The position numbers and the translations under genes were made by a program. The notes under the pieces were generated by a model that was not told the DNA's origin, did not search any database, and worked only from the letters and a program-made list of their open reading frames with translations. Below, one piece after another: positions 1 to 64,000 of a stretch of 64,000 bases of DNA. This DNA is from Fimbriimonas ginsengisoli Gsoil 348. Its GTDB lineage: Bacteria > Armatimonadota > Fimbriimonadia > Fimbriimonadales > Fimbriimonadaceae. Location of the stretch: contig CAMCVK010000006.1 of the NCBI GenBank assembly GCA_945881865.1, positions 62,001 through 126,000 of the forward strand, given 5' to 3'. How positions within the stretch are numbered: position 1 is the stretch's first letter; every line of letters begins with the position of its first letter.

Positions 1-2
1 AT

Positions 3-1253
3 TTGCTTCGAACCCGAAAGATCACGTCGGTAAGCCTCACCCGGCTCTATTTGAGCCGCTTAAAGCTCTACGGACCCAAGCTGAACTGCGTGGTGAACCT
101 CATGGAGGATTCGGCCCTAAAAAATGCCGCCGAGGCCGACCGCGAGATCGCAAGCGGAAAGTATCGTGGGCCCTTGCACGGCATCCCGTGCGGCGTCAAG
201 GACTTGCTCGCCACAAAAGGCACGAAGACCACCTGGGGTGCCGCGCCCTATTCCGAGCAGATGCTGGACTACGACGCGGCCGTCATCGAGCGGTTGCGCG
301 AAGCCGGGGCCGTGGTGGTCGTGAAGCTCTCCATGGGAGCGTTGGCCTACGGTGACTTTTGGTTCGGCGGACTCACGAAGAACCCATGGAATCCTGCGCA
401 GGGAAGCAGTGGCTCGAGTGCGGGATCGGCGGCGGCAACGGCTGCCGGCCTCGTGGCATTCTCGATCGGCACCGAGACGCTGGGCAGCATTGTCAGCCCC
501 AGCGAGCGCTGCCGAACGACCGGTTTTCGCCCGACCTTCGGCCGCGTTAGCCGGTACGGCGCGATGGAACTGTGCGCGACAATGGACAAGATCGGCCCAA
601 TTTGCCGCGAGGTCGACGACTGCGCGCTGGTATTTGCCGCGATCTGCGGCGAAGACGCCCGCGACCCCAGCACGGTGGGTCGCAGCTTCCGTTACGCACC
701 CGCACGCAAACTAACCGGCAAGAAGATTGGCTACACGGGAGAGTTGAAGCCCGATCACCCGTTCCTGAAGAACCTCGCGGAGCTTGGCGCGACGCTAGTG
801 CCGATCAAGTTCGCCCCGATTGCCGACGGCATCACGACGATCTTGGAGGTCGAGGCATCGTCCGCCTTCGAGGAATTCACCCGGACCCGAAAGATCGACG
901 AAATGAAGGGCTCGCTCTGGCCGCCGATCTTTCGGGCGGCGCGGTTCGTTCCGGCGGTCGAGTACCTACAGGCGATGCGCGCACGAACGCAGCTAATGCA
1001 GCGATTCGAGACGGAGTTGGGCGACGTGGATGCCGTGGTTTCGCTGGGTATCGGTCAGCCTATCGTTCACGTGAACTTCACCGGCCATCCGCAGGTGATT
1101 CTGCCGCAAGGCGACGATGGAAAGGGCAATAGCCGGGCGGTGTCGATCATCGGGCGCCTTTACCAGGATGATCGATTGCTGGAAATCGCGAAGCTTGCGC
1201 AGGACGCCACCGACTTTCATCGGCGGCGTCCGGATTTGCGCAAGCTTGGTTAG
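3..1253 (+). CDS. Amidase signature family hydrolase (5' end cut by window)
   Basis: The protein resembles GatA-like amidases, which hydrolyse amide bonds with a Ser-cisSer-Lys triad. The lysine lies in a GVKDLL motif near residue 66 of the visible part. A GSSGSS glycine-serine loop follows at about 134-139, and the presumed nucleophilic serine is in TETLGSIVSP near 162. The reading frame is open to the left edge, so the TTG at position 3 is probably not the true start and some N-terminal residues are missing. The gene converges with the M28 peptidase, their stop codons overlapping by a few bases. No gatB or gatC is nearby, so a stand-alone amidase is more likely than the tRNA amidotransferase subunit. 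The substrate cannot be told. Confidence 0.85.
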   Translation: MLRTRKITSVSLTRLYLSRLKLYGPKLNCVVNLMEDSALKNAAEADREIASGKYRGPLHGIPCGVKDLLATKGTKTTWGAAPYSEQMLDYDAAVIERLREAGAVVVVKLSMGALAYGDFWFGGLTKNPWNPAQGSSGSSAGSAAATAAGLVAFSIGTETLGSIVSPSERCRTTGFRPTFGRVSRYGAMELCATMDKIGPICREVDDCALVFAAICGEDARDPSTVGRSFRYAPARKLTGKKIGYTGELKPDHPFLKNLAELGATLVPIKFAPIADGITTILEVEASSAFEEFTRTRKIDEMKGSLWPPIFRAARFVPAVEYLQAMRARTQLMQRFETELGDVDAVVSLGIGQPIVHVNFTGHPQVILPQGDDGKGNSRAVSIIGRLYQDDRLLEIAKLAQDATDFHRRRPDLRKLG

Positions 1254-2833
1254 CGGATCGAGCGGATGAGGCCGCCGGCGGTTCGCTTCAGCCGGTCAAT
1301 CAGCTCGAGCACATAGTCATCCTCGTGGTCGTGCGGCTTAGTCGGGTCGTGGTCATGGTCTTCGTAAACCATGTCGGATCCGACGGCCTGCATTGCCTTG
1401 GCGTCCATCGCGACGCGCTCGGTCTTGGGGAAGCGAGCCAGTCGGGCATCAATGGTTGCCAGGTGGTAGGCGACGACGGCGTGGTTCGTCGAACTCTGCA
1501 CGAGGTACTCGGGAATGGCGAACTCGTACCGGTCAAACTGCGTGTGCCAAACCTTGCCGTAGTTCGATCGGCCAACTTCCTTCGTGAAGTAGGCGGGAAC
1601 ACCCGCCCAGGCGAACGGCGCATGGTCGCTCGAACCGGCGATGTTCAGCTTGGTCGGGGCGTCGAACGTCATTGGCATTTCGGGGAACGCCTTCACCGTC
1701 GGAGCAAAAGCGGCTTCGAGAATTTCCTTGTGCTCCGGCAGGCCGGTGTAGCCGCCCTGGTAGTTCGTGCCGCCGTCGTCGTTTAGCAAGGCGACGAACT
1801 TGTCGATGTTCGCTTTGTTGGCTTCGACGTAGGCGCGCGAGCCCAGCAGGCCCTGCTCTTCACCGCTCCAAAGGATGAACCGGATCGTGCGGCGAGGCTG
1901 CACTTTCGCGGCCATCAGGATGCGTGCGGCTTCGAGGGCAGCAACGGTTCCGGTTCCGTTGTCGCAGGTACCTTGCGATCCCGGCGAGTTCCAAGAGTCG
2001 AGGTGACCGCAGACGACGACGATTTCGTCCTTCAGGTCGGTGCCCGGAATGTCGGCAACGACGTTGTATTGCTTGACCGGGCCCTTAATCCACTTGTTCT
2101 CGATGTCGAATTCGAGCACCGGCTTTCGGCCGAAGTCGATGTTGCGGGTGATGCGGTCGAAGTCTTCCTTTCGGACCGTGATGCCGATCTGGGTCGGACG
2201 CTTCTCGTAGGTCTTGTCTCGCCAGCTGCCGCTGGAGTGCACGCGCTCGTCGGGTGCGCCAAAGATCCTGCCGGCAATGCCCACTTCGTCCAACGCCTTG
2301 TTCACGTCGTCGGTTAGCGTCATCGGGCCCCGCATGCCTGCGGGTCTCGCGACGACAATCCATGCGCCCTTATAGGCGTCTTTGTTTGCGTTCAACTCGT
2401 CAAGCGAGGATGGCGCGCGTTTCGCTTCGGCGCGAACGAGGCCCTTGGTGCCGGGCGTCCAGTTCATGGTCGTGAACTCGAAATTGGACAGAAACGGCGT
2501 GACCATTCGGCCGACTTGCCGCTTGCCTCGCTCGAACCCAACCGGGACGTCGCCCCATTGCTCCAGCCGGGCGTTCTTCAATCCGAACTTTTTGAACTGG
2601 CTAACTGCCCAGGCTTCTGCCTTCGCGAGGCCGGGCGAGCCCGTAAGTCGGGGTCCAATTTTCTGCGTGAGATGCCACAGGTGCTTCGTCACCTGGTTGC
2701 GGTTTTTGCCTTCTTGAACAATGCGGTCGACGTCGCTGGCGTTAGGCGCCAGGATAGGCGGGTTGGCAGAAGCGGCGGATGCAAGCGCGAAAATCGCGGC
2801 ACCGACCAATGAGAGTTTTGCAGATGGAGTCAT
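1250..2833 (-). CDS. Secreted M28 family zinc metallopeptidase
   Basis: This is an exported aminopeptidase/carboxypeptidase-like enzyme of peptidase family M28. The start at 2833 gives MTPSAKLSL followed by a hydrophobic stretch ending ASAASA, a clean signal peptide. The open frame continues upstream to 2956, but that part would precede the signal peptide and overlap the neighbouring GYF_2 gene. Zinc ligands expected for the family are visible: H277 in CGHLDSW, D291 in CDNGTG, the E325-E326 pair in SGEEQG, D352 in LNDDGG and H404 in SSDHAPF. A PA-like insert probably sits between the N-terminal part and the catalytic core. The C-terminus is rich in His and Asp (YEDHDHDPTKPHDHEDD), perhaps a metal-holding tail. 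The protein substrate is unknown. Confidence 0.9.
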   Translation of the reverse strand: MTPSAKLSLVGAAIFALASAASANPPILAPNASDVDRIVQEGKNRNQVTKHLWHLTQKIGPRLTGSPGLAKAEAWAVSQFKKFGLKNARLEQWGDVPVGFERGKRQVGRMVTPFLSNFEFTTMNWTPGTKGLVRAEAKRAPSSLDELNANKDAYKGAWIVVARPAGMRGPMTLTDDVNKALDEVGIAGRIFGAPDERVHSSGSWRDKTYEKRPTQIGITVRKEDFDRITRNIDFGRKPVLEFDIENKWIKGPVKQYNVVADIPGTDLKDEIVVVCGHLDSWNSPGSQGTCDNGTGTVAALEAARILMAAKVQPRRTIRFILWSGEEQGLLGSRAYVEANKANIDKFVALLNDDGGTNYQGGYTGLPEHKEILEAAFAPTVKAFPEMPMTFDAPTKLNIAGSSDHAPFAWAGVPAYFTKEVGRSNYGKVWHTQFDRYEFAIPEYLVQSSTNHAVVAYHLATIDARLARFPKTERVAMDAKAMQAVGSDMVYEDHDHDPTKPHDHEDDYVLELIDRLKRTAGGLIRSIR

Positions 2834-2892
2834 GAGTCGAACCACTAGGTTACGACACATTCCTCCATCCGGCAACGTATTGATGGCGGGTT

Positions 2893-3471
2893 TTACTGAG
2901 GCACGCTGATTGAGGAGAAGCCAATAATCATCCGCAAGAGAAACAGGACGAACCAAATGGAAAGGCTAACGATGTTGGCCACCTTCGCGGCTTGCGCACC
3001 GGGGTTCCCCTTTTCCATCGCGCGCTTTGCCGCGGCAAACCCAAAAAAGAATAGGAATGGGCAGCAGAAAAAGCTTACAACGGCGAAAATCCAGGCCTTC
3101 GTGACGTCGCCGGCGCCGTCGTCTCCCATTTGCTGGCGCGGGTAGTTTGTGCCGAATTGAGGGCCGCCAGGAGCCTGGTAACCGCCCCCCGGGGCTTGAT
3201 AACCGCCCCCCGGGGCTTGATAACCGCCCCCCGGAGCCTGGTAACCGCCTGGTGGAGGGCGATATCCGCCGCCCGGAGCCTGGTTGCCGCCACCCGTAGG
3301 CGGGCCAAACTGAAGGCCAGGAACGGCCGAAGCCGGCATTCGGGCACCCGACCGGGAATCCTCCAAGGTTGTCGTCGCAAGCAAGCGGCCTTCCGCAACC
3401 CAAGCATTCAAGGTTGCCAGGTCTGCCGGTCCATATTTTTGGCCGTCGTCGCCGATTACGAAATACTGCAC
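2893..3471 (-). CDS. GYF_2 (DUF4339) domain membrane protein with YQAPGGG repeats
   Basis: The N-terminal 50 or so residues (MQYFVIGDDGQKYGPADLAT) match the GYF_2 domain, a small probable peptide-binding module. A Pro/Gly-rich linker with four near-identical YQAPGGG repeats follows, and then two hydrophobic segments near the C-terminus (around 130-150 and 165-185), as in DUF4190-type tails. The domain is probably cytosolic and tethered to the inner membrane. It is a tandem paralogue of the gene just upstream on the same strand. No enzymatic motif is present. The role is unknown; proteins of this layout are common and of unproven function. Confidence 0.75.
   Translation of the reverse strand: MQYFVIGDDGQKYGPADLATLNAWVAEGRLLATTTLEDSRSGARMPASAVPGLQFGPPTGGGNQAPGGGYRPPPGGYQAPGGGYQAPGGGYQAPGGGYQAPGGPQFGTNYPRQQMGDDGAGDVTKAWIFAVVSFFCCPFLFFFGFAAAKRAMEKGNPGAQAAKVANIVSLSIWFVLFLLRMIIGFSSISVPQ
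3181..3264. repeat. Short tandem repeat inside the GYF_2 gene linker
   Basis: About four copies of a 21-base unit (gggcttgataaccgcccccc and variants) encode the YQAPGGG heptapeptides on the minus strand. The first copies are nearly identical at DNA level, so copy number could change by slippage. Confidence 0.8.
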
Positions 3472-3512
3472 GCCGCTAGTCTAACCGGGGTTTTGTGAAA
3501 ACCGCATAAGAA

Positions 3513-4070
3513 CTAACGACCGGCGGCCTGGACGAAGAAGGGCGCCACATAGATGATGAGGGCGATGACGTTGACGACGATGGCTCCAATTCCGGCCGCC
3601 GCGTTCTGGTTACGAGCGGAGTTTCCAAACTGGATGCCGTAAACCGCCGAGATCAAAGCTCCGAAAAAGTTAAAGGAACTCAGGACGATGGACAGGATGC
3701 CGAGCCCGTAGCCCAACGCCAAAAGCTTGCCGATGGGTTCGCCTTGTTGCGCGTGTCGGGGGTAGGGCGTCGGGTTTTCGCCGTAGGGCGCGCTTCCGTA
3801 AGGAGACCCAATCGCCGGCGACTGTCCCGGCATTTGGCCTAAGACCGGTGCTCCGCCAGGCCCGACGCCGGCAGAAGGCGGCGGCACCATCGGAGCCCCG
3901 GGATCTGGGAAGTTGAGCCCAGGAACCGCGACGGCCGTGGCCAAAGCTCCGGTCTGGACGTCTTCCAGGCGCATGTTGGGTTCGAGCCGCCGGTCCTTAA
4001 TCCACTCGTTCAGCGTGGCGATATCCGCCGGCCCGTAGCGATTCCCGTCTGCTGCAATTACGTAATACAT
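3513..4070 (-). CDS. GYF_2 (DUF4339) domain membrane protein, paralogue
   Basis: This has the same plan as its downstream neighbour: an N-terminal GYF_2 module (MYYVIAADGNRYGPADIATL), a Pro/Gly-rich linker and C-terminal hydrophobic segments (LLALGYGLGILSIVLSSF and a final VVNVIALIIYVAPFF). I chose the ATG at 4070 because it aligns with the start of the paralogue; the frame also allows a TTG at 4088. The two genes are about 40 bases apart on one strand, look like a tandem duplication and are probably co-transcribed. The linker lacks the YQAPGGG repeats of its neighbour. Function unknown; a membrane-tethered adaptor is a guess. Confidence 0.72.
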   Translation of the reverse strand: MYYVIAADGNRYGPADIATLNEWIKDRRLEPNMRLEDVQTGALATAVAVPGLNFPDPGAPMVPPPSAGVGPGGAPVLGQMPGQSPAIGSPYGSAPYGENPTPYPRHAQQGEPIGKLLALGYGLGILSIVLSSFNFFGALISAVYGIQFGNSARNQNAAAGIGAIVVNVIALIIYVAPFFVQAAGR

Positions 4071-4168
4071 TTTGTCCGCCCGAATCAACTTACCCAGGCA
4101 ATTTACCCGGCGCCAATTCGCGGGCCGGTATCCTGAAAGAGCGAGACCGTTCCGGCTCGCACCCTCCC

Positions 4169-6025
4169 ATGCGGCAACACCTATTTGATGGTGGCGACCT
4201 CGTCGTCCCTGGCCAAGCTGCGCCTATCGTTCTTCGCGACTACCAAGTGCAGGCCAAAGCGGCGGTCCTTGGTGCGAAAGATCGTGGGCTCCAGCGCATC
4301 ATGCTGGTGCTCCCGACCGGCTGCGGGAAAACGACCGTGTTCGCCGCCCTCATCGAGGAGTTCGACCGCACCTACAACACGCCGTCGCTCGTTGTCGCCC
4401 ACCGACAGGAGTTGCTCGACCAGGCACGCGACCGAATCGAACTGATGGCCCCGCACCTCTCCGTGGGCGTTGAAGGTGGCTCGCGAGAGGCGAACGGTAA
4501 CTGCCGGGTGGTTGTGGCCGGGGTCGCCAGTATCGGCCGCAACAACACCAGTCGCTTGGGCTGGTTCCACCCGGGGTTCCTGATCATGGACGAGGGCCAT
4601 CACGCCGCCGCCGACACGTGGCAGAACGTCATGCGCCGGTTTGGAAGCTACGCGGGAACCTGTTTTACGCTGGCCGTCACCGCCACCGACCATCGCATGG
4701 ACAACCGGCCGTTGCACGGTTCGGACGAAGCGATTTTCGAGGACGTCGTGTTTCGCTATCCGCTTCGCGATGCGGTGAGAGACGGATGGCTGGTCGACCT
4801 GCGCGGCTTTCGGGTGGCTACGGGGCTGGATTTGGCCGGAGTGAAAACCCAGCTCGGCGACTATAACCAGTCGCAACTGGCGCGCGCCGTCAACACCGAA
4901 GCCCGGAACCATCTGGCGGTTCAACATTGGTCCGAAATCGCTTCGGACCGCCAAACCATCGTCTTTTGCGTGGACATTGAGCACGCGAACAGCGTGGCCG
5001 AGATGTTTTGCTCGCAGGGCGTTCGGGCCGAAAGCGTTGACGGAACCATGAAGCAGGACCACCGCGAAGGCGTGATGCGCCGTTTTCGGAACGGCCAAAC
5101 GCAAGTATTGGTGAACGTTGAGGTGGCCACCGAGGGCTTCGATGCGCCAACCGCTAGCTGCGTTTTGATGCTTCGTCCAACCCAAAGCTGGGCCCTTTAC
5201 ACCCAAATGGCGGGCCGCGGAGTTCGAACCCTGCCGGGCGTCGTGGACGGCCTCTCGGTCGCCGCCGAGCGTCGCGCCGCGATCCTGGCCTCGGGCAAGC
5301 CGGACTGCTACGTGATCGACGTGGTGGACGTGAGCAAAGAGTTTTCGCTCAATGCTCCGCCCGTCGACGAAGACGGGAACGAGAAGAAGAAGCCAACGCC
5401 GGCCTCGGCGGCCGGGCTGATTGGGCTCCCGGCGGACTTTGACCTGCAGGGCCACAGCTTGTTCGAAGCGGCGGAATGGGCGGAGGAGCTTTCGCCGGTT
5501 AAAAGGGCCGAGATGTTCCGTCGGCCGATGTCGTTCGACGACCTCAGCACGGTCCTCAGCGAGGTTGACTTGCTCCGAGAGCTCAGCATTCCCGAAGAGG
5601 TGCAGGGCATCAGTCGTTTGGCTTGGATGAAGACCGGCGAGGCGGAATACACGCTTGCGTGCGGGTCTTCAAACGACGAACCGAACCGCATTGCCATCTT
5701 GAAGAGCGACGAGCTCGGCCGGTTTCGCCTCCGCTGCCGGTCGGATCTCATGGATTACGGCGAGTTTCCGGTCTCAGATGACTTGCAGGCGGCCTTTGAC
5801 GGGGCCGACCGGCTGATTCACCTGACGTTTCCCGACTGCGGCCCGATCGTGACCGCGAACGCAAAGTGGCGCGAGGAGCCGGCAACGGAACGGCAGTTCG
5901 ATGCCTTGCGCCGCATGGGGGCCGACGAGGCGACGCTTCAGCTGGTCTCTACCCGGGGGCAAGCCCGCGCGTTGATTGAGCAATTCAAACTTGGCAAAAA
6001 GGTGCCCCGGCGCAAGGGTCGCTAG
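4169..6025 (+). CDS. DEAD/DEAH-box superfamily 2 helicase, RadD-like
   Basis: A two-lobed SF2 helicase. The Q-like segment RDYQ is followed by Walker A (LPTGCGKT, about 48-55), motif Ia (VVAHRQEL), Walker B (DEGH, 141-144), TATDHR as motif III, the motif IV-V stretch VNVEVATEGFDAP and motif VI QMAGRGVRT (346-354). Order and spacing resemble E. coli RadD/YejH, which acts with SSB in DNA repair, but the cysteine-rich zinc region of RadD is absent. The usual TATP of motif III is TATD here. The last 250 residues include a short helical end (ERQFDALRRMGADEATL). It stands alone between divergent and same-strand neighbours. A role in DNA repair is inference; restriction-type nuclease domains are not seen. 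Confidence 0.85.
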   Translation: MRQHLFDGGDLVVPGQAAPIVLRDYQVQAKAAVLGAKDRGLQRIMLVLPTGCGKTTVFAALIEEFDRTYNTPSLVVAHRQELLDQARDRIELMAPHLSVGVEGGSREANGNCRVVVAGVASIGRNNTSRLGWFHPGFLIMDEGHHAAADTWQNVMRRFGSYAGTCFTLAVTATDHRMDNRPLHGSDEAIFEDVVFRYPLRDAVRDGWLVDLRGFRVATGLDLAGVKTQLGDYNQSQLARAVNTEARNHLAVQHWSEIASDRQTIVFCVDIEHANSVAEMFCSQGVRAESVDGTMKQDHREGVMRRFRNGQTQVLVNVEVATEGFDAPTASCVLMLRPTQSWALYTQMAGRGVRTLPGVVDGLSVAAERRAAILASGKPDCYVIDVVDVSKEFSLNAPPVDEDGNEKKKPTPASAAGLIGLPADFDLQGHSLFEAAEWAEELSPVKRAEMFRRPMSFDDLSTVLSEVDLLRELSIPEEVQGISRLAWMKTGEAEYTLACGSSNDEPNRIAILKSDELGRFRLRCRSDLMDYGEFPVSDDLQAAFDGADRLIHLTFPDCGPIVTANAKWREEPATERQFDALRRMGADEATLQLVSTRGQARALIEQFKLGKKVPRRKGR

Positions 6026-6055
6026 ACGCGCCAAACGTGATAATCTGGCCCCGTT

Positions 6056-6784
6056 ATGGGATCACGCCTTAGTGCCGAGCAGACAACCGCCTTCCACCGC
6101 GATGGCTACCTTTCTTTCCGTCAACCGGTGTTCTCGACCGACGAATTCGACCGCCTGAAGGCGATCTTTGAGGAGAACCTGGCGCAGTACGGCGAGGACA
6201 ACCTCGACGTCATGCACTTCCGCGACCCGCGCTTGCTCGAGTTCCTGATTCACGATTCCGTTCTGGATTTGGTGGAGCCGCTGATCGGCCCAAACATCGG
6301 ACTTTGGAGCTCGCACTTCATCTCGAAGTCACCACGCACCGGCAAGGCGACGCCGTGGCACGAGGACAGCTCCTACTGGGATGGCCGAGTCTCGACGATG
6401 GAAGGCATCGTGACGGTGTGGTTGGCCATTGACCCGGTTTTCCCCGAGAACGGCTCGATGGGCGTGATTCCTGGCACGCACAGCAACGGTTTCAGCCAGT
6501 ACAAGGACGTCGAAGACGCCTCGAAGAACATCTTCCCAACCGAGATCGCGGCGGTCGATGAGTCGAAGGCGTTCTACTTTACGCTGGACCCGAACGAGTG
6601 CTCGCTGCATGAGTCGCGCATCATCCACGGAGCAAAGGCGAACACGTCGGAGTTCCGCCGGGCCGGTTACACGATGCGGTACTTCCCAACGACCAGCAAG
6701 ATCATGCCGGAGCGAAACCAGGGCCACAAGGTTTGGCTCGCCCGCGGCGTCGACCTTGCCGGAAACCACTACGAAAACGTTTAA
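6056..6784 (+). CDS. Phytanoyl-CoA dioxygenase (PhyH) family protein
   Basis: A predicted Fe(II)/2-oxoglutarate-dependent oxygenase. The facial triad is readable: H102 and D104 in TPWHED, and the distal H191 in IIHGAKANTS. An arginine pair at about 201-202 is suited to binding 2-oxoglutarate. Length (242 residues) is normal for the family. It begins about 30 bases after the helicase stop. A second member lies at 14.6 kb; the two share the fold signature but little obvious sequence, so they are unlikely to be a recent duplication. The substrate is not predictable, since the family hydroxylates lipids, amino acids and natural products. Confidence 0.85.
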   Translation: MGSRLSAEQTTAFHRDGYLSFRQPVFSTDEFDRLKAIFEENLAQYGEDNLDVMHFRDPRLLEFLIHDSVLDLVEPLIGPNIGLWSSHFISKSPRTGKATPWHEDSSYWDGRVSTMEGIVTVWLAIDPVFPENGSMGVIPGTHSNGFSQYKDVEDASKNIFPTEIAAVDESKAFYFTLDPNECSLHESRIIHGAKANTSEFRRAGYTMRYFPTTSKIMPERNQGHKVWLARGVDLAGNHYENV

Positions 6785-6823
6785 GATTCGGTTAATCAAC
6801 CGGCCGATAGGCGAAAATGAACT

Positions 6824-8365
6824 ATGAGTTCCTTCAGCCGTCGTAATCTTCTTGCCGCCGGAGCAGCTTCGGCGGCCGCTCTTGGTTTGTCGCCACTTGC
6901 CCGCGCCGGAGTTGGTGCCGCCCGGAAAAAGAACCCGAAAAACGTCATCCTGCTGGTGAGCGACGGGATGAGCGCGGGCGTCGTTTCGATGCTCGACCAG
7001 TATCTGCGCATCACCGAGAGCCGGGAGAGCCACTGGCGCGAGCTGATGAACCTGCCCGAGACCACGATGGCGGTGCAGGACACGCGCTCGCTTAGTTCTT
7101 TGGTGACTGACTCCGCGGCGGCAAGCTCGGCTTGGGGGTCCGGTCAGCACGTTTGGAACGGCATGATCAACACGTATCCGGACGGCACCGTGCTGCGCCC
7201 GCTTTACGACATTCTGCGCGAGAAGAAGGTCCGGCGCGGCTTGGTGACATCCTCGACGATCACGCACGCCACTCCGGCCGGATTCGCGATCTCCATCGAC
7301 AATCGCGACCGCGAATGGGAGATTGCCGAGAAGTACCTTGGCGCTGACCTTGATGTTTTGATGGGCGGCGGCGACAGCTTCTTTTCGGCTACGGCCCGCG
7401 CTGACAAGCGCGACCTGTACGCCGCCTATGCCGCCGCCGGCTACGCGGTGGCGAAAACCCGCGACCAGCTGAACGCCACCCCTTCCGGCAAGAAACTGCT
7501 CGGCATTTTCTCGAAGAGCCACATTCCGTACTATCTCGACCGCAAGAACAGTCCGGAGCTTGCCAAAGCGATTCCGAGCCTGGCCGAGATGACGCTAGAG
7601 GCGATCAAGCGGTTAAAGGGAAGCCGAGAAGGCTTCTACTTGCAGGTCGAGGCGGCCCGAGTGGACCACGCTGCCCACGCCAACGACCTAGGCGGATTGC
7701 TCTGGGATCAGTACGAGTTCGACAAGGCGGTTCAGGCAGCTTTCGAGTTCGCCGCGAAAGACGGCGAGACGCTGATCATCGTGACCAGCGACCACGCAAA
7801 CTCCAACCCCGGCGTAAACGGTTCGGGTCAGGAGTACGGCGATAGCACCGCCGGGTTGATGCGACTGACTGGCATGAAGTCGTCGTATGAAGCGATCCTA
7901 AGCTCCTCGCAGACGGGAGTTCCGGGCTATGACGCGCTTCCACGACCGGGCGTAAAGCCGGAAGTCGACAGCGTGGTGGCCGTCGTGAAGGAAACGCAAG
8001 GCATCGAATTGAAGAAGAATGAGGCGCAGATGGTGGTGGACGCGATGAAGAAAGCTTCGCCGCTCAATGCCATTGAGCAGTATTCGATTCCCAGCAGCTC
8101 GCTGGCGATTGTGCTCGGTAACCACACGCACGTCGGCTGGAGCGGACGCCAACACACGAACGACTTCACGATCTTCAGCGCGTTCGGACCGGGCAGCGAC
8201 CGCTTCCACGGTGTCGTGAAGAACATCGACATCTTCACCCACCTGATTGGGTTCAAGGGCGTGAAGTTCAAGAACCCGACGATGAGCTTCGAGGACGCGC
8301 AGCGCGCGATGGAAAAGAAGAAGGAAACCCTTCTGGCCGAAGCCGTCGCCTCGCACTGGTATTAA
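6824..8365 (+). CDS. Tat-exported alkaline phosphatase
   Basis: A phosphate monoesterase of the alkaline phosphatase superfamily. The N-terminus MSSFSRRNLLAAGA is a twin-arginine signal, cleaved probably after ARAG near residue 29. A metal-binding aspartate is at D47 (LVSDGMS), and the phosphorylated serine is S97 in TDSAAASS. Later metal ligands are in ARVDHAAHAND (about 281-291), TSDHAN and GNHTHVGW. At 513 residues it is typical of the PhoA-like branch. It presumably releases phosphate in the periplasm. The gene starts 39 bases after the PhyH stop. No Pho box is evident upstream. Confidence 0.92.
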   Translation: MSSFSRRNLLAAGAASAAALGLSPLARAGVGAARKKNPKNVILLVSDGMSAGVVSMLDQYLRITESRESHWRELMNLPETTMAVQDTRSLSSLVTDSAAASSAWGSGQHVWNGMINTYPDGTVLRPLYDILREKKVRRGLVTSSTITHATPAGFAISIDNRDREWEIAEKYLGADLDVLMGGGDSFFSATARADKRDLYAAYAAAGYAVAKTRDQLNATPSGKKLLGIFSKSHIPYYLDRKNSPELAKAIPSLAEMTLEAIKRLKGSREGFYLQVEAARVDHAAHANDLGGLLWDQYEFDKAVQAAFEFAAKDGETLIIVTSDHANSNPGVNGSGQEYGDSTAGLMRLTGMKSSYEAILSSSQTGVPGYDALPRPGVKPEVDSVVAVVKETQGIELKKNEAQMVVDAMKKASPLNAIEQYSIPSSSLAIVLGNHTHVGWSGRQHTNDFTIFSAFGPGSDRFHGVVKNIDIFTHLIGFKGVKFKNPTMSFEDAQRAMEKKKETLLAEAVASHWY

Positions 8366-8371
8366 GGCAGC

Positions 8372-8413
8372 AAATGGGATGGCTCCCTACAGGTGCCGGA
8401 CGCCTTCCCATTT
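8372..8413. terminator. Possible convergent terminator hairpin
   Basis: The arms aaatggga (8372-8379) and tcccattt (8406-8413) are perfectly complementary around a 26-base loop, between the converging phosphatase and channel genes. The loop is long and there is no T-run, so this is weak. Confidence 0.3.
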
Positions 8414-9514
8414 ACTCACCTGCCAGTTGTCGACGACTTCGCTGTCGGGCTGCCAGTCCGGAAGCTCCAGCATGATTTCGTCGGCGAGCGTGATCACAAA
8501 AGGATCGTAGGTACGGCGCAGTTCGTCGAACCGCCCGCCAGAGGTTTCTTCGCACAGAATCGGCGCGCCAACCTCCCGCAGTTGCTTGCACATGGCGGCG
8601 GCCATTTCTCTGGACAGCCGCGGGGGGCCGTTGAGGACTGGAGTTGCCCCAATGAGATACGACAAGTCCACGACCGCGTGGCGGCACATGGCGTAGGTCG
8701 CCCGCGCCTGAAACCGCAATGTCTTCCCGCCGGGCGCGGTGTCGTCGAAGGTCGTCTCGATGAGCACGCAGGCGTCCAAAATGGCCGTCATCGATCGCAG
8801 CCAAGATTGGCCGTCGTGCTGAGACCGGTAGTAGGCGAGCACCGGGAAGGAGATGAAGTTCTCAAGCAAGCCGGCGGCGAGGGTTTCCCATTGCTTCAGC
8901 AGCGCCTGCAATTCGGGCCAGGCTTCGGCTTCGGCATGCCGGCGGATCAACTCGAACGCGGTTGGCTCGGAACCCGCTTTGCTATCCAGCAGCAAAATCT
9001 GCGCCTCCCGCGAGCTAAAGAGGCCGTACAGCACCGGCACGAAGCCGATAAGAAGTCCTAAAAAGCCAAAGCCGGTCGCCGCTTCCGCAACGGCAAAGAA
9101 CCGGCCGAGGTTCGAAATCGGCGTGAGGTCGCCAAAGCCAACGGTGAAAAACGTGATGCCGCTGTAGTACAGCAGGTCGCCGAACGTCGGCGCGGGATTA
9201 TTTGCGTACTGAATGTGGCAACCCACCAGAATGACGGCATAGCCGAAAATGATGGCGAACGCCCAGATGCCGATGAGGCAAATGATGCTGAGCGGGCTGT
9301 AGGAGGCCAGCAAGCGGTGCTTGGTCTCCGGCTTTCGCACCCGGGCGGCGATGAACCGCAAGAGCGACCAGGTGATTCGGTAGAAAACCGTGGTGATGCC
9401 GAACCGGCGGTCGACGCTTCGCGGGATGACGAGCGATTCGATGCCGTCCCACGCGGCCAAAAACACGATGATGACGCCGACGATGGTCGTTACGATGTCG
9501 ATCGCCAGGTTCAC
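8387..9514 (-). CDS. Two-transmembrane potassium channel
   Basis: An ion-channel (Ion_trans_2) protein. The selectivity filter TVGFGD sits at residues 124-129 after a pore helix (LLYYSGITFF), flanked by transmembrane helices. Additional N-terminal hydrophobic helices occur at 5-22 and about 75-98. The remaining 200 residues are soluble and helical and carry no recognisable TrkA-N (RCK) domain, so gating ligands cannot be named. It starts at a GTG and is divergent from the toxin-antitoxin pair, with 83 bases between them. Expected in the inner membrane as a tetramer. Confidence 0.85.
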   Translation of the reverse strand: MNLAIDIVTTIVGVIIVFLAAWDGIESLVIPRSVDRRFGITTVFYRITWSLLRFIAARVRKPETKHRLLASYSPLSIICLIGIWAFAIIFGYAVILVGCHIQYANNPAPTFGDLLYYSGITFFTVGFGDLTPISNLGRFFAVAEAATGFGFLGLLIGFVPVLYGLFSSREAQILLLDSKAGSEPTAFELIRRHAEAEAWPELQALLKQWETLAAGLLENFISFPVLAYYRSQHDGQSWLRSMTAILDACVLIETTFDDTAPGGKTLRFQARATYAMCRHAVVDLSYLIGATPVLNGPPRLSREMAAAMCKQLREVGAPILCEETSGGRFDELRRTYDPFVITLADEIMLELPDWQPDSEVVDNWQVSKWEGVRHL

Positions 9515-9597
9515 GCCCGCATGTTACCGGCGGTCGACGGGAACACCGTCTGTATGGCCAACGTCTTTACAGGAGGGTAAGCTAAACCCTTAACGAA

Positions 9598-9873
9598 ATG
9601 GCAGCCATCCCGAAAGCCGAGCAACTGAACATCCGGGCGACGTCGGCCCAAAAGGCCAAGCTGGCAGAAGCAGCCAGCTTGCACAACATGAACGTCAGTC
9701 AGTTTGTGTTGCACACTTCCCTCGAGGCGGCCGAGGTGGTCATTGCCGAACAGCGACTCATCCGAGTCGGTAAAGAGGAACACGACTGGCTTTTGCAAAA
9801 GCTTGAAGAGCCGCCTCAGGAGATTGGTGCCGTGCGCGCGCTGTTTAGTACGCCGAGCGTTTTCGAATCGTGA
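9598..9873 (+). CDS. DUF1778 (TacA-like) antitoxin
   Basis: A 91-residue protein with an N-terminal ribbon-helix-helix segment (EQLNIRATSAQKAKLAEAAS) typical of DUF1778 antitoxins, which bind DNA and neutralise a GNAT acetyltransferase toxin through the C-terminal tail. The tail here ends RALFSTPSVFES. The stop overlaps the toxin start by four bases, the usual translational coupling. A strong AGGAGG lies at 9571-9576, about 21 bases from the ATG and so too far to be its ribosome site. It falls within an eight-codon open frame (9554-9580). No closer ribosome site is visible. Autoregulation of the pair is expected from the family. Confidence 0.88.
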   Translation: MAAIPKAEQLNIRATSAQKAKLAEAASLHNMNVSQFVLHTSLEAAEVVIAEQRLIRVGKEEHDWLLQKLEEPPQEIGAVRALFSTPSVFES

Positions 9874-10370
9874 GCCAGTTTTCTGGCCCGGTTCTGCTGG
9901 ACAAGTCTCACGATTTCGAGGCGTTCGACTGCGGAAGCGTGCCCCTGAACGCGTTCCTCGTTCGGCATGCGCTGGCGAACCAAGCGAACGTGAGTGCCCG
10001 GACCTTCGTCGGCCTGCACGACAACCGGGTGGTGGGCTATTACTCGCTCGCGGTCGGGTCGGTGCTTTACGATGAAGCTCCGGAGCGCATGGCGAAAGGA
10101 CTCGCGAAGCATCCTATTCCTGTTTTGCTAATAGCTAGATTCGCCATCGACAGAAATTACCAAGGCCAGGGTTTGGGAAAAGGGCTGTTTAAGGATGCCC
10201 TCAAGCGATGCGTCGGCGTGTCGCGCGAAGCCGGGGTCCGCGCGCTCATGACCCATGCAAAGGACGAGGACGCGCGGCGCTTTTATCTTCGCATGGGAAT
10301 GTTCGAGTGTCCATCTAATCCGCTTCACCTCTATCTGCTGATGAAGGATGTTGAACGCTCCGTGAGTTAG
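9870..10370 (+). CDS. GNAT acetyltransferase toxin (TacT-like)
   Basis: A 166-residue GNAT protein. The acetyl-CoA loop is FAIDRNYQGQGLG (about 91-103), and the C-terminal DARRFYLRMGMFECP carries the tyrosine (Y139) used as general acid in TacT, AtaT and ItaT toxins. Relatives acetylate the amino group of charged aminoacyl-tRNA and stop translation. The start is a GTG overlapping the antitoxin stop. Downstream lies only a short imperfect dyad (10385-10401). The motifs are intact, so an active toxin is likely; which tRNA it targets cannot be read from the sequence. Confidence 0.88.
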   Translation: MSQFSGPVLLDKSHDFEAFDCGSVPLNAFLVRHALANQANVSARTFVGLHDNRVVGYYSLAVGSVLYDEAPERMAKGLAKHPIPVLLIARFAIDRNYQGQGLGKGLFKDALKRCVGVSREAGVRALMTHAKDEDARRFYLRMGMFECPSNPLHLYLLMKDVERSVS

Positions 10371-10384
10371 ATTGCCTCAGCGGA

Positions 10385-10401
10385 CGGAGTGCGTGACTCC
10401 G
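10385..10401. terminator. Small hairpin after the toxin-antitoxin genes
   Basis: cggagt and actccg pair around a five-base loop, 15 bases past the toxin stop. There is no T-run. It could be a weak terminator or part of the repeat-rich gap that also holds a degenerate copy of the palindromic element near 10440-10466. Confidence 0.3.
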
Positions 10402-10480
10402 CCACGCGTCGCTTCGGCCCGCCTTGGAATGGGTGATTTCTCCCTCCACCACGGATGGGAGAAGGGTAGTGGTCTCAGGG

Positions 10481-11899
10481 CTACTTTGGCGAGCCGGAGA
10501 GCATCGCGAGTGCGAGTTCCTTCTGCACGAAATGATCCACGACCGGGTACGGGTAAGTCTCGCCGAGGGTCACACCGGCGACCAAAAGGTCCATCGGCTT
10601 CGCCTTAAAGGGGGCGTGCAGGTCGGCATCGCTCAACTCTGCGAGCTCAGGAACCCACTGCCGGATGAATGCTCCGGTCGGGTCGAATTTCACGCTTTGC
10701 AGCAGCGGATTGAAAATCCGAAAGTACGGCTGGGCGTCCGCGCCGGTGGAAGCCGCCCACTGCCAGCCGCCGTTGTTGGAAGCGAGGTCGAAATCCAGCA
10801 GCTTCTCGGCAAAATACGCCTCGCCGCGCCGGTAGTCGATGAGCAGATCCTTGGTCAGAAAAGAGGCCACGATCATGCGCAGGCGGTTGTGCATCCATCC
10901 GGTCGCGTTCAGGCAACGCATCGCCGCATCCACGATTGGGTAGCCGGTTGCGCCGTCGCACCAAGCCTGCCAGTGAGCCTCGACGCCGGGATAGACCAGG
11001 TCGCGGTACTGCGGCTGAAACGTGTCGTTTACGACGCCGGGATGGTGCCAAAGCAGATCCTGATAGAACTCGCGCCAAATCAGCTCGTTCAGCCACTTCT
11101 CATGGTTCGGCCCAAAAGACACCGCGCGCCGCGCGGCCTCGCGGATGCTGACGGTTCCGAACCGAAAGTGCACCGAGAGCCCACTGGTGCCATCGATCGC
11201 GGGAAAGTCGCGGTCTTCCTTATATCGCTTGGCTTTCTTCTCGAAGGCGGTTAAGCGCTTCAGGCCCGCGTCTTCTCCGGCTTCCAACCAAAGCTCGGTG
11301 GTTTCAAAGCCGAGGTCGGCGAGGTCCCATGGGCGAGAGAGCCCTTCGAGGGAAGCAGACGGAGCGAGACCGGATAGGTCCGGTTCGGCTTCATCCAAGG
11401 CCGTCGAACCCGAGAGCAGGGCCTTCCAGGCGCGGGCATAGGGGGAATAAACGCGAAACGGCGTTCCGCTTTGGCTGAAGATCTCGCTACCTTCGAAAAC
11501 CACGTGGTCCTTCACCGTTTCCAGGCGGACAAGCTGGCCTACGGCAGCATCGCGTTCGCGGGCATACGGTTCGTAATCTCGGCCGGTGACCACGACATCC
11601 GCGCCAAAGACCGCCGCAACGGCGGGAATCTCCTCGACCGGGTCGCCGTGCCGCACGACCAGTTGGCTGCCAAGAGCCCGCAGCTTGCCATCAAGCTCCT
11701 TCAGCGAGCGATGAATAAAATCGAGACGCCGATCTACCCGCGGCAGCGAGGAGAGAATGTTGCGGTCGAAGATAAAGACGACGGCGGTCTGCTCGGCAAG
11801 CCGAGCGGCCTCTTCTAACGGCCGATGATCAGAAAGCCGAAGATCGCGGCGGAGCCAGCAAAGGGCACGGGAAAAAGTTTTCGGCATCGCCAGACCCAT
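10481..11899 (-). CDS. phrB: Deoxyribodipyrimidine photolyase, class I
   Basis: A cryptochrome/photolyase family enzyme that uses reduced FAD and light to split cyclobutane pyrimidine dimers. The N-terminal Rossmann antenna domain begins CWLRRDLRLSDHRPLEEA. The FAD-binding region includes the signature WCDGATGYPIVDAAMRCL and WMHNRLRMIVASFLTKDLL, with FDLASNNGGWQWAA following. Length of 472 residues is normal. Starts at 11899 (MGLAMPKTF) and 11887 (MPKTF) are both possible, neither with a clear ribosome site. A single gene, so light or SOS control is not evident. A 6-4 photolyase or cryptochrome is less likely given the bacterial CPD-type motifs. Confidence 0.92.
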   Translation of the reverse strand: MGLAMPKTFSRALCWLRRDLRLSDHRPLEEAARLAEQTAVVFIFDRNILSSLPRVDRRLDFIHRSLKELDGKLRALGSQLVVRHGDPVEEIPAVAAVFGADVVVTGRDYEPYARERDAAVGQLVRLETVKDHVVFEGSEIFSQSGTPFRVYSPYARAWKALLSGSTALDEAEPDLSGLAPSASLEGLSRPWDLADLGFETTELWLEAGEDAGLKRLTAFEKKAKRYKEDRDFPAIDGTSGLSVHFRFGTVSIREAARRAVSFGPNHEKWLNELIWREFYQDLLWHHPGVVNDTFQPQYRDLVYPGVEAHWQAWCDGATGYPIVDAAMRCLNATGWMHNRLRMIVASFLTKDLLIDYRRGEAYFAEKLLDFDLASNNGGWQWAASTGADAQPYFRIFNPLLQSVKFDPTGAFIRQWVPELAELSDADLHAPFKAKPMDLLVAGVTLGETYPYPVVDHFVQKELALAMLSGSPK

Positions 11900-11927
11900 C
11901 TACGCAGGTCGGCGAGCGAGGGTAAGC

Positions 11928-11977
11928 AAATCGGGAGCGGCACCAGCAGAAAGCGGACCGGCACCAACCCCCGATTT
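11928..11977. terminator. Weak inverted repeat after the secreted-protein gene
   Basis: aaatcggg (11928-11935) and cccgattt (11970-11977) are complementary over eight bases, just beyond the stop of the minus-strand gene ending at 11992. The 34-base loop makes this a low-confidence terminator. Confidence 0.25.
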
Positions 11978-11991
11978 GAGGGGCTTAATCC

Positions 11992-12510
11992 TTACGGATT
12001 CGGCGCGCTCGTGAAGACGACGAGGTTGCCCTTGGCCAGCGTTCCGGAGAACGTGCGCGTTTCTTTGCCAGCGGTGAACGAAATCGTAAACGTGTCGCCA
12101 GTCTTGCCATTGTCGGTGACGGTCAGGTTCACCTTGCCGTCCACCTTAAGCGTTTGGCCCTTGCTTCGAACGCGAAGGGTTCCCTTGGCTTCGAGGGTGG
12201 CGACGTTTCCGGCAACCGTCAGCTTTCCGGCAACCGGGAGCTTGTTGTTCAGCGGGGACACCACGAGGCTGGAGACGGTCTTCTCTGCCTTGTTCGCGGT
12301 CTCGAAGCTGAGCTCACCAAAGACGGCGGTCTTGTTGTTCTTGTTGACGAAGTTGCCGAGCTTAACCTTGATCTCAGCGCCTTGTCCGGCGGCGTTCTTG
12401 GCCACTCCGGCACCCTTCACGCCAGATTGCGCGATTGGGTCGGCTTGAGCAACGGAAGCGAAAGCGAGCGAAGCGAGGGCGATGGTCGGCAGTAGATTGC
12501 GATAGTTCAT
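11992..12510 (-). CDS. Small secreted protein of unknown function
   Basis: A 172-residue protein with a clear signal peptide (MNYRNLLPTIALASLAFASVAQA). The mature part is rich in alternating hydrophobic and polar residues, Lys and Thr, suggesting an all-beta fold (KGTLRVRSKGQTLKVDGKVN). I do not recognise a family. The start is well supported: ATG at 12510 follows two ggag-like purine runs. A strong hairpin lies just upstream in the 5' leader. It could be a surface or periplasmic beta-sandwich protein; no catalytic residues stand out. Confidence 0.7.
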   Translation of the reverse strand: MNYRNLLPTIALASLAFASVAQADPIAQSGVKGAGVAKNAAGQGAEIKVKLGNFVNKNNKTAVFGELSFETANKAEKTVSSLVVSPLNNKLPVAGKLTVAGNVATLEAKGTLRVRSKGQTLKVDGKVNLTVTDNGKTGDTFTISFTAGKETRTFSGTLAKGNLVVFTSAPNP

Positions 12511-12526
12511 TGATTTCTCCTTTTCT

Positions 12527-12549
12527 CCAAGTCGATTTTATCGGCTTGG
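12527..12549 (-). promoter_or_regulatory. 5' leader hairpin before the secreted-protein gene
   Basis: ccaagtcgat and atcggcttgg form a ten-pair stem (one G-U in RNA) with a three-base loop, ending 16 bases before the ATG at 12510 and immediately before the purine-rich ribosome site. It could stabilise the mRNA, or be an operator at DNA level. Function inferred from position only. Confidence 0.5.
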
Positions 12550-12674
12550 CTTTGTTCCGTGGGGAAGAACGACACCATTTCCAGCCGGTTCACCGGAATC
12601 GGGGAAAAAAGTGAATTTCGGAGGAATCCTTGCCGGACACGGTTTCGGCCAAAATGGCGTAGTAGTGGTGTTCC

Positions 12675-14627
12675 ATGCCGCAGCCTGACTGTACGTCCCT
12701 CAACGAGGCCCTAGACCGGCTGGATCAGGTCGCACCTGGAGTTCCGCTCCTCGCGCTTGGGCAAACAATTTTTTGGGATGAACCCATGAAAGCGGGCGTT
12801 GCGCTGGCCGTCCGAAACCGGGATCGCGCCTTCGTGGCCGGCGTTCACGACACCGACTATTTCGCCAAGCTGGGCACCGGCAAGCGAGCGGGCAAGGGCT
12901 ACGAAAGCTTCCCGCACAACGACACAACGACAAAGAACCTTTGGAGTGCCGCCGCCGAGTTCTCGGCCTTGTTTGGCTCCGAAACGGTGGTCACGCGCGA
13001 TCTGCTGCAGTCGGCGGGGCTCAGAATTCCGCCGCTGGAGAAGGCTCGGCCGCGAATCATGGACGAGGCAACCGAAGCCTGGGGCTGGCGGGGCGTCGTT
13101 TCGCTGGAGGAGAACCCTCCGATTGCCGCCGAAGTCCCGCTAGACCGACTTTTTCCGGTCTTGTTGAGTGCTCTCGACGGCGCGATTCAGTCTTCGCTGG
13201 GTTCGCTCGCCGGCCAAACCCGTGAGGCGGCGACGCTCGCATCGGACCAACTCCACCGGTTTGTGTGTGACGAAAGCGACCTTCCGAACCTTCGGTTGGG
13301 TCAGTTCTACGAGAAGCTCCTGCCTCAGCTATACGATTTTTGCGCGGGCGAGGAAGTCCCGCTGGAAGCCACGTCCACGACGAAGCTGCTCCGCTTCAAC
13401 TCGCAAACCGTCGCGCTGGCACGCTTTAATCTAGTGCGTCGTTTTGTTGAACCAGCGAGCCGCGAGGTGGCGCGCGAAGCCTACGACCGCGCGATTCGTG
13501 GCGGAAGCGGTCAGTACGAGCTGGCGCGTTTTGGTTCGGGCGCGATTCCGTTCGACCTGGTGATTCCCGGCCTGGGGCGCGGAACAGTGCGCATCGGCAA
13601 CCGGGGCGTCGTGATCATGACGCGCGTCCCGCAGTTCCTCTCGCTGGCCAAGCCTTTGGCCTCTCTTGAAGAGCTGGCGGCGAAAGTGGAAGCGAAGTTC
13701 GGACCAAATTGCGCGCTGATCGGCAAGGCGGTCTCGCTCATCGGCATGCTCGGTGCGGAATTCAGCTTTGTGTTTCACGAGGGCGCCAGCAGCTACGTCT
13801 CGCACTCCCGCCGATTTCATCAACTTCTGGCGGAAGCGGGTTTTGCCGTTTCGGTCCATCCGATCCTGCGCGTGCGCTATGAAGCCTGGAATGCGCTGTC
13901 GCAGACCCACGCTTGGATCCGCCTGCCCGAGCCGTTCCGGCGGGCATTTGGCACCGAGGAACTGTGCGGGCCGTCGTTTGCGCAGCGGTGGCACGAGGTC
14001 GTGCGCGAGCAGGAAAGCTTCTTGCACGAACTGGGGCAGCTTCGGCGGCCAATCGACCTCATTCGGTACCTCGACCGGTTACTGGGCGGGTCGTGGAATG
14101 TCGTTGCGGACGAGTACGCCCGGTTGCAGGGCCGGTTGGATCGATTGCAGACCGATCTCGAGGAAACGATGACCGAGCGCGACCGGCTGTACGCGCTAGC
14201 GCGGGAACTCCGCGTGCGCCGGGTGCAGCTAGAGGCCGAGATGGGGAACCATTTCCGGGCAGAGATTTTCGAAAAGGAACCAACTGGGGCCGCACTTGCC
14301 GTGCGAGAGGAGTATTTGCTCCGGCTGGAGGAAGCCTCGGTCGCTTTGCGGACGGCCCGGGCTGATCTACGGCAACTGCGAGAGCGGCAACTTGCCCTCG
14401 TGCAAGACGAGGAGATTCGGCAGATTCACGTGCGGCGGCGCAGCATCGAGCTGGAAGCCGAACTCAAGAGGATGCGGCTGATTCGCGACGCGGTGATCTC
14501 CAGCAAGGGCCTGAAGAAAGCGAACGATCGGCCCAGCGCGTGGTGGTTCCCGCTGGTTTCGCCCGATGGCGGCTGGTTCGAGGAAACCATGCGCACCGCC
14601 AGCGCGTACCTGGAACCGCTAACTTAG
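12675..14627 (+). CDS. Unrecognised 650-residue protein with C-terminal coiled coil
   Basis: I cannot place this protein in a known family. It has no signal peptide or membrane segment, so it should be cytosolic. The first 470 residues look globular, with notable polar clusters (AGVHDTDYFAKLG near 55-67 and FPHNDTTTKNLW near 78-89) that could be active-site or metal-binding. From about 475 to 615 the sequence is long Glu/Arg/Leu-rich helix with heptad character (RLDRLQTDLEETMTERDRLY and ELEAELKRMRLIRD), a predicted coiled coil. It ends in a short aromatic tail (WWFPLVSPDGGWFEETM). It stands alone, facing the PhyH gene, with codon use like its neighbours, so it seems native rather than recently acquired. 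Confidence 0.75.
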   Translation: MPQPDCTSLNEALDRLDQVAPGVPLLALGQTIFWDEPMKAGVALAVRNRDRAFVAGVHDTDYFAKLGTGKRAGKGYESFPHNDTTTKNLWSAAAEFSALFGSETVVTRDLLQSAGLRIPPLEKARPRIMDEATEAWGWRGVVSLEENPPIAAEVPLDRLFPVLLSALDGAIQSSLGSLAGQTREAATLASDQLHRFVCDESDLPNLRLGQFYEKLLPQLYDFCAGEEVPLEATSTTKLLRFNSQTVALARFNLVRRFVEPASREVAREAYDRAIRGGSGQYELARFGSGAIPFDLVIPGLGRGTVRIGNRGVVIMTRVPQFLSLAKPLASLEELAAKVEAKFGPNCALIGKAVSLIGMLGAEFSFVFHEGASSYVSHSRRFHQLLAEAGFAVSVHPILRVRYEAWNALSQTHAWIRLPEPFRRAFGTEELCGPSFAQRWHEVVREQESFLHELGQLRRPIDLIRYLDRLLGGSWNVVADEYARLQGRLDRLQTDLEETMTERDRLYALARELRVRRVQLEAEMGNHFRAEIFEKEPTGAALAVREEYLLRLEEASVALRTARADLRQLRERQLALVQDEEIRQIHVRRRSIELEAELKRMRLIRDAVISSKGLKKANDRPSAWWFPLVSPDGGWFEETMRTASAYLEPLT

Positions 14628-15374
14628 CCGCTGGCCGTAGGCATCGCCGATGCCAAGCAACTGCATCTCGACCGGGTTGTTTCGTGCCGCCGCTTGCGCA
14701 AGCAAGCGTGAAGAAGGCTCGTATCCGGCCCACATTTTCATCCAGAAATGGCCGTAGTTGTAGATGAGCACCCGCCGCGCATGCTCGCTTTCGTTGTTCA
14801 CCGCGCAGTGGTAGACGCGCCCGTTGAACATGTACGCCGTGCCGGCCTTGCCGGTCATTTGGATCGCGCCGGGCATCTGCTTCGGGTCGTCGACGACCGG
14901 GAACTGCCAGGTCTCGGGAAACTTGTGGCTGCCTGGGACCATCGCTGTCCCGCCCGAAGCCGCGTCGACGTCGGAAAGCAAGAAAAACACCTTAACCATC
15001 ATCACGGAAAGCGGATGATGGACGCCGGTCAGACCGACGTCATGGTGCCAATCGGCGTGCGTTTTTGCCGTCTGCGGCGGCGTGATGAAGTAGTCGTTGT
15101 CGATCATCATCACGTCCTCGCCAAGCGCACTGCGCACCAGCGGAAACACGACCGGATGCCACAGTAGTTCGAGCAAAGCATCGTCGTATTCAATCGGTGC
15201 CTGAACCTGATGGAGCAATGCGCCACGCGCGCCGAGCCGCGTTTCGTCGGCCCGCCACACTGCCTCCGCCGCATCGGCGGCACCGCGCACCCGGGTGAGC
15301 TCCTCCGGCGACAAGGCATCCGGGATCACCAGGAACCCGTTTGCCTCAAATTGCGCGCGCTGCGTGGGGTTCAT
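14619..15374 (-). CDS. Phytanoyl-CoA dioxygenase (PhyH) family protein
   Basis: A predicted Fe(II)/2-oxoglutarate oxygenase of 251 residues. The metal triad is H110 and D112 in ADWHHDVG with distal H189 in VYHCAVNNES; an arginine follows at about 200. I chose the ATG at 15374 (MNPTQRAQF). It overlaps the stop of the large upstream gene by four bases, and the preceding open frame is only read-through of that gene's other frame. The overlap means translational coupling to the PA14/ThuA/DUF1080 protein and hints at a shared sugar or glycoside pathway, with the GntR/LacI regulator upstream as candidate controller. Confidence 0.87.
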   Translation of the reverse strand: MNPTQRAQFEANGFLVIPDALSPEELTRVRGAADAAEAVWRADETRLGARGALLHQVQAPIEYDDALLELLWHPVVFPLVRSALGEDVMMIDNDYFITPPQTAKTHADWHHDVGLTGVHHPLSVMMVKVFFLLSDVDAASGGTAMVPGSHKFPETWQFPVVDDPKQMPGAIQMTGKAGTAYMFNGRVYHCAVNNESEHARRVLIYNYGHFWMKMWAGYEPSSRLLAQAAARNNPVEMQLLGIGDAYGQRLS

Positions 15375-18300
15375 TTTTTCGATTCCAGCGGCGCGATCCA
15401 GAGGTTTCGGTATCGGATCGGGCCGTGGTCGCCCTGCAGCATCAGCGGGCCGGTCGGGCGCTCGTCCTCGAACATGCTGGCTCGTGTGGGACCGGTAACA
15501 CGGACTCGGCTTTGCACGACGACTCCGTTCAAACGGACTTCGATGAACTCGGCGTCTTGCGTCTTGCGGGTGCCCTTGAACTTCGGCGCGCGGAACACGA
15601 TGTCCAGCGACTGCCACTCGCCCGCTGGGCGACTAGCATTGATCCGGGGCGGCACTCCCTCGTAACCCGCATCGTTCTTCCACCGCTCGTAGACGCCACC
15701 GCAGTCGGAACTCTGGATGTCCTTGTTCGGCTTGCCAAACGAGTCGAGGATTTGGATCTCGTAGCGGCCCATGAGGTACACGCCGGAGTTGCCGCCTTTG
15801 GGAACGTTGAATTCGACATGAACCCGCGCATCGCCAAACTCCCGCTTCGAGAGGAGCGGTTCGGTGCCCTTCGAGTTCACTAGCTCGACATCGGATGCCG
15901 TCCAGGTTTTGCCAAATTGCCAGTCGCTCACCGCGTTGGCTGGCTTGGATTTCGCATTCGAATTTGCCGCCCAGAGGATGCCTTCGCTCAGATGCCGACG
16001 GAAAAGCAGCTCGTCGTAGGTTCCATCGGTGTGGCCGAGTGCGGTGTACCAGGAGCGGCCGCCGTCAAACTCGCGGCACCAAATCGCCGGATGATCGGCC
16101 ATTCGGCCTCCGCTGTAGCTGGATGGATCGAGATTTGCCAGCACGCGAACCTTCTCGCGCGGGTTGGATACAAAGTCGTACCACTCGTCAACGCGCGGCC
16201 ACACCGTCGGCAGGAACGACGTCGATGGGTGAGCGGCGTCTTCGATGCGAAGGTCGGCCGATTGAATCTCCGGGTGATGGGCGAATTCGCCGCCGGCTAG
16301 CTCCTTGAACCAGGGCCAGTTGTGCTCGGTGTCGCTCGCGGAGTGAACGCCGACAAAGCCGCCGCCAGCGCGGATGAACCCCTGGAACGCAGCCTTTTGT
16401 CCGGCGTCCAGGATGTCGCCGGTCGTGTTGAGGAACACCACCGCGTCGAAACTCGCGAGCTTAGCGGGGGCGAAAAGCGACGCATCTTCGGAGAACGTGG
16501 CCGTAAATCCGTGCTCCGCCGCGATCTCGCGGATCGCTTTCTGCCCGGCGGGAATCGAGTCGTGCCGGAAGCCGGTCGTCTTCGAAAACACCAACAGGCG
16601 CGGGTTAGGGTGAGCCAATGCCGAGGTGTGCGGCCAGGACGAAACCGGCAGCTTGTTCAGCGTGTACCAAACTTCGGTTGCCCAGAGCGGCGTTTTCGCC
16701 TCGTCCGTCAAGTCGAGGTTGAAGTAGACGACCCGGCCCTCTTTGCGGCCGGCAATGGTCAGGTCGACCGACTTACCATCGGCAGAGGCGGTGGCGCGGG
16801 TTACGGTGAGGTCCTCGCGATCTACCTTCGGCCCGCCGTATTCGAAGGTCGGCACGTAGCGCCATTGTCGGACCCGGAACCGCTTCAGGTCGCGAAGCTG
16901 GCCCTTCGGCACCGGTCGGTTGAATTGCACGCGAAAGCCTTGCTCGGTCACGTTAACCGACGCTACTTCGAACGCCGACTTCCCATTTGGCCGGATCTTC
17001 TGCAGGCCAAAGGTGGTCCACTTGCCGGTCTTAGGGTTTGTCCACGCCCAAGACTCAGTCGCGCCGATGCCGCCGATGTATAGCGCGCCGTCCGGACCCC
17101 AAACCAGTCGGTTCGTGCCGACTTCGAAGCCTTGCGAATACTGAACCGCTCCGCCTTGCCAAACGCCGTTGACTTTCTCCAGCCACCCGCGCCGCAGCCC
17201 GCCGTACTTGACATCGCTGATGAGCATTTGCCCAGTAAACTCGCCGTTCGGCACGACGACGGTTTGGCCGGGCGAGTTCGCGATGTCGCCCTGTGGAAGG
17301 TACATCGCGGGAGGCGTAAACGGTTTGTCGTCGAACTGGCCCGGTGCGCCGCCGAGCGGGTACTCCGAGTTCTTGAACGTCGCGTTGTTGAAGTGGCCGT
17401 AGAAGCCGCCGACCTCTAGCACGTTCAGCTTGTTGCTGGGTTGCCAGGCGCCTTGGTTCTCACCGACCAGAATCAGGCCGTTCGGGCCGTTCGAAACGCC
17501 GTTGGGCGTTCGGTGGCCACTATCGAGGAACTCAATGTTCGCGAGCGGCAGCGCAGAGTTGTAGGCCGCCGGATTCACGCGGAACATACTGCCGCGGTAG
17601 CGCGGGTTCGGGCCATTGATGCCGGGGGCATCAAATGTGATGCTCGTGCTGAGCGCGGCATACAGCCACCCATCCTTCTCGGCAAGACCGAACGTGAAGT
17701 GATGATAGTTGTCGGTTCGCCAGCCACTGCCAACCACTTTCTTCTCTTCGTAAAAGTCGTCGCGGTTCGCGTCAATCAGCTCGATAATTTGGGTCCGGGT
17801 TGCGACGTACACCTTGCCGTTAACCACCGCCATTCCGAGCGGCTCCTGGAGATCGGTGGCCGCGAGCCTCCGCGTTACGTTGCGACGATCGTTGCCGGTG
17901 ACGCCGTCCAGCAGCCAAATCTGGCCGTCCATCAGGTCCGGCTTAAACTGGCCGCTCTGGTTCGGCGGGAACGAGCTCACCAGCAGCTTGCCATCCGGCC
18001 GAAACGCCATGCCGCCAACCTGCGGCTCGAAGTCAAGCGGGCGAATGTTGACCAGATCCCAGCCGGGATGAAGTCCGGCAAGCGGCACGCCGTTGCCCGG
18101 GCGGAGCGCACCGCCGGGCCGCAACAGTCTCTTGGGGCCAGGTGAGGTAACCCGTGTGAGACCGGCGGGAACACGAAGCACCAGCGCATCCACGACGGAG
18201 AAGTCGCTCGCGCCGGATGGCTTCCACTCTAGCTTGAATTCTTGGCCGCCGCTGGCCTCAAAGTAGCGAATTTTCAGTTCATGTCGGCCCTTGGACAGTC

Positions 18301-18673
18301 GCGTGGAGCCCAAAACCGGGCGCGGTGGATGGGTGCCGTCATCCTCAACGACCGACTTCCCGTCGATGAAGACGGCCGCGCCGTCGTCGCAAGCGAGCCG
18401 GAACTGGGTCTCGCCCTCGGTCGCCACGATCAGCGTTGCGGTGATCTCGGCGAGGAAGCGCTCTTCGTAGCCGAAGAAGTCCTTGTCCTTCAATTCCAGC
18501 TTCGGAATGCGAACGTCGACGTTCGGCGTTTGGCCGGGCACTAGCTCCATCAGCTCGCCCATCTCTTCGGCGATCTCGTAGATTCTCAGGGTTGCGCCGG
18601 GTTCTTCGGTGGTTTGCGGAAGGATGGCGGTGCCGGGCAGCGATGCGACGGCGAGCAGAAGGCTCAGGAGCAT
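15371..18673 (-). CDS. Secreted PA14 / sugar-dehydrogenase-like propeller / ThuA / DUF1080 multidomain protein
   Basis: An 1100-residue exported protein with a signal peptide (MLLSLLLAVASLPGTA). In order I see a PA14-like carbohydrate-binding domain (about 30-160, with LACDDGAAVFIDGKSV), then a glucose/sorbosone-dehydrogenase-like beta-propeller (about 200-580, with GMAFRPDGKLLVSSF and RLVWGPDGALYIGG). A ThuA-like trehalose-utilisation domain follows (about 690-905, with SKTTGFRHDSIPAG and GGGFVGVHSASDTEHNWPWF), and last a DUF1080 jelly-roll domain (about 915-1095, with GNSGVYLMGRYEIQILDSFG). DUF1080 proteins include 3-keto-disaccharide hydrolases, and ThuA partners act in keto-sugar formation, so keto-glycoside breakdown is a reasonable inference. 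Many bacteria encode these parts separately; here they are one chain. Confidence 0.87.
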   Translation of the reverse strand: MLLSLLLAVASLPGTAILPQTTEEPGATLRIYEIAEEMGELMELVPGQTPNVDVRIPKLELKDKDFFGYEERFLAEITATLIVATEGETQFRLACDDGAAVFIDGKSVVEDDGTHPPRPVLGSTRLSKGRHELKIRYFEASGGQEFKLEWKPSGASDFSVVDALVLRVPAGLTRVTSPGPKRLLRPGGALRPGNGVPLAGLHPGWDLVNIRPLDFEPQVGGMAFRPDGKLLVSSFPPNQSGQFKPDLMDGQIWLLDGVTGNDRRNVTRRLAATDLQEPLGMAVVNGKVYVATRTQIIELIDANRDDFYEEKKVVGSGWRTDNYHHFTFGLAEKDGWLYAALSTSITFDAPGINGPNPRYRGSMFRVNPAAYNSALPLANIEFLDSGHRTPNGVSNGPNGLILVGENQGAWQPSNKLNVLEVGGFYGHFNNATFKNSEYPLGGAPGQFDDKPFTPPAMYLPQGDIANSPGQTVVVPNGEFTGQMLISDVKYGGLRRGWLEKVNGVWQGGAVQYSQGFEVGTNRLVWGPDGALYIGGIGATESWAWTNPKTGKWTTFGLQKIRPNGKSAFEVASVNVTEQGFRVQFNRPVPKGQLRDLKRFRVRQWRYVPTFEYGGPKVDREDLTVTRATASADGKSVDLTIAGRKEGRVVYFNLDLTDEAKTPLWATEVWYTLNKLPVSSWPHTSALAHPNPRLLVFSKTTGFRHDSIPAGQKAIREIAAEHGFTATFSEDASLFAPAKLASFDAVVFLNTTGDILDAGQKAAFQGFIRAGGGFVGVHSASDTEHNWPWFKELAGGEFAHHPEIQSADLRIEDAAHPSTSFLPTVWPRVDEWYDFVSNPREKVRVLANLDPSSYSGGRMADHPAIWCREFDGGRSWYTALGHTDGTYDELLFRRHLSEGILWAANSNAKSKPANAVSDWQFGKTWTASDVELVNSKGTEPLLSKREFGDARVHVEFNVPKGGNSGVYLMGRYEIQILDSFGKPNKDIQSSDCGGVYERWKNDAGYEGVPPRINASRPAGEWQSLDIVFRAPKFKGTRKTQDAEFIEVRLNGVVVQSRVRVTGPTRASMFEDERPTGPLMLQGDHGPIRYRNLWIAPLESKK

Positions 18674-18783
18674 TCCCGAAGTCTAAATCATTTTTGGTCG
18701 GCGCGTTACGAACTCGGTTCGGAAAAGATGCGGAGCTTCTTGAAGCCACCCATGAGCGGCGCAGCCAGCGCCCCGTTTTGCAT

Positions 18784-19890
18784 TTAGTTTCGGGCGAAGG
18801 CGCGGACCGGCGGCGCGGTCGAGGCGCGAAGCAGCAGGTCGGGAGCCAGCATGATGTTGCCCGAGAGCGAACTCTCGTGGTCGACCCGCTCCAGGAGCTT
18901 TCGGCATGCGGCGGCGGCCATGTCTTCCAGCGGCTGCCGGATCGTCGTGAGGCCGGGATAGGCCAGCGACATGAACGAGGGGTCGTCGTAACCGACCAGA
19001 GAGAGATCCTCTGGAACCCGCAACCCGCGCCGCTGGGCGGCGGCAAGCAACCGAATCGCTAGGTGCGGACCACCGGCAAAGACGGCGGTTGGACCGTCGG
19101 AGCGAGAAAGCCTTCGAAAGATTTCGTCTTCGGTATCCAGGTCGAAGCCGTGGGCTTCCGGAACCACGAGCACGTCGTCTGAAGAGGTACCGAGACCGCG
19201 AGCTGTGGCGGCGGCACGGAATCCGCGAACGCGGTCGATCGTGTTGCTGTCGTTTGGCAAACCGCCCAAGAACATCACCCGGTGATGGCCGAGGTCGGCA
19301 AGATGGTCGACCGCGAGGGACGCTCCGGCGAAATTATCGCTGTCCACTGTCGCGAGGTTTTGCTCGCTCCAGTTGGCACCGAGGACGACGACGCTGGCCC
19401 CGATTCGGACGAAGCCTAACAACTCTTCGACGGCGGGCTGGGGCGGGTTGATCGCCACAATGCCACACTCTTGCGTGGCGGGAAGGTCGGCGGTTAGCGG
19501 CACCACACTTACCGATGAGCCCAACTTGGCGAACGTGGCATGCACGTGCCAGTAGAGTGCGCCCAAGTAATAGTCCTCAAGCACGTTCGCCGGGCTGTCG
19601 GCCACCGCCACGTAAAGCCGACCGGGGCGATGCTGATGGCGAGGAGCGACGAAGGTGCCGCGCCCTTTCTCCCGAATCAAATAGCCGTCGTTCATCAGGC
19701 CAAGCAGGGCCTTGTTGGCGGTCATTCGGCTGACGCCCATGAGCGCGGCGACTTCGGGCTCGCTGGGAAGTTTTGTGCCGGGGAGAAGAGTTCCGGCTTG
19801 GATCAGGGCAAGTACGCGCTCGCGAACCTGGGTGTGATAGGGAATGACCGATGCCTTTTTTAACGGGTGTCGAAAGAGATCGTTCATCAA
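18784..19890 (-). CDS. GntR-type transcription regulator with LacI-like sugar sensor
   Basis: The N-terminus carries a GntR winged helix (about 15-85: LPSEPEVAALMGVSRMTANK, then EKGRGTFVAP). Residues from about 90 to the end form a periplasmic-binding-protein-like sensor as in LacI/AraR (SVVVLGANWSEQN, VDHLADLGHHRVMFLGG, PEDLSLVGYDDPSFM). Proteins of this layout, such as AraR, repress sugar genes and release DNA on binding the sugar. It lies upstream of and on the same strand as the PA14/ThuA/DUF1080 gene with about 110 bases between, so that gene and its PhyH partner are the best candidate targets. No clear operator palindrome was found. Confidence 0.88.
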   Translation of the reverse strand: MMNDLFRHPLKKASVIPYHTQVRERVLALIQAGTLLPGTKLPSEPEVAALMGVSRMTANKALLGLMNDGYLIREKGRGTFVAPRHQHRPGRLYVAVADSPANVLEDYYLGALYWHVHATFAKLGSSVSVVPLTADLPATQECGIVAINPPQPAVEELLGFVRIGASVVVLGANWSEQNLATVDSDNFAGASLAVDHLADLGHHRVMFLGGLPNDSNTIDRVRGFRAAATARGLGTSSDDVLVVPEAHGFDLDTEDEIFRRLSRSDGPTAVFAGGPHLAIRLLAAAQRRGLRVPEDLSLVGYDDPSFMSLAYPGLTTIRQPLEDMAAAACRKLLERVDHESSLSGNIMLAPDLLLRASTAPPVRAFARN

Positions 19891-19993
19891 GAGACTGCCT
19901 AGCCGCGCGGCATCCGACCTTTAGCCAATTGCCAGGAAAAAGTATGGACCGAAAAAGTCGTCTCGGTGATATATTTTCGCTTCCGAGGCTCGC

Positions 19994-21325
19994 TTACATG
20001 GTGATGCCAAGCGGTTTGCCGTTGAAACCCGGGAAAACTGCCGTCATATCCTTTGCCCCAAGCCTGGCGGCGAGAATCTCGGCGAGGACGGCGCGGTAGT
20101 CCGTCGTTACCGGTAGGTCACCCGGCCCATCCAAAATTTCGCGCGTCAGGCCGGGCCAGTCGGTGTAAACCTTCCCGCCGCGAACGCCGCCGCCGAGCAC
20201 AAAGAGCGCACCGGCTCGACCGTGGTCGGTTCCCAGCGCCTGGTTTTCGGCGACCCTTCGTCCAAATTCGCTCATCACGACAATCGTGGTTCGATCGATC
20301 GCCGGGCCAAGATCTTTCACGAACGCGCCGACCGCATTTCCGACCTCGGTAAGCAGGGTTGGCATCCAGCCGATGCCGGTGCCTTGCGTCACGTGGGTAT
20401 CCCAGCCGCCCATGTCGAGACAGGCGACTTCGAGGCCGACCTTACCGTGGATGAGCCGGGCCGTCTCCCGCAGGCCGTTGCCAAGCCCCGTCTCCGGGTA
20501 TTCGGCTTTCGGTTTGGTTTTAAGGTCGATTCCCCGCACAGCTTGCAGAACCTTCAGCGTTTCGTTTCCGGCGTGGCTGGCCGCATCTTTCCCGGTCCCG
20601 TACATTTTTGCGAGTTCTCGTTCCAGCCGGGCGCGCATATCTTCGTCAACTCGAAGTCGATAGTCGGAAATGCTGCTTAGCGAGATCGCGTTGAGGGCTC
20701 CGCGAAGTGAGTCCGGCATCGTCGTTCCAAAGGAGACCGCGCGCAATGGGGTTTCGGATGGCCGGGCGGTTGAGGATAGGTGTCGCGCCAACCAGCCATC
20801 GCTGGGTCCCTCGCCGTCATTGGCAAGGCCCCGCTCCATGGCAGACATGGCTTCGAAGTGCGACCGGGTGGTATCGAACGAACCCACTGCCTGGACCACG
20901 GCGGCCTTCCCTTGCCGGAAAATCTCGCCGATGGGAGCAAGGGCGGGATGTAAGCCGAATCGGTCGTCCAATCGGATCGCGCGCTCGGCGTCGGAGAAAG
21001 CTTTGTCCGAAGGTGCACCGAGCCGAAGATTTGGCCGCGCACGATGGTAGGCATCCTCGAAGTAGGGCGGCGCGACGCTCAGTCCGTCCGCGCCGCCGCG
21101 CAGGAACACGACCACCAGAACGTTTTGGGTCGCGGCGACGTGACCTTCCGGCGCGAACGTGACGCCGGCAAGCGCCGAACGCGATGCCGCCAAACCGGCG
21201 GCGGCAAGACTTGCGGTTACAAGGAGCCCACGGCGAGACAATGCAGCCGGATCAATCGGGGCCGACTTTGGCACGCCGACGTCTTGGCAAAGGTTCCAAT
21301 CACGCTGTCTAGGATCGTTGGGCAT
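19994..21325 (-). CDS. Tat-exported DUF1501 protein
   Basis: A DUF1501 family protein, a relative of the sulfatase/alkaline phosphatase fold. A twin-arginine signal (SRRGLLVTASLAAAGLAASR) lies about 30 residues in. Family landmarks are VVVFLRGGADGLSVAPPY, DTTRSHFEAMSAMERG and VVMSEFGRRVAEN followed by DHGRAGALFVLGG near the end. I chose the start at 21325 because it lies two bases after the stop of the DUF1800 gene; the open frame begins earlier at 21361. DUF1501 and DUF1800 genes are regularly paired across bacteria and are thought to act together in the periplasm, with no proven reaction. Confidence 0.9.
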   Translation of the reverse strand: MPNDPRQRDWNLCQDVGVPKSAPIDPAALSRRGLLVTASLAAAGLAASRSALAGVTFAPEGHVAATQNVLVVVFLRGGADGLSVAPPYFEDAYHRARPNLRLGAPSDKAFSDAERAIRLDDRFGLHPALAPIGEIFRQGKAAVVQAVGSFDTTRSHFEAMSAMERGLANDGEGPSDGWLARHLSSTARPSETPLRAVSFGTTMPDSLRGALNAISLSSISDYRLRVDEDMRARLERELAKMYGTGKDAASHAGNETLKVLQAVRGIDLKTKPKAEYPETGLGNGLRETARLIHGKVGLEVACLDMGGWDTHVTQGTGIGWMPTLLTEVGNAVGAFVKDLGPAIDRTTIVVMSEFGRRVAENQALGTDHGRAGALFVLGGGVRGGKVYTDWPGLTREILDGPGDLPVTTDYRAVLAEILAARLGAKDMTAVFPGFNGKPLGITM

Positions 21326-21327
21326 GT

Positions 21328-22749
21328 CTATTTCCACTGAAAGTCGGGGGCCATCAAGCACAGGGCGGCCGTGTGTTTAGGTGATCGGGCTTTCTCTCCC
21401 GGAGCTAGCGGTGGCATCTCGTAATCGACACCGAGCAAAGCGGCCTTCGCGTCGCAGTTCGCCCAGTTGATGACCGTGCCGGAAATGCGGCCTTCCGCCA
21501 AGTCCAAGGCAAAGTTCCACCGAGCCAATATATTGCTGTTCCAGGCATCGTTGTCGTCCGGATAGCCGTCCGGCATAGGCCACTGATAGAGCGGCTGACC
21601 CATATCGCGCAGGCGTTCCTGCAGTCCCGCACCGCCGTCAGTTTGCGCGCCGGTTCCCCGCAGGCTTGAGACGATGAGGTCGACCGGACGCTTGTAGACC
21701 GCCGGTGCCGTGATCACTTCCGATGAAAACAGCAACGGCCGCATCCAATCTCGAATGCTTCCGTTCGACTTCAGGAACGCCGCCGCCATCGCCTTTTCGA
21801 CGGTTGGGGAGCGGTGGCCAAGAAACCGCATGCACGCTTTGCGCGAGAGATGCCGCGCCGTCGCGGGGTGAACCGCGAGCATTCGCACCATTTCCTCGCC
21901 GTCTTTCACGCCCTGGTTCGGTGGGAAGTAGCGGCCCAACACTCGCTTGGTGCCCGTGTCGTGTCGTTCTGGATTGAACTTGAACGTGCCCTTGCGACGA
22001 AGGAATCCGGTTTCCAGACCCCAGCCGGAGAAGCACCGCGACACCTCCATGACATCCTTCTGGGTGTAGCCACCGTCGACGCCAAGCGTGTGCAGCTCCA
22101 TGATCTCGCGCGCGTAGTTCTCGTTCGGCGCACCGTTCTGGTTGAAGTGATTGTCCAGGTACATCAACATCGCAGGGCTTTTTGCCGAAGCCATCAACAT
22201 GTCGCTGAAGTTGCCCAGCGCGTGTGCACGGATGACATCGCGACCGTCGGCAGACAGCCGGTAGGCGGCCAGGCCTTTGCGGCCGTAGATGTTAAAGTGG
22301 TCCGACCAGAACTCGACCATGCGCTCGAACAGCTGGTTCCGGCTGTAGGTGCAGCGCAAGAGCGCCGCCATTTGTAGCTGCCGAAGGACGTCCTCGTGAG
22401 GAAAGTTTCGCGCCTCGTACGCCTCGTTTTCCAAGGCATCGAGCCGCCGCAACTGCAGCAGAAAGCCCCAGTCTTCGTCCTCTTGCGCTCTCAGCTGAGA
22501 TTCCAGCCAGCCTTCAGTGCCTTTTGCGGAGACTGAGTCCAGGTCGGCCTGGCTCGGGCCAAAGGCGAACCGATTGAGCAACCGCACGTCCGGGTTGACC
22601 TTCCCATTGGGTGGCACCGGAAGTTTGGCGGCCGCGTGGGCGGGCGAGATTCGCGGCGAGATTTGGGCGCAACCCGCGAGGGCAGCTCCGGCCGCGGCGG
22701 CCAGACCACCCCGAAAGATGTCTCGACGGCTGATGGGCGAGGAACTCAT
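21328..22749 (-). CDS. Tat-exported DUF1800 lipoprotein-like protein
   Basis: A 473-residue DUF1800 protein. The N-terminus has a twin-arginine motif (PISRRDIFRGGLAAA) and then a lipobox-like LAGC, so it may be a Tat-exported lipoprotein. Family segments include LLNRFAFGPSQADL, FWSDHFNIYGRK, NENYAREIMELHTLGVDGGY, EVSRCFSGWG and ARHLSRKACMRF. It lies two bases upstream of the DUF1501 gene and four bases after a small membrane protein gene, forming a three-gene operon. Such pairs are widespread in Planctomycetota, Verrucomicrobiota and Armatimonadota. Biochemical role unknown. Confidence 0.9.
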   Translation of the reverse strand: MSSSPISRRDIFRGGLAAAAGAALAGCAQISPRISPAHAAAKLPVPPNGKVNPDVRLLNRFAFGPSQADLDSVSAKGTEGWLESQLRAQEDEDWGFLLQLRRLDALENEAYEARNFPHEDVLRQLQMAALLRCTYSRNQLFERMVEFWSDHFNIYGRKGLAAYRLSADGRDVIRAHALGNFSDMLMASAKSPAMLMYLDNHFNQNGAPNENYAREIMELHTLGVDGGYTQKDVMEVSRCFSGWGLETGFLRRKGTFKFNPERHDTGTKRVLGRYFPPNQGVKDGEEMVRMLAVHPATARHLSRKACMRFLGHRSPTVEKAMAAAFLKSNGSIRDWMRPLLFSSEVITAPAVYKRPVDLIVSSLRGTGAQTDGGAGLQERLRDMGQPLYQWPMPDGYPDDNDAWNSNILARWNFALDLAEGRISGTVINWANCDAKAALLGVDYEMPPLAPGEKARSPKHTAALCLMAPDFQWK

Positions 22750-22753
22750 GGCT

Positions 22754-23335
22754 TTACGAGGGGGAGGTCCCGTTCTGCATGACCATGACAGGCTTGCGGC
22801 GCATCAGGGAGCGCGTGCCGGCGCCAAGCGAGACGAACACGATGAGCGGGGCGATGAATAACCAACCCACGACCGGCAGCATGCTTGCCGTTACCAAAAT
22901 GGCGGCGGCGCGGCTGAGTGCGGCGAATGGCGCCAGCCCCGGATAGCCCTCGGTAACCCGCCGGGCGGCGATATGGCAAATGCCCGCCGTTCCCAGGAAC
23001 GAGACCATGAAGAGAAACATGAACATCACCGCTCCGATAACTTTTCCGAGTGGCAACGGTGCGAGCATGAAGATCACCGACAGCACACCGAGCGTGGCTA
23101 CCATGCCCGCGCCGATTAGGCCCGACTTCACCGGTGAGGTCTGAATTGTTACCGCCGCCGCTTCAGCTTGGCGGCCGAAGAGCAAGCTCATGATTGTAAT
23201 CGTTGCCCAACCGGTGAGCCAAAAACCGACGAAAAGACTGATAACGGCTAAAACATCTGCGAGTAACATCTTTCTGGAGAACAGCTTAGGGCGTTTTTGG
23301 TCGGGTGCGCGATGGTCCCGGCGAGATAGGGCCAT
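22754..23335 (-). CDS. Small membrane protein upstream of DUF1800/DUF1501
   Basis: A 193-residue protein with about four hydrophobic segments (VLAVISLFVGFWLTGWAT, GMVATLGVLSVIFMLAPL, VMFMFLFMVSFLGTAGIC, LPVVGWLFIAPLIVFVSL). I do not recognise the family. The start at 23335 gives a basic 22-residue leader; an in-frame ATG at 23269 (MLLADVLAV) is equally possible. Neither has a strong ribosome site. The stop is four bases before the DUF1800 start, so the three genes are probably one transcript and this could be the membrane partner of the exported pair, though that is inference. Confidence 0.65.
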   Translation of the reverse strand: MALSRRDHRAPDQKRPKLFSRKMLLADVLAVISLFVGFWLTGWATITIMSLLFGRQAEAAAVTIQTSPVKSGLIGAGMVATLGVLSVIFMLAPLPLGKVIGAVMFMFLFMVSFLGTAGICHIAARRVTEGYPGLAPFAALSRAAAILVTASMLPVVGWLFIAPLIVFVSLGAGTRSLMRRKPVMVMQNGTSPS

Positions 23336-23386
23336 AAGGCCCGAGCGGGAGTGGATTGGTCCTAAACTCTGTAATCAGGAATCAAC

Positions 23387-24244
23387 ATGCCAGAACGCAA
23401 AATTCTCACCGGAATCTCGGCCGACGCCTTCGTCTCTGAAGCGGATCGCTGGGCGCTCGACAAGCTGAAGAAGGTTCCGCTTCTGCCGATGGTGATTCGG
23501 AAGTTCTACGAGGTCGGATTCGATCGCTGGTTCTACTGCATGAACATGTCGATGTCCGTGCGATGCGGACCGGACCAGTACAGCACGCTTTACCGAATCA
23601 TGCAGGAGAGCTGCCGCGTTCTGGATATGCCAGAGCCGGAGCTTTACCTCAGCTCGAATCCGTTTCCGAATGCGTTTGCCGGCGGCGTCGAACGGCCGTA
23701 CATCACGCTTCGTTCGGGAATCGTGAACAACCTGACGGACGAGCAGCTCTACCACCTGATGGGCCACGAGCTTGGCCACATCAAGGCGAATCACGTGCTG
23801 TATTTCAGCGTCGGCGGCGTGCTGTTTGCGCTGCTGGATTTGCTCGGGCGACGAACTTTGGGTGCTTCCGATTTGGCGTCGTACGCTCTTATTCTCGCGT
23901 ACTACGAGTGGTCGCGACAGGCCGAGTTCTCGGCGGACCGAGCGGGGCTTTTGGTAGCCCAGGAGCTAGGAATCAGCCTCGATACGCAGGTCGCTTTGAC
24001 GGCCGGGGCGACGCGGTTTGACCACGAGATGAAGCGCGAGCCGTTTATGGATCAGGCACGGGCCTACCAAGATGCCGACGTGCTGGACCAGGTTGCGAAG
24101 GCGGTCCTGTTCATGATCTACGGCAAGACGTTTACGCACCCGATGCCGGTCCACCGCGCCCAGGATTTGGAGCGCTGGCACCTTAGCGGTGCCTACGACC
24201 GCATCCTCGCTGGCGACTATTCCCGCGAGGCGAAAGCGGCTTAG
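23387..24244 (+). CDS. M48 family zinc metalloprotease
   Basis: A 285-residue member of the M48 (HtpX/Ste24-like) peptidases. The zinc motif HELGH is followed by IKANHV, and the third ligand region is QAEFSADRAG (ExxxD). The segment VLYFSVGGVLFALLDLL is hydrophobic enough to be one membrane contact, but the N-terminal transmembrane pair of HtpX is missing, so it is probably cytosolic or peripheral. An AGGA ribosome site lies just before the ATG. It is divergent from the DUF1800 operon with only about 50 bases between, so regulation may be shared. Substrates unknown. Confidence 0.87.
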   Translation: MPERKILTGISADAFVSEADRWALDKLKKVPLLPMVIRKFYEVGFDRWFYCMNMSMSVRCGPDQYSTLYRIMQESCRVLDMPEPELYLSSNPFPNAFAGGVERPYITLRSGIVNNLTDEQLYHLMGHELGHIKANHVLYFSVGGVLFALLDLLGRRTLGASDLASYALILAYYEWSRQAEFSADRAGLLVAQELGISLDTQVALTAGATRFDHEMKREPFMDQARAYQDADVLDQVAKAVLFMIYGKTFTHPMPVHRAQDLERWHLSGAYDRILAGDYSREAKAA

Positions 24245-24258
24245 GGTTAATAAAGTGC

Positions 24259-24370
24259 CGTCCTCTCGCTACGCGAGAGGACGGGATTAGGGGTGGAGAG
24301 TCCCAAGTTTAGACCAAATTCAATAAGCTCTCCCACCCTAACCCTCCCTCTCGCAGGCGAAAGGGAGGGG
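24259..24370. repeat. Composite palindromic intergenic element
   Basis: A perfect ten-pair hairpin (cgtcctctcg at 24259-24268 with cgagaggacg at 24274-24283) is followed by aggggtggagag, its near-complement ctctcccaccct at 24328-24339, and a second hairpin (ccctccct at 24342-24349 with agggaggg at 24362-24369). The second half matches, in inverted orientation, the elements at 41.2 and 41.35 kb. It sits directly after the M48 stop and may also act as a terminator. Confidence 0.7.
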
Positions 24371-24609
24371 ACTAGTTCACTAACGTCTTTACTTTTCGCT
24401 TGATTTCGATATTGCATGGTGTGCGGGAGAGCCTGATAACCCAAGCCAAACCGGACGATCCATATCTAAACAGCGAACCATGCCAAGGCCGCAAAAAATC
24501 TAGTTAGCGAAGCCACTTTTAATCGCGATCAGAACGCGGACTTATAAGAATTGTATAAGAATTTGCGAGTATGGCTTGACATTTCGCAGAGACTCCTCCA
24601 AAGTGGGGC
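24371..24609. other. Non-coding stretch upstream of the secreted protein
   Basis: I see no supported gene in the last 240 bases of the 365-base gap. It is less GC-rich than its surroundings. The decamer tataagaatt occurs twice (24543-24552 and 24554-24563) and a TTGACA lies at 24576-24581, but no well-spaced -10 follows it. It probably holds the promoter of the gene at 24610; the exact position is not clear. Confidence 0.4.
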
Positions 24610-26313
24610 GTGATATTTCACAAGTCTGTTCTCATAGCCATTGCGACGCTCGCGGCTTCCATTTCCCTTGCGGGGCCGGCTCGGTTGGCCACCAGCTTCT
24701 TTATTCCCGCCGGACGAACAAACCCGGTCATCCTTGACGCAAAAGCCGATTCAAGCGGAAACCTCGTAATGGCCGCGCAGGCAGACGCGAGCGGCGGTAA
24801 TCAGATCATCATCACGAAGTTCACGGCCGCCGGAGTGCGACGCTGGTCGAGCACCATCAACACGCCCGTCCCCGTGACCGCCGCCGGCCAGGTTGCGGGC
24901 AAGTTCCAGATCCTGCTGGATGGCGTTGGCAACACCTACGTGTTGTCGCCTCGCGCCGGCAATCCGGTCATTGCTGGTACAACCGAAGACCTGATCGTGC
25001 GAAAGATCAGCGACACCGGGGCCACGGTCGGTTACCTCTCGCTTGTTAGCCATATGTTCAACGCATCTGGTCAAAAGTACAACGTGACAAACGCCCAGAT
25101 GCAGAATGGACCTGCGCTTGCAGCAGAAGTCGGCATAGCGTTCACGACGGTAAGCCTCGGCGATGGCGCTTCCAGCGCTTACATGCTGCAGTTCTTGGGC
25201 GGCGTCTCTGGCGGAGCGATTACGACGAGCGGGAGCGGTGCGCTAGAGGGATCGATCGAGACATATGGCGATGAGTACTTTTGGCGCAACTATAGCGTCG
25301 TCGGTCTGAAACCGGGCAACCCGAGTTTCTACCCTGGTGGCACACCCAAATACCGGCTTATCGCGAAGTATGAATACGAGTTTAATATTCCTTCCTTAGG
25401 CATTTCTGGTGTGGAAAATGGGTATCTGCCCGCTTCACTAGTGTTCGATCCCGATGCGTCGACTTACGACGAGCCCTGGGATACCGCAGCCGGACTCGGC
25501 TTTCAGGCCGAGGGTCTGGGGTCTTCGGTTGACCAGACTCTTGTCATTGACCAACATCCGGATGGCAGCCGCAGTATCAGCCGGCAAGTAACTGACACGG
25601 CAAGGGTCGCAATTGGTGGGTCTAGCAGTCCTTATTCGGCAACCCGCGTAGGGAACGACTGGTTGGTTTACCGGTGGCTATCGGTTGCCTTCGGCGAGAG
25701 CCTCTTGAAGTTTCCGACCACCGGTGCGCTCACGGCCACAGAATTGCCTATCTCCTTTTCGACTAGCTCGCCGTACTATGCCGGCGGGAGCATTGTCTCC
25801 GCGAACGGTCGGGCATATCTTGCCGGAGGTCCAACGGTGGCCGGCATGCAAGGGACGTACAGCTCATTCAACTCGGCGGGTGAGTTGGTGTATTCGGCTG
25901 GGCAAAACCAGCCGTTCACACTTTCCACGTCAATCGTGGTTCCGACGGTGAACAATCGGTTCTGGACGGTCGGCACGACCTCGACCGGTCTTCAGGCCGC
26001 GATCCTGTGGCGAGAGCCGGACTACTTTGTTGGCATCTCCGCACCGTCATCGGCCTTTGCCGGGAACACGGTCACGGTTAAGGCCCACCTGAACACTCCT
26101 GCCCCGACCGGCGGCTATACGTTCAACGTCTCGGTGAGTTCAAACCTGCAGGACGCACCGCGCACGGTTACAGTTCCAGCGGGCGACTCGTCGGCCACTT
26201 TCACTGTCACGGTGAAGAGCACGGCGAGGGACGGCTCGGCGACGGTCGTCGCCCGGACCAACGCGACCCACGACGTCAACACCGCCCATACGGCGACGTT
26301 TAGAGTGAGATAG
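24610..26313 (+). CDS. Secreted propeller-like protein with C-terminal Ig-like domain
   Basis: A 567-residue exported protein starting at a GTG, with a signal peptide (MIFHKSVLIAIATLAASISL). The body has repeated Gly/Ser-rich segments of the SBBP/NHL type (SSGNLVMAAQADASGGNQI, ITKFTAAGVRRWSS), suggesting a beta-propeller. The last 90 residues look like a bacterial Ig-like or Calx-beta-like domain (VTVKAHLNTPAPTGGYTFNV then TVPAGDSSATFTVTV). There is no sorting signal at the C-terminus. Function unknown; such proteins are usually cell-surface or secreted. It has its own terminator and is probably a single-gene transcript. Confidence 0.72.
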   Translation: MIFHKSVLIAIATLAASISLAGPARLATSFFIPAGRTNPVILDAKADSSGNLVMAAQADASGGNQIIITKFTAAGVRRWSSTINTPVPVTAAGQVAGKFQILLDGVGNTYVLSPRAGNPVIAGTTEDLIVRKISDTGATVGYLSLVSHMFNASGQKYNVTNAQMQNGPALAAEVGIAFTTVSLGDGASSAYMLQFLGGVSGGAITTSGSGALEGSIETYGDEYFWRNYSVVGLKPGNPSFYPGGTPKYRLIAKYEYEFNIPSLGISGVENGYLPASLVFDPDASTYDEPWDTAAGLGFQAEGLGSSVDQTLVIDQHPDGSRSISRQVTDTARVAIGGSSSPYSATRVGNDWLVYRWLSVAFGESLLKFPTTGALTATELPISFSTSSPYYAGGSIVSANGRAYLAGGPTVAGMQGTYSSFNSAGELVYSAGQNQPFTLSTSIVVPTVNNRFWTVGTTSTGLQAAILWREPDYFVGISAPSSAFAGNTVTVKAHLNTPAPTGGYTFNVSVSSNLQDAPRTVTVPAGDSSATFTVTVKSTARDGSATVVARTNATHDVNTAHTATFRVR

Positions 26314-26363
26314 AACCGAACAAATCCTCTCAATGTCGCTTGAGGAGAGCGAGAGGCTTTGCT

Positions 26364-26415
26364 GTTTTTTGCCGTCGCAAAAAACTATTGAGGCCCCGGG
26401 TTAGCGGGGCCTTTA
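26364..26415 (+). terminator. Tandem-hairpin terminator
   Basis: Two perfect eight-pair hairpins follow the stop by about 50 and 77 bases: gttttttg (26364-26371) with caaaaaac (26378-26385), then aggccccg (26391-26398) with cggggcct (26405-26412) and a short TTAG. The second has the look of a rho-independent terminator, with a weak T-run. Confidence 0.7.
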
Positions 26416-26528
26416 GGAGGGAAAAGATCTAGGCGGATGTTGGGGAGAACTTCTCCGCTTTCGATCTCAATTTATCTGACCGACGACCCCTCCAGATTGT
26501 TCGGCGGAATTTTCGGTATACGTTTCGC

Positions 26529-27317
26529 ATGGCCGCTAACCAACTCGCCGCGCAAATGTACACCTTGCGAGACTTCACCAAGACCGCCGAAGGTTTCGAC
26601 GCGTGCCTACAAACCCTGCACGCGATTGGCTATGCGGGCGTGCAGCTGTCGGCCATTGGTTGCATGAACGGCGATGCCCCGGAAGTGGACGCGAAGACGG
26701 CCCGCGAAATGTTGGATTCGCACGGACTTCTCTGCGTGGCGACCCACCGGCCCGAAGAGCGGCTCGTCCAAAACACCGCCGAAGAGATTGCCTTTCATCA
26801 AACGCTTGGTTGCACCTATGCCGCGGTTGGCGGCGCCTGGAAGACGCAAGACCGAGATGCGGGCTACCGGGAGTTTGTCGCCCAAACCGCCGAAATGCGC
26901 CAGGCACTGGCCGATGCCGGAATCCAGTTTGGCTACCACAACCACTCGCACGAGTTCATTCGCGACGCCGACACGAAGGAATGGGTTCTGGCCGCGGTGC
27001 TCGATGACCCGACATTCCAGCTGGAAGTCGATACGTACTGGATTCAGCACGCTGGTCTCGATCCGGCAAAGTTCCTGCTTCGCTATGCGGGCCGCGTCGA
27101 CGTCATCCACATGAAGGACAAAGAAGTCGTCTCGAAAGATGGCCCGGTGATGGCGCCGGTAGGCGAAGGCAACATGGATTGGGATGCCATCGTCGCGGCG
27201 GGGCGCGAAGCCGGCGTGCGCTGGTATGTCGTGGAGCAAGACGAATGCCGCCGCGACCCGTTCGAGTGTCTGGCCAGCAGCTTCGAGTTCCTCTCGGCCT
27301 ACGGCCTCGCTGGCTAA
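26529..27317 (+). CDS. Sugar phosphate isomerase/epimerase (AP endonuclease 2 fold)
   Basis: A 262-residue TIM-barrel protein of the xylose-isomerase-like superfamily. Metal-binding segments typical of the family are visible: GYHNHSHEF (about 137-145), LEVDTYWIQHAG (about 164-175), VIHMKDKE and, near the C-terminus, WYVVEQDE. GEGNMDWDAIV marks the conserved loop before the last strands. It has no signal peptide and acts in the cytosol. It is followed after 12 bases by queE on the same strand, though the two have no obvious metabolic link. The exact substrate is unknown. Confidence 0.87.
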   Translation: MAANQLAAQMYTLRDFTKTAEGFDACLQTLHAIGYAGVQLSAIGCMNGDAPEVDAKTAREMLDSHGLLCVATHRPEERLVQNTAEEIAFHQTLGCTYAAVGGAWKTQDRDAGYREFVAQTAEMRQALADAGIQFGYHNHSHEFIRDADTKEWVLAAVLDDPTFQLEVDTYWIQHAGLDPAKFLLRYAGRVDVIHMKDKEVVSKDGPVMAPVGEGNMDWDAIVAAGREAGVRWYVVEQDECRRDPFECLASSFEFLSAYGLAG

Positions 27318-27329
27318 GCCGTCACAATC

Positions 27330-28022
27330 ATGGGTGTGTTGCGCATCGCCGAGATCTTCACCAGCGTGCAGGGTGAAGGAATCTGGAGCGGAATCCCGTC
27401 TATTTTCGTCCGGGTCAGCGGCTGCAATCTGCGATGCCAGTGGTGCGACACGCCCTACGCCAGCTGGAAACCAGAAGGACCCACGCTCTCGTTGAATGAG
27501 ATTATGGAGCGCGTGACGAGTGACCAAGTTCGGCATGTCGTGCTCACCGGCGGCGAGCCGATGCTGTTTGATGCGATTGTTCCGCTGGCCGAAGCGCTCC
27601 GGGCGGCGGGAAAAGTGATCACGATTGAAACCGCCGGAACGGTGGACCGCGCGTTGCCCTGCGACCTCATGAGTATCAGCCCCAAACTGGCAAACTCGAC
27701 TCCGACCGACCCGGCGTGGTCGGCTCGGCACGAAGCAACCCGGCATCGACCCGACGTGGTGCGGTCATTGCTGCAGGCCTATAACTACCAATTGAAATTT
27801 GTCGTGAACCCGGAAGGCGGGGACGACCTCGCCGAAATTGACGCCGTGCTCGCCGAAATCGGCCCGGTTGACGCGGAGCGGGTCCTGCTGATGCCGGAAG
27901 GCACCGATTCTGAAACGCTGCACCGACGGGGGCGCGCGCTTGTGCCGGTTTGTCTGGAGCGCAATTGGCGCCTCGCCCCGCGGCTCCACATCGATCTGTT
28001 TGGGAATACAAAAGGAACATGA
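27330..28022 (+). CDS. queE: 7-carboxy-7-deazaguanine synthase
   Basis: A radical SAM enzyme that converts 6-carboxytetrahydropterin to 7-carboxy-7-deazaguanine in queuosine synthesis. The N-terminus IAEIFTSVQGEGIWSGIPSI is diagnostic, and the iron-sulfur cysteines are C32, C36 and C39 (CNLRCQWCD). The SAM-binding LTGGEPML follows. Length of 230 residues is normal. Its stop overlaps the ATG of the next gene by four bases. FolE2, which can supply the pathway's first step, is encoded at 53.3 kb, but queC and queD are not in the window. No preQ1 riboswitch can fit in the 12-base gap upstream. Confidence 0.93.
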   Translation: MGVLRIAEIFTSVQGEGIWSGIPSIFVRVSGCNLRCQWCDTPYASWKPEGPTLSLNEIMERVTSDQVRHVVLTGGEPMLFDAIVPLAEALRAAGKVITIETAGTVDRALPCDLMSISPKLANSTPTDPAWSARHEATRHRPDVVRSLLQAYNYQLKFVVNPEGGDDLAEIDAVLAEIGPVDAERVLLMPEGTDSETLHRRGRALVPVCLERNWRLAPRLHIDLFGNTKGT

Positions 28023-28519
28023 AGCGAAAGTCGGTGTTTTGGATTCTGTTCGCGATCGTCGCGCTCACGGTCATCATGTTCGTGGGATCGAACCCGAACA
28101 GCGCGCTTGTGCCTTACTATGGCAAATGGAGCGGCGGATTCAACGTGGAGGCGTTCCGGCTTGGGCAGGGCAGCCAAAAGCTGCGCGACCGGGCCTCGCT
28201 TCGCGGCTACCTGATGCTGTACGCCACCGGCAAAAAGTTCAAGCTGCACCTGGAAGGCGAGCAAGAGATAATCGACCTCGACGGAACCTGGACCGTAGAA
28301 AAAGGGCGTGTGATGCTGCGCACGAAGGCCACCAAGATTGACGACATGGGCGGGGAAGAAGCCCGCGACCCGAACAAATTCTTCGTGACCGGCGAGGCGA
28401 TTCGCGATGCCTACGCGCGGCCGATTCCCCTCAAGCTTTCGAAAGACAAGCAGAAGCTCACCGGCTTGCGAATCACGATCGGCCAGTATGAAGGGACGCA
28501 CGAGTTCACGCGCGGCTAA
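28019..28519 (+). CDS. Membrane-anchored or secreted protein of unknown function
   Basis: A 166-residue protein with an N-terminal hydrophobic helix (KSVFWILFAIVALTVIMF) acting as a signal or anchor. The rest is soluble and probably beta-rich (YLMLYATGKKFKLHLEG, LDGTWTVEKGRVMLRTK), reminiscent of small lipocalin-like or TIGR03067-like folds, but I cannot assign a family. The ATG at 28019 overlaps the queE stop (ATGA), which fixes the start. The next gene, an extracytoplasmic lipoprotein, begins 15 bases after its stop, so the two may work in the same compartment. Confidence 0.72.
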   Translation: MKRKSVFWILFAIVALTVIMFVGSNPNSALVPYYGKWSGGFNVEAFRLGQGSQKLRDRASLRGYLMLYATGKKFKLHLEGEQEIIDLDGTWTVEKGRVMLRTKATKIDDMGGEEARDPNKFFVTGEAIRDAYARPIPLKLSKDKQKLTGLRITIGQYEGTHEFTRG

Positions 28520-28534
28520 ACTGAACCCAAGGCC

Positions 28535-30229
28535 GTGCGAAAACTCCTGATTCTGCTGATTTGCCTTGCCGGGCTCCTCGTGGCCTGCAACCCGTCGCCG
28601 AAAACGGCGCTTCAGACAGCTGAAGAAACATACACACCGGATCAGTCGACCCCCGAACCGGCAAAACCCGAGCTGCCGGCGTACACGGAGATTTCGCCCC
28701 GAAGTCAAAACCGCCGGATTCCGGTGATCATGTACCACGACGTGATTGCCGAGCGGACGAGGTCTTCCCAGTGGTTCGATTGCTCGGTCGCAGAGTTCGA
28801 AGAGCAGATGCAATTTCTGCAAGAGAAGGGCGCGGTGCCCATCTCGATACAGGATCTCTACGATCACCTGACGATGGGCAAAGCGGTGCCGGAGAACGCC
28901 GTCGTTCTGACTTTCGACGACAACTACCAAGGCTTTTACGACAACGCCTGGCCGATTCTGAAGCGCCTCAATTTCCCGGCGGCGATGTTCGTACATACCG
29001 GCTTTGTGGGCTCCACGACCGGCAATCACCCAAAAATGAGTTGGGAGACGTTGGCCGAACTCGTGAAGGATCCGCTGTTCACGGTAGGCGGGCACACGAT
29101 CACGCATCCGGACGACATGTCCAAGCTGCCATACGAGGAACAGGAGAAGGAACTGAGGGACTCCAAGACCGAGCTAGAGAGCAAGCTCGGCATCACCGTC
29201 GACTTTTTGGCGTACCCGAACGGCAAAAACGATGAAGTCACGCAGTCGATTAGTCGGGCGAACGGCTACAAGATGGCGTTTAGCATTGTGAATGGCCTGG
29301 CCGAAGAGAGCCCAGGGATCATGTGCGTGAGCCGCTACGTTCACACCCGATTGGCAAAAGCTTTGGAAGACCGGGATCGGGCCGTGCTGGGTGCGCCTGG
29401 TATCGCGCAAGGCACCTTGATTGATGCCCCGCTCACGCTACAGATTGAAGAGATAGAGGACGTCAAGCTCGCCCTGATTCGCGGCGGAAAGCCAGAATCG
29501 GTCGTTTCGGACACGCGTGAGAGCGTAGGGGAGTTTGTGACTCGCACCGGAGCGCAGGCCGGAATCAACGGGACGTTCTTCAGCATGGCGGCGATCGCCA
29601 GCACGGATAATCGTCTGGTTGGTCCGTGCAAGGCCCACGACCAGGCGGCGGTCATCGGCGATGAAGAGCGGACCCGTTGGCCAAAACTGGTGAATCGGCC
29701 GGTCCTGATGTGGGGGCCAAGCGGGATCGCCGTGGTGCCGTTCCAGCCCGAGACCATGCGCACCGACGAGGCGTTTCGGGCGTTCATGCCGGACCTGACG
29801 GACGTGTTTATGGGCGGCGCATGGCTGGTCCACGACGGCATCCCGCTCAGCCGCGAGGCGATGAGCACGTTCGGAAGCCGGGATATTCAGGACGCCCGGC
29901 GGCGTGCCTTCGTGGGCTGGGACAACGAAGGGAAGTTTGTCGTTGGGGCAACGCGGGAGTCGGCGTCCTCCGAAAAGCTCGCGGTTGCCCTGACGGCCGC
30001 CGGCGTGAAAGAGGCCATTTTGATGGACAGCGGATTCTCCACCTCGCTGGTCTATGGCACCCAGGTTTTGGCGAGCGGCCACAGCACGGCCAGCAAGGCG
30101 TCTCGCCCGGTTCCGCATGCCGTGGTTCTGCGGGGCGAGATGGACCCGGCTTCGGCAAAGCTGGCCCAAGAAAACTCCCTGAAGCAACCGACCGAGGAAC
30201 CGAGACGCCGTCGTCGGCGACGAAGCTAA
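28535..30229 (+). CDS. Lipoprotein fusing polysaccharide deacetylase and phosphodiester glycosidase domains
   Basis: A 564-residue lipoprotein (signal MRKLLILLICLAGLLVAC with lipobox LVAC, Cys18) starting at a GTG. Residues about 60-270 are a NodB-type carbohydrate esterase 4 domain: MYHDV, the metal and catalytic TFDDN (126-130), and HTITHPD (187-193) supplying two histidines. Residues about 290-550 match the NAGPA (PF09992) phosphodiester glycosidase domain: GINGTFFSM, TDVFMGGAWLVHDG and ILMDSGFSTSLVYG. The two domains together suggest trimming of N-acetylated wall or surface polymers, including sugar-phosphodiester links. The fusion is a useful oddity. It would act in the periplasm, anchored to a membrane. 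Confidence 0.88.
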   Translation: MRKLLILLICLAGLLVACNPSPKTALQTAEETYTPDQSTPEPAKPELPAYTEISPRSQNRRIPVIMYHDVIAERTRSSQWFDCSVAEFEEQMQFLQEKGAVPISIQDLYDHLTMGKAVPENAVVLTFDDNYQGFYDNAWPILKRLNFPAAMFVHTGFVGSTTGNHPKMSWETLAELVKDPLFTVGGHTITHPDDMSKLPYEEQEKELRDSKTELESKLGITVDFLAYPNGKNDEVTQSISRANGYKMAFSIVNGLAEESPGIMCVSRYVHTRLAKALEDRDRAVLGAPGIAQGTLIDAPLTLQIEEIEDVKLALIRGGKPESVVSDTRESVGEFVTRTGAQAGINGTFFSMAAIASTDNRLVGPCKAHDQAAVIGDEERTRWPKLVNRPVLMWGPSGIAVVPFQPETMRTDEAFRAFMPDLTDVFMGGAWLVHDGIPLSREAMSTFGSRDIQDARRRAFVGWDNEGKFVVGATRESASSEKLAVALTAAGVKEAILMDSGFSTSLVYGTQVLASGHSTASKASRPVPHAVVLRGEMDPASAKLAQENSLKQPTEEPRRRRRRRS

Positions 30230-30687
30230 AGCTTTCGAATTTTGTCGCTGAACTCGCCGCGCCGGAATCGGAGCACGAACGCCTTGCAGTACGCGACCAC
30301 CTGGTCCTCGCCCAGCTTCTTGGCGGCCTTGGCCAGCAGATAGTGGGCCTCGCCGGTTCGGTCGAATCGGGACTTACCGAGCAAACCCGGCGTCGCGAAT
30401 GGTAGCAGCGCGGCCATGACCTCATCGGGAGTTTTTGCCGAACGGGCGAGTTCCAGCCGGACCGCCGCCACCGCCCGCGAGTAAGACTGTATCGTCCAGA
30501 AGAGGAGAAATATGCCGAACGCGTCGAACGCGAGGGCGCCGTTTGGGTTGCTGGGGCGAAGCGGCGTGGCGGCGAAACCGAGGAAAACGACAAGCACCAC
30601 CGTTGCCGCGCCGAGCCCTTTTTTTGCCACCCTTTGGCATTGCAAGCGCGCCTCGTCTCCCAAAGGATAGTCGCCCTTTACCTGCAA
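30226..30687 (-). CDS. Small membrane protein of unknown function
   Basis: A 153-residue protein with two hydrophobic segments near the N-terminus (LGAATVVLVVFLGFAATP and ALAFDAFGIFLLFWTIQSY) and a basic, helical cytosolic tail. I do not recognise a family. The start is a TTG placed one base after the stop of the FecCD permease gene, so the two are translationally linked. It ends overlapping the deacetylase gene on the other strand. It could assist the transporter, but nothing in the sequence shows this. Confidence 0.6.
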   Translation of the reverse strand: MQVKGDYPLGDEARLQCQRVAKKGLGAATVVLVVFLGFAATPLRPSNPNGALAFDAFGIFLLFWTIQSYSRAVAAVRLELARSAKTPDEVMAALLPFATPGLLGKSRFDRTGEAHYLLAKAAKKLGEDQVVAYCKAFVLRFRRGEFSDKIRKL

Positions 30688-30688
30688 G

Positions 30689-31702
30689 CTAGCCTGCCTT
30701 CCGCATAAGAATCAGCAAAGAGGGGGCTCCGATGAGGGCGGCAATGATGCCGACGTTGACCTCGGTCACGAGGTTGCCGCCAAACCAATTGATGCCACGC
30801 TGAGCGATGAGGTCCGCCACCAGCATCGTCACCATGCCGATGAGAGTCGCGGCGGGGAACGTTGCCCGCCAGTCGACGCCCAGCAGCCGACGCGCGATGT
30901 GTGGCGCGACCAAGCCAACGAAACCAACGATTCCGACTGTGCTCACCGCTACCGCCGTCATCGCTGTACCCACGATCAGGACAAACCACGTGAGCCTGGG
31001 GACGTTCACGCCGAGCCGCTGGGCGGTCGCCGAATTCACGGCAAGCACGTTGAGCTCCCGGGTGCGACGGTATAGCAAGGCGACGCCAATGACCAGAGCG
31101 GGGAACAAAACGGCCACCTTTTGCCAGCTCGCGTCGCTGGTGTGACCCAAAAGGAAGCTGAGCACGCGGGTCGAGTCATGCCCCGACATCAGCAGCATCA
31201 ACGAAAGCACTGCCGAAAGTAGCGTTCCAACGGTAACCCCCGCAAGAAGCAGCGAGTTGATATCAAGCACAGCACGACGTTGCGCGAGGGCAACAACGAT
31301 GAGAAGTGAGAGCAGCCCGGCCACGAACCCGCCGAGGATCATTCCCATTCCACCAAGCGAGTCAGCAAAGCCTAGCAGCAGCGCGGCCGCGCCACCGACC
31401 GCCGCGCCGCTACTTACGCCGACGATATATGGGTCGGCCAGCGGATTGCGAAAAAGAGCCTGAAACGCCGACCCAACCGCGCCCAGCAGGCCGCCAACCA
31501 ACGCCACCATCAGGCCGCGCGGAAGCCGAATTTGCCACACGATGACGTTCGCGCCGTCGCCGCCCGGACCGCGCAGCAGCTCATTCCAAATGAGCTCGAA
31601 AGAGTGGTTCCCTTGGCTGCCGATACGGATGTAGGCCACTAGAACGGCGATGACAAGGGCGAATAGTGCTCCGCAGATGGGCAAAGTGCGGGCCACCCCC
31701 AA
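30689..31702 (-). CDS. FecCD/BtuC-type ABC transporter permease
   Basis: A 337-residue inner-membrane permease for siderophore, haem or cobalamin import. Family landmarks: WQIRLPRGLMVALVGGLLGAVG (split here as RLPR then GGLLGAVG), FQALFRNPLADPYIVGVSSG with the conserved NPLA, and VGFVGLVAPHIARRLLG with the EAA-like loop that docks the ATPase. About ten transmembrane helices are expected. Neither a substrate-binding protein nor an ATPase lies alongside it in this window, so the partners must be elsewhere. It is divergent from an aminotransferase gene. No Fur box or cobalamin riboswitch was seen in the 66-base gap. Confidence 0.9.
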   Translation of the reverse strand: MGVARTLPICGALFALVIAVLVAYIRIGSQGNHSFELIWNELLRGPGGDGANVIVWQIRLPRGLMVALVGGLLGAVGSAFQALFRNPLADPYIVGVSSGAAVGGAAALLLGFADSLGGMGMILGGFVAGLLSLLIVVALAQRRAVLDINSLLLAGVTVGTLLSAVLSLMLLMSGHDSTRVLSFLLGHTSDASWQKVAVLFPALVIGVALLYRRTRELNVLAVNSATAQRLGVNVPRLTWFVLIVGTAMTAVAVSTVGIVGFVGLVAPHIARRLLGVDWRATFPAATLIGMVTMLVADLIAQRGINWFGGNLVTEVNVGIIAALIGAPSLLILMRKAG

Positions 31703-31768
31703 AGTATAACCGCCCGAAGCCGACGGCGGAAATGCCGAAAAGAAACGCTCGGATATACTTGCCCCACG

Positions 31769-32959
31769 GTGTCAATCCCTGGCCTTTCCCTTCGCGCCGG
31801 CATTCTAAAGCCCTCCCCTACCTTAAGTATTACCGCGAAAGCAAATGCGCTGAAAGCTCAGGGAATTGATGTTGTATCTTTTGGTGCCGGGGAGCCCGAC
31901 TTTAACACGCCCGAGGCGATCTGCGAGACGACCATCGCGGCGATTCAGGCCGGATTCACAAAGTACACGCCGAGCGCCGGAATTAAGGAACTTCGCGAGG
32001 CCATCGCACAGAAGCTGACCGACGAAAACCACGTCGCGACCGCGGCCGACCAGGTCGTCGTTAGTTGCGGCGCCAAGCACTCGGTTTACAACTGCATGCA
32101 GTTGCTGCTCGATCCGGGCGACGAGGTGCTGCTCATCGCGCCGTACTGGATGACCTATGCCGAGCAGATCAAGCTGGCGGGCGGCGTTCCGGTCGTGGTG
32201 TACACCACCGCCGAAACCGGCTTCGTTCCGACCATCGCCGAGATTGCCGCGAAGGTTTCGGACCGTACCAAGGCGATTGTCATCAACTCGCCCAGCAATC
32301 CGACCGGGGCGGTTTTGCCGAGAACGTTCCTCGAAGAGCTGTCCGCGCTCGCCGTCGAGAAGGGCTTTTGGGTGATTTCGGACGAAATTTACGAGAAGCT
32401 GATTTACGGCGAGACGCATGTTTCCATCGCCTCGCTCAACCAAGACATCGCCGCGCAGACGATCACCATCGGCGGATGCAGCAAGACTTACGCCATGACC
32501 GGATGGCGAATTGGCTTTGCCGCCGCGCCGCTGGCGCTTGCCAAGGCGATGAGCAACTTCCAGGATCAGGTGACTTCGAACCCAACGTCGTTCGTGCAGA
32601 AGGGAGCGGTCACCGCGTTCCAGCTTCCGCCGAACCAGGTGGAGGCAATGCGCGCGGAGTTCGAAGCCCGTCGCGACCTGATCGTTGGGCTGCTCGCCGA
32701 CGTCCCGGGCTTCAAGATTCTCGCGCCGAAGGGTGCGTTCTATGCTTTTGTCGACGTCCGCGGGGCGCTCACGTCGGCGGTCGCGGACGACGTAGCGTTA
32801 AGCGCATATTTGCTGGAAGAAGCGAAGGTTTCGGTGATTCCGGGCTCGGTCTTCGAAGGCGCGGGTCACCTTCGGTTAAGCTATGCGGCGTCGCGCCACG
32901 ATATCGAGCGCGGCGTTGCCCGCATCCGCGAAGCGGTGGCCAAACTCGCGCAAGCTTGA
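31769..32959 (+). CDS. Class I pyridoxal-phosphate aminotransferase (aspartate type)
   Basis: A 396-residue aminotransferase of the Iγ aspartate family. The cofactor lysine is K239 in GGCSKTYAMTGWRIG, and other family motifs are GAGEPDFNTP, SPSNPTGAV and SDEIYEKLIY. The start is GTG (MSIPGLSLRAG). It probably converts aspartate and 2-oxoglutarate, or acts on aromatic or prephenate substrates as some relatives do; the sequence alone does not decide. It lies 33 bases upstream of rnc and is probably transcribed with it. Confidence 0.92.
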   Translation: MSIPGLSLRAGILKPSPTLSITAKANALKAQGIDVVSFGAGEPDFNTPEAICETTIAAIQAGFTKYTPSAGIKELREAIAQKLTDENHVATAADQVVVSCGAKHSVYNCMQLLLDPGDEVLLIAPYWMTYAEQIKLAGGVPVVVYTTAETGFVPTIAEIAAKVSDRTKAIVINSPSNPTGAVLPRTFLEELSALAVEKGFWVISDEIYEKLIYGETHVSIASLNQDIAAQTITIGGCSKTYAMTGWRIGFAAAPLALAKAMSNFQDQVTSNPTSFVQKGAVTAFQLPPNQVEAMRAEFEARRDLIVGLLADVPGFKILAPKGAFYAFVDVRGALTSAVADDVALSAYLLEEAKVSVIPGSVFEGAGHLRLSYAASRHDIERGVARIREAVAKLAQA

Positions 32960-32992
32960 ATTGAAACGTAAAGGCAGGATAACTTTATAACA

Positions 32993-33703
32993 ATGATTCC
33001 CAAAGCGATTCCGTTACGCAGCGAGGCCCTTTTTCGCCTCGCGGTGACGCATCGCTCGGCGACGGTGAACTCGGTCGCCGATAGCTACGAGCGGCTGGAG
33101 TTCTTTGGCGACTCCGTGCTTGGCATGGTGATCGCGCAATACCTCTACGACCACCACCCAGATTGGGACCAGGGCATGCTCTCGAAGGCCAAGTCGAGCG
33201 TCGTTCAAGAAGCCCCGCTTGCGCAGGTCGCCATTAAACTTGGCTTGCAGCCGCACCTAGTCCTTAGCGCCTCCGAGGAAGCCTCCGGTGGTCGGAACCG
33301 GGCATCGATCTTGGCCGACGTCGTGGAAGCGCTCATCGGCGCGGTCTATTTGGAGTCTGGGCTCGAGGTCGCGCGCTGGTTCGTGCTGGAACAACTGCAC
33401 GACGCGATTTTGCGAATCCGTGGCGGAGACGTCAACCCGGATGACTTTAAGAGCAAGTTGCAGGAAGTGGCGCAGGCGATTTGGCGGCGGCAGCCGAACT
33501 ACCGCATCGTCAGCGAGTCGGGCTTCAGCCACGAAAAGCGGTTCAAGATGGAGGTCTCCATCGACTCGCAGCTGATTGGCGAAGGCACTGGCCGCAGCAA
33601 GAAGGAAGCGGAGCAAGCGGCCGCGAAGGACGCGCTTGAGGTCATCGAACGCAATCGTCCTCGCCCCGAGACGACCCCATCCCGCAACCCCTTCGACGCA
33701 TGA
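32993..33703 (+). CDS. rnc: Ribonuclease III
   Basis: The double-stranded RNA endonuclease that matures rRNA and processes mRNAs. The signature ERLEFFGDSVLG carries E36 and D40, and the second acidic pair is D109/E112 in ADVVEALIGAVY. A double-stranded RNA-binding domain occupies about 150-225 (KMEVSIDSQLIGEGTGRSKK). All four catalytic acids are intact. The C-terminal tail is short and Pro/Arg-rich. In many bacteria rnc sits close to the fab/acpP genes; here that cluster is about 3.5 kb further on, separated by the repeat-rich region and an MFS gene. Confidence 0.95.
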   Translation: MIPKAIPLRSEALFRLAVTHRSATVNSVADSYERLEFFGDSVLGMVIAQYLYDHHPDWDQGMLSKAKSSVVQEAPLAQVAIKLGLQPHLVLSASEEASGGRNRASILADVVEALIGAVYLESGLEVARWFVLEQLHDAILRIRGGDVNPDDFKSKLQEVAQAIWRRQPNYRIVSESGFSHEKRFKMEVSIDSQLIGEGTGRSKKEAEQAAAKDALEVIERNRPRPETTPSRNPFDA

Positions 33704-33718
33704 TGCGTTGAGTTTGTT

Positions 33719-33793
33719 GGCCGCCGGGTGGCTTTTCCCGTCGCCGTCCGATACCGGGACGAATAGAATCCCGCCCCTTTGGGGCTCACCAAT
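33719..33793. repeat. Intergenic repeat, family 2 (copy near rnc)
   Basis: Contains ccgggtggcttttcccgtcg and, at the far end, ccctttggggctcacc. Both halves have relatives at 34.38-34.60 kb: tagtcggcgggtg with tttttccc, and cttcggggctcacc. It lies after rnc, outside any gene. Confidence 0.5.
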
Positions 33794-33855
33794 GGTTGCA
33801 GTTAAGGGTGTCCACATTGCTGGAGACGGAATGCGAAAGCCCGCCGGTGGTGAAT

Positions 33856-34320
33856 TTACGGTGAACCAGCCGCTATTAGCTCGTTAACGCGCTGCTGTTC
33901 TCTGCCGTAATCTCCACCCGAGGCGCACAAATGCTGAAGATACAGCACGAAAAGCGCCACCAGGTAATCCGGTTTGTCACCTCTTATTTTTAGGTAGTTG
34001 AGGATAGAGAGCACGAGAACTTCCGGTAAGTCCGTGGAATCATATACTACTGCATTAACAAGAAAGATAGGCGCAAAGTGTTCGTATGCCTCGGTCGTTA
34101 GAAAGGAAAGGCATTCTTGCTTCTTCCAGAGCTCGTGGTCCAACGCGATGGTCATTGCGTCCCGGCCCATGAGGAATTCTTTGCAATCCTGCACGTCCAG
34201 ATAGTCCGAACCTTCCGGATAAACGACGATCGCCGGTCGGACACGGTTCTGGGCAAAGGCTAAAAGTGCAGCTCCGATAACATGTTCTGAACTCACTGTT
34301 TGCACCCTTGCTCGACACAT
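33856..34320 (-). CDS. Hypothetical protein (DUF6714-like)
   Basis: A 154-residue soluble protein. The middle section (SFLTTEAYEHFAPIFLVNAVVYDSTDL) resembles small uncharacterised proteins of the DUF6714 kind, in which a helix with EA(Y/F) is followed by an aromatic-rich segment, but I hold this loosely. The start may be the ATG at 34320 or an in-frame GTG at 34296. Base composition is less GC-rich than the rnc and fab genes either side, and it lies within a repeat-filled gap. No motif for catalysis or DNA binding is visible. Confidence 0.5.
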   Translation of the reverse strand: MCRARVQTVSSEHVIGAALLAFAQNRVRPAIVVYPEGSDYLDVQDCKEFLMGRDAMTIALDHELWKKQECLSFLTTEAYEHFAPIFLVNAVVYDSTDLPEVLVLSILNYLKIRGDKPDYLVALFVLYLQHLCASGGDYGREQQRVNELIAAGSP

Positions 34321-34377
34321 TCTGCGCTAAATCGTGAAGGAAATCCTGAAAATCTTTGGCCTCTGTAGAAACTCTGT

Positions 34378-34600
34378 GTAGTCGGCGGGTGCTTTTTCCC
34401 GTCTAGATCCGATGCCTGGAATTCGGTAGTCGGCGGGTGGTTTTTCCCATCGCAAATCTCCGGAGTGGCCTAAATGGCCACAATTCTAAAGCCCAGCCCA
34501 CAGGGCTGGGTCAGGTTAAGCCACGGCATATGAGCCCTGAAGGGGCGAGATACTTGTGAAGTAGGCTCATTGAGCCTCTTCGGGGCTCACCAGTATCTCC
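34378..34600. repeat. Cluster of intergenic repeats, family 2
   Basis: The 13-mer tagtcggcgggtg occurs twice, 48 bases apart (34379-34391 and 34427-34439), each followed by a tttttccc-type run. A perfect hairpin cccagccc-aca-gggctggg lies at 34492-34510, then the tgagccctgaaggggcgaga segment, then a hairpin tgagcc/ggctca at 34571-34589 ending cggggctcacc. Similar blocks recur near 33.72 kb. They look like remnants of dispersed intergenic elements rather than regulatory sites of one gene. Confidence 0.6.
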
Positions 34601-34859
34601 ACTCGCCATCTCGGAAGAACGCGACGAAACGAGGAAAGAGGAAGAACCAGGCCAAGGCGGCGGCGAAAAAAGCATTCTCGTACCCTAACGTCACAGCTAT
34701 TGGCCAGGCCGTATTATCATTTGGTGAATCCGGAAGTTCGATAGACTGGCGAATCATGTAATTCGCAAAAAACAACGACGGAACAACGAAGATCGCAATG
34801 GAAGTGATCCATCGCACAAGCTCTAGCTTTCGGCTTAATCGTTCCGTCGTGTTTCTCAT
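34587..34859 (-). CDS. Small two-helix membrane protein, unknown
   Basis: About 90 residues if started at the ATG at 34859 (MRNTTERLSRKLELVRW); the frame is open to 34940. Two hydrophobic segments are visible: ITSIAIFVVPSLFFANYMI and ENAFFAAALAWFFLFPRFV. No family recognised. The C-terminal end overlaps the last family-2 repeat hairpin, which is unusual and makes the exact end or the reality of the gene less certain. Composition is less GC-rich than core genes nearby. Confidence 0.45.
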   Translation of the reverse strand: MRNTTERLSRKLELVRWITSIAIFVVPSLFFANYMIRQSIELPDSPNDNTAWPIAVTLGYENAFFAAALAWFFLFPRFVAFFRDGEWRYW

Positions 34860-35022
34860 TAGTTCGTTCTGCCCGCGGCCCGTGGCAGCGAGCGCAAAAC
34901 ACATTGCATCAGCTCCTGATGGTAGCCCGCCACATCCCAAACAAACGTCGTGAGAACCGAAGGCGTCCTTCTCGTTCGACGAAGGCCATCCGGCTGGTAG
35001 GTCATCGAATGAGCCCGCTCAT

Positions 35023-35649
35023 TCATAGTTTGCCCTTCTTTTTGAGTCTGGCTAACACGGCCTTCGCTGCCAATTTCGCCGTAGGAGATCCAGTAAGACT
35101 CATCTCTTTGAGAATATTCTGAGATTTCTCTCCCCCATCATACGCAAGTAATGAAGTGGCAGATCCAGGTTCCGTTGGAAATTTCTTTCTATATCTCGTA
35201 TACGCATCAACGATTTCCGTAATCGGTTCCGAGAACTTGCCTCCGCCTGCGACGAAACTACCTGCAAGCGCAAGCAAGAGCAATCCGATTCTGCGGTCAT
35301 TCTTGTCGACGACTTCGGCAACGAATTTGGGTCCAAGCCTTGCTTCTCTCCCTTGGTACCAAGCCGCAATCAGGTCTCCCTTGACAGTATCCGAATGGGA
35401 TCCCAACAGCATTTCGCGAAGCGTCTCATCGCTAATTCTAGGCGAGAGTTGATCACGAAGATGGTCTATCTCGGCTGACGAGTGGTTACCGGCTTCGATC
35501 GCGGCGTTCAGCTCCTTTGTGGCAAGCAGAGCTACCGACTCGGGATCACCTGGCTTCGCAGCCAGCTTCGGCGCAGCGCGACAAGCGCAAAGATGTGCGA
35601 CGGCAAGGAGGAGCAGGATGCTCTTCTTTAGAAGCGGCTGCATCAGCAT
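35023..35649 (-). CDS. Lipoprotein of unknown function
   Basis: A protein of about 206-208 residues with a lipoprotein signal (KKSILLLLAVAHLCAC, lipobox HLCAC). Both ATGs at 35649 and 35643 are possible starts. The mature part is helical and repeat-like (VALLATKELNAAIEAGNHSS, VDAYTRYRKKFPTEPGSAT) and may form a TPR- or HEAT-like solenoid, but no family is certain. It lies on the same strand as the two unknown genes downstream and shares their lower GC content. Together they may be an acquired patch between rnc and the MFS gene. Confidence 0.65.
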   Translation of the reverse strand: MLMQPLLKKSILLLLAVAHLCACRAAPKLAAKPGDPESVALLATKELNAAIEAGNHSSAEIDHLRDQLSPRISDETLREMLLGSHSDTVKGDLIAAWYQGREARLGPKFVAEVVDKNDRRIGLLLLALAGSFVAGGGKFSEPITEIVDAYTRYRKKFPTEPGSATSLLAYDGGEKSQNILKEMSLTGSPTAKLAAKAVLARLKKKGKL

Positions 35650-35763
35650 CTATTGTAGCCGTTTAGGCCTTTCTTGGCAAATTCGCCAGCCACTATATTT
35701 GCCGATTTCATCTTCCATTCAGGAAGAAGCATCAGATGGCTGACCTGTGCCGGAGGACAGCCC

Positions 35764-37035
35764 TCAACTCCGCGCCGGGACGGCGTCCGGAGTCGGGTCG
35801 GTGGACGGCATCCGGATGTTGCGGAAGGCGGGGTCGAGCAGGCCGCCCAGGCACGCCACCGCCATCCCGATTCCCATAATCAAAAACACCGTCTCTGGGC
35901 CGAACTGCTTCAAAAGCGACCCCCCTGCCGCCATGCCAATCGTCATCGCGCCGGTCGCGATCATGCTGAGCACCGAATTCACCCGGCCCCGAAACTCGTC
36001 CGGAATGCTGATCTGCATGTACGTCATGATCGGGATATCCGCCAGCGGGACCGCCAAACCGGCCACAAAATTCCAGAAGCAAAACAGCCAAAAATTCTGG
36101 CTCCAAGCCATGGCAGCAACGGTTACACCGACGACGGCGAGGAAGAGCGCGAATGATTGGCCCGGCTTTTTCGGCTGAAAAATGGTCGCCTTCCAACTGC
36201 TGATCACCATCCCGAGGAAGAAGGCAAACTCCAGCCACGCCACCGTTCCCGGCTTGCCGTCGAACCAGCGGTCGTTGACGGCCATGTACACCACGAAAAA
36301 CGGCGAGACCATCAGGCGGAAGACGGTCAGCATCGCGATGTAAACGGTGATGTCTCGGCGCTTGCGGATGAAGCCCATACCGATGCGGAAGTCTTCCATT
36401 GCCTTCATCGGCTTGCTGTCCTTTCTGTCAGGCATCAGCTTTGGTAGGCGGGCAATATACACGGCGGAAACGAAGAACGAAGCCGCGTTGATGGTGATCA
36501 TCCAAAAGTAGAAGGCTTTCGGGGAAAGGTCATACAGCTGCCCGGCAACGCCCGCCGCAATGGCAAGCCCCAGCATCGGCATCAGGTTTTGCGCCGTCAT
36601 GCTGAGCGCGTTCGCCCGCACCAGGTAATCCGGCGGAACAACCGAAGGAATGGCGGCCGACTTCGCCGGAGTGAAAAAGCAGCGGAACGTGCTCAGCGAG
36701 AACGCCATCGTCATCATGAGCCACGGCGGTGGGTTGTTCATGGAGGTGAGAACAATGGCAAAGACCACCAGCGCGCCGCCGCTCACGAGATCGCTGAGAA
36801 GCATGATCTTCTTTCGGTCCATGCGGTCGGCGAGAACGCCGGCGTAAGGCCCAAAAAGCAGATAGGGAAGGGCCTCAAGTGCGCCGACAAAGCCGACCAT
36901 GGCGTCCGAACCGGTCGCCTTTTTGACCATGAACATGAAAATGACGTAGTAGCAGGCGTCACCAAATTGCGAGATCGCCTGCCCCAGCCATAGGTTGCGA
37001 AACGCAGGGAACTTCAGGGCGTCGGTTGGTTTCAA
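35764..37035 (-). CDS. MFS transporter (EntS-like exporter family)
   Basis: A 423-residue major facilitator protein with about twelve hydrophobic segments. The loop GVLADRMDRKKIMLLSDL is the family motif A between helices 2 and 3. The fold is closest to the EntS/MFS_3 exporters of siderophores or drugs (start FPAFRNLWLGQAISQFGD). The start is TTG at 37035 with a good GAGGAG about eight bases upstream; no nearby ATG fits. It is divergent from fabD with about 110 bases between. The exported compound is unknown. Confidence 0.88.
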   Translation of the reverse strand: MKPTDALKFPAFRNLWLGQAISQFGDACYYVIFMFMVKKATGSDAMVGFVGALEALPYLLFGPYAGVLADRMDRKKIMLLSDLVSGGALVVFAIVLTSMNNPPPWLMMTMAFSLSTFRCFFTPAKSAAIPSVVPPDYLVRANALSMTAQNLMPMLGLAIAAGVAGQLYDLSPKAFYFWMITINAASFFVSAVYIARLPKLMPDRKDSKPMKAMEDFRIGMGFIRKRRDITVYIAMLTVFRLMVSPFFVVYMAVNDRWFDGKPGTVAWLEFAFFLGMVISSWKATIFQPKKPGQSFALFLAVVGVTVAAMAWSQNFWLFCFWNFVAGLAVPLADIPIMTYMQISIPDEFRGRVNSVLSMIATGAMTIGMAAGGSLLKQFGPETVFLIMGIGMAVACLGGLLDPAFRNIRMPSTDPTPDAVPARS

Positions 37036-37147
37036 GCGGCGTTTCTCCTCGCAGTTGGCGAAGTTGGGTGCGGTGGCAACGGGAAAACCCTGGGCCGACC
37101 GTCAATTCTGGCATAGTTCCCGGCCCGGGGTGGGTACATTCACGGCC

Positions 37148-38020
37148 ATGGTTGGCGTCATTTTTCCTGGCCAAGGCTCACAGAAACCCGGGATGGGTAA
37201 GGACCTCTACGACGCGTTCTCATCGGCGCAGGACGTGTTCGACGCGGTTTCGGCGGTCACCGGCGTGGATGTCGCCAAGCTGTGTTTTGAATCTGACGAG
37301 GCCACGCTTCGGCAAACCCAGAACGCCCAACTCGCCCTTTTCACCTGCGGAGTCGCCGCCTTTACGGCGGTCGAAGACGCCACGTTCGCGACCGCCGGCC
37401 ACAGCGTCGGTGAATATGCCGCGCTGGTCGCCGCCGGAGTCCTCAGCGTTCCCGACGGCGCGCGCCTGGTGCAGCGGCGCGGCGAACTGATGGCCCGCGC
37501 GGGTGAAACGGCACCCGGAACCATGGCCGCCGTGCTGGGTTTGGATGCCGAGCCGCTTGCCAAGGTCTGCGCCGAGACCCCCGGCGTGGTGGTGATTGCG
37601 AACGATAACTGCCCTGGCCAGTTGGTCATTAGTGGCGAGGTTGAAGCGGTCCGGTTGGCAGGCGATGCGGCCCTGGCTGCCGGAGCCAGGAAAGTGATGC
37701 CGCTTAACGTCAGCGGCGCGTTTCACAGTCCGCTGATGGAAGCTCCCGCCGCCGAAATGGGCGCCTATTTGCAGGGCTTTTCGTTCGGCGAGACCCGCCA
37801 AACGATTTACGCCAACGTGACGGCGGCCCCGGTTACCGACGCAGCGGTCTGGCCAACCTTGCTAGAACAGCAGCTAAGAAGCTCGGTGCGCTGGACGGAG
37901 ACGATCCAAGCAATGATCGCAAGCGGAGTCGATAGTTTTGTTGAGTGCGGCAGCGGCGAGGTGCTGGGCGGACTGCTCAAGCGGATCGATAAATCGGCCA
38001 CCTACCGGTCGATTCAGTAA
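37148..38020 (+). CDS. fabD: Malonyl-CoA:ACP transacylase
   Basis: Loads malonate from CoA onto acyl carrier protein for fatty acid synthesis. FPGQGSQKPGMG opens the protein, the nucleophile is S86 in GHSVGE, and the catalytic histidine is H193 in GAFHSPLM. The start at 37148 (MVGVIFPGQG) fits family length (290 residues); the open frame reaches further upstream but without family sequence. It heads the set fabD-fabG-acpP-fabF. fabH and plsX, which often precede fabD, are not here; the MFS gene diverges instead. Confidence 0.95.
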   Translation: MVGVIFPGQGSQKPGMGKDLYDAFSSAQDVFDAVSAVTGVDVAKLCFESDEATLRQTQNAQLALFTCGVAAFTAVEDATFATAGHSVGEYAALVAAGVLSVPDGARLVQRRGELMARAGETAPGTMAAVLGLDAEPLAKVCAETPGVVVIANDNCPGQLVISGEVEAVRLAGDAALAAGARKVMPLNVSGAFHSPLMEAPAAEMGAYLQGFSFGETRQTIYANVTAAPVTDAAVWPTLLEQQLRSSVRWTETIQAMIASGVDSFVECGSGEVLGGLLKRIDKSATYRSIQ

Positions 38021-38029
38021 GCTATCTGG

Positions 38030-38761
38030 GTGAGCTTTCAGGACCAAGTTGTCATCGTAACCGGCGCGAGCCGCGGGATTGGCCGGGCAATTGCCGCCGC
38101 CTTCGCGGCAAAAGGCGCAAAGGTTGCCTGCGTCGCCACCACGCTGGCCAACGCGACCGCCACGGCAGAAACCATCGGCGGATCGGCCCGCGCATACGCC
38201 TGCGACGTGAGCGATTCGGCGTCGGTTGAGGTGCTTTTCGAGGCGATTCTGGCGGACCTCGGCACACCCAGCGTTCTGGTGAACAACGCCGGAATTACGC
38301 GCGACGGCCTGATCATTCGCATGAAGGAAGAGGATTGGGACCGCGTGTTGGCGGTGAACTTGAAGGGCGCCTACAACTGCACCCGCGCCGCCGCGAAGCC
38401 GATGATGAAGGCCCGTTACGGTCGAATCATTAACATCACCAGCATCATCGGCCAGACCGGTGCGGCAGGGCAAGCTAACTACGCCGCTTCGAAAGCGGGC
38501 CTCATTGGCCTGACGAAGTCGATCGCCAAGGAGCTGGGATCGCGAAACGTCACCTGTAATGCGGTCGCGCCGGGGTTCATCACCACTGACATGACGGCGG
38601 AACTCTCGGATGACTTCCGCGCGCACGTCGAAAAGTCGGCTCCGGCCGGCCGATTAGGCACGCCGGAAGACATAGCGGGGGCGGTCGTTTTCCTCGCCGA
38701 GGCGTCTTCGTCCTACATCACCGGCCAAACGCTCACGGTCGACGGCGGATTATCGCTGTAG
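38030..38761 (+). CDS. fabG: 3-oxoacyl-ACP reductase
   Basis: The NADPH-dependent short-chain dehydrogenase that performs the first reduction in each round of fatty acid elongation. The cofactor motif TGASRGIG is at 11-18, NNAG at 85-88, and the catalytic residues are S138, Y151 and K155 (YAASK). It starts at a GTG nine bases after fabD. A length of 243 residues and its place between fabD and acpP make the assignment secure against the many other SDR enzymes, including the one at 57.6 kb. Confidence 0.95.
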   Translation: MSFQDQVVIVTGASRGIGRAIAAAFAAKGAKVACVATTLANATATAETIGGSARAYACDVSDSASVEVLFEAILADLGTPSVLVNNAGITRDGLIIRMKEEDWDRVLAVNLKGAYNCTRAAAKPMMKARYGRIINITSIIGQTGAAGQANYAASKAGLIGLTKSIAKELGSRNVTCNAVAPGFITTDMTAELSDDFRAHVEKSAPAGRLGTPEDIAGAVVFLAEASSSYITGQTLTVDGGLSL

Positions 38762-38811
38762 GCCAATGCGGCCATCGCGGTTTGGGCAACCTCGGGTATC
38801 TTGATTGAGCT

Positions 38812-39054
38812 ATGTCTGAGGACATCCTAAATAGAGTCACTAAGGTTACGGTTGAAGAGCTCGGCGTCAAAGCCGAAGAGGTCACCGTTGCCGCTTCCTT
38901 CACGGAGGACCTCGGAGCCGACTCCCTCGACGTTGTCGAGTTGGTCATGGCTTTTGAAGACGAGTTTGGAATTGAAATTCCGGATGAGGACGTCAGCGAG
39001 ATCAAGACGATCGGCGATGTCGTGAACTACATCCAGAAGAAGAGCGGAGAGTAA
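38812..39054 (+). CDS. acpP: Acyl carrier protein
   Basis: An 80-residue acidic carrier that holds the growing acyl chain on a phosphopantetheine arm. The attachment site is S38 in the [10 protein letters not shown] motif. Its stop overlaps the fabF start by one base (TAATG), so the two are translationally coupled. The composition, with many Glu and Asp and few basic residues, is typical. Confidence 0.97.
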
Positions 39055-40310
39055 TGCCAGACCACCCCGCGCCCTCGGGCCGGGTGGTGGTGACGGGCAT
39101 CGGCGTCGTCACGCCAATCGGTACCGGAGTCGAGACGTTCTGGGCCAACTGTTTGGCCGGAAAAAACGGTGTTCGAAAGATCACTCTAGACGACGTCTCG
39201 CCTTTCACGACGCAGATCGCCGCTGAAGTCCCCGATTTCGAGCCGACCGATTGGCTCGATAAAAAAGAAGCCCGTCGCATTGACCGCGTGATCACCTTTG
39301 CGGTGGCAAGCGCGCGTCTCGCGATGGCGGACTCTGGCATCGTGCTCACCGAGGAGCTTCGCGACAATTTCGGGGTCTATATCGGCTCTGGAATCGGCGG
39401 GCTCAACGTGATGAGCGAGCAGACCAAGGTGCTATATCAGCGCGGGCCGGATCGCGTCTCGCCCTTTTGGGTTCCCTACATGATTGCGAACATGCCGGGA
39501 GGCATTGTCGCCATCCAGTTTGGGTTGCACGGTCCGAACATGGCGACCGTCACGGCTTGCTCGACCGGAGCAAACACCATCGGAGAAGCTGCCCACGCCA
39601 TCAAGCGCGGCGACGCGACAATGATGCTTGCCGGCGGCACGGAGGCTTCGATTTGCGACATCGGCATCGCCGCATTCTGTGCGGCCCGTGCCATGTCCAC
39701 CCGAAACGACTCGCCCGAGCACGCCTCGCGGCCTTTCGACCGAGACCGTGACGGATTCGTCATGGGTGAGGGTTCCGGAGTTGTCGTGCTCGAAGACTAC
39801 GACCACGCCATCGCGCGCGGCGCAAAAATTTACGCCGAGATCGTGGGCTATGGCATGACCGCTGATGCTCACCACATCACCGCGATCGCTTCCGATGCAA
39901 AGCAACCCGCCCGGGCCATCACCCGCGCCGTTGCGTCGGCTGGAATCACGGTTGAAGACATCGGCTACGTGAACGCCCACGGAACCTCGACGCCGATCGG
40001 CGACCCAACCGAGACCAAGGCACTGAAGCTTGCGCTCGGTGACCATGCGTATTCGGTTGCCGTGAGCTCGACGAAGTCGATGATCGGGCATACGCTTGGT
40101 GCGGCGGGGGCCATCGAAACCATCGTTTGCATCCTTGCGCTTCGCGACGGCATCATGCCGCCAACGCGAAACTTGGACAATCCGGACGATGCCTGCGACC
40201 TGGACTACATTCCGCACGTCGCCCGCAAGAAGGAACTGAAATACGCGCTGAACAATTCGTTCGGTTTCGGCGGCCACAACGTGTCGCTGGTTCTCAAGAA
40301 GCACGTCTAA
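39054..40310 (+). CDS. fabF: 3-oxoacyl-ACP synthase II
   Basis: The condensing enzyme that elongates acyl-ACP with malonyl-ACP. The triad is complete: C169 in TVTACSTGANT, H309 in NAHGTSTP and H346 in SMIGHTLGA. The 418 residues are usual for FabF. It is coupled to acpP by a one-base overlap. FabF rather than FabB is indicated by the cluster and the general layout. It is followed after six bases by a recombinase gene. Confidence 0.96.
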   Translation: MPDHPAPSGRVVVTGIGVVTPIGTGVETFWANCLAGKNGVRKITLDDVSPFTTQIAAEVPDFEPTDWLDKKEARRIDRVITFAVASARLAMADSGIVLTEELRDNFGVYIGSGIGGLNVMSEQTKVLYQRGPDRVSPFWVPYMIANMPGGIVAIQFGLHGPNMATVTACSTGANTIGEAAHAIKRGDATMMLAGGTEASICDIGIAAFCAARAMSTRNDSPEHASRPFDRDRDGFVMGEGSGVVVLEDYDHAIARGAKIYAEIVGYGMTADAHHITAIASDAKQPARAITRAVASAGITVEDIGYVNAHGTSTPIGDPTETKALKLALGDHAYSVAVSSTKSMIGHTLGAAGAIETIVCILALRDGIMPPTRNLDNPDDACDLDYIPHVARKKELKYALNNSFGFGGHNVSLVLKKHV

Positions 40311-40316
40311 AGGTTC

Positions 40317-41174
40317 GTGCGGGAACTCGACCTCTGGATTGAACAGTTCCTGGGGCACCTCGCCGTTCGGCGAAGTGCGAATACGGTCCGCGCCTACGGT
40401 GCGGACCTAAAGCAACTTTCAGATTTCAATTCTGGCCAGGCTTTGTTGGATCCAGATACCTTGCGCGCGTTCCTGCGTCGGTATTCCACCACGCCCCAAA
40501 CCCGCGCCCGCAAGCTCTCGACCCTTCGCACGTTCGCGGCGTATCTTCGCACGGCTGGGTTGTTGCTTGCCGATCCTACGGAGTCGCTGGAGGCGCCGAT
40601 TCGCCGCAGTCGTTTGCCGAAAGCCCTCAGCCAGACCCAGGCGACCGACTTGCTGGACCAAGAGGATGCGGGCAGAACCCCGAAGCGCGACCGGGCGATT
40701 TTGGAATTGATGTATTCGGCCGGGCTTCGGGTGAGTGAGACGGTTGGGCTTGATCTCGGCCGGGTGGACTTTAGCGGGATGGTGGTTCGCGTGCTGGGTA
40801 AGGGAAACAAGGAGCGCCTGGCGATTTTTGGCCCCACCGCCGCCCGGGCGTTGCAGGATTACGTGCAGCAAGAACGCGTTCCTTCGAAGGAGGGTCAACC
40901 GTTATTCACGAATCCGAGTGGCCGTCGGCTGACGACCCGCTCGGTGCAGAAAGTGTTGAAGCGTTGGGCCGTGCGGGTGGGTCTCCCGCCGAGCGTCTCG
41001 CCGCATACGTTGCGGCACTCCTTTGCGACTCACCTACTGGACGGCGGCGCCGACCTGAAATCGGTGCAGCAGCTGTTGGGGCACGAAAGCCTCGCTACCA
41101 CGCAGGTGTACACCCACGTGAGCATGGAACGGCTGCGTAAAACGGTGGACAAAAGCCACCCGCGCGCGGGTTAG
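40317..41174 (+). CDS. xerC: XerC/XerD-type tyrosine recombinase
   Basis: A 285-residue site-specific recombinase with an N-terminal SAM-like core-binding domain (about 1-90) and the catalytic domain after it. All six active-site residues are present: R138 (GLRVSE), K162 (GKGNKER), H230 and R233 (HTLRHSFATHLL), H256 (LGHESLATT) and Y265 (VYTHV). Xer proteins resolve chromosome dimers at dif. The start is GTG, six bases after fabF, so it is probably co-transcribed with the fatty acid genes. XerC and XerD cannot be told apart by eye; the symbol is provisional. Confidence 0.9.
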   Translation: MRELDLWIEQFLGHLAVRRSANTVRAYGADLKQLSDFNSGQALLDPDTLRAFLRRYSTTPQTRARKLSTLRTFAAYLRTAGLLLADPTESLEAPIRRSRLPKALSQTQATDLLDQEDAGRTPKRDRAILELMYSAGLRVSETVGLDLGRVDFSGMVVRVLGKGNKERLAIFGPTAARALQDYVQQERVPSKEGQPLFTNPSGRRLTTRSVQKVLKRWAVRVGLPPSVSPHTLRHSFATHLLDGGADLKSVQQLLGHESLATTQVYTHVSMERLRKTVDKSHPRAG

Positions 41175-41207
41175 ACGGGCGAAAAAGAAAAAATGAAGCT
41201 TCTGAAT

Positions 41208-41244
41208 CCCTCTCCCATCTGTGGGAGAGGGGCAGGGGTGAGGG
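41208..41244. repeat. Palindromic intergenic repeat, family 1 (copy a)
   Basis: A perfect ten-pair hairpin, ccctctccca (41208-41217) with tgggagaggg (41222-41231), loop TCTG, followed by gcaggggtgaggg. It may also end transcription of the fab-xer operon. It is the inverse of copy b at 41335-41372 and related to the block at 24328-24370. Confidence 0.75.
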
Positions 41245-41334
41245 ATAAAGTGCAGATTTTGGCCGCTGTCTAGGCCTTTAGGAATAGCTTTTTCGCGCTA
41301 TCGGTTGTGTTGGCCAGACTAACGCGTACTTTGG

Positions 41335-41372
41335 CCCTCATCCCTGCCCTTCTCTCGTAGACGGGAGAAGGG
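41335..41372. repeat. Palindromic intergenic repeat, family 1 (copy b, inverted)
   Basis: ccctcatccctg followed by the hairpin cccttctctc (41347-41356) with gggagaaggg (41363-41372), eight perfect pairs plus two allowing a wobble. Read on the minus strand it matches copy a almost base for base. The two copies face each other across about 90 bases between xerC and the GH1 gene. Confidence 0.75.
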
Positions 41373-41407
41373 TTCAGAAGTACTTGATGCGGACTCCTCC
41401 AGCTCCG

Positions 41408-42763
41408 TCAGCCCTTCAAAATCGCGCCGTTTGACGCCGCGACTTCCTGGTACCAGTAGGCGCTGTCCTTCGGCGTTCGAACCTGCGTCTCGTAGTCCAC
41501 GTGAACCAAGCCAAACCGGAAGCGATAGCCTTCGTACCACTCAAAGTTGTCGCTGAACGACCACTGGAAGTAGCCGAGCGCCTCGACGCCGTCGTCGGTC
41601 GCCCGACGAAAAGCGCTGATGTAGCGGTCGAGGAAGTCGATCCGCTGCGGGTCATGAACCTTACCATCGAGCGCCACCCAGTCCGATAGCCCAAGGCCGT
41701 TCTCCGTGATCACGATCGGCTTGCCGTACCGCTCGTAGAAGAACTTCGGCCCCCAGTAAAGGGCTTCCGGCGTGACCGGCCAGGTGTAGATCGTGCGGCC
41801 GATACCCAGCGGGTTCGGCACGTCCTCGGGGCCGTTGTCTCCGGCCCGAATCGTTTGGCCGTTGTAGATATTGGCGCCGAAGAAATCGAGCGGCTGCGAA
41901 ATGATCTCCATATCGCCCGCGCGAACCACCGGGGCGTCATCGCCAAAGACCTCGAGATCCGACTCAGGATAGCTACCAAAGAACACCGGGTCGTTCCACC
42001 ACGAGTTGCTCCAGACGGTCTTGGTCGTGGTCGAGAACGTGGCCAATCTTGCGGCGTCCACGTCCTCCGGCGAGTGCGTCGCCGGGATCTTGGCCGCACC
42101 AACCGGTGCCCAGCCAATTCGGGCCGGCTTGGTCGCGCGGGCGCGGATCACCTGGACGGCCTTGCCGTGCGCGAGCAACGCGTGATGCCCGGCCAGCAGG
42201 ACCTCGCGGAAGGCGAGTCGGTCACCCGGCGCGTGCAGGCCGGTTTGCATGCCGAGTCCGATGAAGCACTGCGGCTCGTTCAGCGTCATCCAGTTCGTAA
42301 CTCGGTCGCCGAGGCGATCGACGATGATCTGGGTGTAGTCGGCGAACCAGTCGGCGATGTCGCGGTTCAACCAGCCGCCCTGAAGGTAGAGGTCGTACGG
42401 CGTATCCCAGTGGTAGAGGGTCACCCAAGGATCGATTCCCCGCGCGAGGGCGGCGTCAATCAGCCGGTCGTAGAAAGCCAGACCCTCGGCGTGAATTTCG
42501 CCCTTGCCGGCGGGAAGAACGCGCGGCCAGGCGATGCTGAGGCGGTAGTTCTTGAGGCCGAGCGAGGCCATGATGTCTAGGTCCTCTTCGTAGCGGTTGT
42601 AATGATCGCAGGCGACGTCGCCGTTGCTGCCATCGTTGATCACGCCCGGGCGTCGGCAGAACATGTCCCAGACCGAGCTGCCGCCTCCGGCAAACATCGG
42701 TGAGCCCTCAATTTGGTAGGAAGCCGAGGCAACGCCCCATGCAAAATCGCTCGAAAAGGCCAT
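41408..42763 (-). CDS. Glycoside hydrolase family 1 beta-glucosidase
   Basis: A 451-residue retaining beta-glycosidase. The acid/base glutamate is E163 in WMTLNEPQ and the nucleophile is E354 in VITENGLGLSD. Other GH1 markers are FAWGVASASYQIEG at the N-terminus and the sugar-binding LYHWDTPYDL. There is no signal peptide, so it acts in the cytosol on imported cellobiose or related beta-glucosides. The sequence is typical of BglA/BglB-type enzymes. It is a single gene; no PTS or sugar ABC transporter adjoins it. Confidence 0.95.
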   Translation of the reverse strand: MAFSSDFAWGVASASYQIEGSPMFAGGGSSVWDMFCRRPGVINDGSNGDVACDHYNRYEEDLDIMASLGLKNYRLSIAWPRVLPAGKGEIHAEGLAFYDRLIDAALARGIDPWVTLYHWDTPYDLYLQGGWLNRDIADWFADYTQIIVDRLGDRVTNWMTLNEPQCFIGLGMQTGLHAPGDRLAFREVLLAGHHALLAHGKAVQVIRARATKPARIGWAPVGAAKIPATHSPEDVDAARLATFSTTTKTVWSNSWWNDPVFFGSYPESDLEVFGDDAPVVRAGDMEIISQPLDFFGANIYNGQTIRAGDNGPEDVPNPLGIGRTIYTWPVTPEALYWGPKFFYERYGKPIVITENGLGLSDWVALDGKVHDPQRIDFLDRYISAFRRATDDGVEALGYFQWSFSDNFEWYEGYRFRFGLVHVDYETQVRTPKDSAYWYQEVAASNGAILKG

Positions 42764-42783
42764 CGCTTGGAGGTTACCGCGAT

Positions 42784-43242
42784 ATGATTCTTGGGATGAC
42801 GAACCTGGAACTGGCCCAGAAGCTAAAGGATTTGCGCGACTTTCTGATCATCGCGGGCTACGACGAGTCGCACGCGGTTCGCTACACGCACCTCGCGCGC
42901 ACGATCGAAAAGCTGCCCGAAAACCTGGCGGACGCCGCGCTGGCAACCGGCAAGATCACGCTGCCGGGCGTAGGTCCGCTCATCGAGCGCTACATTTTGG
43001 AGATCATTCGCGACGGCGTGAGTTCGAAGCAGCTCGAATGGGAAGAGCAGGCGCCGATCTCGGTTTTGGAACTGGTCCGCATCGAATCCATTGGCCCGAA
43101 AACCGCCCGCCGACTGTATTCCGAGTTCGGCATCTCCTCGCTGGCCACGCTAAAGGTTGCACTCGACGAAGGTCGCCTCGAAAACGTCAGCGGAATCGGC
43201 CCAAAAACCCTCCGCTGCTTACGCGAAGCCGCCGAAGGTTAG
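42784..43242 (+). CDS. Stand-alone PolX N-terminal / helix-hairpin-helix module
   Basis: A protein of about 152 residues that matches only the front of bacterial family X DNA polymerases: the 8-kDa domain (IAGYDESHAVRYTHLARTIEKLP), a first helix-hairpin-helix (LPGVGPLIERYILEI) and two more HhH turns (IESIGPKTARRLYSEFG and VSGIGPKTLRCLREA). The nucleotidyltransferase palm and PHP domain of PolX are absent, and the stop is immediate, so it is a natural short protein or a truncated relic. The ATG at 42784 follows GGAGG by ten bases, better placed than the ATG at 42796. Probably a non-specific DNA-binding protein. Confidence 0.8.
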   Translation: MILGMTNLELAQKLKDLRDFLIIAGYDESHAVRYTHLARTIEKLPENLADAALATGKITLPGVGPLIERYILEIIRDGVSSKQLEWEEQAPISVLELVRIESIGPKTARRLYSEFGISSLATLKVALDEGRLENVSGIGPKTLRCLREAAEG

Positions 43243-44429
43243 GCGGTTTCGCGCTTGGGCGGCAGTCCCTTCGGGATGTACTGGGTGGCGACCAGCGAAA
43301 CCACCGCAAACACCACCCCGACCCAAAACGGAATCTGGTAGTTCCCGAAGTAGTGCCAGAGCCAAGCTCCCGAGACCGGGATGGCCACCGCCGCCACGTG
43401 GCTCACGGTGATGCCCATTGAGATGCTCGGCGTTAGTTCGCCCGGACGAACGATCCGGTTCAGATACATCGTAAACCCGTTGGTGAACGTGAACAGCACG
43501 TTATCGATGATAAACAGCAGATACAGAATTTCGATTTTCCGAATCAGAGCGTAGCCCAGGAACACGATGATGAGCCCTACGGCATAGAACATCAGCGGGG
43601 TTCGCTCGCCGACCTTGTCGATCCATTTGCCCATGCGTGGGGCTGTGATCGCGATGAGAATCGCGTTAATAAACTGGAGCGCAAGCATGTTCTGCACCGG
43701 CACGTGGTAGACGAGAATGAGGCTGAAGCTGGCGAAAATCGAAAAGATCTGGCGGCGGCAGCCTTCCAAAAAGATGAGCAGGTAGTAGAGGCCGTACTCG
43801 CGACGGAATACGATCGGCTGCCGCTTGGTACCAGCGGCATGATGCGAAAGGGTCGCCATCGCGATGGCGGCGCCCAGAATACTGAGCCCACCGAGAACGA
43901 AAAACGTGTTGTAAGAGTTCTTGCCTACGACCTGGGCGATGATCCACGAGACGCCCAGTGCGGCAATCGTGGCTAGGCCACCCAGGCCGGCCATGCGTCC
44001 CAGATGCCGTCCGCCCTCTTTTCCGCGGGCCAACGTCAGCGTGATCGGGCTCTGCATCGTCGCGTAAAGGTGAAACCCGACCGACCAGAAAATGGAAACC
44101 GCGATGATGGGCGGCATGGCGTGAAAGGCCCCGGTGATGCCGATGCCAACGGCGGAGATGGCAAGGCCAACCGCCGCGATTCGGCTTTCGGCAAACGCGA
44201 CCAGCGTGCCCGCCATCAACGCCGTCAGAAAGCCCGGAATCTCGCGCAGAGATTCCAGCGAGCCGACGTCGAACTCGTTCGCCTGAACCTGGTCGCGCAT
44301 GAAGTTCTGGAAGACCCCGCCGTAGACCGCGAAGCCAAACGCGAACAGGATGGTAGCGATTCCGAAGCGGGTCCAGTCGCGCCGGAGGGTCAGCTCTTCC
44401 TGTGCGGCGGCCTCGGAAAGGGAACTCAT
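43239..44429 (-). CDS. MFS transporter
   Basis: A major facilitator protein of about 396 residues with roughly twelve hydrophobic segments (FGIATILFAFGFAVYGGVF first, FWVGVVFAVVSLVATQYIP last). The usual motif A loop is weak, and no family signature lets me name a substrate. I chose the ATG at 44429 (MSSLSEAA) over the upstream TTG. Its end overlaps the PolX-module gene on the other strand by four bases. It is divergent from the saccharopine dehydrogenase-like gene. Confidence 0.8.
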   Translation of the reverse strand: MSSLSEAAAQEELTLRRDWTRFGIATILFAFGFAVYGGVFQNFMRDQVQANEFDVGSLESLREIPGFLTALMAGTLVAFAESRIAAVGLAISAVGIGITGAFHAMPPIIAVSIFWSVGFHLYATMQSPITLTLARGKEGGRHLGRMAGLGGLATIAALGVSWIIAQVVGKNSYNTFFVLGGLSILGAAIAMATLSHHAAGTKRQPIVFRREYGLYYLLIFLEGCRRQIFSIFASFSLILVYHVPVQNMLALQFINAILIAITAPRMGKWIDKVGERTPLMFYAVGLIIVFLGYALIRKIEILYLLFIIDNVLFTFTNGFTMYLNRIVRPGELTPSISMGITVSHVAAVAIPVSGAWLWHYFGNYQIPFWVGVVFAVVSLVATQYIPKGLPPKRETA

Positions 44430-44525
44430 GGCCAAAAGTATGCCTTTTCTTCCCCCGGCTGGGGGTGGTAGCCTTTACCGTCTCGCCCAGTAAGACAAAC
44501 CAAAAACAACGACGTTCGAGGAAAA

Positions 44526-45683
44526 ATGAAGACCCAATACGCCATTCTCGGCTCCGGTATGCAGGGAACTGCCGCCGCTTACGACCTTGCAAAGTTTGCC
44601 GATGCCGGTGGCATTCGCCTGGGAGACCGAGATCTTGGTCAAGCGCAGAAGGCCGCGGATCGCGTCAACGGTTTGCTGGATATGGCCATCTGCCACCCGA
44701 TGGTGGTGGACGCGCTGAACCCCGAGAGTCTGGCCAACTTCCTGGATGGCATCGACACCCTGCTCAGCTGCGTGCCGTACTGGATGCATCCGAAGATCGC
44801 GGAGGTCGCCATCGCTGAGCGCGTGAACATGTGCGACTTGGGCGGAAACACGGAGGTCACGGAAGAGACGCTGGCTATGGACAAGAACGCCAAGCAGCAT
44901 GGCGTTGCCTTGGTTCCGGATTGCGGACTCGCGCCGGGCTTGGTGAACAGCCTCGGCCTGTATATCATCGAGAGTTTCGATGTGGCCGACTCGGTGAAGG
45001 TGTATTGCGGAGTCCTGCCGCAACATCCGGTGCCACCGTTCAACTATAAGCTGACCTTCAACGTTGAGGGCTTGGTTACGGAATACGACCACCGGGCGAT
45101 CGTCCTTCGAGACGGCGAAGTGACCACCGTCGAGACGCTGGCCGAGTTGGAAACCCTGCACTTCGACGGATTCGGCGAAATGGAAGCGTTCACCACCAGC
45201 GGCGGAACCAGCACCGCGCCTTACACCCTGCGGGGTCGCGTTACCAACTACGAATACAAGACCATTCGATTCCCCGGCCACGCGGCGCTGATGCGAGTCT
45301 TCAAGGATTTTGGATTCTGGAGCCCGACGCCGATCACGGTTCAGGGGGCAACGGTCAGCCCGCTGGATTTCTTCTGCGCGCACTTCGGGCCGAAGCTCGC
45401 CGAGTTTGTTGACGAAGACCAGTGCCTCATTCGCGCCGTCGGCACGGGCACCAAAAATGGGGAAAACCTGCGGATTGTTGTGGATATCTGGGACAAGCAG
45501 TGCCCAGAGACCGGATTTACGAGCATGGAGCGCCTCACCGGGTTCTCGCTTTCGATCATCGCCCAGGCGATCTCGGCCGGGCAGGTCGGACCTGGCGCGC
45601 ATCGCTACGAACTGGCGATGACGGGCACCGAGTTCGTGGCTCGCCTCCGCGAGCGCGGCATCCAACTCGTCGAAACCCGCTAA
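44526..45683 (+). CDS. Saccharopine dehydrogenase-like oxidoreductase
   Basis: A 385-residue NAD(P)-dependent enzyme. The N-terminal Rossmann motif GSGMQGTAAAYDLA and the following acidic residue in GDRD indicate nucleotide binding. The middle LGGNTEV and PDCGLAPGLVNSLG segments match saccharopine/lysine dehydrogenases of the Lys9/LysDH type. Such enzymes act on lysine or related amino acids, often in degradation. A GAGGAAAA ribosome site precedes the ATG. It is followed by the rpsF leader, so transcription may continue into the ribosomal genes. Substrate not certain. Confidence 0.85.
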   Translation: MKTQYAILGSGMQGTAAAYDLAKFADAGGIRLGDRDLGQAQKAADRVNGLLDMAICHPMVVDALNPESLANFLDGIDTLLSCVPYWMHPKIAEVAIAERVNMCDLGGNTEVTEETLAMDKNAKQHGVALVPDCGLAPGLVNSLGLYIIESFDVADSVKVYCGVLPQHPVPPFNYKLTFNVEGLVTEYDHRAIVLRDGEVTTVETLAELETLHFDGFGEMEAFTTSGGTSTAPYTLRGRVTNYEYKTIRFPGHAALMRVFKDFGFWSPTPITVQGATVSPLDFFCAHFGPKLAEFVDEDQCLIRAVGTGTKNGENLRIVVDIWDKQCPETGFTSMERLTGFSLSIIAQAISAGQVGPGAHRYELAMTGTEFVARLRERGIQLVETR

Positions 45684-45709
45684 ACGGGTACCATTTAACG
45701 AAGCGTGTC

Positions 45710-45741
45710 CTTGCGTCTCAATTTCGTTGGGACGCCGCAAG
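45710..45741 (+). ncRNA. Probable S6:S18 ribosomal-protein-binding leader of rpsF
   Basis: In the rpsF 5' leader, cuug (45710-45713) pairs with caag (45738-45741). A bulge CCG (45735-45737) follows, then an eight-pair stem runs from cgucucaa (45714-45721) to uugggacg (45727-45734) with loop UUUCG. A stem-loop with an unpaired CCG ahead of rpsF is the known recognition element of the S6:S18 complex, which represses its own mRNA. The hairpin ends 13 bases before the ATG at 45755, well placed to block the ribosome. Seen here by eye; the match in form is strong, binding is not shown. Confidence 0.75.
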
Positions 45742-45754
45742 ACCGAAAGGCAAC

Positions 45755-46099
45755 ATGGCAATCCGAAAATACGAAGCGTTTTACATGGTCCGTCCGGACC
45801 TCTCCGATGGCGATATCACCAAGATCGTCGACCGATTCAAGGGAATCGTCGAGCAGAACAATGGCACGGTTGACACCGCCGCCAAGTGGGACAAGCGAAA
45901 GCTCGCCTACGAAGTCGCCGGCCTGAAAGAGGCAAATTACATTTTGATGACGTTCTCGGCCGAGGGTAAAGTACCGGCTGAGCTCGCACGTTTGATGCGC
46001 ATTAGCGACGACATCATCCGCCACATCATCGTGTCCGTGGACGATTCGGTCACGACCGAAGACGTCGCGGCCGCCGTCGCCGTTGCGCCACTCGCCTAA
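45755..46099 (+). CDS. rpsF: 30S ribosomal protein S6
   Basis: A 114-residue S6 protein (MAIRKYEAFYMVRPDLSDGD, then AYEVAGLKEANYILMTFSAEG), which binds S18 on the platform of the small subunit. The ATG at 45755 follows GAAAGG; longer open frame upstream has no S6 sequence. It precedes ssb by 28 bases in the classical order. The next genes should be rpsR and rplI, but they are not here. The leader carries the probable S6:S18 motif described separately. Confidence 0.95.
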   Translation: MAIRKYEAFYMVRPDLSDGDITKIVDRFKGIVEQNNGTVDTAAKWDKRKLAYEVAGLKEANYILMTFSAEGKVPAELARLMRISDDIIRHIIVSVDDSVTTEDVAAAVAVAPLA

Positions 46100-46127
46100 C
46101 GAACTGCTCGCCTAAGGAAATACCAAC

Positions 46128-46559
46128 ATGGTCAATCGCATCGTTCTCATCGGTCGCCTAACCCGCGACCCGGAGCTTCGCACCACCACCACGGGAAAGA
46201 ACTTCGTGAACTTTTCCATTGCGGTTCAAAAGCGGATCAAGCCGCAGGATCCAAACGAGCGAGACGCCGATTTCTTTAACATTAAGGCCTGGGGCCAAAC
46301 CGCCGAGTACGTTTCGAACTACCTGGCGAAAGGCCGCTTGGTCGCCGTTGATGGCCGCCTGGAAACCCGAAAGTACACGGATAAGGAAGGCATCAACCGC
46401 GAAATCTTCGAGATCGTAGCGGACAACGTGAACGGCCTTGATCGTCCACGAGACGATGCCGGCAGCACCGCCGCTTCCGAGCGCAGCTCCGGCGGATCGT
46501 CCCGCTCGGCGGCTCCTGCCCCGGCGCCTGAAGAATACGACCCGTTCGCAGATGACTAG
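46128..46559 (+). CDS. ssb: Single-stranded DNA-binding protein
   Basis: A 143-residue SSB with the OB fold (MVNRIVLIGRLTRDPELRTT, FFNIKAWGQTAEYVSNYLAKG) and an acidic C-terminal tip EYDPFADD, a variant of the usual DDDIPF that recruits repair proteins. The linker is short and Ser/Ala-rich. It sits between rpsF and a nuclease gene whose start overlaps the ssb stop by eight bases. The AAGGAAAT ribosome site lies just before the ATG. Confidence 0.95.
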   Translation: MVNRIVLIGRLTRDPELRTTTTGKNFVNFSIAVQKRIKPQDPNERDADFFNIKAWGQTAEYVSNYLAKGRLVAVDGRLETRKYTDKEGINREIFEIVADNVNGLDRPRDDAGSTAASERSSGGSSRSAAPAPAPEEYDPFADD

Positions 46560-47016
46560 TCGCCCGTTGGCGACGGTTCTCGCTGGGCTCGCGCTCCTGG
46601 TAACGGGTTGCGCGGGCCCTTCTGTTTCTGCGCCATCCACCGCAGGCTATCCGGTCACGAAAATTGTGGACGGTGACACCGTTCACGTGCGTCGGAATGG
46701 GGAAGACGTCAAGGTGCGCTTGCTGCGAATCAACACAACCGAACGCGGCAAGTTCGGCTACTCGCAAGGTCAGCGGCAATTGGCGAAGCTGATCGGCAAC
46801 CGTCCGGTCACGTTGGAGTTCGAAGATGAGCGGCGCGACCGCTACGGCCGAGAGCTTGCGTATCTCATCGCCGACGGGAAGAACCTAAACATCGAGATGG
46901 TGCGCTCCGGCTGGACCAAGTTCTACGTCAAGTACGGCACCGGGAAGTATGCAAAGGCGTTTCGGCGCGCCGAAAACGAAGCAAAATCTGCGCGACGCGG
47001 CCTCTGGTCTCAATAA
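46552..47016 (+). CDS. Staphylococcal-nuclease-like lipoprotein
   Basis: A 154-residue SNase-fold nuclease that cuts DNA and RNA with calcium. The start at 46552 gives a lipoprotein signal (TVLAGLALLVTGC, lipobox VTGC), and the catalytic residues sit in VKIVDGDT-like KIVDGDTVHVRRN, LLRINTTERGKF and DRYGRELAYL. The position of the usual arginine in VRLLRI is kept. It overlaps the ssb stop by eight bases, replacing rpsR in the operon. It is probably exposed at the periplasmic or outer surface, perhaps to use extracellular DNA. Confidence 0.87.
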   Translation: MTSRPLATVLAGLALLVTGCAGPSVSAPSTAGYPVTKIVDGDTVHVRRNGEDVKVRLLRINTTERGKFGYSQGQRQLAKLIGNRPVTLEFEDERRDRYGRELAYLIADGKNLNIEMVRSGWTKFYVKYGTGKYAKAFRRAENEAKSARRGLWSQ

Positions 47017-47065
47017 ACCCAGACTTCCTTCAGGAATCCTGGTGTAACGTAGGGACGGTGCCGAA

Positions 47066-47356
47066 TTGAAAATCGCAAAAACCATCCCGTACATCTTCGC
47101 AATGGCCGTTCTCATGGCCGCTTCCTCCACTTTCCAAGCCCAGGCAACTCCGGCGTACGCCGCTAAGGAAAAGAAGGCCTGCGGCTACTGCCACCTAAAG
47201 GAATCCGGCGGCGGAAAGCGCGGCTTCCGCGGCAAGTTCTATCACAAGAACAAGGACTCATTCAAAGGCTTCAGCGAAGCCATCGAGGCCGCAAAGGCCG
47301 GCGTTCCCGTGAACGCGATGGGCAAGAAATCGGCCCCGACGAAGAAGTACCCGTAG
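47066..47356 (+). CDS. Small secreted protein with one c-type haem motif
   Basis: A 96-residue protein with a signal peptide (IAKTIPYIFAMAVLMAASSTFQ region) and a single CGYCH (CXXCH) at about residues 39-43, the covalent haem c site. The rest is short, basic and Gly/Lys-rich (KESGGGKRGFRGKFYH), smaller than a normal mono-haem cytochrome, with one candidate distal methionine near NAMGKK. The start appears to be TTG at 47066. It could be a small periplasmic electron carrier; a zinc-binding CXXCH use is the alternative. It is followed by the minus-strand serine hydrolase-like gene. Confidence 0.65.
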   Translation: MKIAKTIPYIFAMAVLMAASSTFQAQATPAYAAKEKKACGYCHLKESGGGKRGFRGKFYHKNKDSFKGFSEAIEAAKAGVPVNAMGKKSAPTKKYP

Positions 47357-47357
47357 A

Positions 47358-48791
47358 CTATTTCGCGCCCAACATCGAATCGATCGCAAGGGAGACCTGC
47401 GCGGTCGATTCTTTTTTTGTCCAATCTGGGTTGGAGATGACTGTTTTGACGGACCGCTTGTCGGCGGTAAGGAACACGCTCTTCGATTGCCGGTCGATGT
47501 AGAAGCTACGTAGCGTTCCGGCTAGAGGGTCCTTCACCACGACGAAGGGCACACTTGGGGTGTTTGCCCGCGCGGCCAGTTCCTTGGCCTTCGTCACGGT
47601 TGCCGCCAGGTTCCCGGCAAGGTTACTGAACACGACAAACGGCTTGAGGCGCGTTTTTGGGTCGGCGGTTGCCGTGGCCTGCAGGGTTCGGGCGGCCGCG
47701 ATGATCTCCTCGTCGCTGAGGTTCTGGACCCAAACGAGCGCCATCGGCAGCAATCCATACTCGCAGACCGGGCAGATGTCCTTGCCGGCGTAAACCCCGG
47801 TTGCCCAACGCGGCTCAAACGATGCGGTGGACTCTCCCGGCTGAATCTGACTCAGTTTCGTAAATTGGGCTTCGATAAGCGGCGTGATGAGTGGCCAACC
47901 GAAGTTCGAAGAGGTGAGGACGACGACAGCGGTTCCGTCCTGCGGCCGCAGTTTGAACATTCCGGTGTAGCCTTCGTCGTGCCCACCAAGGAAAACCTCG
48001 CCCGTGCCGTCGCGGTTCAGCCCGTGGGTTGCCCCCTCGCGAAGCTCCGTCAGCATCAAGTTCCCGCTGGATTTAGAAATCAGTTTCGACTCGCCGCTGG
48101 CGCCCCGCATGATCTCGGCGAGGAGTTTCGCCACGTCTCCGGCGGAGCTCCAAAGTCCCTGCGCGGCAATCGCGGGATAGGACTGGGGCTTTATTCCAGA
48201 GGTGGCGAACGAACCCTCCGATGGCTGGGTTGGGAACGTGTTGGCTAATTTTAGCGGTGCGAAGACGCGCTTCTGGATAATGTCGGTGTAGGGTGCACCC
48301 TCGGTGTCGACCAAGACCTGCTGCAGAATTGCCTCGTTCATCGCGGAGCGAGCGACTTTTTCACCGGGCGCTGACACCGGTTTGTAGGCGGAAAGCAGAC
48401 CGCTCAGCGACTGGGTTCCGCCAGGAAACTTATAGATATCGTAGCCAGATTGACCCAGGAGAAGGTCGCGCACGCGTACGTCGCGGGTTCCGGGGAAGTC
48501 CGGCTTCGGAACCTTCACCTTCTTCAGATACCGGTTGACGGGCTGGTCTAGCGAGATTTTCTTCGCATCCACCAGTTGAAATAGGCTAACGAGCGCGGGC
48601 AGCCGACTGAGAAACCCGATCTGGTAGATCGGCTTAGCGGGTGTGCCGAAAGTCTGTTCGGTCACGATCGTTTCGTCCCGAATCCCAGCAATCGAAAGGC
48701 TCGGCATGGCCGCACTTCTCATTGCTCCCTTCCAGTCGTCCGGGTTCAAGGCAAACGGCGAAGCGGCAACGAGGGCGGCCAACAGGATCAC
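47358..48791 (-). CDS. Serine beta-lactamase-like protein without catalytic residues
   Basis: A 477-residue exported protein (signal MILLAALVAASPFA) with the class C beta-lactamase/esterase fold. The alignment is clear: YQIGFLSRLPALVSLFQLVD lies where the family has IGSxSK, so the nucleophilic Ser is Phe and the Lys is Arg. APGEKVARSAMNEAI stands where YSN is expected, and the third motif reads GHDEGYTG. All three active-site motifs are altered, so it is probably a binding or scaffold protein, not an enzyme. Its start overlaps the stop of the YceI gene upstream by four bases, so the two are co-translated. A C-terminal domain of about 120 residues follows the fold. Confidence 0.8.
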   Translation of the reverse strand: MILLAALVAASPFALNPDDWKGAMRSAAMPSLSIAGIRDETIVTEQTFGTPAKPIYQIGFLSRLPALVSLFQLVDAKKISLDQPVNRYLKKVKVPKPDFPGTRDVRVRDLLLGQSGYDIYKFPGGTQSLSGLLSAYKPVSAPGEKVARSAMNEAILQQVLVDTEGAPYTDIIQKRVFAPLKLANTFPTQPSEGSFATSGIKPQSYPAIAAQGLWSSAGDVAKLLAEIMRGASGESKLISKSSGNLMLTELREGATHGLNRDGTGEVFLGGHDEGYTGMFKLRPQDGTAVVVLTSSNFGWPLITPLIEAQFTKLSQIQPGESTASFEPRWATGVYAGKDICPVCEYGLLPMALVWVQNLSDEEIIAAARTLQATATADPKTRLKPFVVFSNLAGNLAATVTKAKELAARANTPSVPFVVVKDPLAGTLRSFYIDRQSKSVFLTADKRSVKTVISNPDWTKKESTAQVSLAIDSMLGAK

Positions 48792-49399
48792 TTGATGCTC
48801 ACGCCGACGGCCATGATCTTCACTTCAACGAGGTCGCCGATGACGGCGGTGGCGAGCTCCTTGGCAACATTGAAGTCGCGGCGGTTGATCTGGAAGTTCG
48901 CGCGCAAAACGAGCAAATCGCCGTCCTTGCCTTCAACTCCTCCACGCTCGCGAAGCTTGTTGGCGAGGTATTTGACGCTTGCCTCGGTTCGAACTTCCTT
49001 CGTCACACCGTGAAGGGTGAAGTCGCCGGTGACCTGCACCTTGATCGCGCCATCTTTTTGCGGCCGCACGTTCTTAATCTGCTTAAGCTCGAACTCAATG
49101 GTCGGATACTTGTCGGGAGCCAAGCACCAACCGCCGAGCATCGCATCGGTTAGCGGCTGCGAGGCGCATTTCAAAGCCGCCGTCTGCACAATGATCTTGC
49201 CGCTGGATTTTTCCGGATTTGCTCGGTTGAATCGGATCTCGCCGGTGATGGCGTTCGTTTGGCCGATGATCGGCTCCAGTTCCGAGTCGATGGTGAACGA
49301 CAGCCCACTTACGCCCTTCGGGTCGTTCATGTCGAAAACTTGCGGCGCGGCGGCCTGAGGGGCGGCAAACAGAACAACGGCGGAGAGCAACGTGAGCAT
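48788..49399 (-). CDS. YceI family periplasmic lipocalin-like protein
   Basis: A YceI protein of about 203 residues: signal MLTLLSAVVLFAAPQAAA, then the family beta-barrel (FTIDSELEPIIGQTNAITGE, DKYPTIEFELKQIKNVR, VTGDFTLHGVTKEV). YceI proteins bind isoprenoid quinones or lipids in the periplasm. I chose the start at 49399 over the upstream in-frame ATG because it gives a normal signal peptide. It precedes the degenerate serine hydrolase with a four-base overlap. The TLHGV-KEV motif is intact. Confidence 0.87.
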   Translation of the reverse strand: MLTLLSAVVLFAAPQAAAPQVFDMNDPKGVSGLSFTIDSELEPIIGQTNAITGEIRFNRANPEKSSGKIIVQTAALKCASQPLTDAMLGGWCLAPDKYPTIEFELKQIKNVRPQKDGAIKVQVTGDFTLHGVTKEVRTEASVKYLANKLRERGGVEGKDGDLLVLRANFQINRRDFNVAKELATAVIGDLVEVKIMAVGVSIK

Positions 49400-49445
49400 G
49401 GGGTTGACCGCTACTACGGAGCCAAGGCTCGGCACGTTCCCGGCG

Positions 49446-50921
49446 CTAAACGCCGGTCATTTGCCGCATAATCGTTTCTTCTTCGGTTCGGCCACTGTTC
49501 TCGGCGACGGCTCGTCCCTCGCGCATCACGATTAGCCGGTCGGCGATTGTCCGGAGCTCCGGAAGGTCGGAAGAAACGACGAGGATCGCCTTACCGCTCG
49601 CCGCCAGTTCTCGCAGCAGCGCATGGATTTCGGCCTTCGCACCGACGTCCACGCCCCGCGTGGGTTCGTCAATAAGCAACACGTTGGCGTCAGCAGCGAG
49701 CCATTTTGCGATGACCAGCTTTTGCTGATTCCCGCCGGAAAGCCCTTTGGCAATGGTTAACTGTGAGGGCGCTTTCACTCTCAAGCGTTGGAAGTAACCG
49801 TCGGCGAGGCTGCTCTCCTGGCGATCGTTAATCCATCCCGACTTTGCCAGCCGCTGCAAGATGGGCAGCGAGATGTTGGCGCGGGCGGACATGCCGAGCA
49901 CCAACCCGTGCCGCTTGCGGTCCTCGGGGACCAGGCCGAACCCGGCGGCCATCGCCTCGGCGGGCGATCCCGGCGAAACCTTCTTGCCATCAATTTCGAT
50001 GGTGCCTTTCACGTGCGGGTCTAGCCCAAAGATCGCTTCGACAACCTCGGTCCGACCGGCCCCAACAAGCCCGGCAAGGCCAACGATTTCGCCCGCGCGA
50101 ACCTCCAGCGAGATGTCGCTAAACTTTCCGCGCGAACTGAGTCCGCTGACGCGGAGCCGAACCGCACCCGTGGCATCGGCGGCGGTTTCCACCCCTTCGC
50201 CCAGCTCGCGGCCAATCATCATGCGAACCAGATCAGCCCGGCTGGTATCGGCGACGGCCCGGGTGCCGACTTTCTCGCCATCGCGCAGGACCGTCACCTC
50301 ATCGCAGACGGCGAAAATCTCGTCCAGCCGGTGGGAGACGTAGATGCAGGCTATGCCGTCGGCACGAAGTCGACGGATCAGATCCAAAAGCCGCAGGGCC
50401 TCGACATTCGACAGAGCCGCCGTCGGCTCGTCGAAAACCAGCACCTTCGCCCCGCGCCCGACACCACCCGCAATCTGAACCAACTGCTGTTTGGAAACAC
50501 TCAGGTCGCCGAGGCGCACCCGAGGGTCGATGTTCGATCCAACCTCGGCGAGCCAGGCGGCGGCACGGTCGATCATGGCCCGCTCGTCGATCCAGGGGCC
50601 ATTGTTTGGCAAATCGCCCAGCGACAGGTTGTCCGCGACCGTGAGGTTTTCTGCGAACAGAAGCTCTTGATGAACAATCGCGACGCCGGTCCGAAGGGCG
50701 TCGCGCGGGTTGCCGAATCGAACCGGCTTGCCTTCCCAAAGAATCTCTCCGCCGTCGGGCCGATACACCCCGGCAAGAATTTTGCCCAGCGTTGACTTGC
50801 CGGCCCCGTTCTCGCCCATCAGGGCGTGAACGGAACCGGCTTGAAAATCGACCGAAACGCCAGATAGAGCGCGCACGCCCGGAAACGATTTGCTGACGTT
50901 TTGGGCGGAGAGAAGCGCCAT
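49446..50921 (-). CDS. Sugar ABC transporter ATPase, RbsA/MglA type
   Basis: A 491-residue double-cassette ATPase for ribose- or galactose-type importers. The first cassette has GENGAGKST and the signature LSVSKQQLVQIAGG-like region with VLVFDEPTAAL. The second has the shortened Walker A (LVGAGRTEV) usual for this family, and LSGGNQQKL with LLIDEPTRGVDVG. The start at 50921 lies two bases after the binding-protein stop. The membrane permease normally encoded third is missing: the next gene is YceI. Confidence 0.92.
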   Translation of the reverse strand: MALLSAQNVSKSFPGVRALSGVSVDFQAGSVHALMGENGAGKSTLGKILAGVYRPDGGEILWEGKPVRFGNPRDALRTGVAIVHQELLFAENLTVADNLSLGDLPNNGPWIDERAMIDRAAAWLAEVGSNIDPRVRLGDLSVSKQQLVQIAGGVGRGAKVLVFDEPTAALSNVEALRLLDLIRRLRADGIACIYVSHRLDEIFAVCDEVTVLRDGEKVGTRAVADTSRADLVRMMIGRELGEGVETAADATGAVRLRVSGLSSRGKFSDISLEVRAGEIVGLAGLVGAGRTEVVEAIFGLDPHVKGTIEIDGKKVSPGSPAEAMAAGFGLVPEDRKRHGLVLGMSARANISLPILQRLAKSGWINDRQESSLADGYFQRLRVKAPSQLTIAKGLSGGNQQKLVIAKWLAADANVLLIDEPTRGVDVGAKAEIHALLRELAASGKAILVVSSDLPELRTIADRLIVMREGRAVAENSGRTEEETIMRQMTGV

Positions 50922-50923
50922 GC

Positions 50924-51961
50924 TTACTTGAGGAACTTCGGATCGATGTCGGTCATTCCCCACTTCTGAAGCTGCTTTGCCCAGTCGTTAAGGTTTTCCT
51001 TCGAGACCCGAATGAGGTCCATCTGGTTCATCTCGGCAACTTCCTTTCCGTCCAGCTTGTCCACGACAAAGCCGACCGACTTGTAGCCCCAGTCATAAAT
51101 CGGCTGAGCAAGAAGGACCGGCGCGATGCCCTTTTCCACGTAGGCAAGCTGAGCCGGAAGTGCGTCCACGGCAACGATCTTAACCTTCGCCGGGTCCATC
51201 GTAAGGAGGGAAGTGTTGAACAGCGGCCATCCGCCGATCATCGCCCAGGCGTTGATCTCGGGCTTGGCGTTCATTTCGCGCGTTACGGCTGCGGATGCAT
51301 CCTGGGGGGACTCGACGTGGTTAACGACGGAAATGATCTTGACGTTCGGGTAGGCCTTCGCGGCTTCCCTAACGCCCTCAACCCGCTTCTGGAGGTTCGG
51401 CGCGTTCTGGTTTCCGGCGAGGATCGCGACATTTACGGGACCCGAACCGGCGATTTTGGCGAGTTCGTCCATAACCTGCTTGCCGACCGCCATGTCGTCC
51501 GCCCCGTAGAAGCCGAATCGCTTCGAACCGGCGACGTCGCTATCAAAAGTGAACACCGGAACGTTCTTCGCGACGGCGTCATCGACCGCGCCTTTCACCT
51601 TGGCGGCGTCCGATGCGGCAAGGATGATCGCGTCCGTGCCGTCGTTCACGGCCTGGGCGATGCGCTGGGCCTGAACCTGGCCGTCTTCCTCGTTCGGCGT
51701 TCGCCAGTCAACCGTGATAGTTCGGCCCGACTTCTCGCCGAGTTCCTTCGCGGCGGCTTCGGCGCCCACCTTGGCCGACATGAACACGGGGTTGTTCGAG
51801 GATTTCGCGATCAGCGTGATCTTGATCGCCTTCTTATCGCCTGCGGCAACCGGCGTGCCCTCCGGCTTGGCGGCCTCGGGGCTTGGCGAACAGCCGACGA
51901 CTCCGGCGGCAATGACGGCGGCCAACAGCGGCAACGCGGCAGAAAGAAAGCGACTTCCCAT
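50924..51961 (-). CDS. Sugar ABC transporter substrate-binding lipoprotein
   Basis: A 345-residue binding protein of the ribose/galactose (Peripla_BP_4) family: lipoprotein signal with lipobox VVGC, then ITLIAKSSNNPVFMSAKVGA and AIILAASDAAKVKGAVDDAV, and TFDSDVAGSKRFGFYGADD. It delivers sugar to the permease and is co-transcribed with the ATPase two bases downstream. A permease and any sugar kinase or regulator are absent, so the cognate sugar is open. Related proteins bind ribose, xylose, galactose or autoinducer-2. Confidence 0.9.
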   Translation of the reverse strand: MGSRFLSAALPLLAAVIAAGVVGCSPSPEAAKPEGTPVAAGDKKAIKITLIAKSSNNPVFMSAKVGAEAAAKELGEKSGRTITVDWRTPNEEDGQVQAQRIAQAVNDGTDAIILAASDAAKVKGAVDDAVAKNVPVFTFDSDVAGSKRFGFYGADDMAVGKQVMDELAKIAGSGPVNVAILAGNQNAPNLQKRVEGVREAAKAYPNVKIISVVNHVESPQDASAAVTREMNAKPEINAWAMIGGWPLFNTSLLTMDPAKVKIVAVDALPAQLAYVEKGIAPVLLAQPIYDWGYKSVGFVVDKLDGKEVAEMNQMDLIRVSKENLNDWAKQLQKWGMTDIDPKFLK

Positions 51962-52026
51962 TTCCCCATGCTATCACTTTCCGGGGCCGCCAGACAGGTG
52001 GCGACCCCAACGAAACTGCGCCTGCT

Positions 52027-52764
52027 TTAGTTGGCGCGGAGGCGGTAGCGAACTGTCACCGTTCCCGCCAGGCTCACCTGGCCGGGTTCGACCGAGGCAG
52101 ATTTTTCCATTCGCGCAACGCCTGCGTCCATCATTGGCATCGGCGAAGGCATGAAGCCGCCGTTCTCGTTGATCTCGATAAGGTCGCCCAGCTTCATGCC
52201 GGCGGCTTCGGCCATGGCGGTTGCTTTGCCCTTCGCGTCCTTCACGGCGTTTCGAAGCGCGTCGTTTCGGGCAGCGGTGGAATCCTGCAGGCCAAAGCTA
52301 ATGCCCTGGATGTTGGTCGCTCCGGCGGCGACGGCGGCATCGATGACCGGGCCGACGTTGGCGATTTTGTTCACCTGAATCGTCAGCGTGTTGTTGCCGC
52401 TATAGGCCACCACGCGGGTGACGCTTTCGTTGTTTGCGTATTCCGGATACAGGCTGAAGTTGCTCGTCTGGATGTACTTCTTGTCGCCAACCAGCGGGGT
52501 CACACCGGCGATGATCTTGGCGATCTGCTCGTTCACCGCGTTCTGTGCGGCCTTGGCGGTTTTCTCGCGGGCGGTGATGCCGATGCTGAGCGTCGCCTGG
52601 TCGGGCGCAAGCTCCGACTTTCCGGTGCCGCTTACGGTGATGACGGGGCCGAGCTTGGCCATTTCGGCCGGGGTGGGCTGGGCACTGCCGTCGCCCTGGG
52701 CCAGAAGCGTGCCGATGAGGAGGAGACCGGCGAGGCCGGCCATGAGTTTTGCAGCGTTGTTCAC
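52027..52764 (-). CDS. SIMPL domain (DUF541) exported protein
   Basis: A SIMPL-domain protein of about 245 residues (VSGTGKSELAPDQATLSIGI, YIQTSNFSLYPEYANNES, AVKDAKGKATAMAEAAGM). Relatives such as E. coli YggE are periplasmic and linked to oxidative stress tolerance. The start is uncertain: GTG at 52764 gives MNNAAKLMAGLAGLLLIGTLL, a better signal peptide with a basic end than the ATG at 52743; the open frame extends further to 52854. It is divergent from the small membrane protein next to it. Confidence 0.85.
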   Translation of the reverse strand: MNNAAKLMAGLAGLLLIGTLLAQGDGSAQPTPAEMAKLGPVITVSGTGKSELAPDQATLSIGITAREKTAKAAQNAVNEQIAKIIAGVTPLVGDKKYIQTSNFSLYPEYANNESVTRVVAYSGNNTLTIQVNKIANVGPVIDAAVAAGATNIQGISFGLQDSTAARNDALRNAVKDAKGKATAMAEAAGMKLGDLIEINENGGFMPSPMPMMDAGVARMEKSASVEPGQVSLAGTVTVRYRLRAN

Positions 52765-52868
52765 ATCGGTAAGTGTGCGCGGCTGGCCCAAGTGTTCAAC
52801 GGTGGTCAAAGGTCCCGGGAATTTCTTGGCCGCAACCCCGGCGGCGGTCGGCACGATCTAACGGTGAG

Positions 52869-53120
52869 ATGAATCTTCTCTGGATGATTTTTGTTGGTTT
52901 TGTGGCCGGGCTGCTGGCGAAGGCGATTACGCCGGGGACCAAGAAAGAGCCGTCCGGATGCCTTTGGACGACGCTGTTGGGCATAGCGGGCTCGATCGTG
53001 GTTGGCAGCCTAATGGACCTGCTGGGGATTCAGGGCAGCGGTGGCACCATCGCGACGATCTTTGGCGCGACTATCGGCGCAGTCGGCTTGATTCTGCTCG
53101 CACGAAAGTTCTGGAAGTAA
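52869..53120 (+). CDS. GlsB/YeaQ/YmgE family small membrane protein
   Basis: An 83-residue protein with the family pattern: three hydrophobic, glycine-rich helices (MIFVGFVAGLLAKAITPG, GIAGSIVVGSLMDLLG, IFGATIGAVGLILLARKFW), also called the transglycosylase-associated family. Members are induced by stress in some bacteria; the biochemical role is unknown. The ATG at 52869 follows a weak GGTGAG. Confidence 0.87.
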   Translation: MNLLWMIFVGFVAGLLAKAITPGTKKEPSGCLWTTLLGIAGSIVVGSLMDLLGIQGSGGTIATIFGATIGAVGLILLARKFWK

Positions 53121-53304
53121 GTCGCCTTGCGCGGCATTCATCGACCACGAGTGTCGCGGCAAGCTATTCGTTCGCCTGAATCCAAACAACCGATACCGGG
53201 AGCAAACTCAGTTACCTCTTATCGGGGCCAAAAAGGACCGGCTAGGCCTACGACGACGCCCCTTTTGGAATGATCCGGGCGAACGTGCGTAGAATGCCCT
53301 TGTC
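53121..53304. other. Gap upstream of folE2
   Basis: 184 bases without a supported gene. I looked for a preQ1 or THF riboswitch, a Zur site and a tRNA and recognised none. Confidence 0.4.
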
Positions 53305-54126
53305 ATGGCCCCACGCGGAGACGCATTGCAAACCCCTACCGAAGACGCCCCCCGAGTTCTGGTTGATATCCAGAGCACGCAAGACGAACGCAACATCGCG
53401 ATCGATAAAGTCGGCGTCCGAAAAGTCAAATATCCCATCCAGGTGCAAGAGCGCGGCGGCGGAAAGCAGCAGACGGTCGGCCTTTTCACCCTTGCGGTCG
53501 ACCTGCCGAAAGAGTTCAAAGGTACCCATATGAGCCGCTTCCTTGAGGTTCTGGGCGAGTCGACGGAAGCCATTAGCGCGGCTTCGATCCCGACTATCCT
53601 CGCCGAGCTGCGCGCCCGGCTGCACGCCGACACGGCGCACCTTGAGGTCGGCTTCACTTTCTTCCGCACTAAGGCAGCCCCCGTCACCGGCAAAACCGGC
53701 CAGATGGGCTACGATTGCGGATTCTCCGCGGCGGGCGGCGCGCTGGAGCAGTTCCTGCTGACGCTCACGGTTCCGGTAACGACCCTTTGCCCGTGCAGCA
53801 AGGAGATCAGCGATTTCGGCGCGCATAACCAGCGCGGCTATGTCACCGTGAAGGTGCAGCCAAACGGCCACCTTTGGCTAGAAGACGTCATCGACATGAT
53901 CGAAGGCGCGGGCTCGGCGCAGCTGTATCCGGTGCTGAAGCGGCCGGACGAGAAGTTTGTGACCGAGCAGGCCTACTTGAATCCGCGGTTCGTGGAGGAC
54001 ATGGTGCGCGAAGTCGCCATCGCGTTCGACCAGCATCCGGGCGTCGCGGCCTACGAGATCGAGGTTGAAAATCACGAGTCGATCCATGACCACAACGCCT
54101 ACGCCTACCTCGCCCGCCGGAAGTAA
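53305..54126 (+). CDS. folE2: GTP cyclohydrolase FolE2 (type IB)
   Basis: Makes 7,8-dihydroneopterin triphosphate from GTP for folate and queuosine. Family motifs: VGVRKVKYPIQVQ near the N-terminus, HMSRFLEVL (H75) and the metal-binding cysteine C162 in TTLCPCSKEIS, then RGYVTV and LYPVLKRPDEKFVTEQAY. FolE2 can use metals other than zinc and in some bacteria replaces FolE when zinc is scarce. No Zur-like palindrome was recognised in the 184-base gap upstream. QueE is in the window but 25 kb away. Confidence 0.95.
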   Translation: MAPRGDALQTPTEDAPRVLVDIQSTQDERNIAIDKVGVRKVKYPIQVQERGGGKQQTVGLFTLAVDLPKEFKGTHMSRFLEVLGESTEAISAASIPTILAELRARLHADTAHLEVGFTFFRTKAAPVTGKTGQMGYDCGFSAAGGALEQFLLTLTVPVTTLCPCSKEISDFGAHNQRGYVTVKVQPNGHLWLEDVIDMIEGAGSAQLYPVLKRPDEKFVTEQAYLNPRFVEDMVREVAIAFDQHPGVAAYEIEVENHESIHDHNAYAYLARRK

Positions 54127-54216
54127 CGGGTACGTTGTCCGTCCCGCAGGGGGCAGGAGAAAAAATGTGTGCTAATCACGCAGCAGTCCCTAGCCATGTA
54201 GTGCTATGCTACTGCG

Positions 54217-55536
54217 ATGGACATTTCCGAGGAAACTAGGAAGGCTCTCCCGACGGCGAAAGAAATCTTTACTCCGATAAGCGCTATTGCTGTTGGGCTA
54301 GGGACCTGCTCTTGGCTGTTCCACAGCCTTACACATCGGTTTGGACAAGCCGACCCCCCCTGGCCCTCCATCATAACGTCGAGCCTACTTATTGCGATTC
54401 TCTTGTCCGTTGAATTTTATATTAGCCTGTTTTTCTCGCTTAAAACTTCGCAGTATATCGACTGGAAGCTAACCCCGAGGAGGGAACCCGGACCCAAGAA
54501 GGAGTCTCGGCTGCCTCCATGGGTCGGCAAACTTCCTTTTAATTCAGCTTTGCAGCAGATTGAAGCAGGCCAGAGCCCGAACCTAGGCGGAGCGCTGCTA
54601 GATCGAAAAGATGCGCGAAAGGCGATAATAAGAAAGTACAGATTTGTATCCTGGTTGTACGTCTTCTTAGCGATCTTACTGTTAACGGTGTTTGCCTTCT
54701 GGCCTACAAATCAGGACACTTGGCTATCTACTTTTCGGAATATTTTTGCTGGCACTGATACAAAGGTCTTGGAGTTTTCGGTCAAGGACCGAATGAAACT
54801 TATCCCTTTGAAGCCGCTGTGTGGTGGAGTCTGCTGTCTATTCCTGTTCGGCTATCTCTTCTACTTTCTTGAGCAGCGTAAATCCTGGCAGCTACGTCTA
54901 GCTGCTTGGAACAGTCAAGGTGGAGTGAAGGTTCAAGACAATAAGGAGGTAACAGACTACATTAATCGATTCTTTAATCGTCATGTCGGACTCGGTAGAT
55001 TTACAGCCGCAATCAGTCTGTTGCTATATGCAACTTTAGTCTACCCCGAAATTCCCCAAGAACTGGGTGGCGGAAGACCAAGGTTGTGTTATCTCACCTT
55101 AAAGTTGGATGAGCTTTCGGATGAACTAATTTGCCAACTGATCTATACTGATGCAATAAGTCATAAAAGAACTGACGTAGAATTTAATGCAGAATGTAAA
55201 CAGATTGCGACCAAAATTCGGGCCACCTCGCCGAATGTCGTTTCTTCGAAGCAACTTAAACTGTGGCTTATTGGCGATACTCACTATAGAATAGGAAGCT
55301 CGAGCTCGTCTGGCATAGGTGTCGGGAATGATCAATTCAACTATCACGTAGTGCTGGTGAAGAAGGACATCGTCCCATTTGTCACGATGCACGAATATGA
55401 GTACCAGCCCCCTAACAAAGACAGGAGGCTTCAAAACCAAAAGCTCGGATTGTTGTTGCGGGACGCAAATCCCTGGTTCCGAAGCCTGTTTCTCGAGGAA
55501 GACAGCAAGAAAGTAAGTAACTTTCTCGCACGCTGA
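54217..55536 (+). CDS. Multi-spanning membrane protein of unknown function, lower GC
   Basis: A 439-residue protein with about four hydrophobic segments (ISAIAVGLGTCSWLFHSL; IITSSLLIAILLSVEFYISL; FVSWLYVFLAILLLTVFAF; PLCGGVCCLFLFGYLFYFL), followed by a cytosolic C-terminal domain from about residue 260 to the end. The C-terminal part holds conserved-looking strands (LKLWLIGDTHYRIGSSS, QFNYHVVLVKKDIVPF). I cannot place it in a family. Its base composition and codon use (AT-ending codons, many Ile/Lys/Asn) differ sharply from folE2 and plsC on either side, consistent with horizontal transfer. No mobile-element gene or repeat flanks it. Confidence 0.7.
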   Translation: MDISEETRKALPTAKEIFTPISAIAVGLGTCSWLFHSLTHRFGQADPPWPSIITSSLLIAILLSVEFYISLFFSLKTSQYIDWKLTPRREPGPKKESRLPPWVGKLPFNSALQQIEAGQSPNLGGALLDRKDARKAIIRKYRFVSWLYVFLAILLLTVFAFWPTNQDTWLSTFRNIFAGTDTKVLEFSVKDRMKLIPLKPLCGGVCCLFLFGYLFYFLEQRKSWQLRLAAWNSQGGVKVQDNKEVTDYINRFFNRHVGLGRFTAAISLLLYATLVYPEIPQELGGGRPRLCYLTLKLDELSDELICQLIYTDAISHKRTDVEFNAECKQIATKIRATSPNVVSSKQLKLWLIGDTHYRIGSSSSSGIGVGNDQFNYHVVLVKKDIVPFVTMHEYEYQPPNKDRRLQNQKLGLLLRDANPWFRSLFLEEDSKKVSNFLAR

Positions 55537-55596
55537 GAAATGCGGCGGCGGCAACTGTTCTCTACTGGAGGGCCAAGGCTGACTGAGTCACCAAGT

Positions 55597-56232
55597 ATGC
55601 TCTCTGGTGTGGGTTTAAAGAGCGCTCTTATACTTTGTTGCGCCATGCTGGGTTCGGTATCGAGTGCCGACCGCGAGATCACCATCCCGGTCGGTAGAAA
55701 GCTGACCTACCGCAACGTCAGGTTCGAGTTCCAGGATGACCTTCGCGGAAAGGGGCCGAAGTCGGCGATGCTGGCGGCGGGACTGACCGCCGAGCTCGAG
55801 ATCGAGCTCCATTCCTTCCGCCAGGCTCTTCCCGGCCGAGACCGAAGCTGGCAGACGGCCGACTTCGCCTTCGTTCCGGCCGGACCAATCGCCGACCTCA
55901 GTCCGGGGTTCAGCTTCGGCGTGCAAGACATCGCAGACAAAACGGAACTCGGAGCGCGGTTCTATGCGGCCGTCACCTTCCGTACCGACATCAGCTTGGA
56001 AGGCGGCGATCGGCCCGGAGACCTGACCCTCGGCGGCTATTTTGGCAAGCGCGGATCCGGCTTCATCGGAGCTTCGCTCCCGCTCACCCCGCAACTGCGC
56101 TTCCTCGTGGAGCACGCAAACGGCGAGATCGGCGGCGGAATTGAGCTGCGCCCGGCGGGGCCGTTTGCTTTTCGGTACGCCAGCCGAGGCAAACAAACCT
56201 ACGCTAGTCTTCGATTGACTTGGCGGTTTTGA
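55597..56232 (+). CDS. Exported protein, possible outer-membrane beta-barrel
   Basis: A protein of about 211 residues with a signal peptide (MLSGVGLKSALILCCAMLGSVSSA) and a mature part of alternating hydrophobic strands ending in LRLTWRF, where the final Phe is the usual outer-membrane barrel insertion signal. Strand-like stretches include GARFYAAVTFRTDISLEGG and GGIELRPAGPFAFRYAS. The start at 55597 gives the signal peptide; an ATG at 55540 is also open. Codon use is back to the high-GC pattern. It overlaps plsC on the other strand by about 29 bases. Confidence 0.62.
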   Translation: MLSGVGLKSALILCCAMLGSVSSADREITIPVGRKLTYRNVRFEFQDDLRGKGPKSAMLAAGLTAELEIELHSFRQALPGRDRSWQTADFAFVPAGPIADLSPGFSFGVQDIADKTELGARFYAAVTFRTDISLEGGDRPGDLTLGGYFGKRGSGFIGASLPLTPQLRFLVEHANGEIGGGIELRPAGPFAFRYASRGKQTYASLRLTWRF

Positions 56233-56872
56233 TCGGCAGGCCGTTTTCGTTGCAAAGGCGGATGATCTCGGATTCCAGGTGTGCCAAGAAAAGAGCGCGG
56301 TTCTCGCGCTCATTCGCGCCCGTCGCCAAGTCGGCGTACTTAAACGGTTTGCCGTAGGCAACAACCACGCCGTGCCGCCGCTTTTTCGTCGGGTCTTTTG
56401 AAAACGCGATGTGGGTGCCCACGATTCCGACCGGAACCACCCACGCTCCGCTTTTTTGCGCCAAAACCGCCGGGCCGCTGTTGATCGCCCCCATGTGTTC
56501 GCCGTCCCCGCGGGTTCCTTCGGGGAACACCAGCAGCGTTTCGCCCGCCTCCAGGACTTTCACCGCAAACCGGATCGCCTCGCGGTCGCTCTCGCCGCGC
56601 CGAATGGGAAACGCCCCGATCTGCGTGATGATCCACCCAAAGAACTTGTTCTTAAAAAGCTCGACCTTCGCCATGGCGAGAAGCCGCCGGTGTCGCATCG
56701 TGCAGGCCAGCGCAGGCGGGTCATAGGTGCTGAGGTGGACCGGGGCAATAATGACGCCGCCGGTTGCGGGCACATTTTTGTCCCCCACCGACTTCAGGCC
56801 GCCCGTAAATCGAAAAAGAATGTCGAAAACGAAGACGGCAAGCCGGTAAACAAAAAGCGACCCGACCTTCAC
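56204..56872 (-). CDS. plsC: 1-acyl-sn-glycerol-3-phosphate acyltransferase
   Basis: A 222-residue lysophosphatidic acid acyltransferase family member that adds the second acyl chain to phospholipid precursors. The catalytic HLSTYD (H46, D51) and substrate-binding FPEGTRGD (about 117-124) are present, with IGAFPIRRGESD between. One N-terminal hydrophobic helix anchors it to the inner membrane. The start is a GTG. A good promoter (TTGCCA, 17 bases, TATATT) lies so close that the message may have almost no leader. The end overlaps the barrel-like gene. Confidence 0.9.
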   Translation of the reverse strand: MKVGSLFVYRLAVFVFDILFRFTGGLKSVGDKNVPATGGVIIAPVHLSTYDPPALACTMRHRRLLAMAKVELFKNKFFGWIITQIGAFPIRRGESDREAIRFAVKVLEAGETLLVFPEGTRGDGEHMGAINSGPAVLAQKSGAWVVPVGIVGTHIAFSKDPTKKRRHGVVVAYGKPFKYADLATGANERENRALFLAHLESEIIRLCNENGLPIKTAKSIED

Positions 56873-56880
56873 GATCGCTC

Positions 56881-56909
56881 AATATACTCCAGCAAAAAAA
56901 GTTTGGCAA
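56881..56909 (-). promoter_or_regulatory. Putative sigma-70-like promoter of plsC
   Basis: On the minus strand, TTGCCA (56904-56909) and TATATT (56881-56886) are separated by 17 bases. Transcription would begin about 56874, only about two bases before the GTG at 56872, which would give a nearly leaderless mRNA. Confidence 0.45.
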
Positions 56910-56924
56910 AATGGGTCCTGATTG

Positions 56925-56943
56925 ATGATTAATCATTGATCAA
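56925..56943. promoter_or_regulatory. Double palindrome upstream of the FCD-GntR gene
   Basis: atgattaatcat (56925-56936) is a perfect 12-base palindrome and the overlapping ttgatcaa (56936-56943) a perfect 8-base one. They lie 18-36 bases before the GntR start, a likely operator for that regulator itself. Function inferred. Confidence 0.45.
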
Positions 56944-56960
56944 CCGGCGTAGGAATACGC

Positions 56961-57611
56961 GTGAGACTGGCCAAAACCATCGGGGATCAAATCGCGGAAG
57001 CGCTGCGATCTCGGATTGTGAACGGGGAATATGCCCCGGGCACGCGCCTCGTCGAACGCAGCCTCGCCGAGGAGTTTGGGACCAGCCAAGGGCCGATTCG
57101 CGACGCCATCAAAGTGCTGGAAAGCCTGAACCTCGTCGCAACCCGCGCCCATGCCGGAACCTGGGTGAAGGGCGAATGCAACCTAGAAATGGCCGAAACC
57201 TTCCGCGTGAAGGCGGTTTTGCAGATGCTGGCTGGCGAACTCATCGCCCAAGCCCGGATAGATCTGGGACCCCTGCGAGAACACGAACTTGCCGCGTGTC
57301 GTGCCGCCGAGGCCGGTTTTGCCCCGGCGTTCCTTAAAGAAAACGGGATGTTGCACTCCGCCATCGTTCAGGCCAGCGGAAATGCACCCCTCGGCCAGTT
57401 GTGGGAGTCACTTGGAACGGAGCCCCTTTGCCTTGCAGACCGATTTGAACTCGCCCTAGACATGGACCGCGAAGTTCACGAACACGCCGAGATCTTCGCC
57501 GCCCTCGAAGCGGGTGACGCGCCCGAAGCGGGCCGCCGCCTGCGAATACACACCGAACAATTTGCCGATGCACTGAAGTCAGCGCGTCGGCGTGAACCCA
57601 AAACCGCCTAG
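56961..57611 (+). CDS. GntR family regulator, FadR/FCD subfamily
   Basis: A 216-residue regulator. The winged helix is LRSRIVNGEYAPGTRLVERS then EEFGTSQGPIRDAIKVLESL, followed by an all-helical FCD effector domain (LQMLAGELIAQARIDL, LFLADR-like LCLADRFELALDMDREVHEH and the C-terminal AGRRLRIHTEQFADAL). FCD domains bind small carboxylic acids with a metal held by histidines. The start is GTG. The gene lies 14 bases ahead of an SDR gene and a quinone-reductase-like gene, which it probably controls along with itself. It is divergent from plsC. Confidence 0.9.
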   Translation: MRLAKTIGDQIAEALRSRIVNGEYAPGTRLVERSLAEEFGTSQGPIRDAIKVLESLNLVATRAHAGTWVKGECNLEMAETFRVKAVLQMLAGELIAQARIDLGPLREHELAACRAAEAGFAPAFLKENGMLHSAIVQASGNAPLGQLWESLGTEPLCLADRFELALDMDREVHEHAEIFAALEAGDAPEAGRRLRIHTEQFADALKSARRREPKTA

Positions 57612-57625
57612 AACGGAACAGCAAC

Positions 57626-58360
57626 ATGAGCCAGACCATTGCCCTCATCACCGGCGCCAACAAAGGCATCGGCCTCGAAACCGCTCGTCAACTCGCCCAA
57701 CAGGGCATCCATGTCATCGTCGCCGGCCGCGATGCCGACCGCATCCAAACGGCGGTCAACGGCCTCACCGCGTCGGGCTTCTCCGCCGAGCCGCTGACGC
57801 TCGACGTCGCCAACCCGGCAAGCATCGCCGCAGCGGTCGAGGTCGTCACCCAAAAGCACGACAAGCTCGACATCCTTGTGAACAACGCCGGCATCCAAAC
57901 GGAAGGCGACTGGGCCGGATCGAACGCGGCGACGGTTTCGCAGACAGATCTCCGCGCCACTTTCGAGACCAACTTCTTTGGTTTGATCGACCTCACGCAG
58001 AGGCTATTGCCTTTGCTCGAGAAGAGTTCAGCGGGGCGCATCGTAAACCTGTCGAGCATCCTCGGCTCGCTGACGTTACACGCAAACCCGGTTTCGCCGG
58101 TCTACAACTCGAAGATGCTGGCCTACGACGCCTCCAAGACGGCCCTCAATGCGTTCACGATCCATCTGGCGCATGCCCTGAAGGACACGAAGATCAAGGT
58201 CAATTCGGCGCATCCGGGCTGGGTGCAAACCGACATGGGCGGCTCGGCGGCGCCGATGAACATCGAGGACGGCGCGAAAACCTCGGTGTGGCTCGCGACG
58301 CTTCCGGAGGATGGCCCGACGGGCGGCTACTTCCACAACGGCAAGCCGCTGCCCTGGTAA
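57626..58360 (+). CDS. Short-chain dehydrogenase/reductase
   Basis: A 244-residue SDR resembling carbonyl reductases. The NADPH motif is TGANKGIG (9-16), NNAG is at 86-89, the catalytic serine is in NLSSILGS (143-144), and Y167 and K171 follow in AYDASK. VPSGTD-like substrate loops are not distinctive. Co-directional with the regulator upstream and the MDR reductase 28 bases downstream, it probably reduces an aldehyde or ketone in the same response. Confidence 0.88.
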   Translation: MSQTIALITGANKGIGLETARQLAQQGIHVIVAGRDADRIQTAVNGLTASGFSAEPLTLDVANPASIAAAVEVVTQKHDKLDILVNNAGIQTEGDWAGSNAATVSQTDLRATFETNFFGLIDLTQRLLPLLEKSSAGRIVNLSSILGSLTLHANPVSPVYNSKMLAYDASKTALNAFTIHLAHALKDTKIKVNSAHPGWVQTDMGGSAAPMNIEDGAKTSVWLATLPEDGPTGGYFHNGKPLPW

Positions 58361-58387
58361 CGACACTTTCTCGCCTAAGGAACCCAC

Positions 58388-59299
58388 ATGAGAGCCATTC
58401 GATACAGCGAGTACGGACCTAGTTCCGTACTCCAACTTTTCGACCTTCCCGCTCCGTCGCCCGAGGACGGAAAACTCCTGGTGAAGGTCGACTTTGCCGG
58501 GATCAACCCCATCGACTGGAAAGTGCGAAGCGGCGGCTTCCGCGACTTTTTCCCACAGACCTTTCCCGTGATTCCGCTGGGCGAGTTCAGCGGCACGATC
58601 ATCGACACCGGCGGCGTTCCGGGGTTTGAGCCCGGCGAAGATGTCTTTGGCCTTGCTCCGCGGGGTGCGGCGGCCGAGCAAATCGTCGTCGACGTTATCG
58701 GCATTGCGCGGCGTCCTGAGAACCTGACGCAAACCGATGCCGGTGGCGTGGCGTTGGCCGCGCTTACGGCGTGGCAGGCGTTGTTTGACTTTGGCGGGTT
58801 GGTTGCCGGGCAGAAGGTGCTGATTCACGCGGCGGCGGGCGGCGTGGGTAGCTATGCCGTGCAGTTCGCAAAGTGGGCTGGCGCGACCGTCTATGCCACC
58901 GCATCGGAAAAGAATCGTGAGTACTTGAAGCTGCTCGGTGCCGACGAAGTGATCGACTACCACAAGGTGCGTTTCGAGGACGTCGTGTCCGATGTGGACG
59001 TGGTGCTGAGTTCGGTTCACGGCGAGACGGAGGAACGCTCGTACGGTGTGCTGAAGCCAGGCGGGATCCTGGTGAGCGTCGTCGGTGGCGGCGAAAACGT
59101 GCCGGAAGGCGTGCGCTTTGCGTCCCTGCGGATGCAGCCCAAAGAGGGTCAGTTGGCAAAGATCGCCGGTCTAATTCAGGAAGGACACGTTCGGGCGAGC
59201 ACCGAAGTGGTGCTTCCTTTGGAGAGCATCGGCGAAGCGCAAGATCGAAGCGAAACCGGCCGCACGCGCGGAAAGATCATCATCCGGGTCGAACGCTAG
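58388..59299 (+). CDS. NADP-dependent quinone oxidoreductase-like MDR enzyme
   Basis: A 303-residue medium-chain dehydrogenase of the zinc-independent quinone reductase group. It shows ALTAWQALFDFGGLVAGQKV and the nucleotide-binding HAAAGGVGSYAVQFAKWAG, with the later LGADEVIDYHKV. It lacks the zinc-ligand cysteines of alcohol dehydrogenases. It forms an operon with the SDR and GntR genes, a layout often linked to detoxification of reactive quinones or aldehydes. The end overlaps the FAD oxidoreductase on the opposite strand. Confidence 0.9.
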   Translation: MRAIRYSEYGPSSVLQLFDLPAPSPEDGKLLVKVDFAGINPIDWKVRSGGFRDFFPQTFPVIPLGEFSGTIIDTGGVPGFEPGEDVFGLAPRGAAAEQIVVDVIGIARRPENLTQTDAGGVALAALTAWQALFDFGGLVAGQKVLIHAAAGGVGSYAVQFAKWAGATVYATASEKNREYLKLLGADEVIDYHKVRFEDVVSDVDVVLSSVHGETEERSYGVLKPGGILVSVVGGGENVPEGVRFASLRMQPKEGQLAKIAGLIQEGHVRASTEVVLPLESIGEAQDRSETGRTRGKIIIRVER

Positions 59300-60297
59300 G
59301 CTCGGGCGGCGAAGGGTCCCAGTTGCTCTGGCCTTTCGCCAGAAACTGCCATCTCGACGGCAAGCTCGGCCAGCCGGATGGCGTACTTGAACCCGTGGCC
59401 GCTGCACGCGCTGATGAGCAGCACGTTCCTGTCGTCGGGATGCCAGTCGATCCAGAATTGGCCGTCCGGAGTGTTCGTGTAGCGGCAAACTTCGCTCCGG
59501 TAGGCCGGGCCTAAACCGGGGAGCAAGGCATTTGCGGCGGCATCCAGCTTCGGCGCGAGCAGCAACGCCTCCTCCCGCGTGCCGGGCCCAGCGAAGTGGC
59601 TTCCTACCTTTACACCGTCCTCGAACGGGGTCCGAGGGAAGCCGTAGATGAATATCTCGCCCGCGTCTTGGGCGAAGATCGGCATTGCTTCGTGCTCGGA
59701 TAACGCCGCGTACCACCGCACCAATTGGTAGCTGACCGTGAGCGGCAAGAAGGGAAACAGCGTTGCCATCGCCGGTCCGGCGGCGTAGATCACCCGGTCG
59801 AAGCCCGTCAAAACATCGGACGCCGACGCGACCTCGACCAGCAGCCCATTTGCGACGGCCCGTTCCCGCAGCGCCAAAACGGCAACGTCGGAAGCCAAGT
59901 ACCCCGCCGTCTTCTCGAACGCCCACCGGTGGCCGGATGGAACGCGAAATCCGGGCCGGTCGCCGACCCCGGTTTCCAAACCAACCGCGTTCGAGCTCGC
60001 GACCCGCTCGCTGCCGGTGATCAAGGCGCTTTCCGGCGAGCCGATGTAGAGCCCGCCAACCGGATGGACGACATCGGGCCCCAAACCGCGCCAAAGCACC
60101 AGTGCCTCGGTCATCAGTCTCGCCAGTGGCTCGCCTTCAAACGCGGCCGTCCGGTAGATGCGCAACTTTCCGCGCGACGAACTTTGCTCGCCAAGCACTG
60201 GCGACGGTTCAAACAACGTCACTTGGTGGCCCCGTAACAAGGCCGCATCGGCGCAGGCCAGCCCATAAACGCCGCCGCCAACGACCGCGACATGCAT
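59296..60297 (-). CDS. FAD-dependent oxidoreductase (DAO family)
   Basis: A 333-residue flavoprotein resembling sarcosine or N-methyl amino acid oxidases. The FAD motif VVGGGVYGLACADAALLRG opens the protein, the adenine-binding acid is in LFEPSP, and SSSRGKLRIYR is the histidine/arginine region of the family (the usual flavin-linking residue is not obvious). The C-terminal LISACSGHGFKYAI matches the family's GHGFKY motif. It is two bases after pfkA in the same direction, probably co-transcribed, with no clear pathway link. Confidence 0.88.
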   Translation of the reverse strand: MHVAVVGGGVYGLACADAALLRGHQVTLFEPSPVLGEQSSSRGKLRIYRTAAFEGEPLARLMTEALVLWRGLGPDVVHPVGGLYIGSPESALITGSERVASSNAVGLETGVGDRPGFRVPSGHRWAFEKTAGYLASDVAVLALRERAVANGLLVEVASASDVLTGFDRVIYAAGPAMATLFPFLPLTVSYQLVRWYAALSEHEAMPIFAQDAGEIFIYGFPRTPFEDGVKVGSHFAGPGTREEALLLAPKLDAAANALLPGLGPAYRSEVCRYTNTPDGQFWIDWHPDDRNVLLISACSGHGFKYAIRLAELAVEMAVSGERPEQLGPFAARA

Positions 60298-60299
60298 GG

Positions 60300-61262
60300 C
60301 TACTGCGCCATGACTTCGGCCAGAATCAGCCGGTCCGGGTCAATCTGCCGCTCGGTGGACAGCACGTAGCTGAGCGGATGCGAGACCAACTTCGTGCCTT
60401 CGACGCCGACCATCTCCCCCCGAAAACCGGAAATCAGTCGGTTTGCCGCCAACGCACCAAGCCGCAACGCCAGCACGCGGTCGAAGTTCGTGGGCGAGCC
60501 GCCGCGCTGCATGTGCCCCAGCACCACGTGCCGGGTATCGAAACCGGTGCTCTTGGAAATGAACTCGTTGACCTCGGAAGCCCGCGCGGCCCCTTCGGCC
60601 ACGATGATGATGGAGCTTCGTTTGCCCTTTGCCGCCGCCTCGCGTAGCCCCCGGCAGATGTCCAGCAGGGAGTAGGGAACTTCGGGCAGCAGAATCGCCT
60701 CAGCGCCGCCGCCGAGACCGGCCTCCAAAGCGATGAACCCATTTCGCCGACCCATGACCTCGATGACGAAGACGCGCTCGTGCGAGGTCGCGGTGTCGCG
60801 CACACGGTCGATGGCCGAAACCGCCGTGTTCACCGCCGTATCGAAGCCGATTGAGAAGTCGGTTCCAGCGATGTCGTTATCGATGCTTCCGGGCACGCCC
60901 ATCACCGGGTATTCGAACTCTTCGTGCAGCTTCATCGCGCCGGTAAGCGAGCCGTCGCCGCCGATGACCACTAGGCCCTCGCATCCGTTCTGCCGCAAAA
61001 CCTCCACCGCGCGCTGCCGACCTTCCAGCGTCATGAATCGCTTACTGCGGGCGGTACGGAGGATCGTGCCGCCGCGATCGATGATGCCGCCGACGCTGAG
61101 CGAAGTCATTTCGCGCATTTCGTCATGAATCAGCCCCTCGTAACCGTGGTCGAAACCCACGACGCTGTTGCCGCGGCCAAGCGCGGCTCGCACCACCGCC
61201 CGAAGGGCGGCGTTCATTCCGGGGGCATCGCCTCCGCTGGTAATCACTCCAATGCGTTTCAC
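60300..61262 (-). CDS. pfkA: ATP-dependent 6-phosphofructokinase
   Basis: The committed step of glycolysis. Motifs: ITSGGDAPGMNAALR at the N-terminus, VIGGDGSLTG (about 99-108), where the glycine after GGD is the mark of the ATP-using rather than PPi-using enzyme, and the active-site GVPGSIDNDIAGTD with D128. The conserved Thr of PGTIDND is Ser here. A length of 320 residues is standard. It leads the two-gene unit with the FAD oxidoreductase and is divergent from the CBS-DUF1385 gene 44 bases away. Confidence 0.95.
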   Translation of the reverse strand: MKRIGVITSGGDAPGMNAALRAVVRAALGRGNSVVGFDHGYEGLIHDEMREMTSLSVGGIIDRGGTILRTARSKRFMTLEGRQRAVEVLRQNGCEGLVVIGGDGSLTGAMKLHEEFEYPVMGVPGSIDNDIAGTDFSIGFDTAVNTAVSAIDRVRDTATSHERVFVIEVMGRRNGFIALEAGLGGGAEAILLPEVPYSLLDICRGLREAAAKGKRSSIIIVAEGAARASEVNEFISKSTGFDTRHVVLGHMQRGGSPTNFDRVLALRLGALAANRLISGFRGEMVGVEGTKLVSHPLSYVLSTERQIDPDRLILAEVMAQ

Positions 61263-61306
61263 GGCTAGACGGAAGATTATGCCGCGTTCGGCGTATCGTA
61301 TGGTCG

Positions 61307-62416
61307 GTGAGCGAATTGTTCCTACACCGGCCGGTGGCCGAATTTGCGCGTCCGACGCATTCGGTATCGGTCGAAGACTCGATCAAGCGGGCGGCGGCGC
61401 TGATGCGCGACAACGGCGATGCGCTGTTGCCGATTCTGGACGGCAACCGCCTGCAGGGCGTTTTGCTTCAAACGTCGCTGGTTTCGGCGCTGGCCGAGGG
61501 CCTCGAGCCCACGACGGCGACCGAGCGGCTGATGACCCCGGCGGCGACCGTGAAGGGGTACGCGTCGGCGGCGGAGTGCCTTCGGCGGTTCGAGGATTCG
61601 GGCCTCAGCACGCTGGTGGTGGTGGATGACTCGAACCATTTGCTGGGGCTGGTGAGTCCGGCCGACCTTTTTCCGCGCCCGGTGGCGCGTCCGCGTCCTG
61701 CCCAGCTCGGCGGAATGGCGACGCCGATGGGCGTCTATCTGACGACCGGTTCGGTTTCGGGCGGCGCGCCGAAGTGGGCGCTGGTGCTCACCGGCGCGAC
61801 CATGTTCACGCTGTTGCTGGCGGGGAAGTTCGTCGGCGATGCGCTTTTCCCTTGGATGTTGCGGCAACGGATTCCGTTTGATGTGGTCAACGGGGTGACC
61901 TCGCTCGTGACGTTGGGCATTTTCCTGCTTGGGCTTCGGCTATTGCCTTTGGCGGGAACGCATGGCGCGGAGCACCAGGTGGTGCATGCCGTGGAGCGCG
62001 GTGAGGACCTGACGCCCGAGGTCGTTGCGCGTATGCCCCGCGTGCATCCTCGGTGCGGCACGAATCTGGCGGCGGGGGCGACGCTGTTCCTCTCGGTAAT
62101 GAAGATTTCGTGGATCCCGGATATAGAACTTAGGGTGCTGCTGGGGGCGGTGGTGACGGCGACGCTATGGAAGCCGCTGGGAAGCGCGATGCAGCAGTAC
62201 GTGACGACGAAGCCGCCGAGCCGCGCGCAGATCGAGGGCGCGATTCGCAGCGCGGAGGACCTTTTGGGGAACTACGCGGCGAGTCGGCGGATGGTTGGCT
62301 CGCCCTGGCAACGGATCTGGCACAGCGGCGTGTTACACGTCATCACCGGCAGCCTCATCATGGCCGGCATCGTCTCGGTGATCGACTCGGTCTTCCACCT
62401 GAACTTGAACCTTTGA
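61307..62416 (+). CDS. CBS-pair and DUF1385 membrane fusion protein
   Basis: A 369-residue protein starting at GTG. Residues about 1-120 are a pair of CBS domains (FARPTHSVSVEDSIKRAAAL, LMTPAATVKGYASAAECLRR, DSNHLLGLVSPADLF), which sense adenosine nucleotides. The rest is a DUF1385-like membrane protein: hydrophobic segments (ALVLTGATMFTLLLAGK, GVTSLVTLGIFLLGLRLL), then the polar GTHGAEHQVVHAVERGED and HPRCGTNLAA, the family's conserved patches. Most DUF1385 proteins lack CBS domains, so a nucleotide-responsive form is suggested. Function of the family is unknown. Confidence 0.82.
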   Translation: MSELFLHRPVAEFARPTHSVSVEDSIKRAAALMRDNGDALLPILDGNRLQGVLLQTSLVSALAEGLEPTTATERLMTPAATVKGYASAAECLRRFEDSGLSTLVVVDDSNHLLGLVSPADLFPRPVARPRPAQLGGMATPMGVYLTTGSVSGGAPKWALVLTGATMFTLLLAGKFVGDALFPWMLRQRIPFDVVNGVTSLVTLGIFLLGLRLLPLAGTHGAEHQVVHAVERGEDLTPEVVARMPRVHPRCGTNLAAGATLFLSVMKISWIPDIELRVLLGAVVTATLWKPLGSAMQQYVTTKPPSRAQIEGAIRSAEDLLGNYAASRRMVGSPWQRIWHSGVLHVITGSLIMAGIVSVIDSVFHLNLNL

Positions 62417-62444
62417 GGAAAGTGCTTCTACCTAGTCTAACGTG

Positions 62445-64000
62445 TTACCGCCACAATGTCGTTTCTTCTCTAGAAGGACTCCCTGGGGCGTCATCTTTAA
62501 AAGAGCCATCAATGGGTTCCTTTTCGTCGGGTTGTGACAGAAGCGCGATGAGAGCCTCGGCTTCCGAAATCTGCTTCTCGAAGTATGGAGCGTACCGGGT
62601 CTGACCGTTCGTCTTGTAAACTTCCCAAGACCCGCGAAAGGCGGTCGCCGCTTCTGCGGCGAGGTTCGGGTTTGAGTCATGCCTGGCCAGGCGTAGAAGA
62701 ACGGTTCCCAGGTTATTCTGAGTCTGTGCCCACCGCGCAGGGAGTGACTCTCGAGTGAGAATCTCCGCAGAACGTCGGTAGGCCTCCACCGCCTCTCTAA
62801 GGAGATTCGAGTCGTTCGTCTGCTGCGACAACGTTCGCAGAACGTTGCCCATATTGTTTTGTGTCATCGCCCAGCCTGCTGGAAGCGACTCCCGGGTCAG
62901 CACTTCGAAGGCTTTTTGGAATGACTCCACCGCTTCTCGCAGAAGGGCGATGTTGTTCGTTCTCTCGCCCAAGTTCATGAGGACCAAGCCTAGGTTGTTG
63001 TGCGTTCCCGCCCACTCCGCCGGAAGCGATTCTTGGGTTCGCACTTCAAGGGCACTTCGAAATGCGGACGCCGCCGCCTGCAGCCGTTCCGGGTCGTTTG
63101 TCCGCTCGCCAAGCGCTCTAAGGACGTTCCCAAGATTGTTTTGCGTCTGGGCCCACTCAACCATTCCGGATTCACGGGTACGGACCGCGAGGGCACTTTG
63201 GTACGCGTCCATCGACTCCTGAAGAAGCTGCGGGTCGTTCGCCCGCTCCGACAACGTTCTCAGAACGGCCCCAAGGTTGTGCTGCGTCATCGCCCACTCC
63301 GCCGGGACGGATTCCCGAGTGCGAACTTGCAGGGCACTTCGGAAGGCTTCCGCCGCCGCCTGAAGCATTTCTGAGTCGTTCATCCTTTGGCCCAGGCGCT
63401 GGAGAACGATCCCAAGGTTGTCTTGAGTCCGAGCCCAGGACGTCGGATCAGATTCCCGGGTGCGAAGCTCGAGAGCACGTCGGTAGGCCGCCACCGCCAG
63501 CAATTGGAGGTCTCGCCCGGGCCTCTCTGCACCACCGTCTTGGATTGCATTAGCAATCACAAATAGGGTCCGACCGTCGTGTATCTCGCTCGTCAGTTGT
63601 AAGCCAGGAACACCAAACTTGGCCTCCAAGAGGCTAAGGCCATCGTTCCAGCGCGTTACCGCCTCCCCTCCAAGACCAGCTCGCCCTAGCGCATGCAAAG
63701 CCTCGGCGAATATCTCCCACGGAATCGACTCCCGGTTTCCGCTCCAATTCCGAAAGCGCGCAAAAGACGCGTTTGAAAGTCGCCTTGCATCGGAAACGGA
63801 TAACCCCGGTGCATCGCTCTCGGAAGCAAAATCCGGTTTACCAATCGTGTCCAGGACAGGCACTGCAGCAACTTCCACGACCGGCAGAAACCACGAGTAC
63901 AAATCGTATGCGACTTCTAGCAATGCCCGCCTCAAGCCCGGGGAGACCACCCAGAGTTGTCGTCCCCCGCTGGACGTCAGCGTCTCGCGGTTGTAGTTCA
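62445..64000 (-). CDS. Tetratricopeptide-repeat protein (5' end cut by window)
   Basis: A repeat protein whose frame is open to the right edge, with no stop seen, so the true start lies beyond the window. From about 63500 down to 62600 it has six to seven copies of a 47-residue TPR-like unit with the pattern NDxxLLxxAxxAFxSALxVR, then TRESxPxEWAxTQNNLGxVLRxL. DNA copies are 141 bases long and quite similar. The visible N-terminal part (before the repeats) includes hydrophobic LLEVAYDLYSWFLPVVEVAA and does not match a known domain. Such arrays occur in CHAT or NTPase-linked signalling proteins; the missing end would tell. Confidence 0.8.
   Translation of the reverse strand, partial: NYNRETLTSSGGRQLWVVSPGLRRALLEVAYDLYSWFLPVVEVAAVPVLDTIGKPDFASESDAPGLSVSDARRLSNASFARFRNWSGNRESIPWEIFAEALHALGRAGLGGEAVTRWNDGLSLLEAKFGVPGLQLTSEIHDGRTLFVIANAIQDGGAERPGRDLQLLAVAAYRRALELRTRESDPTSWARTQDNLGIVLQRLGQRMNDSEMLQAAAEAFRSALQVRTRESVPAEWAMTQHNLGAVLRTLSERANDPQLLQESMDAYQSALAVRTRESGMVEWAQTQNNLGNVLRALGERTNDPERLQAAASAFRSALEVRTQESLPAEWAGTHNNLGLVLMNLGERTNNIALLREAVESFQKAFEVLTRESLPAGWAMTQNNMGNVLRTLSQQTNDSNLLREAVEAYRRSAEILTRESLPARWAQTQNNLGTVLLRLARHDSNPNLAAEAATAFRGSWEVYKTNGQTRYAPYFEKQISEAEALIALLSQPDEKEPIDGSFKDDAPGSPSREETTLWR

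Follow-up and report, generated by a model that had tools for sequence, protein, structure and literature searches.

A 650-residue core protein of an Armatimonadota class and its DapF-like partner gene: a candidate amino-acid-activating pair

What does a protein do that almost every member of a bacterial class retains and that the databases searched fail to name? The open reading frame at 12675-14627 (plus strand) in a 64-kb stretch of Armatimonadota DNA, hereafter the window, raises this question. A first-pass annotation had described it as a 650-residue protein matching no family, with polar DTDYF and HNDTTT clusters resembling a catalytic centre and a long coiled coil following them. The reading frame was found as described: it is a real gene for 650 amino acids that starts with ATG (the stop codon is counted in the coordinates), and its protein gives one match in its own genome. 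On the opposite strand, a PhyH (Phytanoyl-CoA dioxygenase) reading frame (14619-15617, minus strand) overlaps its end by 9 bases.

A core gene of its class and its conserved motifs

A search with the protein as query found the gene in 60 of 61 near genomes. It is carried by 106 of the 113 genomes of the class and, in a profile search, by 198 of the 291 genomes of the Armatimonadota. Among good genomes, that is, those with completeness of at least 90% and contamination of at most 5%, the surveyed spread amounts to 86/88 in the class and 148/194 in the phylum, and the only good class genomes that lack the gene are two of 1.5 Mb each. Because of this presence in nearly all class genomes and most phylum genomes, we count the gene as part of the class core, widespread in the Armatimonadota, and not as a recent arrival. 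Relatives were found neither on viral contigs, scanned with two peptide patterns, nor in the plasmid search. As the gene is kept in nearly all good genomes of the class and in three quarters of those of the phylum, its role is probably basic, though the libraries searched give it no name.

In all the libraries searched by sequence, the protein is indeed an orphan. Against Pfam, the window protein matches only LcrR, which we rejected as its identity because the E value of 0.031 lies under the Pfam cut-off. With 23 members of the family as queries, the best 25 of 39 NCBIfam families and the best 25 of 79 Pfam families were weak and mostly coiled-coil matches, the best E values being 0.0018 and 0.00013, respectively (the latter for Seryl_tRNA_N, in two members). 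A family profile against PDB sequences gave at best an AP-2 appendage domain (E 0.0023), a match that stands at E 0.5 with a wider profile. The claim that the protein belongs to no family therefore holds at the level of Pfam, NCBIfam and PDB sequences, none of which offered a clear family with an assigned function, the finding that the first-pass annotation had named as contrary to it. It does not hold for the fold, which is not unknown, since the predicted core resembles BshC, the enzyme that adds cysteine to form bacillithiol, and class I synthetases. The literature accessible to us on Armatimonadota thiols, wall diaminopimelic acid (DAP), conserved proteins and diaminopimelate epimerase (DapF), which took in few subscription journals, yielded no title or abstract opening on the gene or on the gene pair discussed below.

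Conservation was read from two alignments. The first has 23 rows, the window protein and 22 of 23 loci from a scan of genome contigs for short exact peptides (L032, a near-copy of L031, was left out). The second, phylum-wide, has 27 rows and leaves out L062, L069 and L073 of its 20 loci as well as 13 of 22 class loci. Motif 1, ALGQTIFWDEPMK (residues 27-39, 12753-12791, plus strand as for all parts of the gene), runs from the end of a predicted strand at residues 25-29 into a helix at 36-46; I32 is conserved in at least 90% of the 23 rows and every other position is invariant, and G29, Q30, T31, W34, D35, E36, P37 and K39 remain invariant in the 27 rows. Motif 2, HDTDYF (residues 58-63, 12846-12863), contains the DTDYF cluster at residues 59-63. 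All five positions of that cluster (D59, T60, D61, Y62, F63) are invariant in the 23 rows, the window included, and across the phylum D61, Y62 and F63 stay invariant, with H58 and D59 at 90% or more. Motif 3, HNDTTT (residues 81-86, 12915-12932), has H81, N82, D83 and T86 invariant in the 23 rows, and D83 and T86 in the 27, where H81 reaches at least 90%. Since both clusters are present and conserved in relatives, they are not a product of chance. Further along the protein, TEAWGWRG (residues 133-140, 13071-13094) keeps T133, E134, A135, G137, W138 and G140 in all 23 rows, GRGT (residues 301-304, 13575-13586) is invariant in the same rows, and GKA (residues 350-352, 13722-13730) is invariant in both alignments. 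The C-terminal cap (residues 619-650, 14529-14624), with its RPxAWW...WF signature, has R619, P620, W623, W624, W634, F635 and E647 invariant in the 27 rows.

Predicted fold and comparison with BshC and class I synthetases

AlphaFold2, run on the full length with the 23-row alignment, gave a model (pLDDT 91.4, pTM 0.84) with a mixed alpha/beta core up to about residue 460, long helices from 473 to 618 and the short cap. The helices, predicted at 473-531, 538-576 and 579-618, form the long coiled coil that had been announced (14091-14528). It does not lie right behind the polar clusters, however, but starts some 390 residues after HNDTTT. In VIA-align, the full model ranks BshC first (4wbd, Z 13.6, 437 residues aligned, rmsd 12.3) and class I lysyl-tRNA synthetase (LysRS) second (1irx, Z 12.9, 271 aligned, rmsd 3.9), and the other 48 rows listed align only from residue 431 upwards, that is, to the coil. 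For this reason the core (residues 1-462, 12675-14060) was folded and compared alone. The core-only model (pLDDT 83.2, pTM 0.82) again has BshC 4wbd on top (Z 15.2, 300 aligned, rmsd 4.3), followed by LysRS 1irx (Z 12.3, 246 aligned, rmsd 3.7); a Z of 8 is reached by three of 998 chains. The next 48 rows listed, at Z 4.8-7.0, comprise 45 class I synthetases, among which GlnRS, GluRS, TyrRS and ArgRS come after LysRS, one cyclodipeptide synthase and two unrelated structures. Foldseek gave no match in the PDB at E 0.001 or below for either the full model or the core, and the best row in a viral structure library was A0A345MNG5 (E 0.0027, probability 1.00, TM 0.37). The fold lead thus comes from predicted models and from VIA-align alone, taken as a second look after Foldseek, with a consistent ranking. 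The structure prediction and fold comparison suggested at the outset therefore point to BshC and then LysRS as the nearest structures, and the predicted models describe a family that is itself new but built on an already known, ligase-like fold, with a Rossmann-type core. In the model, GQTxFWDEPMK directly follows the core strand 25-29 and HDTDYF the strand 53-57. This position makes the proposed catalytic centre plausible, and the invariant motifs may bind the substrate.

A 2015 review divides BshC into a Rossmann core, the connecting peptides and a coiled coil that serves as the dimer domain, and calls its mechanism unknown at that time (PMC4360819). The family studied here shares with BshC (4wbd, PF10079) not only the nearest predicted fold but also the order of domains, Rossmann core and then coiled coil, and, by eye, an invariant Gly-Gln followed by an invariant Asp-x-Asp. 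By contrast, the protein has 650 residues and 4wbd 540, and its motifs GQTxFWDEPxK and HDTDYF differ from the GQQxGxxxGPxxxxxK and EDxD of BshC; where BshC has the patterns GQQxG...GP...K and ED(H/D)D, the family shows different motifs in the same order. Profile-profile comparison, another of the suggested checks, revealed no relation to BshC. An hhalign run against five BshC sequences returned E values of 0.3 and 0.53, and the family profile scored against eight BshC (three taken from plasmid records and five from Armatimonadota, of which two have an incomplete C-terminus) remained under the mean of block-shuffled controls, at 17.2 versus 19.0 in local and 3.5 versus 5.0 in global alignment, and was also lower than the reversed control. 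PF10079 is absent among the window protein's Pfam matches up to E 10 and matches in none of the 113 class genomes, the window's included, three control genomes being matched. Common descent with BshC, if any, would lie beyond detection at this level.

Our first hypothesis, that the gene supplies a missing BshC, was dropped because bshA is rare, being over cut-off in 9 of the 291 phylum genomes (2 of 61 class genomes in an early count) and not in the window's genome. A strongly diverged BshC, putting cysteine onto glucosaminyl-malate to make bacillithiol, would agree with the fold and domain order. Of the nine genomes with bshA, five (G004, G005, G017, G115, G274) have the 650-residue gene and no PF10079, which leaves this reading a small opening in those five. 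We nevertheless regard it as most improbable: nine genomes with bshA face 198 with the gene, the profiles show no relation, and canonical BshC, present in 6/291 phylum genomes (four of them, G188, G189, G214 and G216, also with bshA), belongs to families f20 and f30, in whose seven genomes the gene was never found.

The second-best predicted fold invites the comparison with class I aminoacyl-tRNA synthetases. HDTDYFAKLP presumably resembles motifs of class I LysRS and GluRS. A pattern search for the HIGH and KMSKS strings found them in none of the 27 family rows, and they are also absent from the eight BshC rows. That the gene is the LysRS of these bacteria was set aside, since class II LysRS is over cut-off in 102/113 class genomes and in 85 of the 88 good ones, the window's genome included, so that no LysRS is missing. 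A true relative charging or modifying tRNA would be in line with LysRS as second-best fold and with the 45 class I synthetases among the 48 further rows listed. It appears quite improbable to us given the missing HIGH and KMSKS strings, the LysRS role already filled by a class II enzyme (LysRS being the sole synthetase checked) and the fact that 46 of the 194 good genomes of the phylum lack the gene. A separate 502-residue protein in one genome (locus L088, genome G025) has a class I LysRS-like N-terminal part scoring 128.6 bits, below the family cut-off; that genome also carries class II LysRS.

A DapF-like partner gene

The examination of conserved neighbours, also suggested by the first-pass annotation, revealed a partner, which is the most telling result of the analysis. 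When the reading frames around 44 gene loci were clustered, a DapF-like gene, here called DapF2, was directly downstream in 16. Across the 136 genomes in which both genes are among the matches listed (150 for DapF2 and 148 for the gene, hence a part of the 198 carriers), DapF2 lies directly downstream on the same strand in 83, of which 72 belong to the class and 11 to other families of the phylum. The gap, measured between match bounds, is -4 to 185 nt with a median of 8 nt; for split matches of the gene (e.g., G062, G076, G108) the C-terminal piece on the contig of DapF2 was used. The remaining 53 genomes, including the window's own, count as not adjacent, a category that includes different contigs of draft assemblies.

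The two genes are also linked by co-occurrence. Across the 291 genomes, carriers of the gene mostly show two DapF matches and the others mostly a single one. Two or more DapF matches (TIGR00652, in which split genes can inflate the copy number) are present in 131 of the 148 good genomes that have the gene and in 0 of the 46 that lack it. The counts for gene with at least two DapF, gene with fewer, no gene with at least two, and neither are accordingly 131/17/0/46 in the good set; they are 174/24/10/83 in all 291 genomes, and 22/3/0/20 when each family is represented by its majority, a table added to allow for phylogeny. The ten genomes with at least two DapF and no gene all lie outside the good set. 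The figure of 174 is a count of matches, in which not every second copy is confirmed as DapF2, and the co-occurrence and adjacency counts derive from hand-transcribed tables. The 24 carriers with fewer than two DapF matches (24/198, 17/148 of the good ones) consist of 16 with one DapF1-scoring copy, DapF1 being the ordinary DapF (G036, G048, G089-G091, G124, G150, G168 and eight f43 carriers), five with one DapF2-scoring copy (G045, G053, G062, G079, G204) and three with no DapF or a trace only (G039, G125, G172). As a side observation, the two good class genomes without the gene (G087 and G088, 97% complete and from the window's family) have a single DapF match; genome reduction may have removed both members of the pair at once.

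DapF2 is separable from DapF1 by phylogeny and by residues. A single branch of the 54-sequence tree splits 34 DapF2 from 20 DapF1 with 100/99 support, the bootstrap being still unsettled (0.983 versus the 0.99 wanted). With midpoint rooting, six DapF2 of other families fall between the class DapF2 and DapF1, so DapF2 may, but need not, have a single origin. In H. influenzae numbering, all 20 DapF1 keep N11, N64, C73, N157, N190, E208, R209 and C217. In the DapF2 set of 34 adjacent and 20 displaced copies, N11, N64, C73, E208, R209 and C217 are kept in 54/54, N157 is replaced by Ser or Thr in 54/54 and N190 by Ser in 52/54. According to two articles, the distal carboxylate of DAP is contacted by the three Asn N64, N157 and N190 together with R209, and its distal amine by E208 (PMC8225329, PMC12039745). 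DapF2 therefore resembles DapF in matching TIGR00652 (17/17 DapF2; the cut-off of 114.65 is passed by 7/7 with scores listed, the copy in the window's genome scoring 159.3) and in retaining both catalytic Cys together with E208 and R209. It differs in its distal pocket, which has lost N157 and N190 and retained N64 and R209, in lying on the far side of a fully supported branch and in usually accompanying an ordinary DapF as the second copy. There are precedents for DapF relatives that serve a different pathway with a different amino acid as substrate, namely PddB, a racemase of 2,4-diaminobutyrate (PMC8225329), and the histidine racemase HisR/CntK (PMC11602996). Judging from its description, PddB is set apart by the loss of N64 and R209 as well, both of which DapF2 keeps (PMC8225329). 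Given the retained catalytic residues, the replaced N157 and N190 and these precedents, DapF2 is most likely an active epimerase with a changed substrate. Second "DapF" genes in this phylum pass the equivalog model and may carry a wrong annotation, a point of concern for metabolic models that cover lysine and wall synthesis.

In the window's genome, DapF2 is on another contig (G000:C21:17605-18384), beside ftsZ and a polyprenyl synthetase gene. Because an ftsZ-like gene accompanies both the gene and DapF2 in four related loci (L034, L036, L038, L040), the gene has probably moved away from DapF2 in the window's lineage. This vicinity also bears on cell-wall chemistry, in which the ligase would modify or attach a DAP-like amino acid and DapF2 would epimerise it. 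The retention of N64, E208 and R209 for the distal end of DAP, with two smaller residues making room, agrees with such a role, as does the position next to ftsZ here and at the four other loci. We consider it unlikely, since ftsZ proximity is limited to 5 of 36 loci with DapF2 and no family is constant near both genes. The search for a third constant family covered 64 loci, 44 of the gene and 20 of displaced DapF2, and found none; the widest other neighbours are a prepilin-like family, named by eye, in 13/64 and a thioesterase family in 9/64, and methyltransferase-like genes, also named by eye, number three near the gene and three near displaced DapF2. A thioesterase-like gene sits just upstream of the gene in eight class loci (L033-L036, L038-L040, L044), with PF13279 shown for that of L034.

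A putative two-enzyme pathway and other genes of the window

Class I synthetase-like enzymes couple amino acids to acceptors, usually via an adenylate. The reading we prefer, with moderate confidence, is that the 650-residue protein is an amino-acid-activating or -adding enzyme whose partner is a DapF-like epimerase with a changed specificity. Its Rossmann core would probably activate an amino acid, or join one to a small acceptor, at a putative site that the model places at GQTxFWDEPMK and HDTDYF. By analogy with BshC, the coiled coil at the C-terminus would probably dimerise the protein. DapF2, judging from its residues, would probably be a cofactor-free epimerase or racemase whose pocket is altered where it receives the distal end of the substrate, acting on the amino acid before or after the 650-residue protein activates or attaches it. 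Their joint product would be a small molecule or building block containing the epimerised amino acid. The tie to a DapF paralogue turns the function of this orphan into a directly testable question.

Non-catalytic proteins with synthetase-like folds are known, and the missing HIGH and KMSKS strings could likewise indicate a structural or regulatory protein that merely retains the fold. The dense invariant polar motifs of the core and the coupling to a metabolic enzyme, DapF2, argue against this, and we assign it a low probability. Somewhat unlikely, in our opinion, is the synthesis of a low-molecular-weight thiol other than bacillithiol, or of a metallophore: an amino acid, with cysteine as one candidate, would be placed on a carrier and DapF2 would yield a D-amino acid, comparable to CntK and staphylopine. 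The BshC-like fold, the coupling to DapF2 and the existence of DapF-like racemases for other amino acids, as far as described in the text accessible to us (PMC8225329, PMC11602996), are consistent with it, whereas no third family is constant in the 64 loci and nothing points to cysteine as the substrate. A broader form of our preferred reading, an amino-acid-activating or -adding enzyme with an epimerase partner, is that the two constitute a phylum-defining pathway, a BshC-fold ligase and a re-purposed DapF making a new small molecule. We advance it tentatively, as a little less probable than its contrary. Its product would possibly be a D-amino-acid conjugate, conceivably a low-molecular-weight thiol peculiar to the phylum, or else a wall amino acid in modified form. 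The pathway would have escaped notice since one of its enzymes belongs to no family and the other is taken for DapF.

Other parts of the window hold features of their own. At 9598-10370 (plus strand), a TacA1-like antitoxin gene (PF08681, E 2.1e-16) overlaps one for a GNAT acetyltransferase, and the two look like a toxin-antitoxin pair of the TacA/TacT type. A protein of the DNA photolyase/cryptochrome family (PF03441, PF00875) is encoded at 10481-11899 (minus strand). Between 54001 and 56000 the G+C content goes down to 0.514, and the 439-residue membrane-like reading frame located there (54217-55536) may be a late arrival. A second G+C dip, to 0.536, occurs at 34001-36000.

Follow-up and report, generated by a model that had tools for sequence, protein, structure and literature searches.

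The window analyzed here is a 64,000-nucleotide stretch of a Fimbriimonas ginsengisoli Gsoil 348 contig. On its forward strand lie, in this order, rpsF encoding ribosomal protein S6 (45755..46099; PF01250, 98 bits), ssb (46128..46559; PF00436, 112 bits) and, in the place of rpsR, a gene for an SNase-domain protein with a lipobox (46552..47016; PF00565, 65 bits; signal LVTGC, read from the sequence). The start of the latter overlaps the end of ssb. The sole rpsR copy found in the genome lies on a separate contig (G000:C1:492028-492186), hence outside the operon, and there is no rpsF-rpsR operon under the leader. The domain matches and the lipobox bear out what a previous sequence-only reading had proposed for these genes, namely rpsF-ssb followed by a lipoprotein nuclease, and the rpsR copy found agrees with its proposal that S18 is encoded elsewhere.

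The rpsF leader (45700-45757) reads GAAGCGTGTCCTTGCGTCTCAATTTCGTTGGGACGCCGCAAGACCGAAAGGCAACATG. Upstream of it, a putative -10 box, TACCAT (GGGTACCAT), occupies positions 45689..45694 on the forward strand, on which all following elements lie as well. A GGTATCAT/GGTATAAT-like box is similarly spaced in nearly all relatives. Deduced from the putative -10 box, the transcript probably starts near 45701. Two helices can be delineated downstream. The 5′ strand of H1, CCTT (45709..45712), pairs with AAGG (45747..45750), which is at the same time the Shine-Dalgarno core and ends 4 bases 5′ of the ATG at 45755; this assignment is based on the sequence, on covariation in relatives and on matches to two covariance models introduced below. 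Directly 3′ of the first H1 strand follows the hairpin H2 (45713..45735; GCGTCTCAA, loop TTTCG, TTGGGACGC), obtained by folding and with an equivalent hairpin in relatives. It has nine pairs, formed by the strands 45713-45721 and 45727-45735. The linker CGCAAGA (45736..45742), identical in the relative G027 and CGCAAGC in G016, leads to a CCG (45743..45745), whose cytosines presumably are those bound by S18, judging from two invariant C's in 40 aligned leaders and from the alignment with E. coli. H1 comprises only 4 pairs here, whereas most relatives have 6, and it encloses a short Shine-Dalgarno core. In the minimum-energy fold, H1 could be extended by CGTGT (45704..45708) pairing with ACATG (45753-45757), which contains the start codon, but conservation of this extension was not seen.

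The minimum-energy fold of 45699-45757 (-17.3 kcal/mol) contains H1 and H2, and the start codon is paired in it too (CGUGU/ACAUG). H2 alone yields -12.2 kcal/mol, and adding H1, formed with the Shine-Dalgarno strand, brings this to -12.7 kcal/mol. The sequence-only reading had drawn a different structure at 45710-45741, a 4-pair outer stem (CUUG/CAAG) plus an 8-pair hairpin with an unpaired CCG and a UUUCG loop, 13 bases before the ATG at 45755. This structure can indeed be drawn with standard pairs throughout. Its stability (-11.4 kcal/mol) is close to that of H2 alone, although both folds compared with it are more stable, and the pairing probability of the CUUG/CAAG stem (0.15-0.22) is below that of H1 (0.29-0.32). 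The CCG at 45735-45737, which it had taken as the protein site, consists of the final base of H2 and the start of the linker.

Could such a leader arise by chance? H1, H2, linker and CCR occurred jointly in 56 of 20,000 dinucleotide shuffles of the window leader, and in 2 of 20,000 when the observed length was required as well, by criteria that were chosen after the sequence had been seen. The folding energy of the complete leader, on the other hand, corresponds to a z-score of only -1.66, as might be expected if this were a chance hairpin in an ordinary leader. We regard that explanation as the least credible of those considered, given the 2 in 20,000 shuffles and, above all, an anatomy and position common to nearly all relatives and accompanied by covariation.

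For the comparison with relatives, rpsF and its upstream region were taken from 60 genomes of the order. Nearly all share one layout, consisting of a -10 box, a pyrimidine-rich hexamer complementary to the Shine-Dalgarno strand, a hairpin opening with an invariant G, a linker, two cytosines followed by two further bases, and the Shine-Dalgarno strand. Exceptional or unclear leaders are few (G020, G032 and G045; partial in G006 and G017). Hexamer and Shine-Dalgarno strand vary in concert, as in CUCUCU/AGGGAG, CCUUCU/AGGAGG, CUUUCU/AGGAAG, UUUUCU/AGGAAA, CUCUCU/AGAGAG, CUCGCU/AGUGAG and GUCCCU/AGGGAA. The window genome obeys the same covariation, with C-G and U-G of the relatives replaced by U-A and C-G (CCUU/AAGG). 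In an alignment of 40 leaders from which the window genome was held out (A1), H1 was paired in 98.8% of cells (98.8-99% with the larger alignment below included), each of its six pairs showed double changes, and the equivalents of C45743 and C45744 were invariant in 40/40 leaders. A larger alignment of 72 leaders (A3), which was fitted to the model and hence leans toward it, contained 140 double-change cells over the whole structure compared to 41 ± 7 in shuffles, none of 500 shuffles equaling it. The double-change support dropped sharply when the structure was slid along the alignment. A second MAFFT alignment (A2), in which H2 was misaligned, was left out.

These data also bear on the anatomy drawn previously, with a CUUG/CAAG stem and a protein site at 45735-45737 that are independent of the Shine-Dalgarno strand. 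Such a structure could serve as an alternative fold leaving the Shine-Dalgarno sequence open. The outer stem is, however, not conserved: the linker of G016 and G027 still reads CGCAAG but has no CUUG to pair with, and G013 and G014 likewise speak against it. The proposed CCG is lost in the nearest relatives G007, G013 and G014, a loss that the earlier reading had named as evidence against its proposal; this applies to the CCG it had chosen, whereas the CC pair at 45743-45744 passes the same test. With a weaker fold than H1 plus H2 in addition, it is very improbable that the outer stem and the CCG at 45735-45737 are the functional parts. In the window genome, this pairing of the linker with the 5′ strand did not exceed that of shuffled linkers (p = 0.23). 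As a conserved alternative fold, the outer stem was rejected; it reached a mean of 3.27 pairs versus 2.73 in shuffled linkers and stood out in some members of family f5 only. The earlier reading thus located the right place and misassigned two of three key parts; its assignment to the S6:S18 type is supported by the covariation and the covariance models, while a different CC pair and a different H1 partner are conserved.

Two variations were observed among the rpsF leaders. An extra small stem-loop, TGCCGNAAGGC, lies directly 5′ of the H1 strand in G004, G005, G012, G013, G014, G016 and G019 (e.g., L025, L011, L008). In the f5 leaders of G040, G042, G046 and G050, the linker contains CAGAG or CGGAG, which can pair with the 5′ partner strand of the Shine-Dalgarno sequence and would yield two mutually exclusive folds.

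Searches with Rfam models gave little. RF02893 (RpsF_leader; gathering threshold 37 bits), which gives the leader of E. coli a score of 110 bits, had no match in the window or the genome. Among 21 genomes from the order none passed the threshold, and among 14 control genomes only one did. No Rfam leader family matched in the window or in the rpsF leaders of 12 relatives, clear as these are. Because the model is narrow and misses the relatives too, the missing match, which the earlier reading would have counted against itself, says little about membership.

Two custom covariance models were used, R1 built from A1 and R2 from A3, with the window genome absent from both and the training leaders trimmed by our own curated anchors. 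Both placed their best match of the searched stretch at 45709-45750 on the forward strand, R1 with E = 0.0097 over 201 bases (10.4 bits) and R2 with E = 0.0091 over 1001 bases (12.8 bits), and both took CCUU/AAGG as H1, as predicted. This weak match disappears when the whole window or whole genome is scanned; with default filters, R1 yielded no match, or one unrelated match at E = 0.136, in the window, the genome and the rpsR loci. The low scores mark the element as a diverged member that would go unnoticed without its location being known. Among the 30 best matches of R1 over 201 genomes of the phylum, 29 lie just upstream of rpsF and the remaining one near a contig end. Nine of these 30 belong to f1, the family of the window genome, none with rpsR in reach, compared to 16 of the other 21 matches that have it. 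R2 assigns the rpsF leader of E. coli, which has been characterized experimentally, to the register found here (UUCCUU, CCGU, AAGGAG; 12.6 bits).

An S6:S18 operator (rpsF_leader) has reportedly been described for E. coli and B. subtilis (Matelska 2013, Fu 2014, Babina 2015), and RF02893 represents its E. coli-like forms. In E. coli, the Shine-Dalgarno sequence lies inside H1, the cytosines as well as both S6 and S18 are needed, and the cytosine pair is contacted by S18 through residues K60 and R63 (PMC4647458). The window leader resembles this operator and the widespread rpsF_leader in its position directly before rpsF, in H1 including the Shine-Dalgarno strand, in H2 on top, in a linker of 7-8 bases and in the cytosine pair on the 3′ side, with CCG one base 5′ of AAGG (E. 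coli UUCCUU...CCGU AAGGAG; window CCUU...CCGA AAGG). It differs in being shorter, in its 4-pair H1, in lacking an RF02893 match and in that rpsR lies outside the operon, which leaves the S18 half of the effector to another transcript. The positions of K60 and R63 presumably correspond to R and R in the S18 of the window genome, as read by eye. The Chlorobi S6:S18 r-leader likewise precedes rpsF, in rpsF-ssb-rpsR operons, and is reportedly unlike the rRNA site (PMC7247131); it was set beside the window leader by description only.

On the sequence and anatomy of the leader, its covariation in relatives and the gene positions, the rpsF leader (about 45701-45754) is probably a diverged S6:S18-type translational operator, in which binding of the heterodimer would promote H1 and lower rpsF translation. 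By analogy with E. coli, H2 and CC(G) would imitate the 16S rRNA site of S6:S18, so that the free heterodimer could bind the leader and stabilize H1, whose 5′ strand would mask the Shine-Dalgarno AAGG and perhaps, in this genome, also the start codon. Such an operator would limit S6 when the complex exceeds the rRNA, but could not alone limit S18; ssb and the nuclease gene would also be held back if co-transcribed and coupled. Since rpsR is elsewhere, the mRNA carrying the switch would encode just the S6 half of the complex that it senses. How much control is needed may be different now that S18 is no longer part of the operon.

The low R1 and R2 scores, the shortened H1 and the weak Shine-Dalgarno sequence would also fit a decaying relic, an inherited element that has drifted too far for S6:S18 still to control rpsF, leaving the hairpin as a mere 5′ leader; losing the co-transcribed rpsR would take away part of the benefit. 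We consider this unlikely, as the four inner positions of H1 changed by compensating pairs and not by mismatches, H2 is nine pairs long, the linker and CCGA are identical to those of G027, and most other genomes with unlinked rpsR retain strong elements.

The linkage of rpsF and rpsR, read from gene coordinates, follows family lines. The two genes adjoin in every sampled f2 genome and in f3, whereas rpsR is far off or on another contig in all f1 and f5 genomes that yielded the two genes. Since f1 and f5 group together in a tree of S6, SSB and S18, a single unlinking event suffices. The rpsF leader was retained on both sides of this split. A functional operator here would extend the S6:S18 type to Armatimonadota, whose leaders Rfam does not recognize, and would provide a natural experiment with one regulator and two sister families in which the second protein partner was relocated. 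It would become testable whether a heterodimer-sensing operator works, and how stoichiometry holds, after the subunit genes uncouple.

The earlier reading had also raised the possibility that rpsR carries its own copy of the element; none was detected upstream of rpsR in the window genome. In eight congeners (G001, G002, G003, G006, G009, G010, G015 and G018), the 40 bases before the start of the unlinked rpsR are conserved and can form GCUC-hairpin-linker-CCAM-GAGC-AUG, with GCUU/AAGC in G003 (L065, L069, L074, L079, L099, L100, L101 and L103). R2 matched two rpsR leaders, L069 and L066, in place at 7.0 and 7.7 bits, with E-values above 4, which is chance level. The hairpin reached shuffle p-values of 0.01-0.08 per genome in genomes that are related to one another. 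We take an S6:S18-like element before rpsR of these congeners as a lead. Tentatively, and with more doubt than confidence, one may picture a split autogenous regulon, in which the common ancestor of the two sister families lost rpsR from the operon, the rpsF leader was kept, and rpsR of the eight-congener clade gained its own S6:S18-type element, the heterodimer controlling both transcripts. In the window genome, the rpsF half is the only one detectable.

The S18 proteins themselves differ between the families. They contain three or four zinc-type cysteines in the linked families and none or one in f1 and f5, where they have long charged N- and C-terminal tails (e.g., L001:1378-1791). In one genome, the normal rpsR is accompanied by another S18-like reading, which is split into two pieces that overlap (G059:C42:75007-75158).
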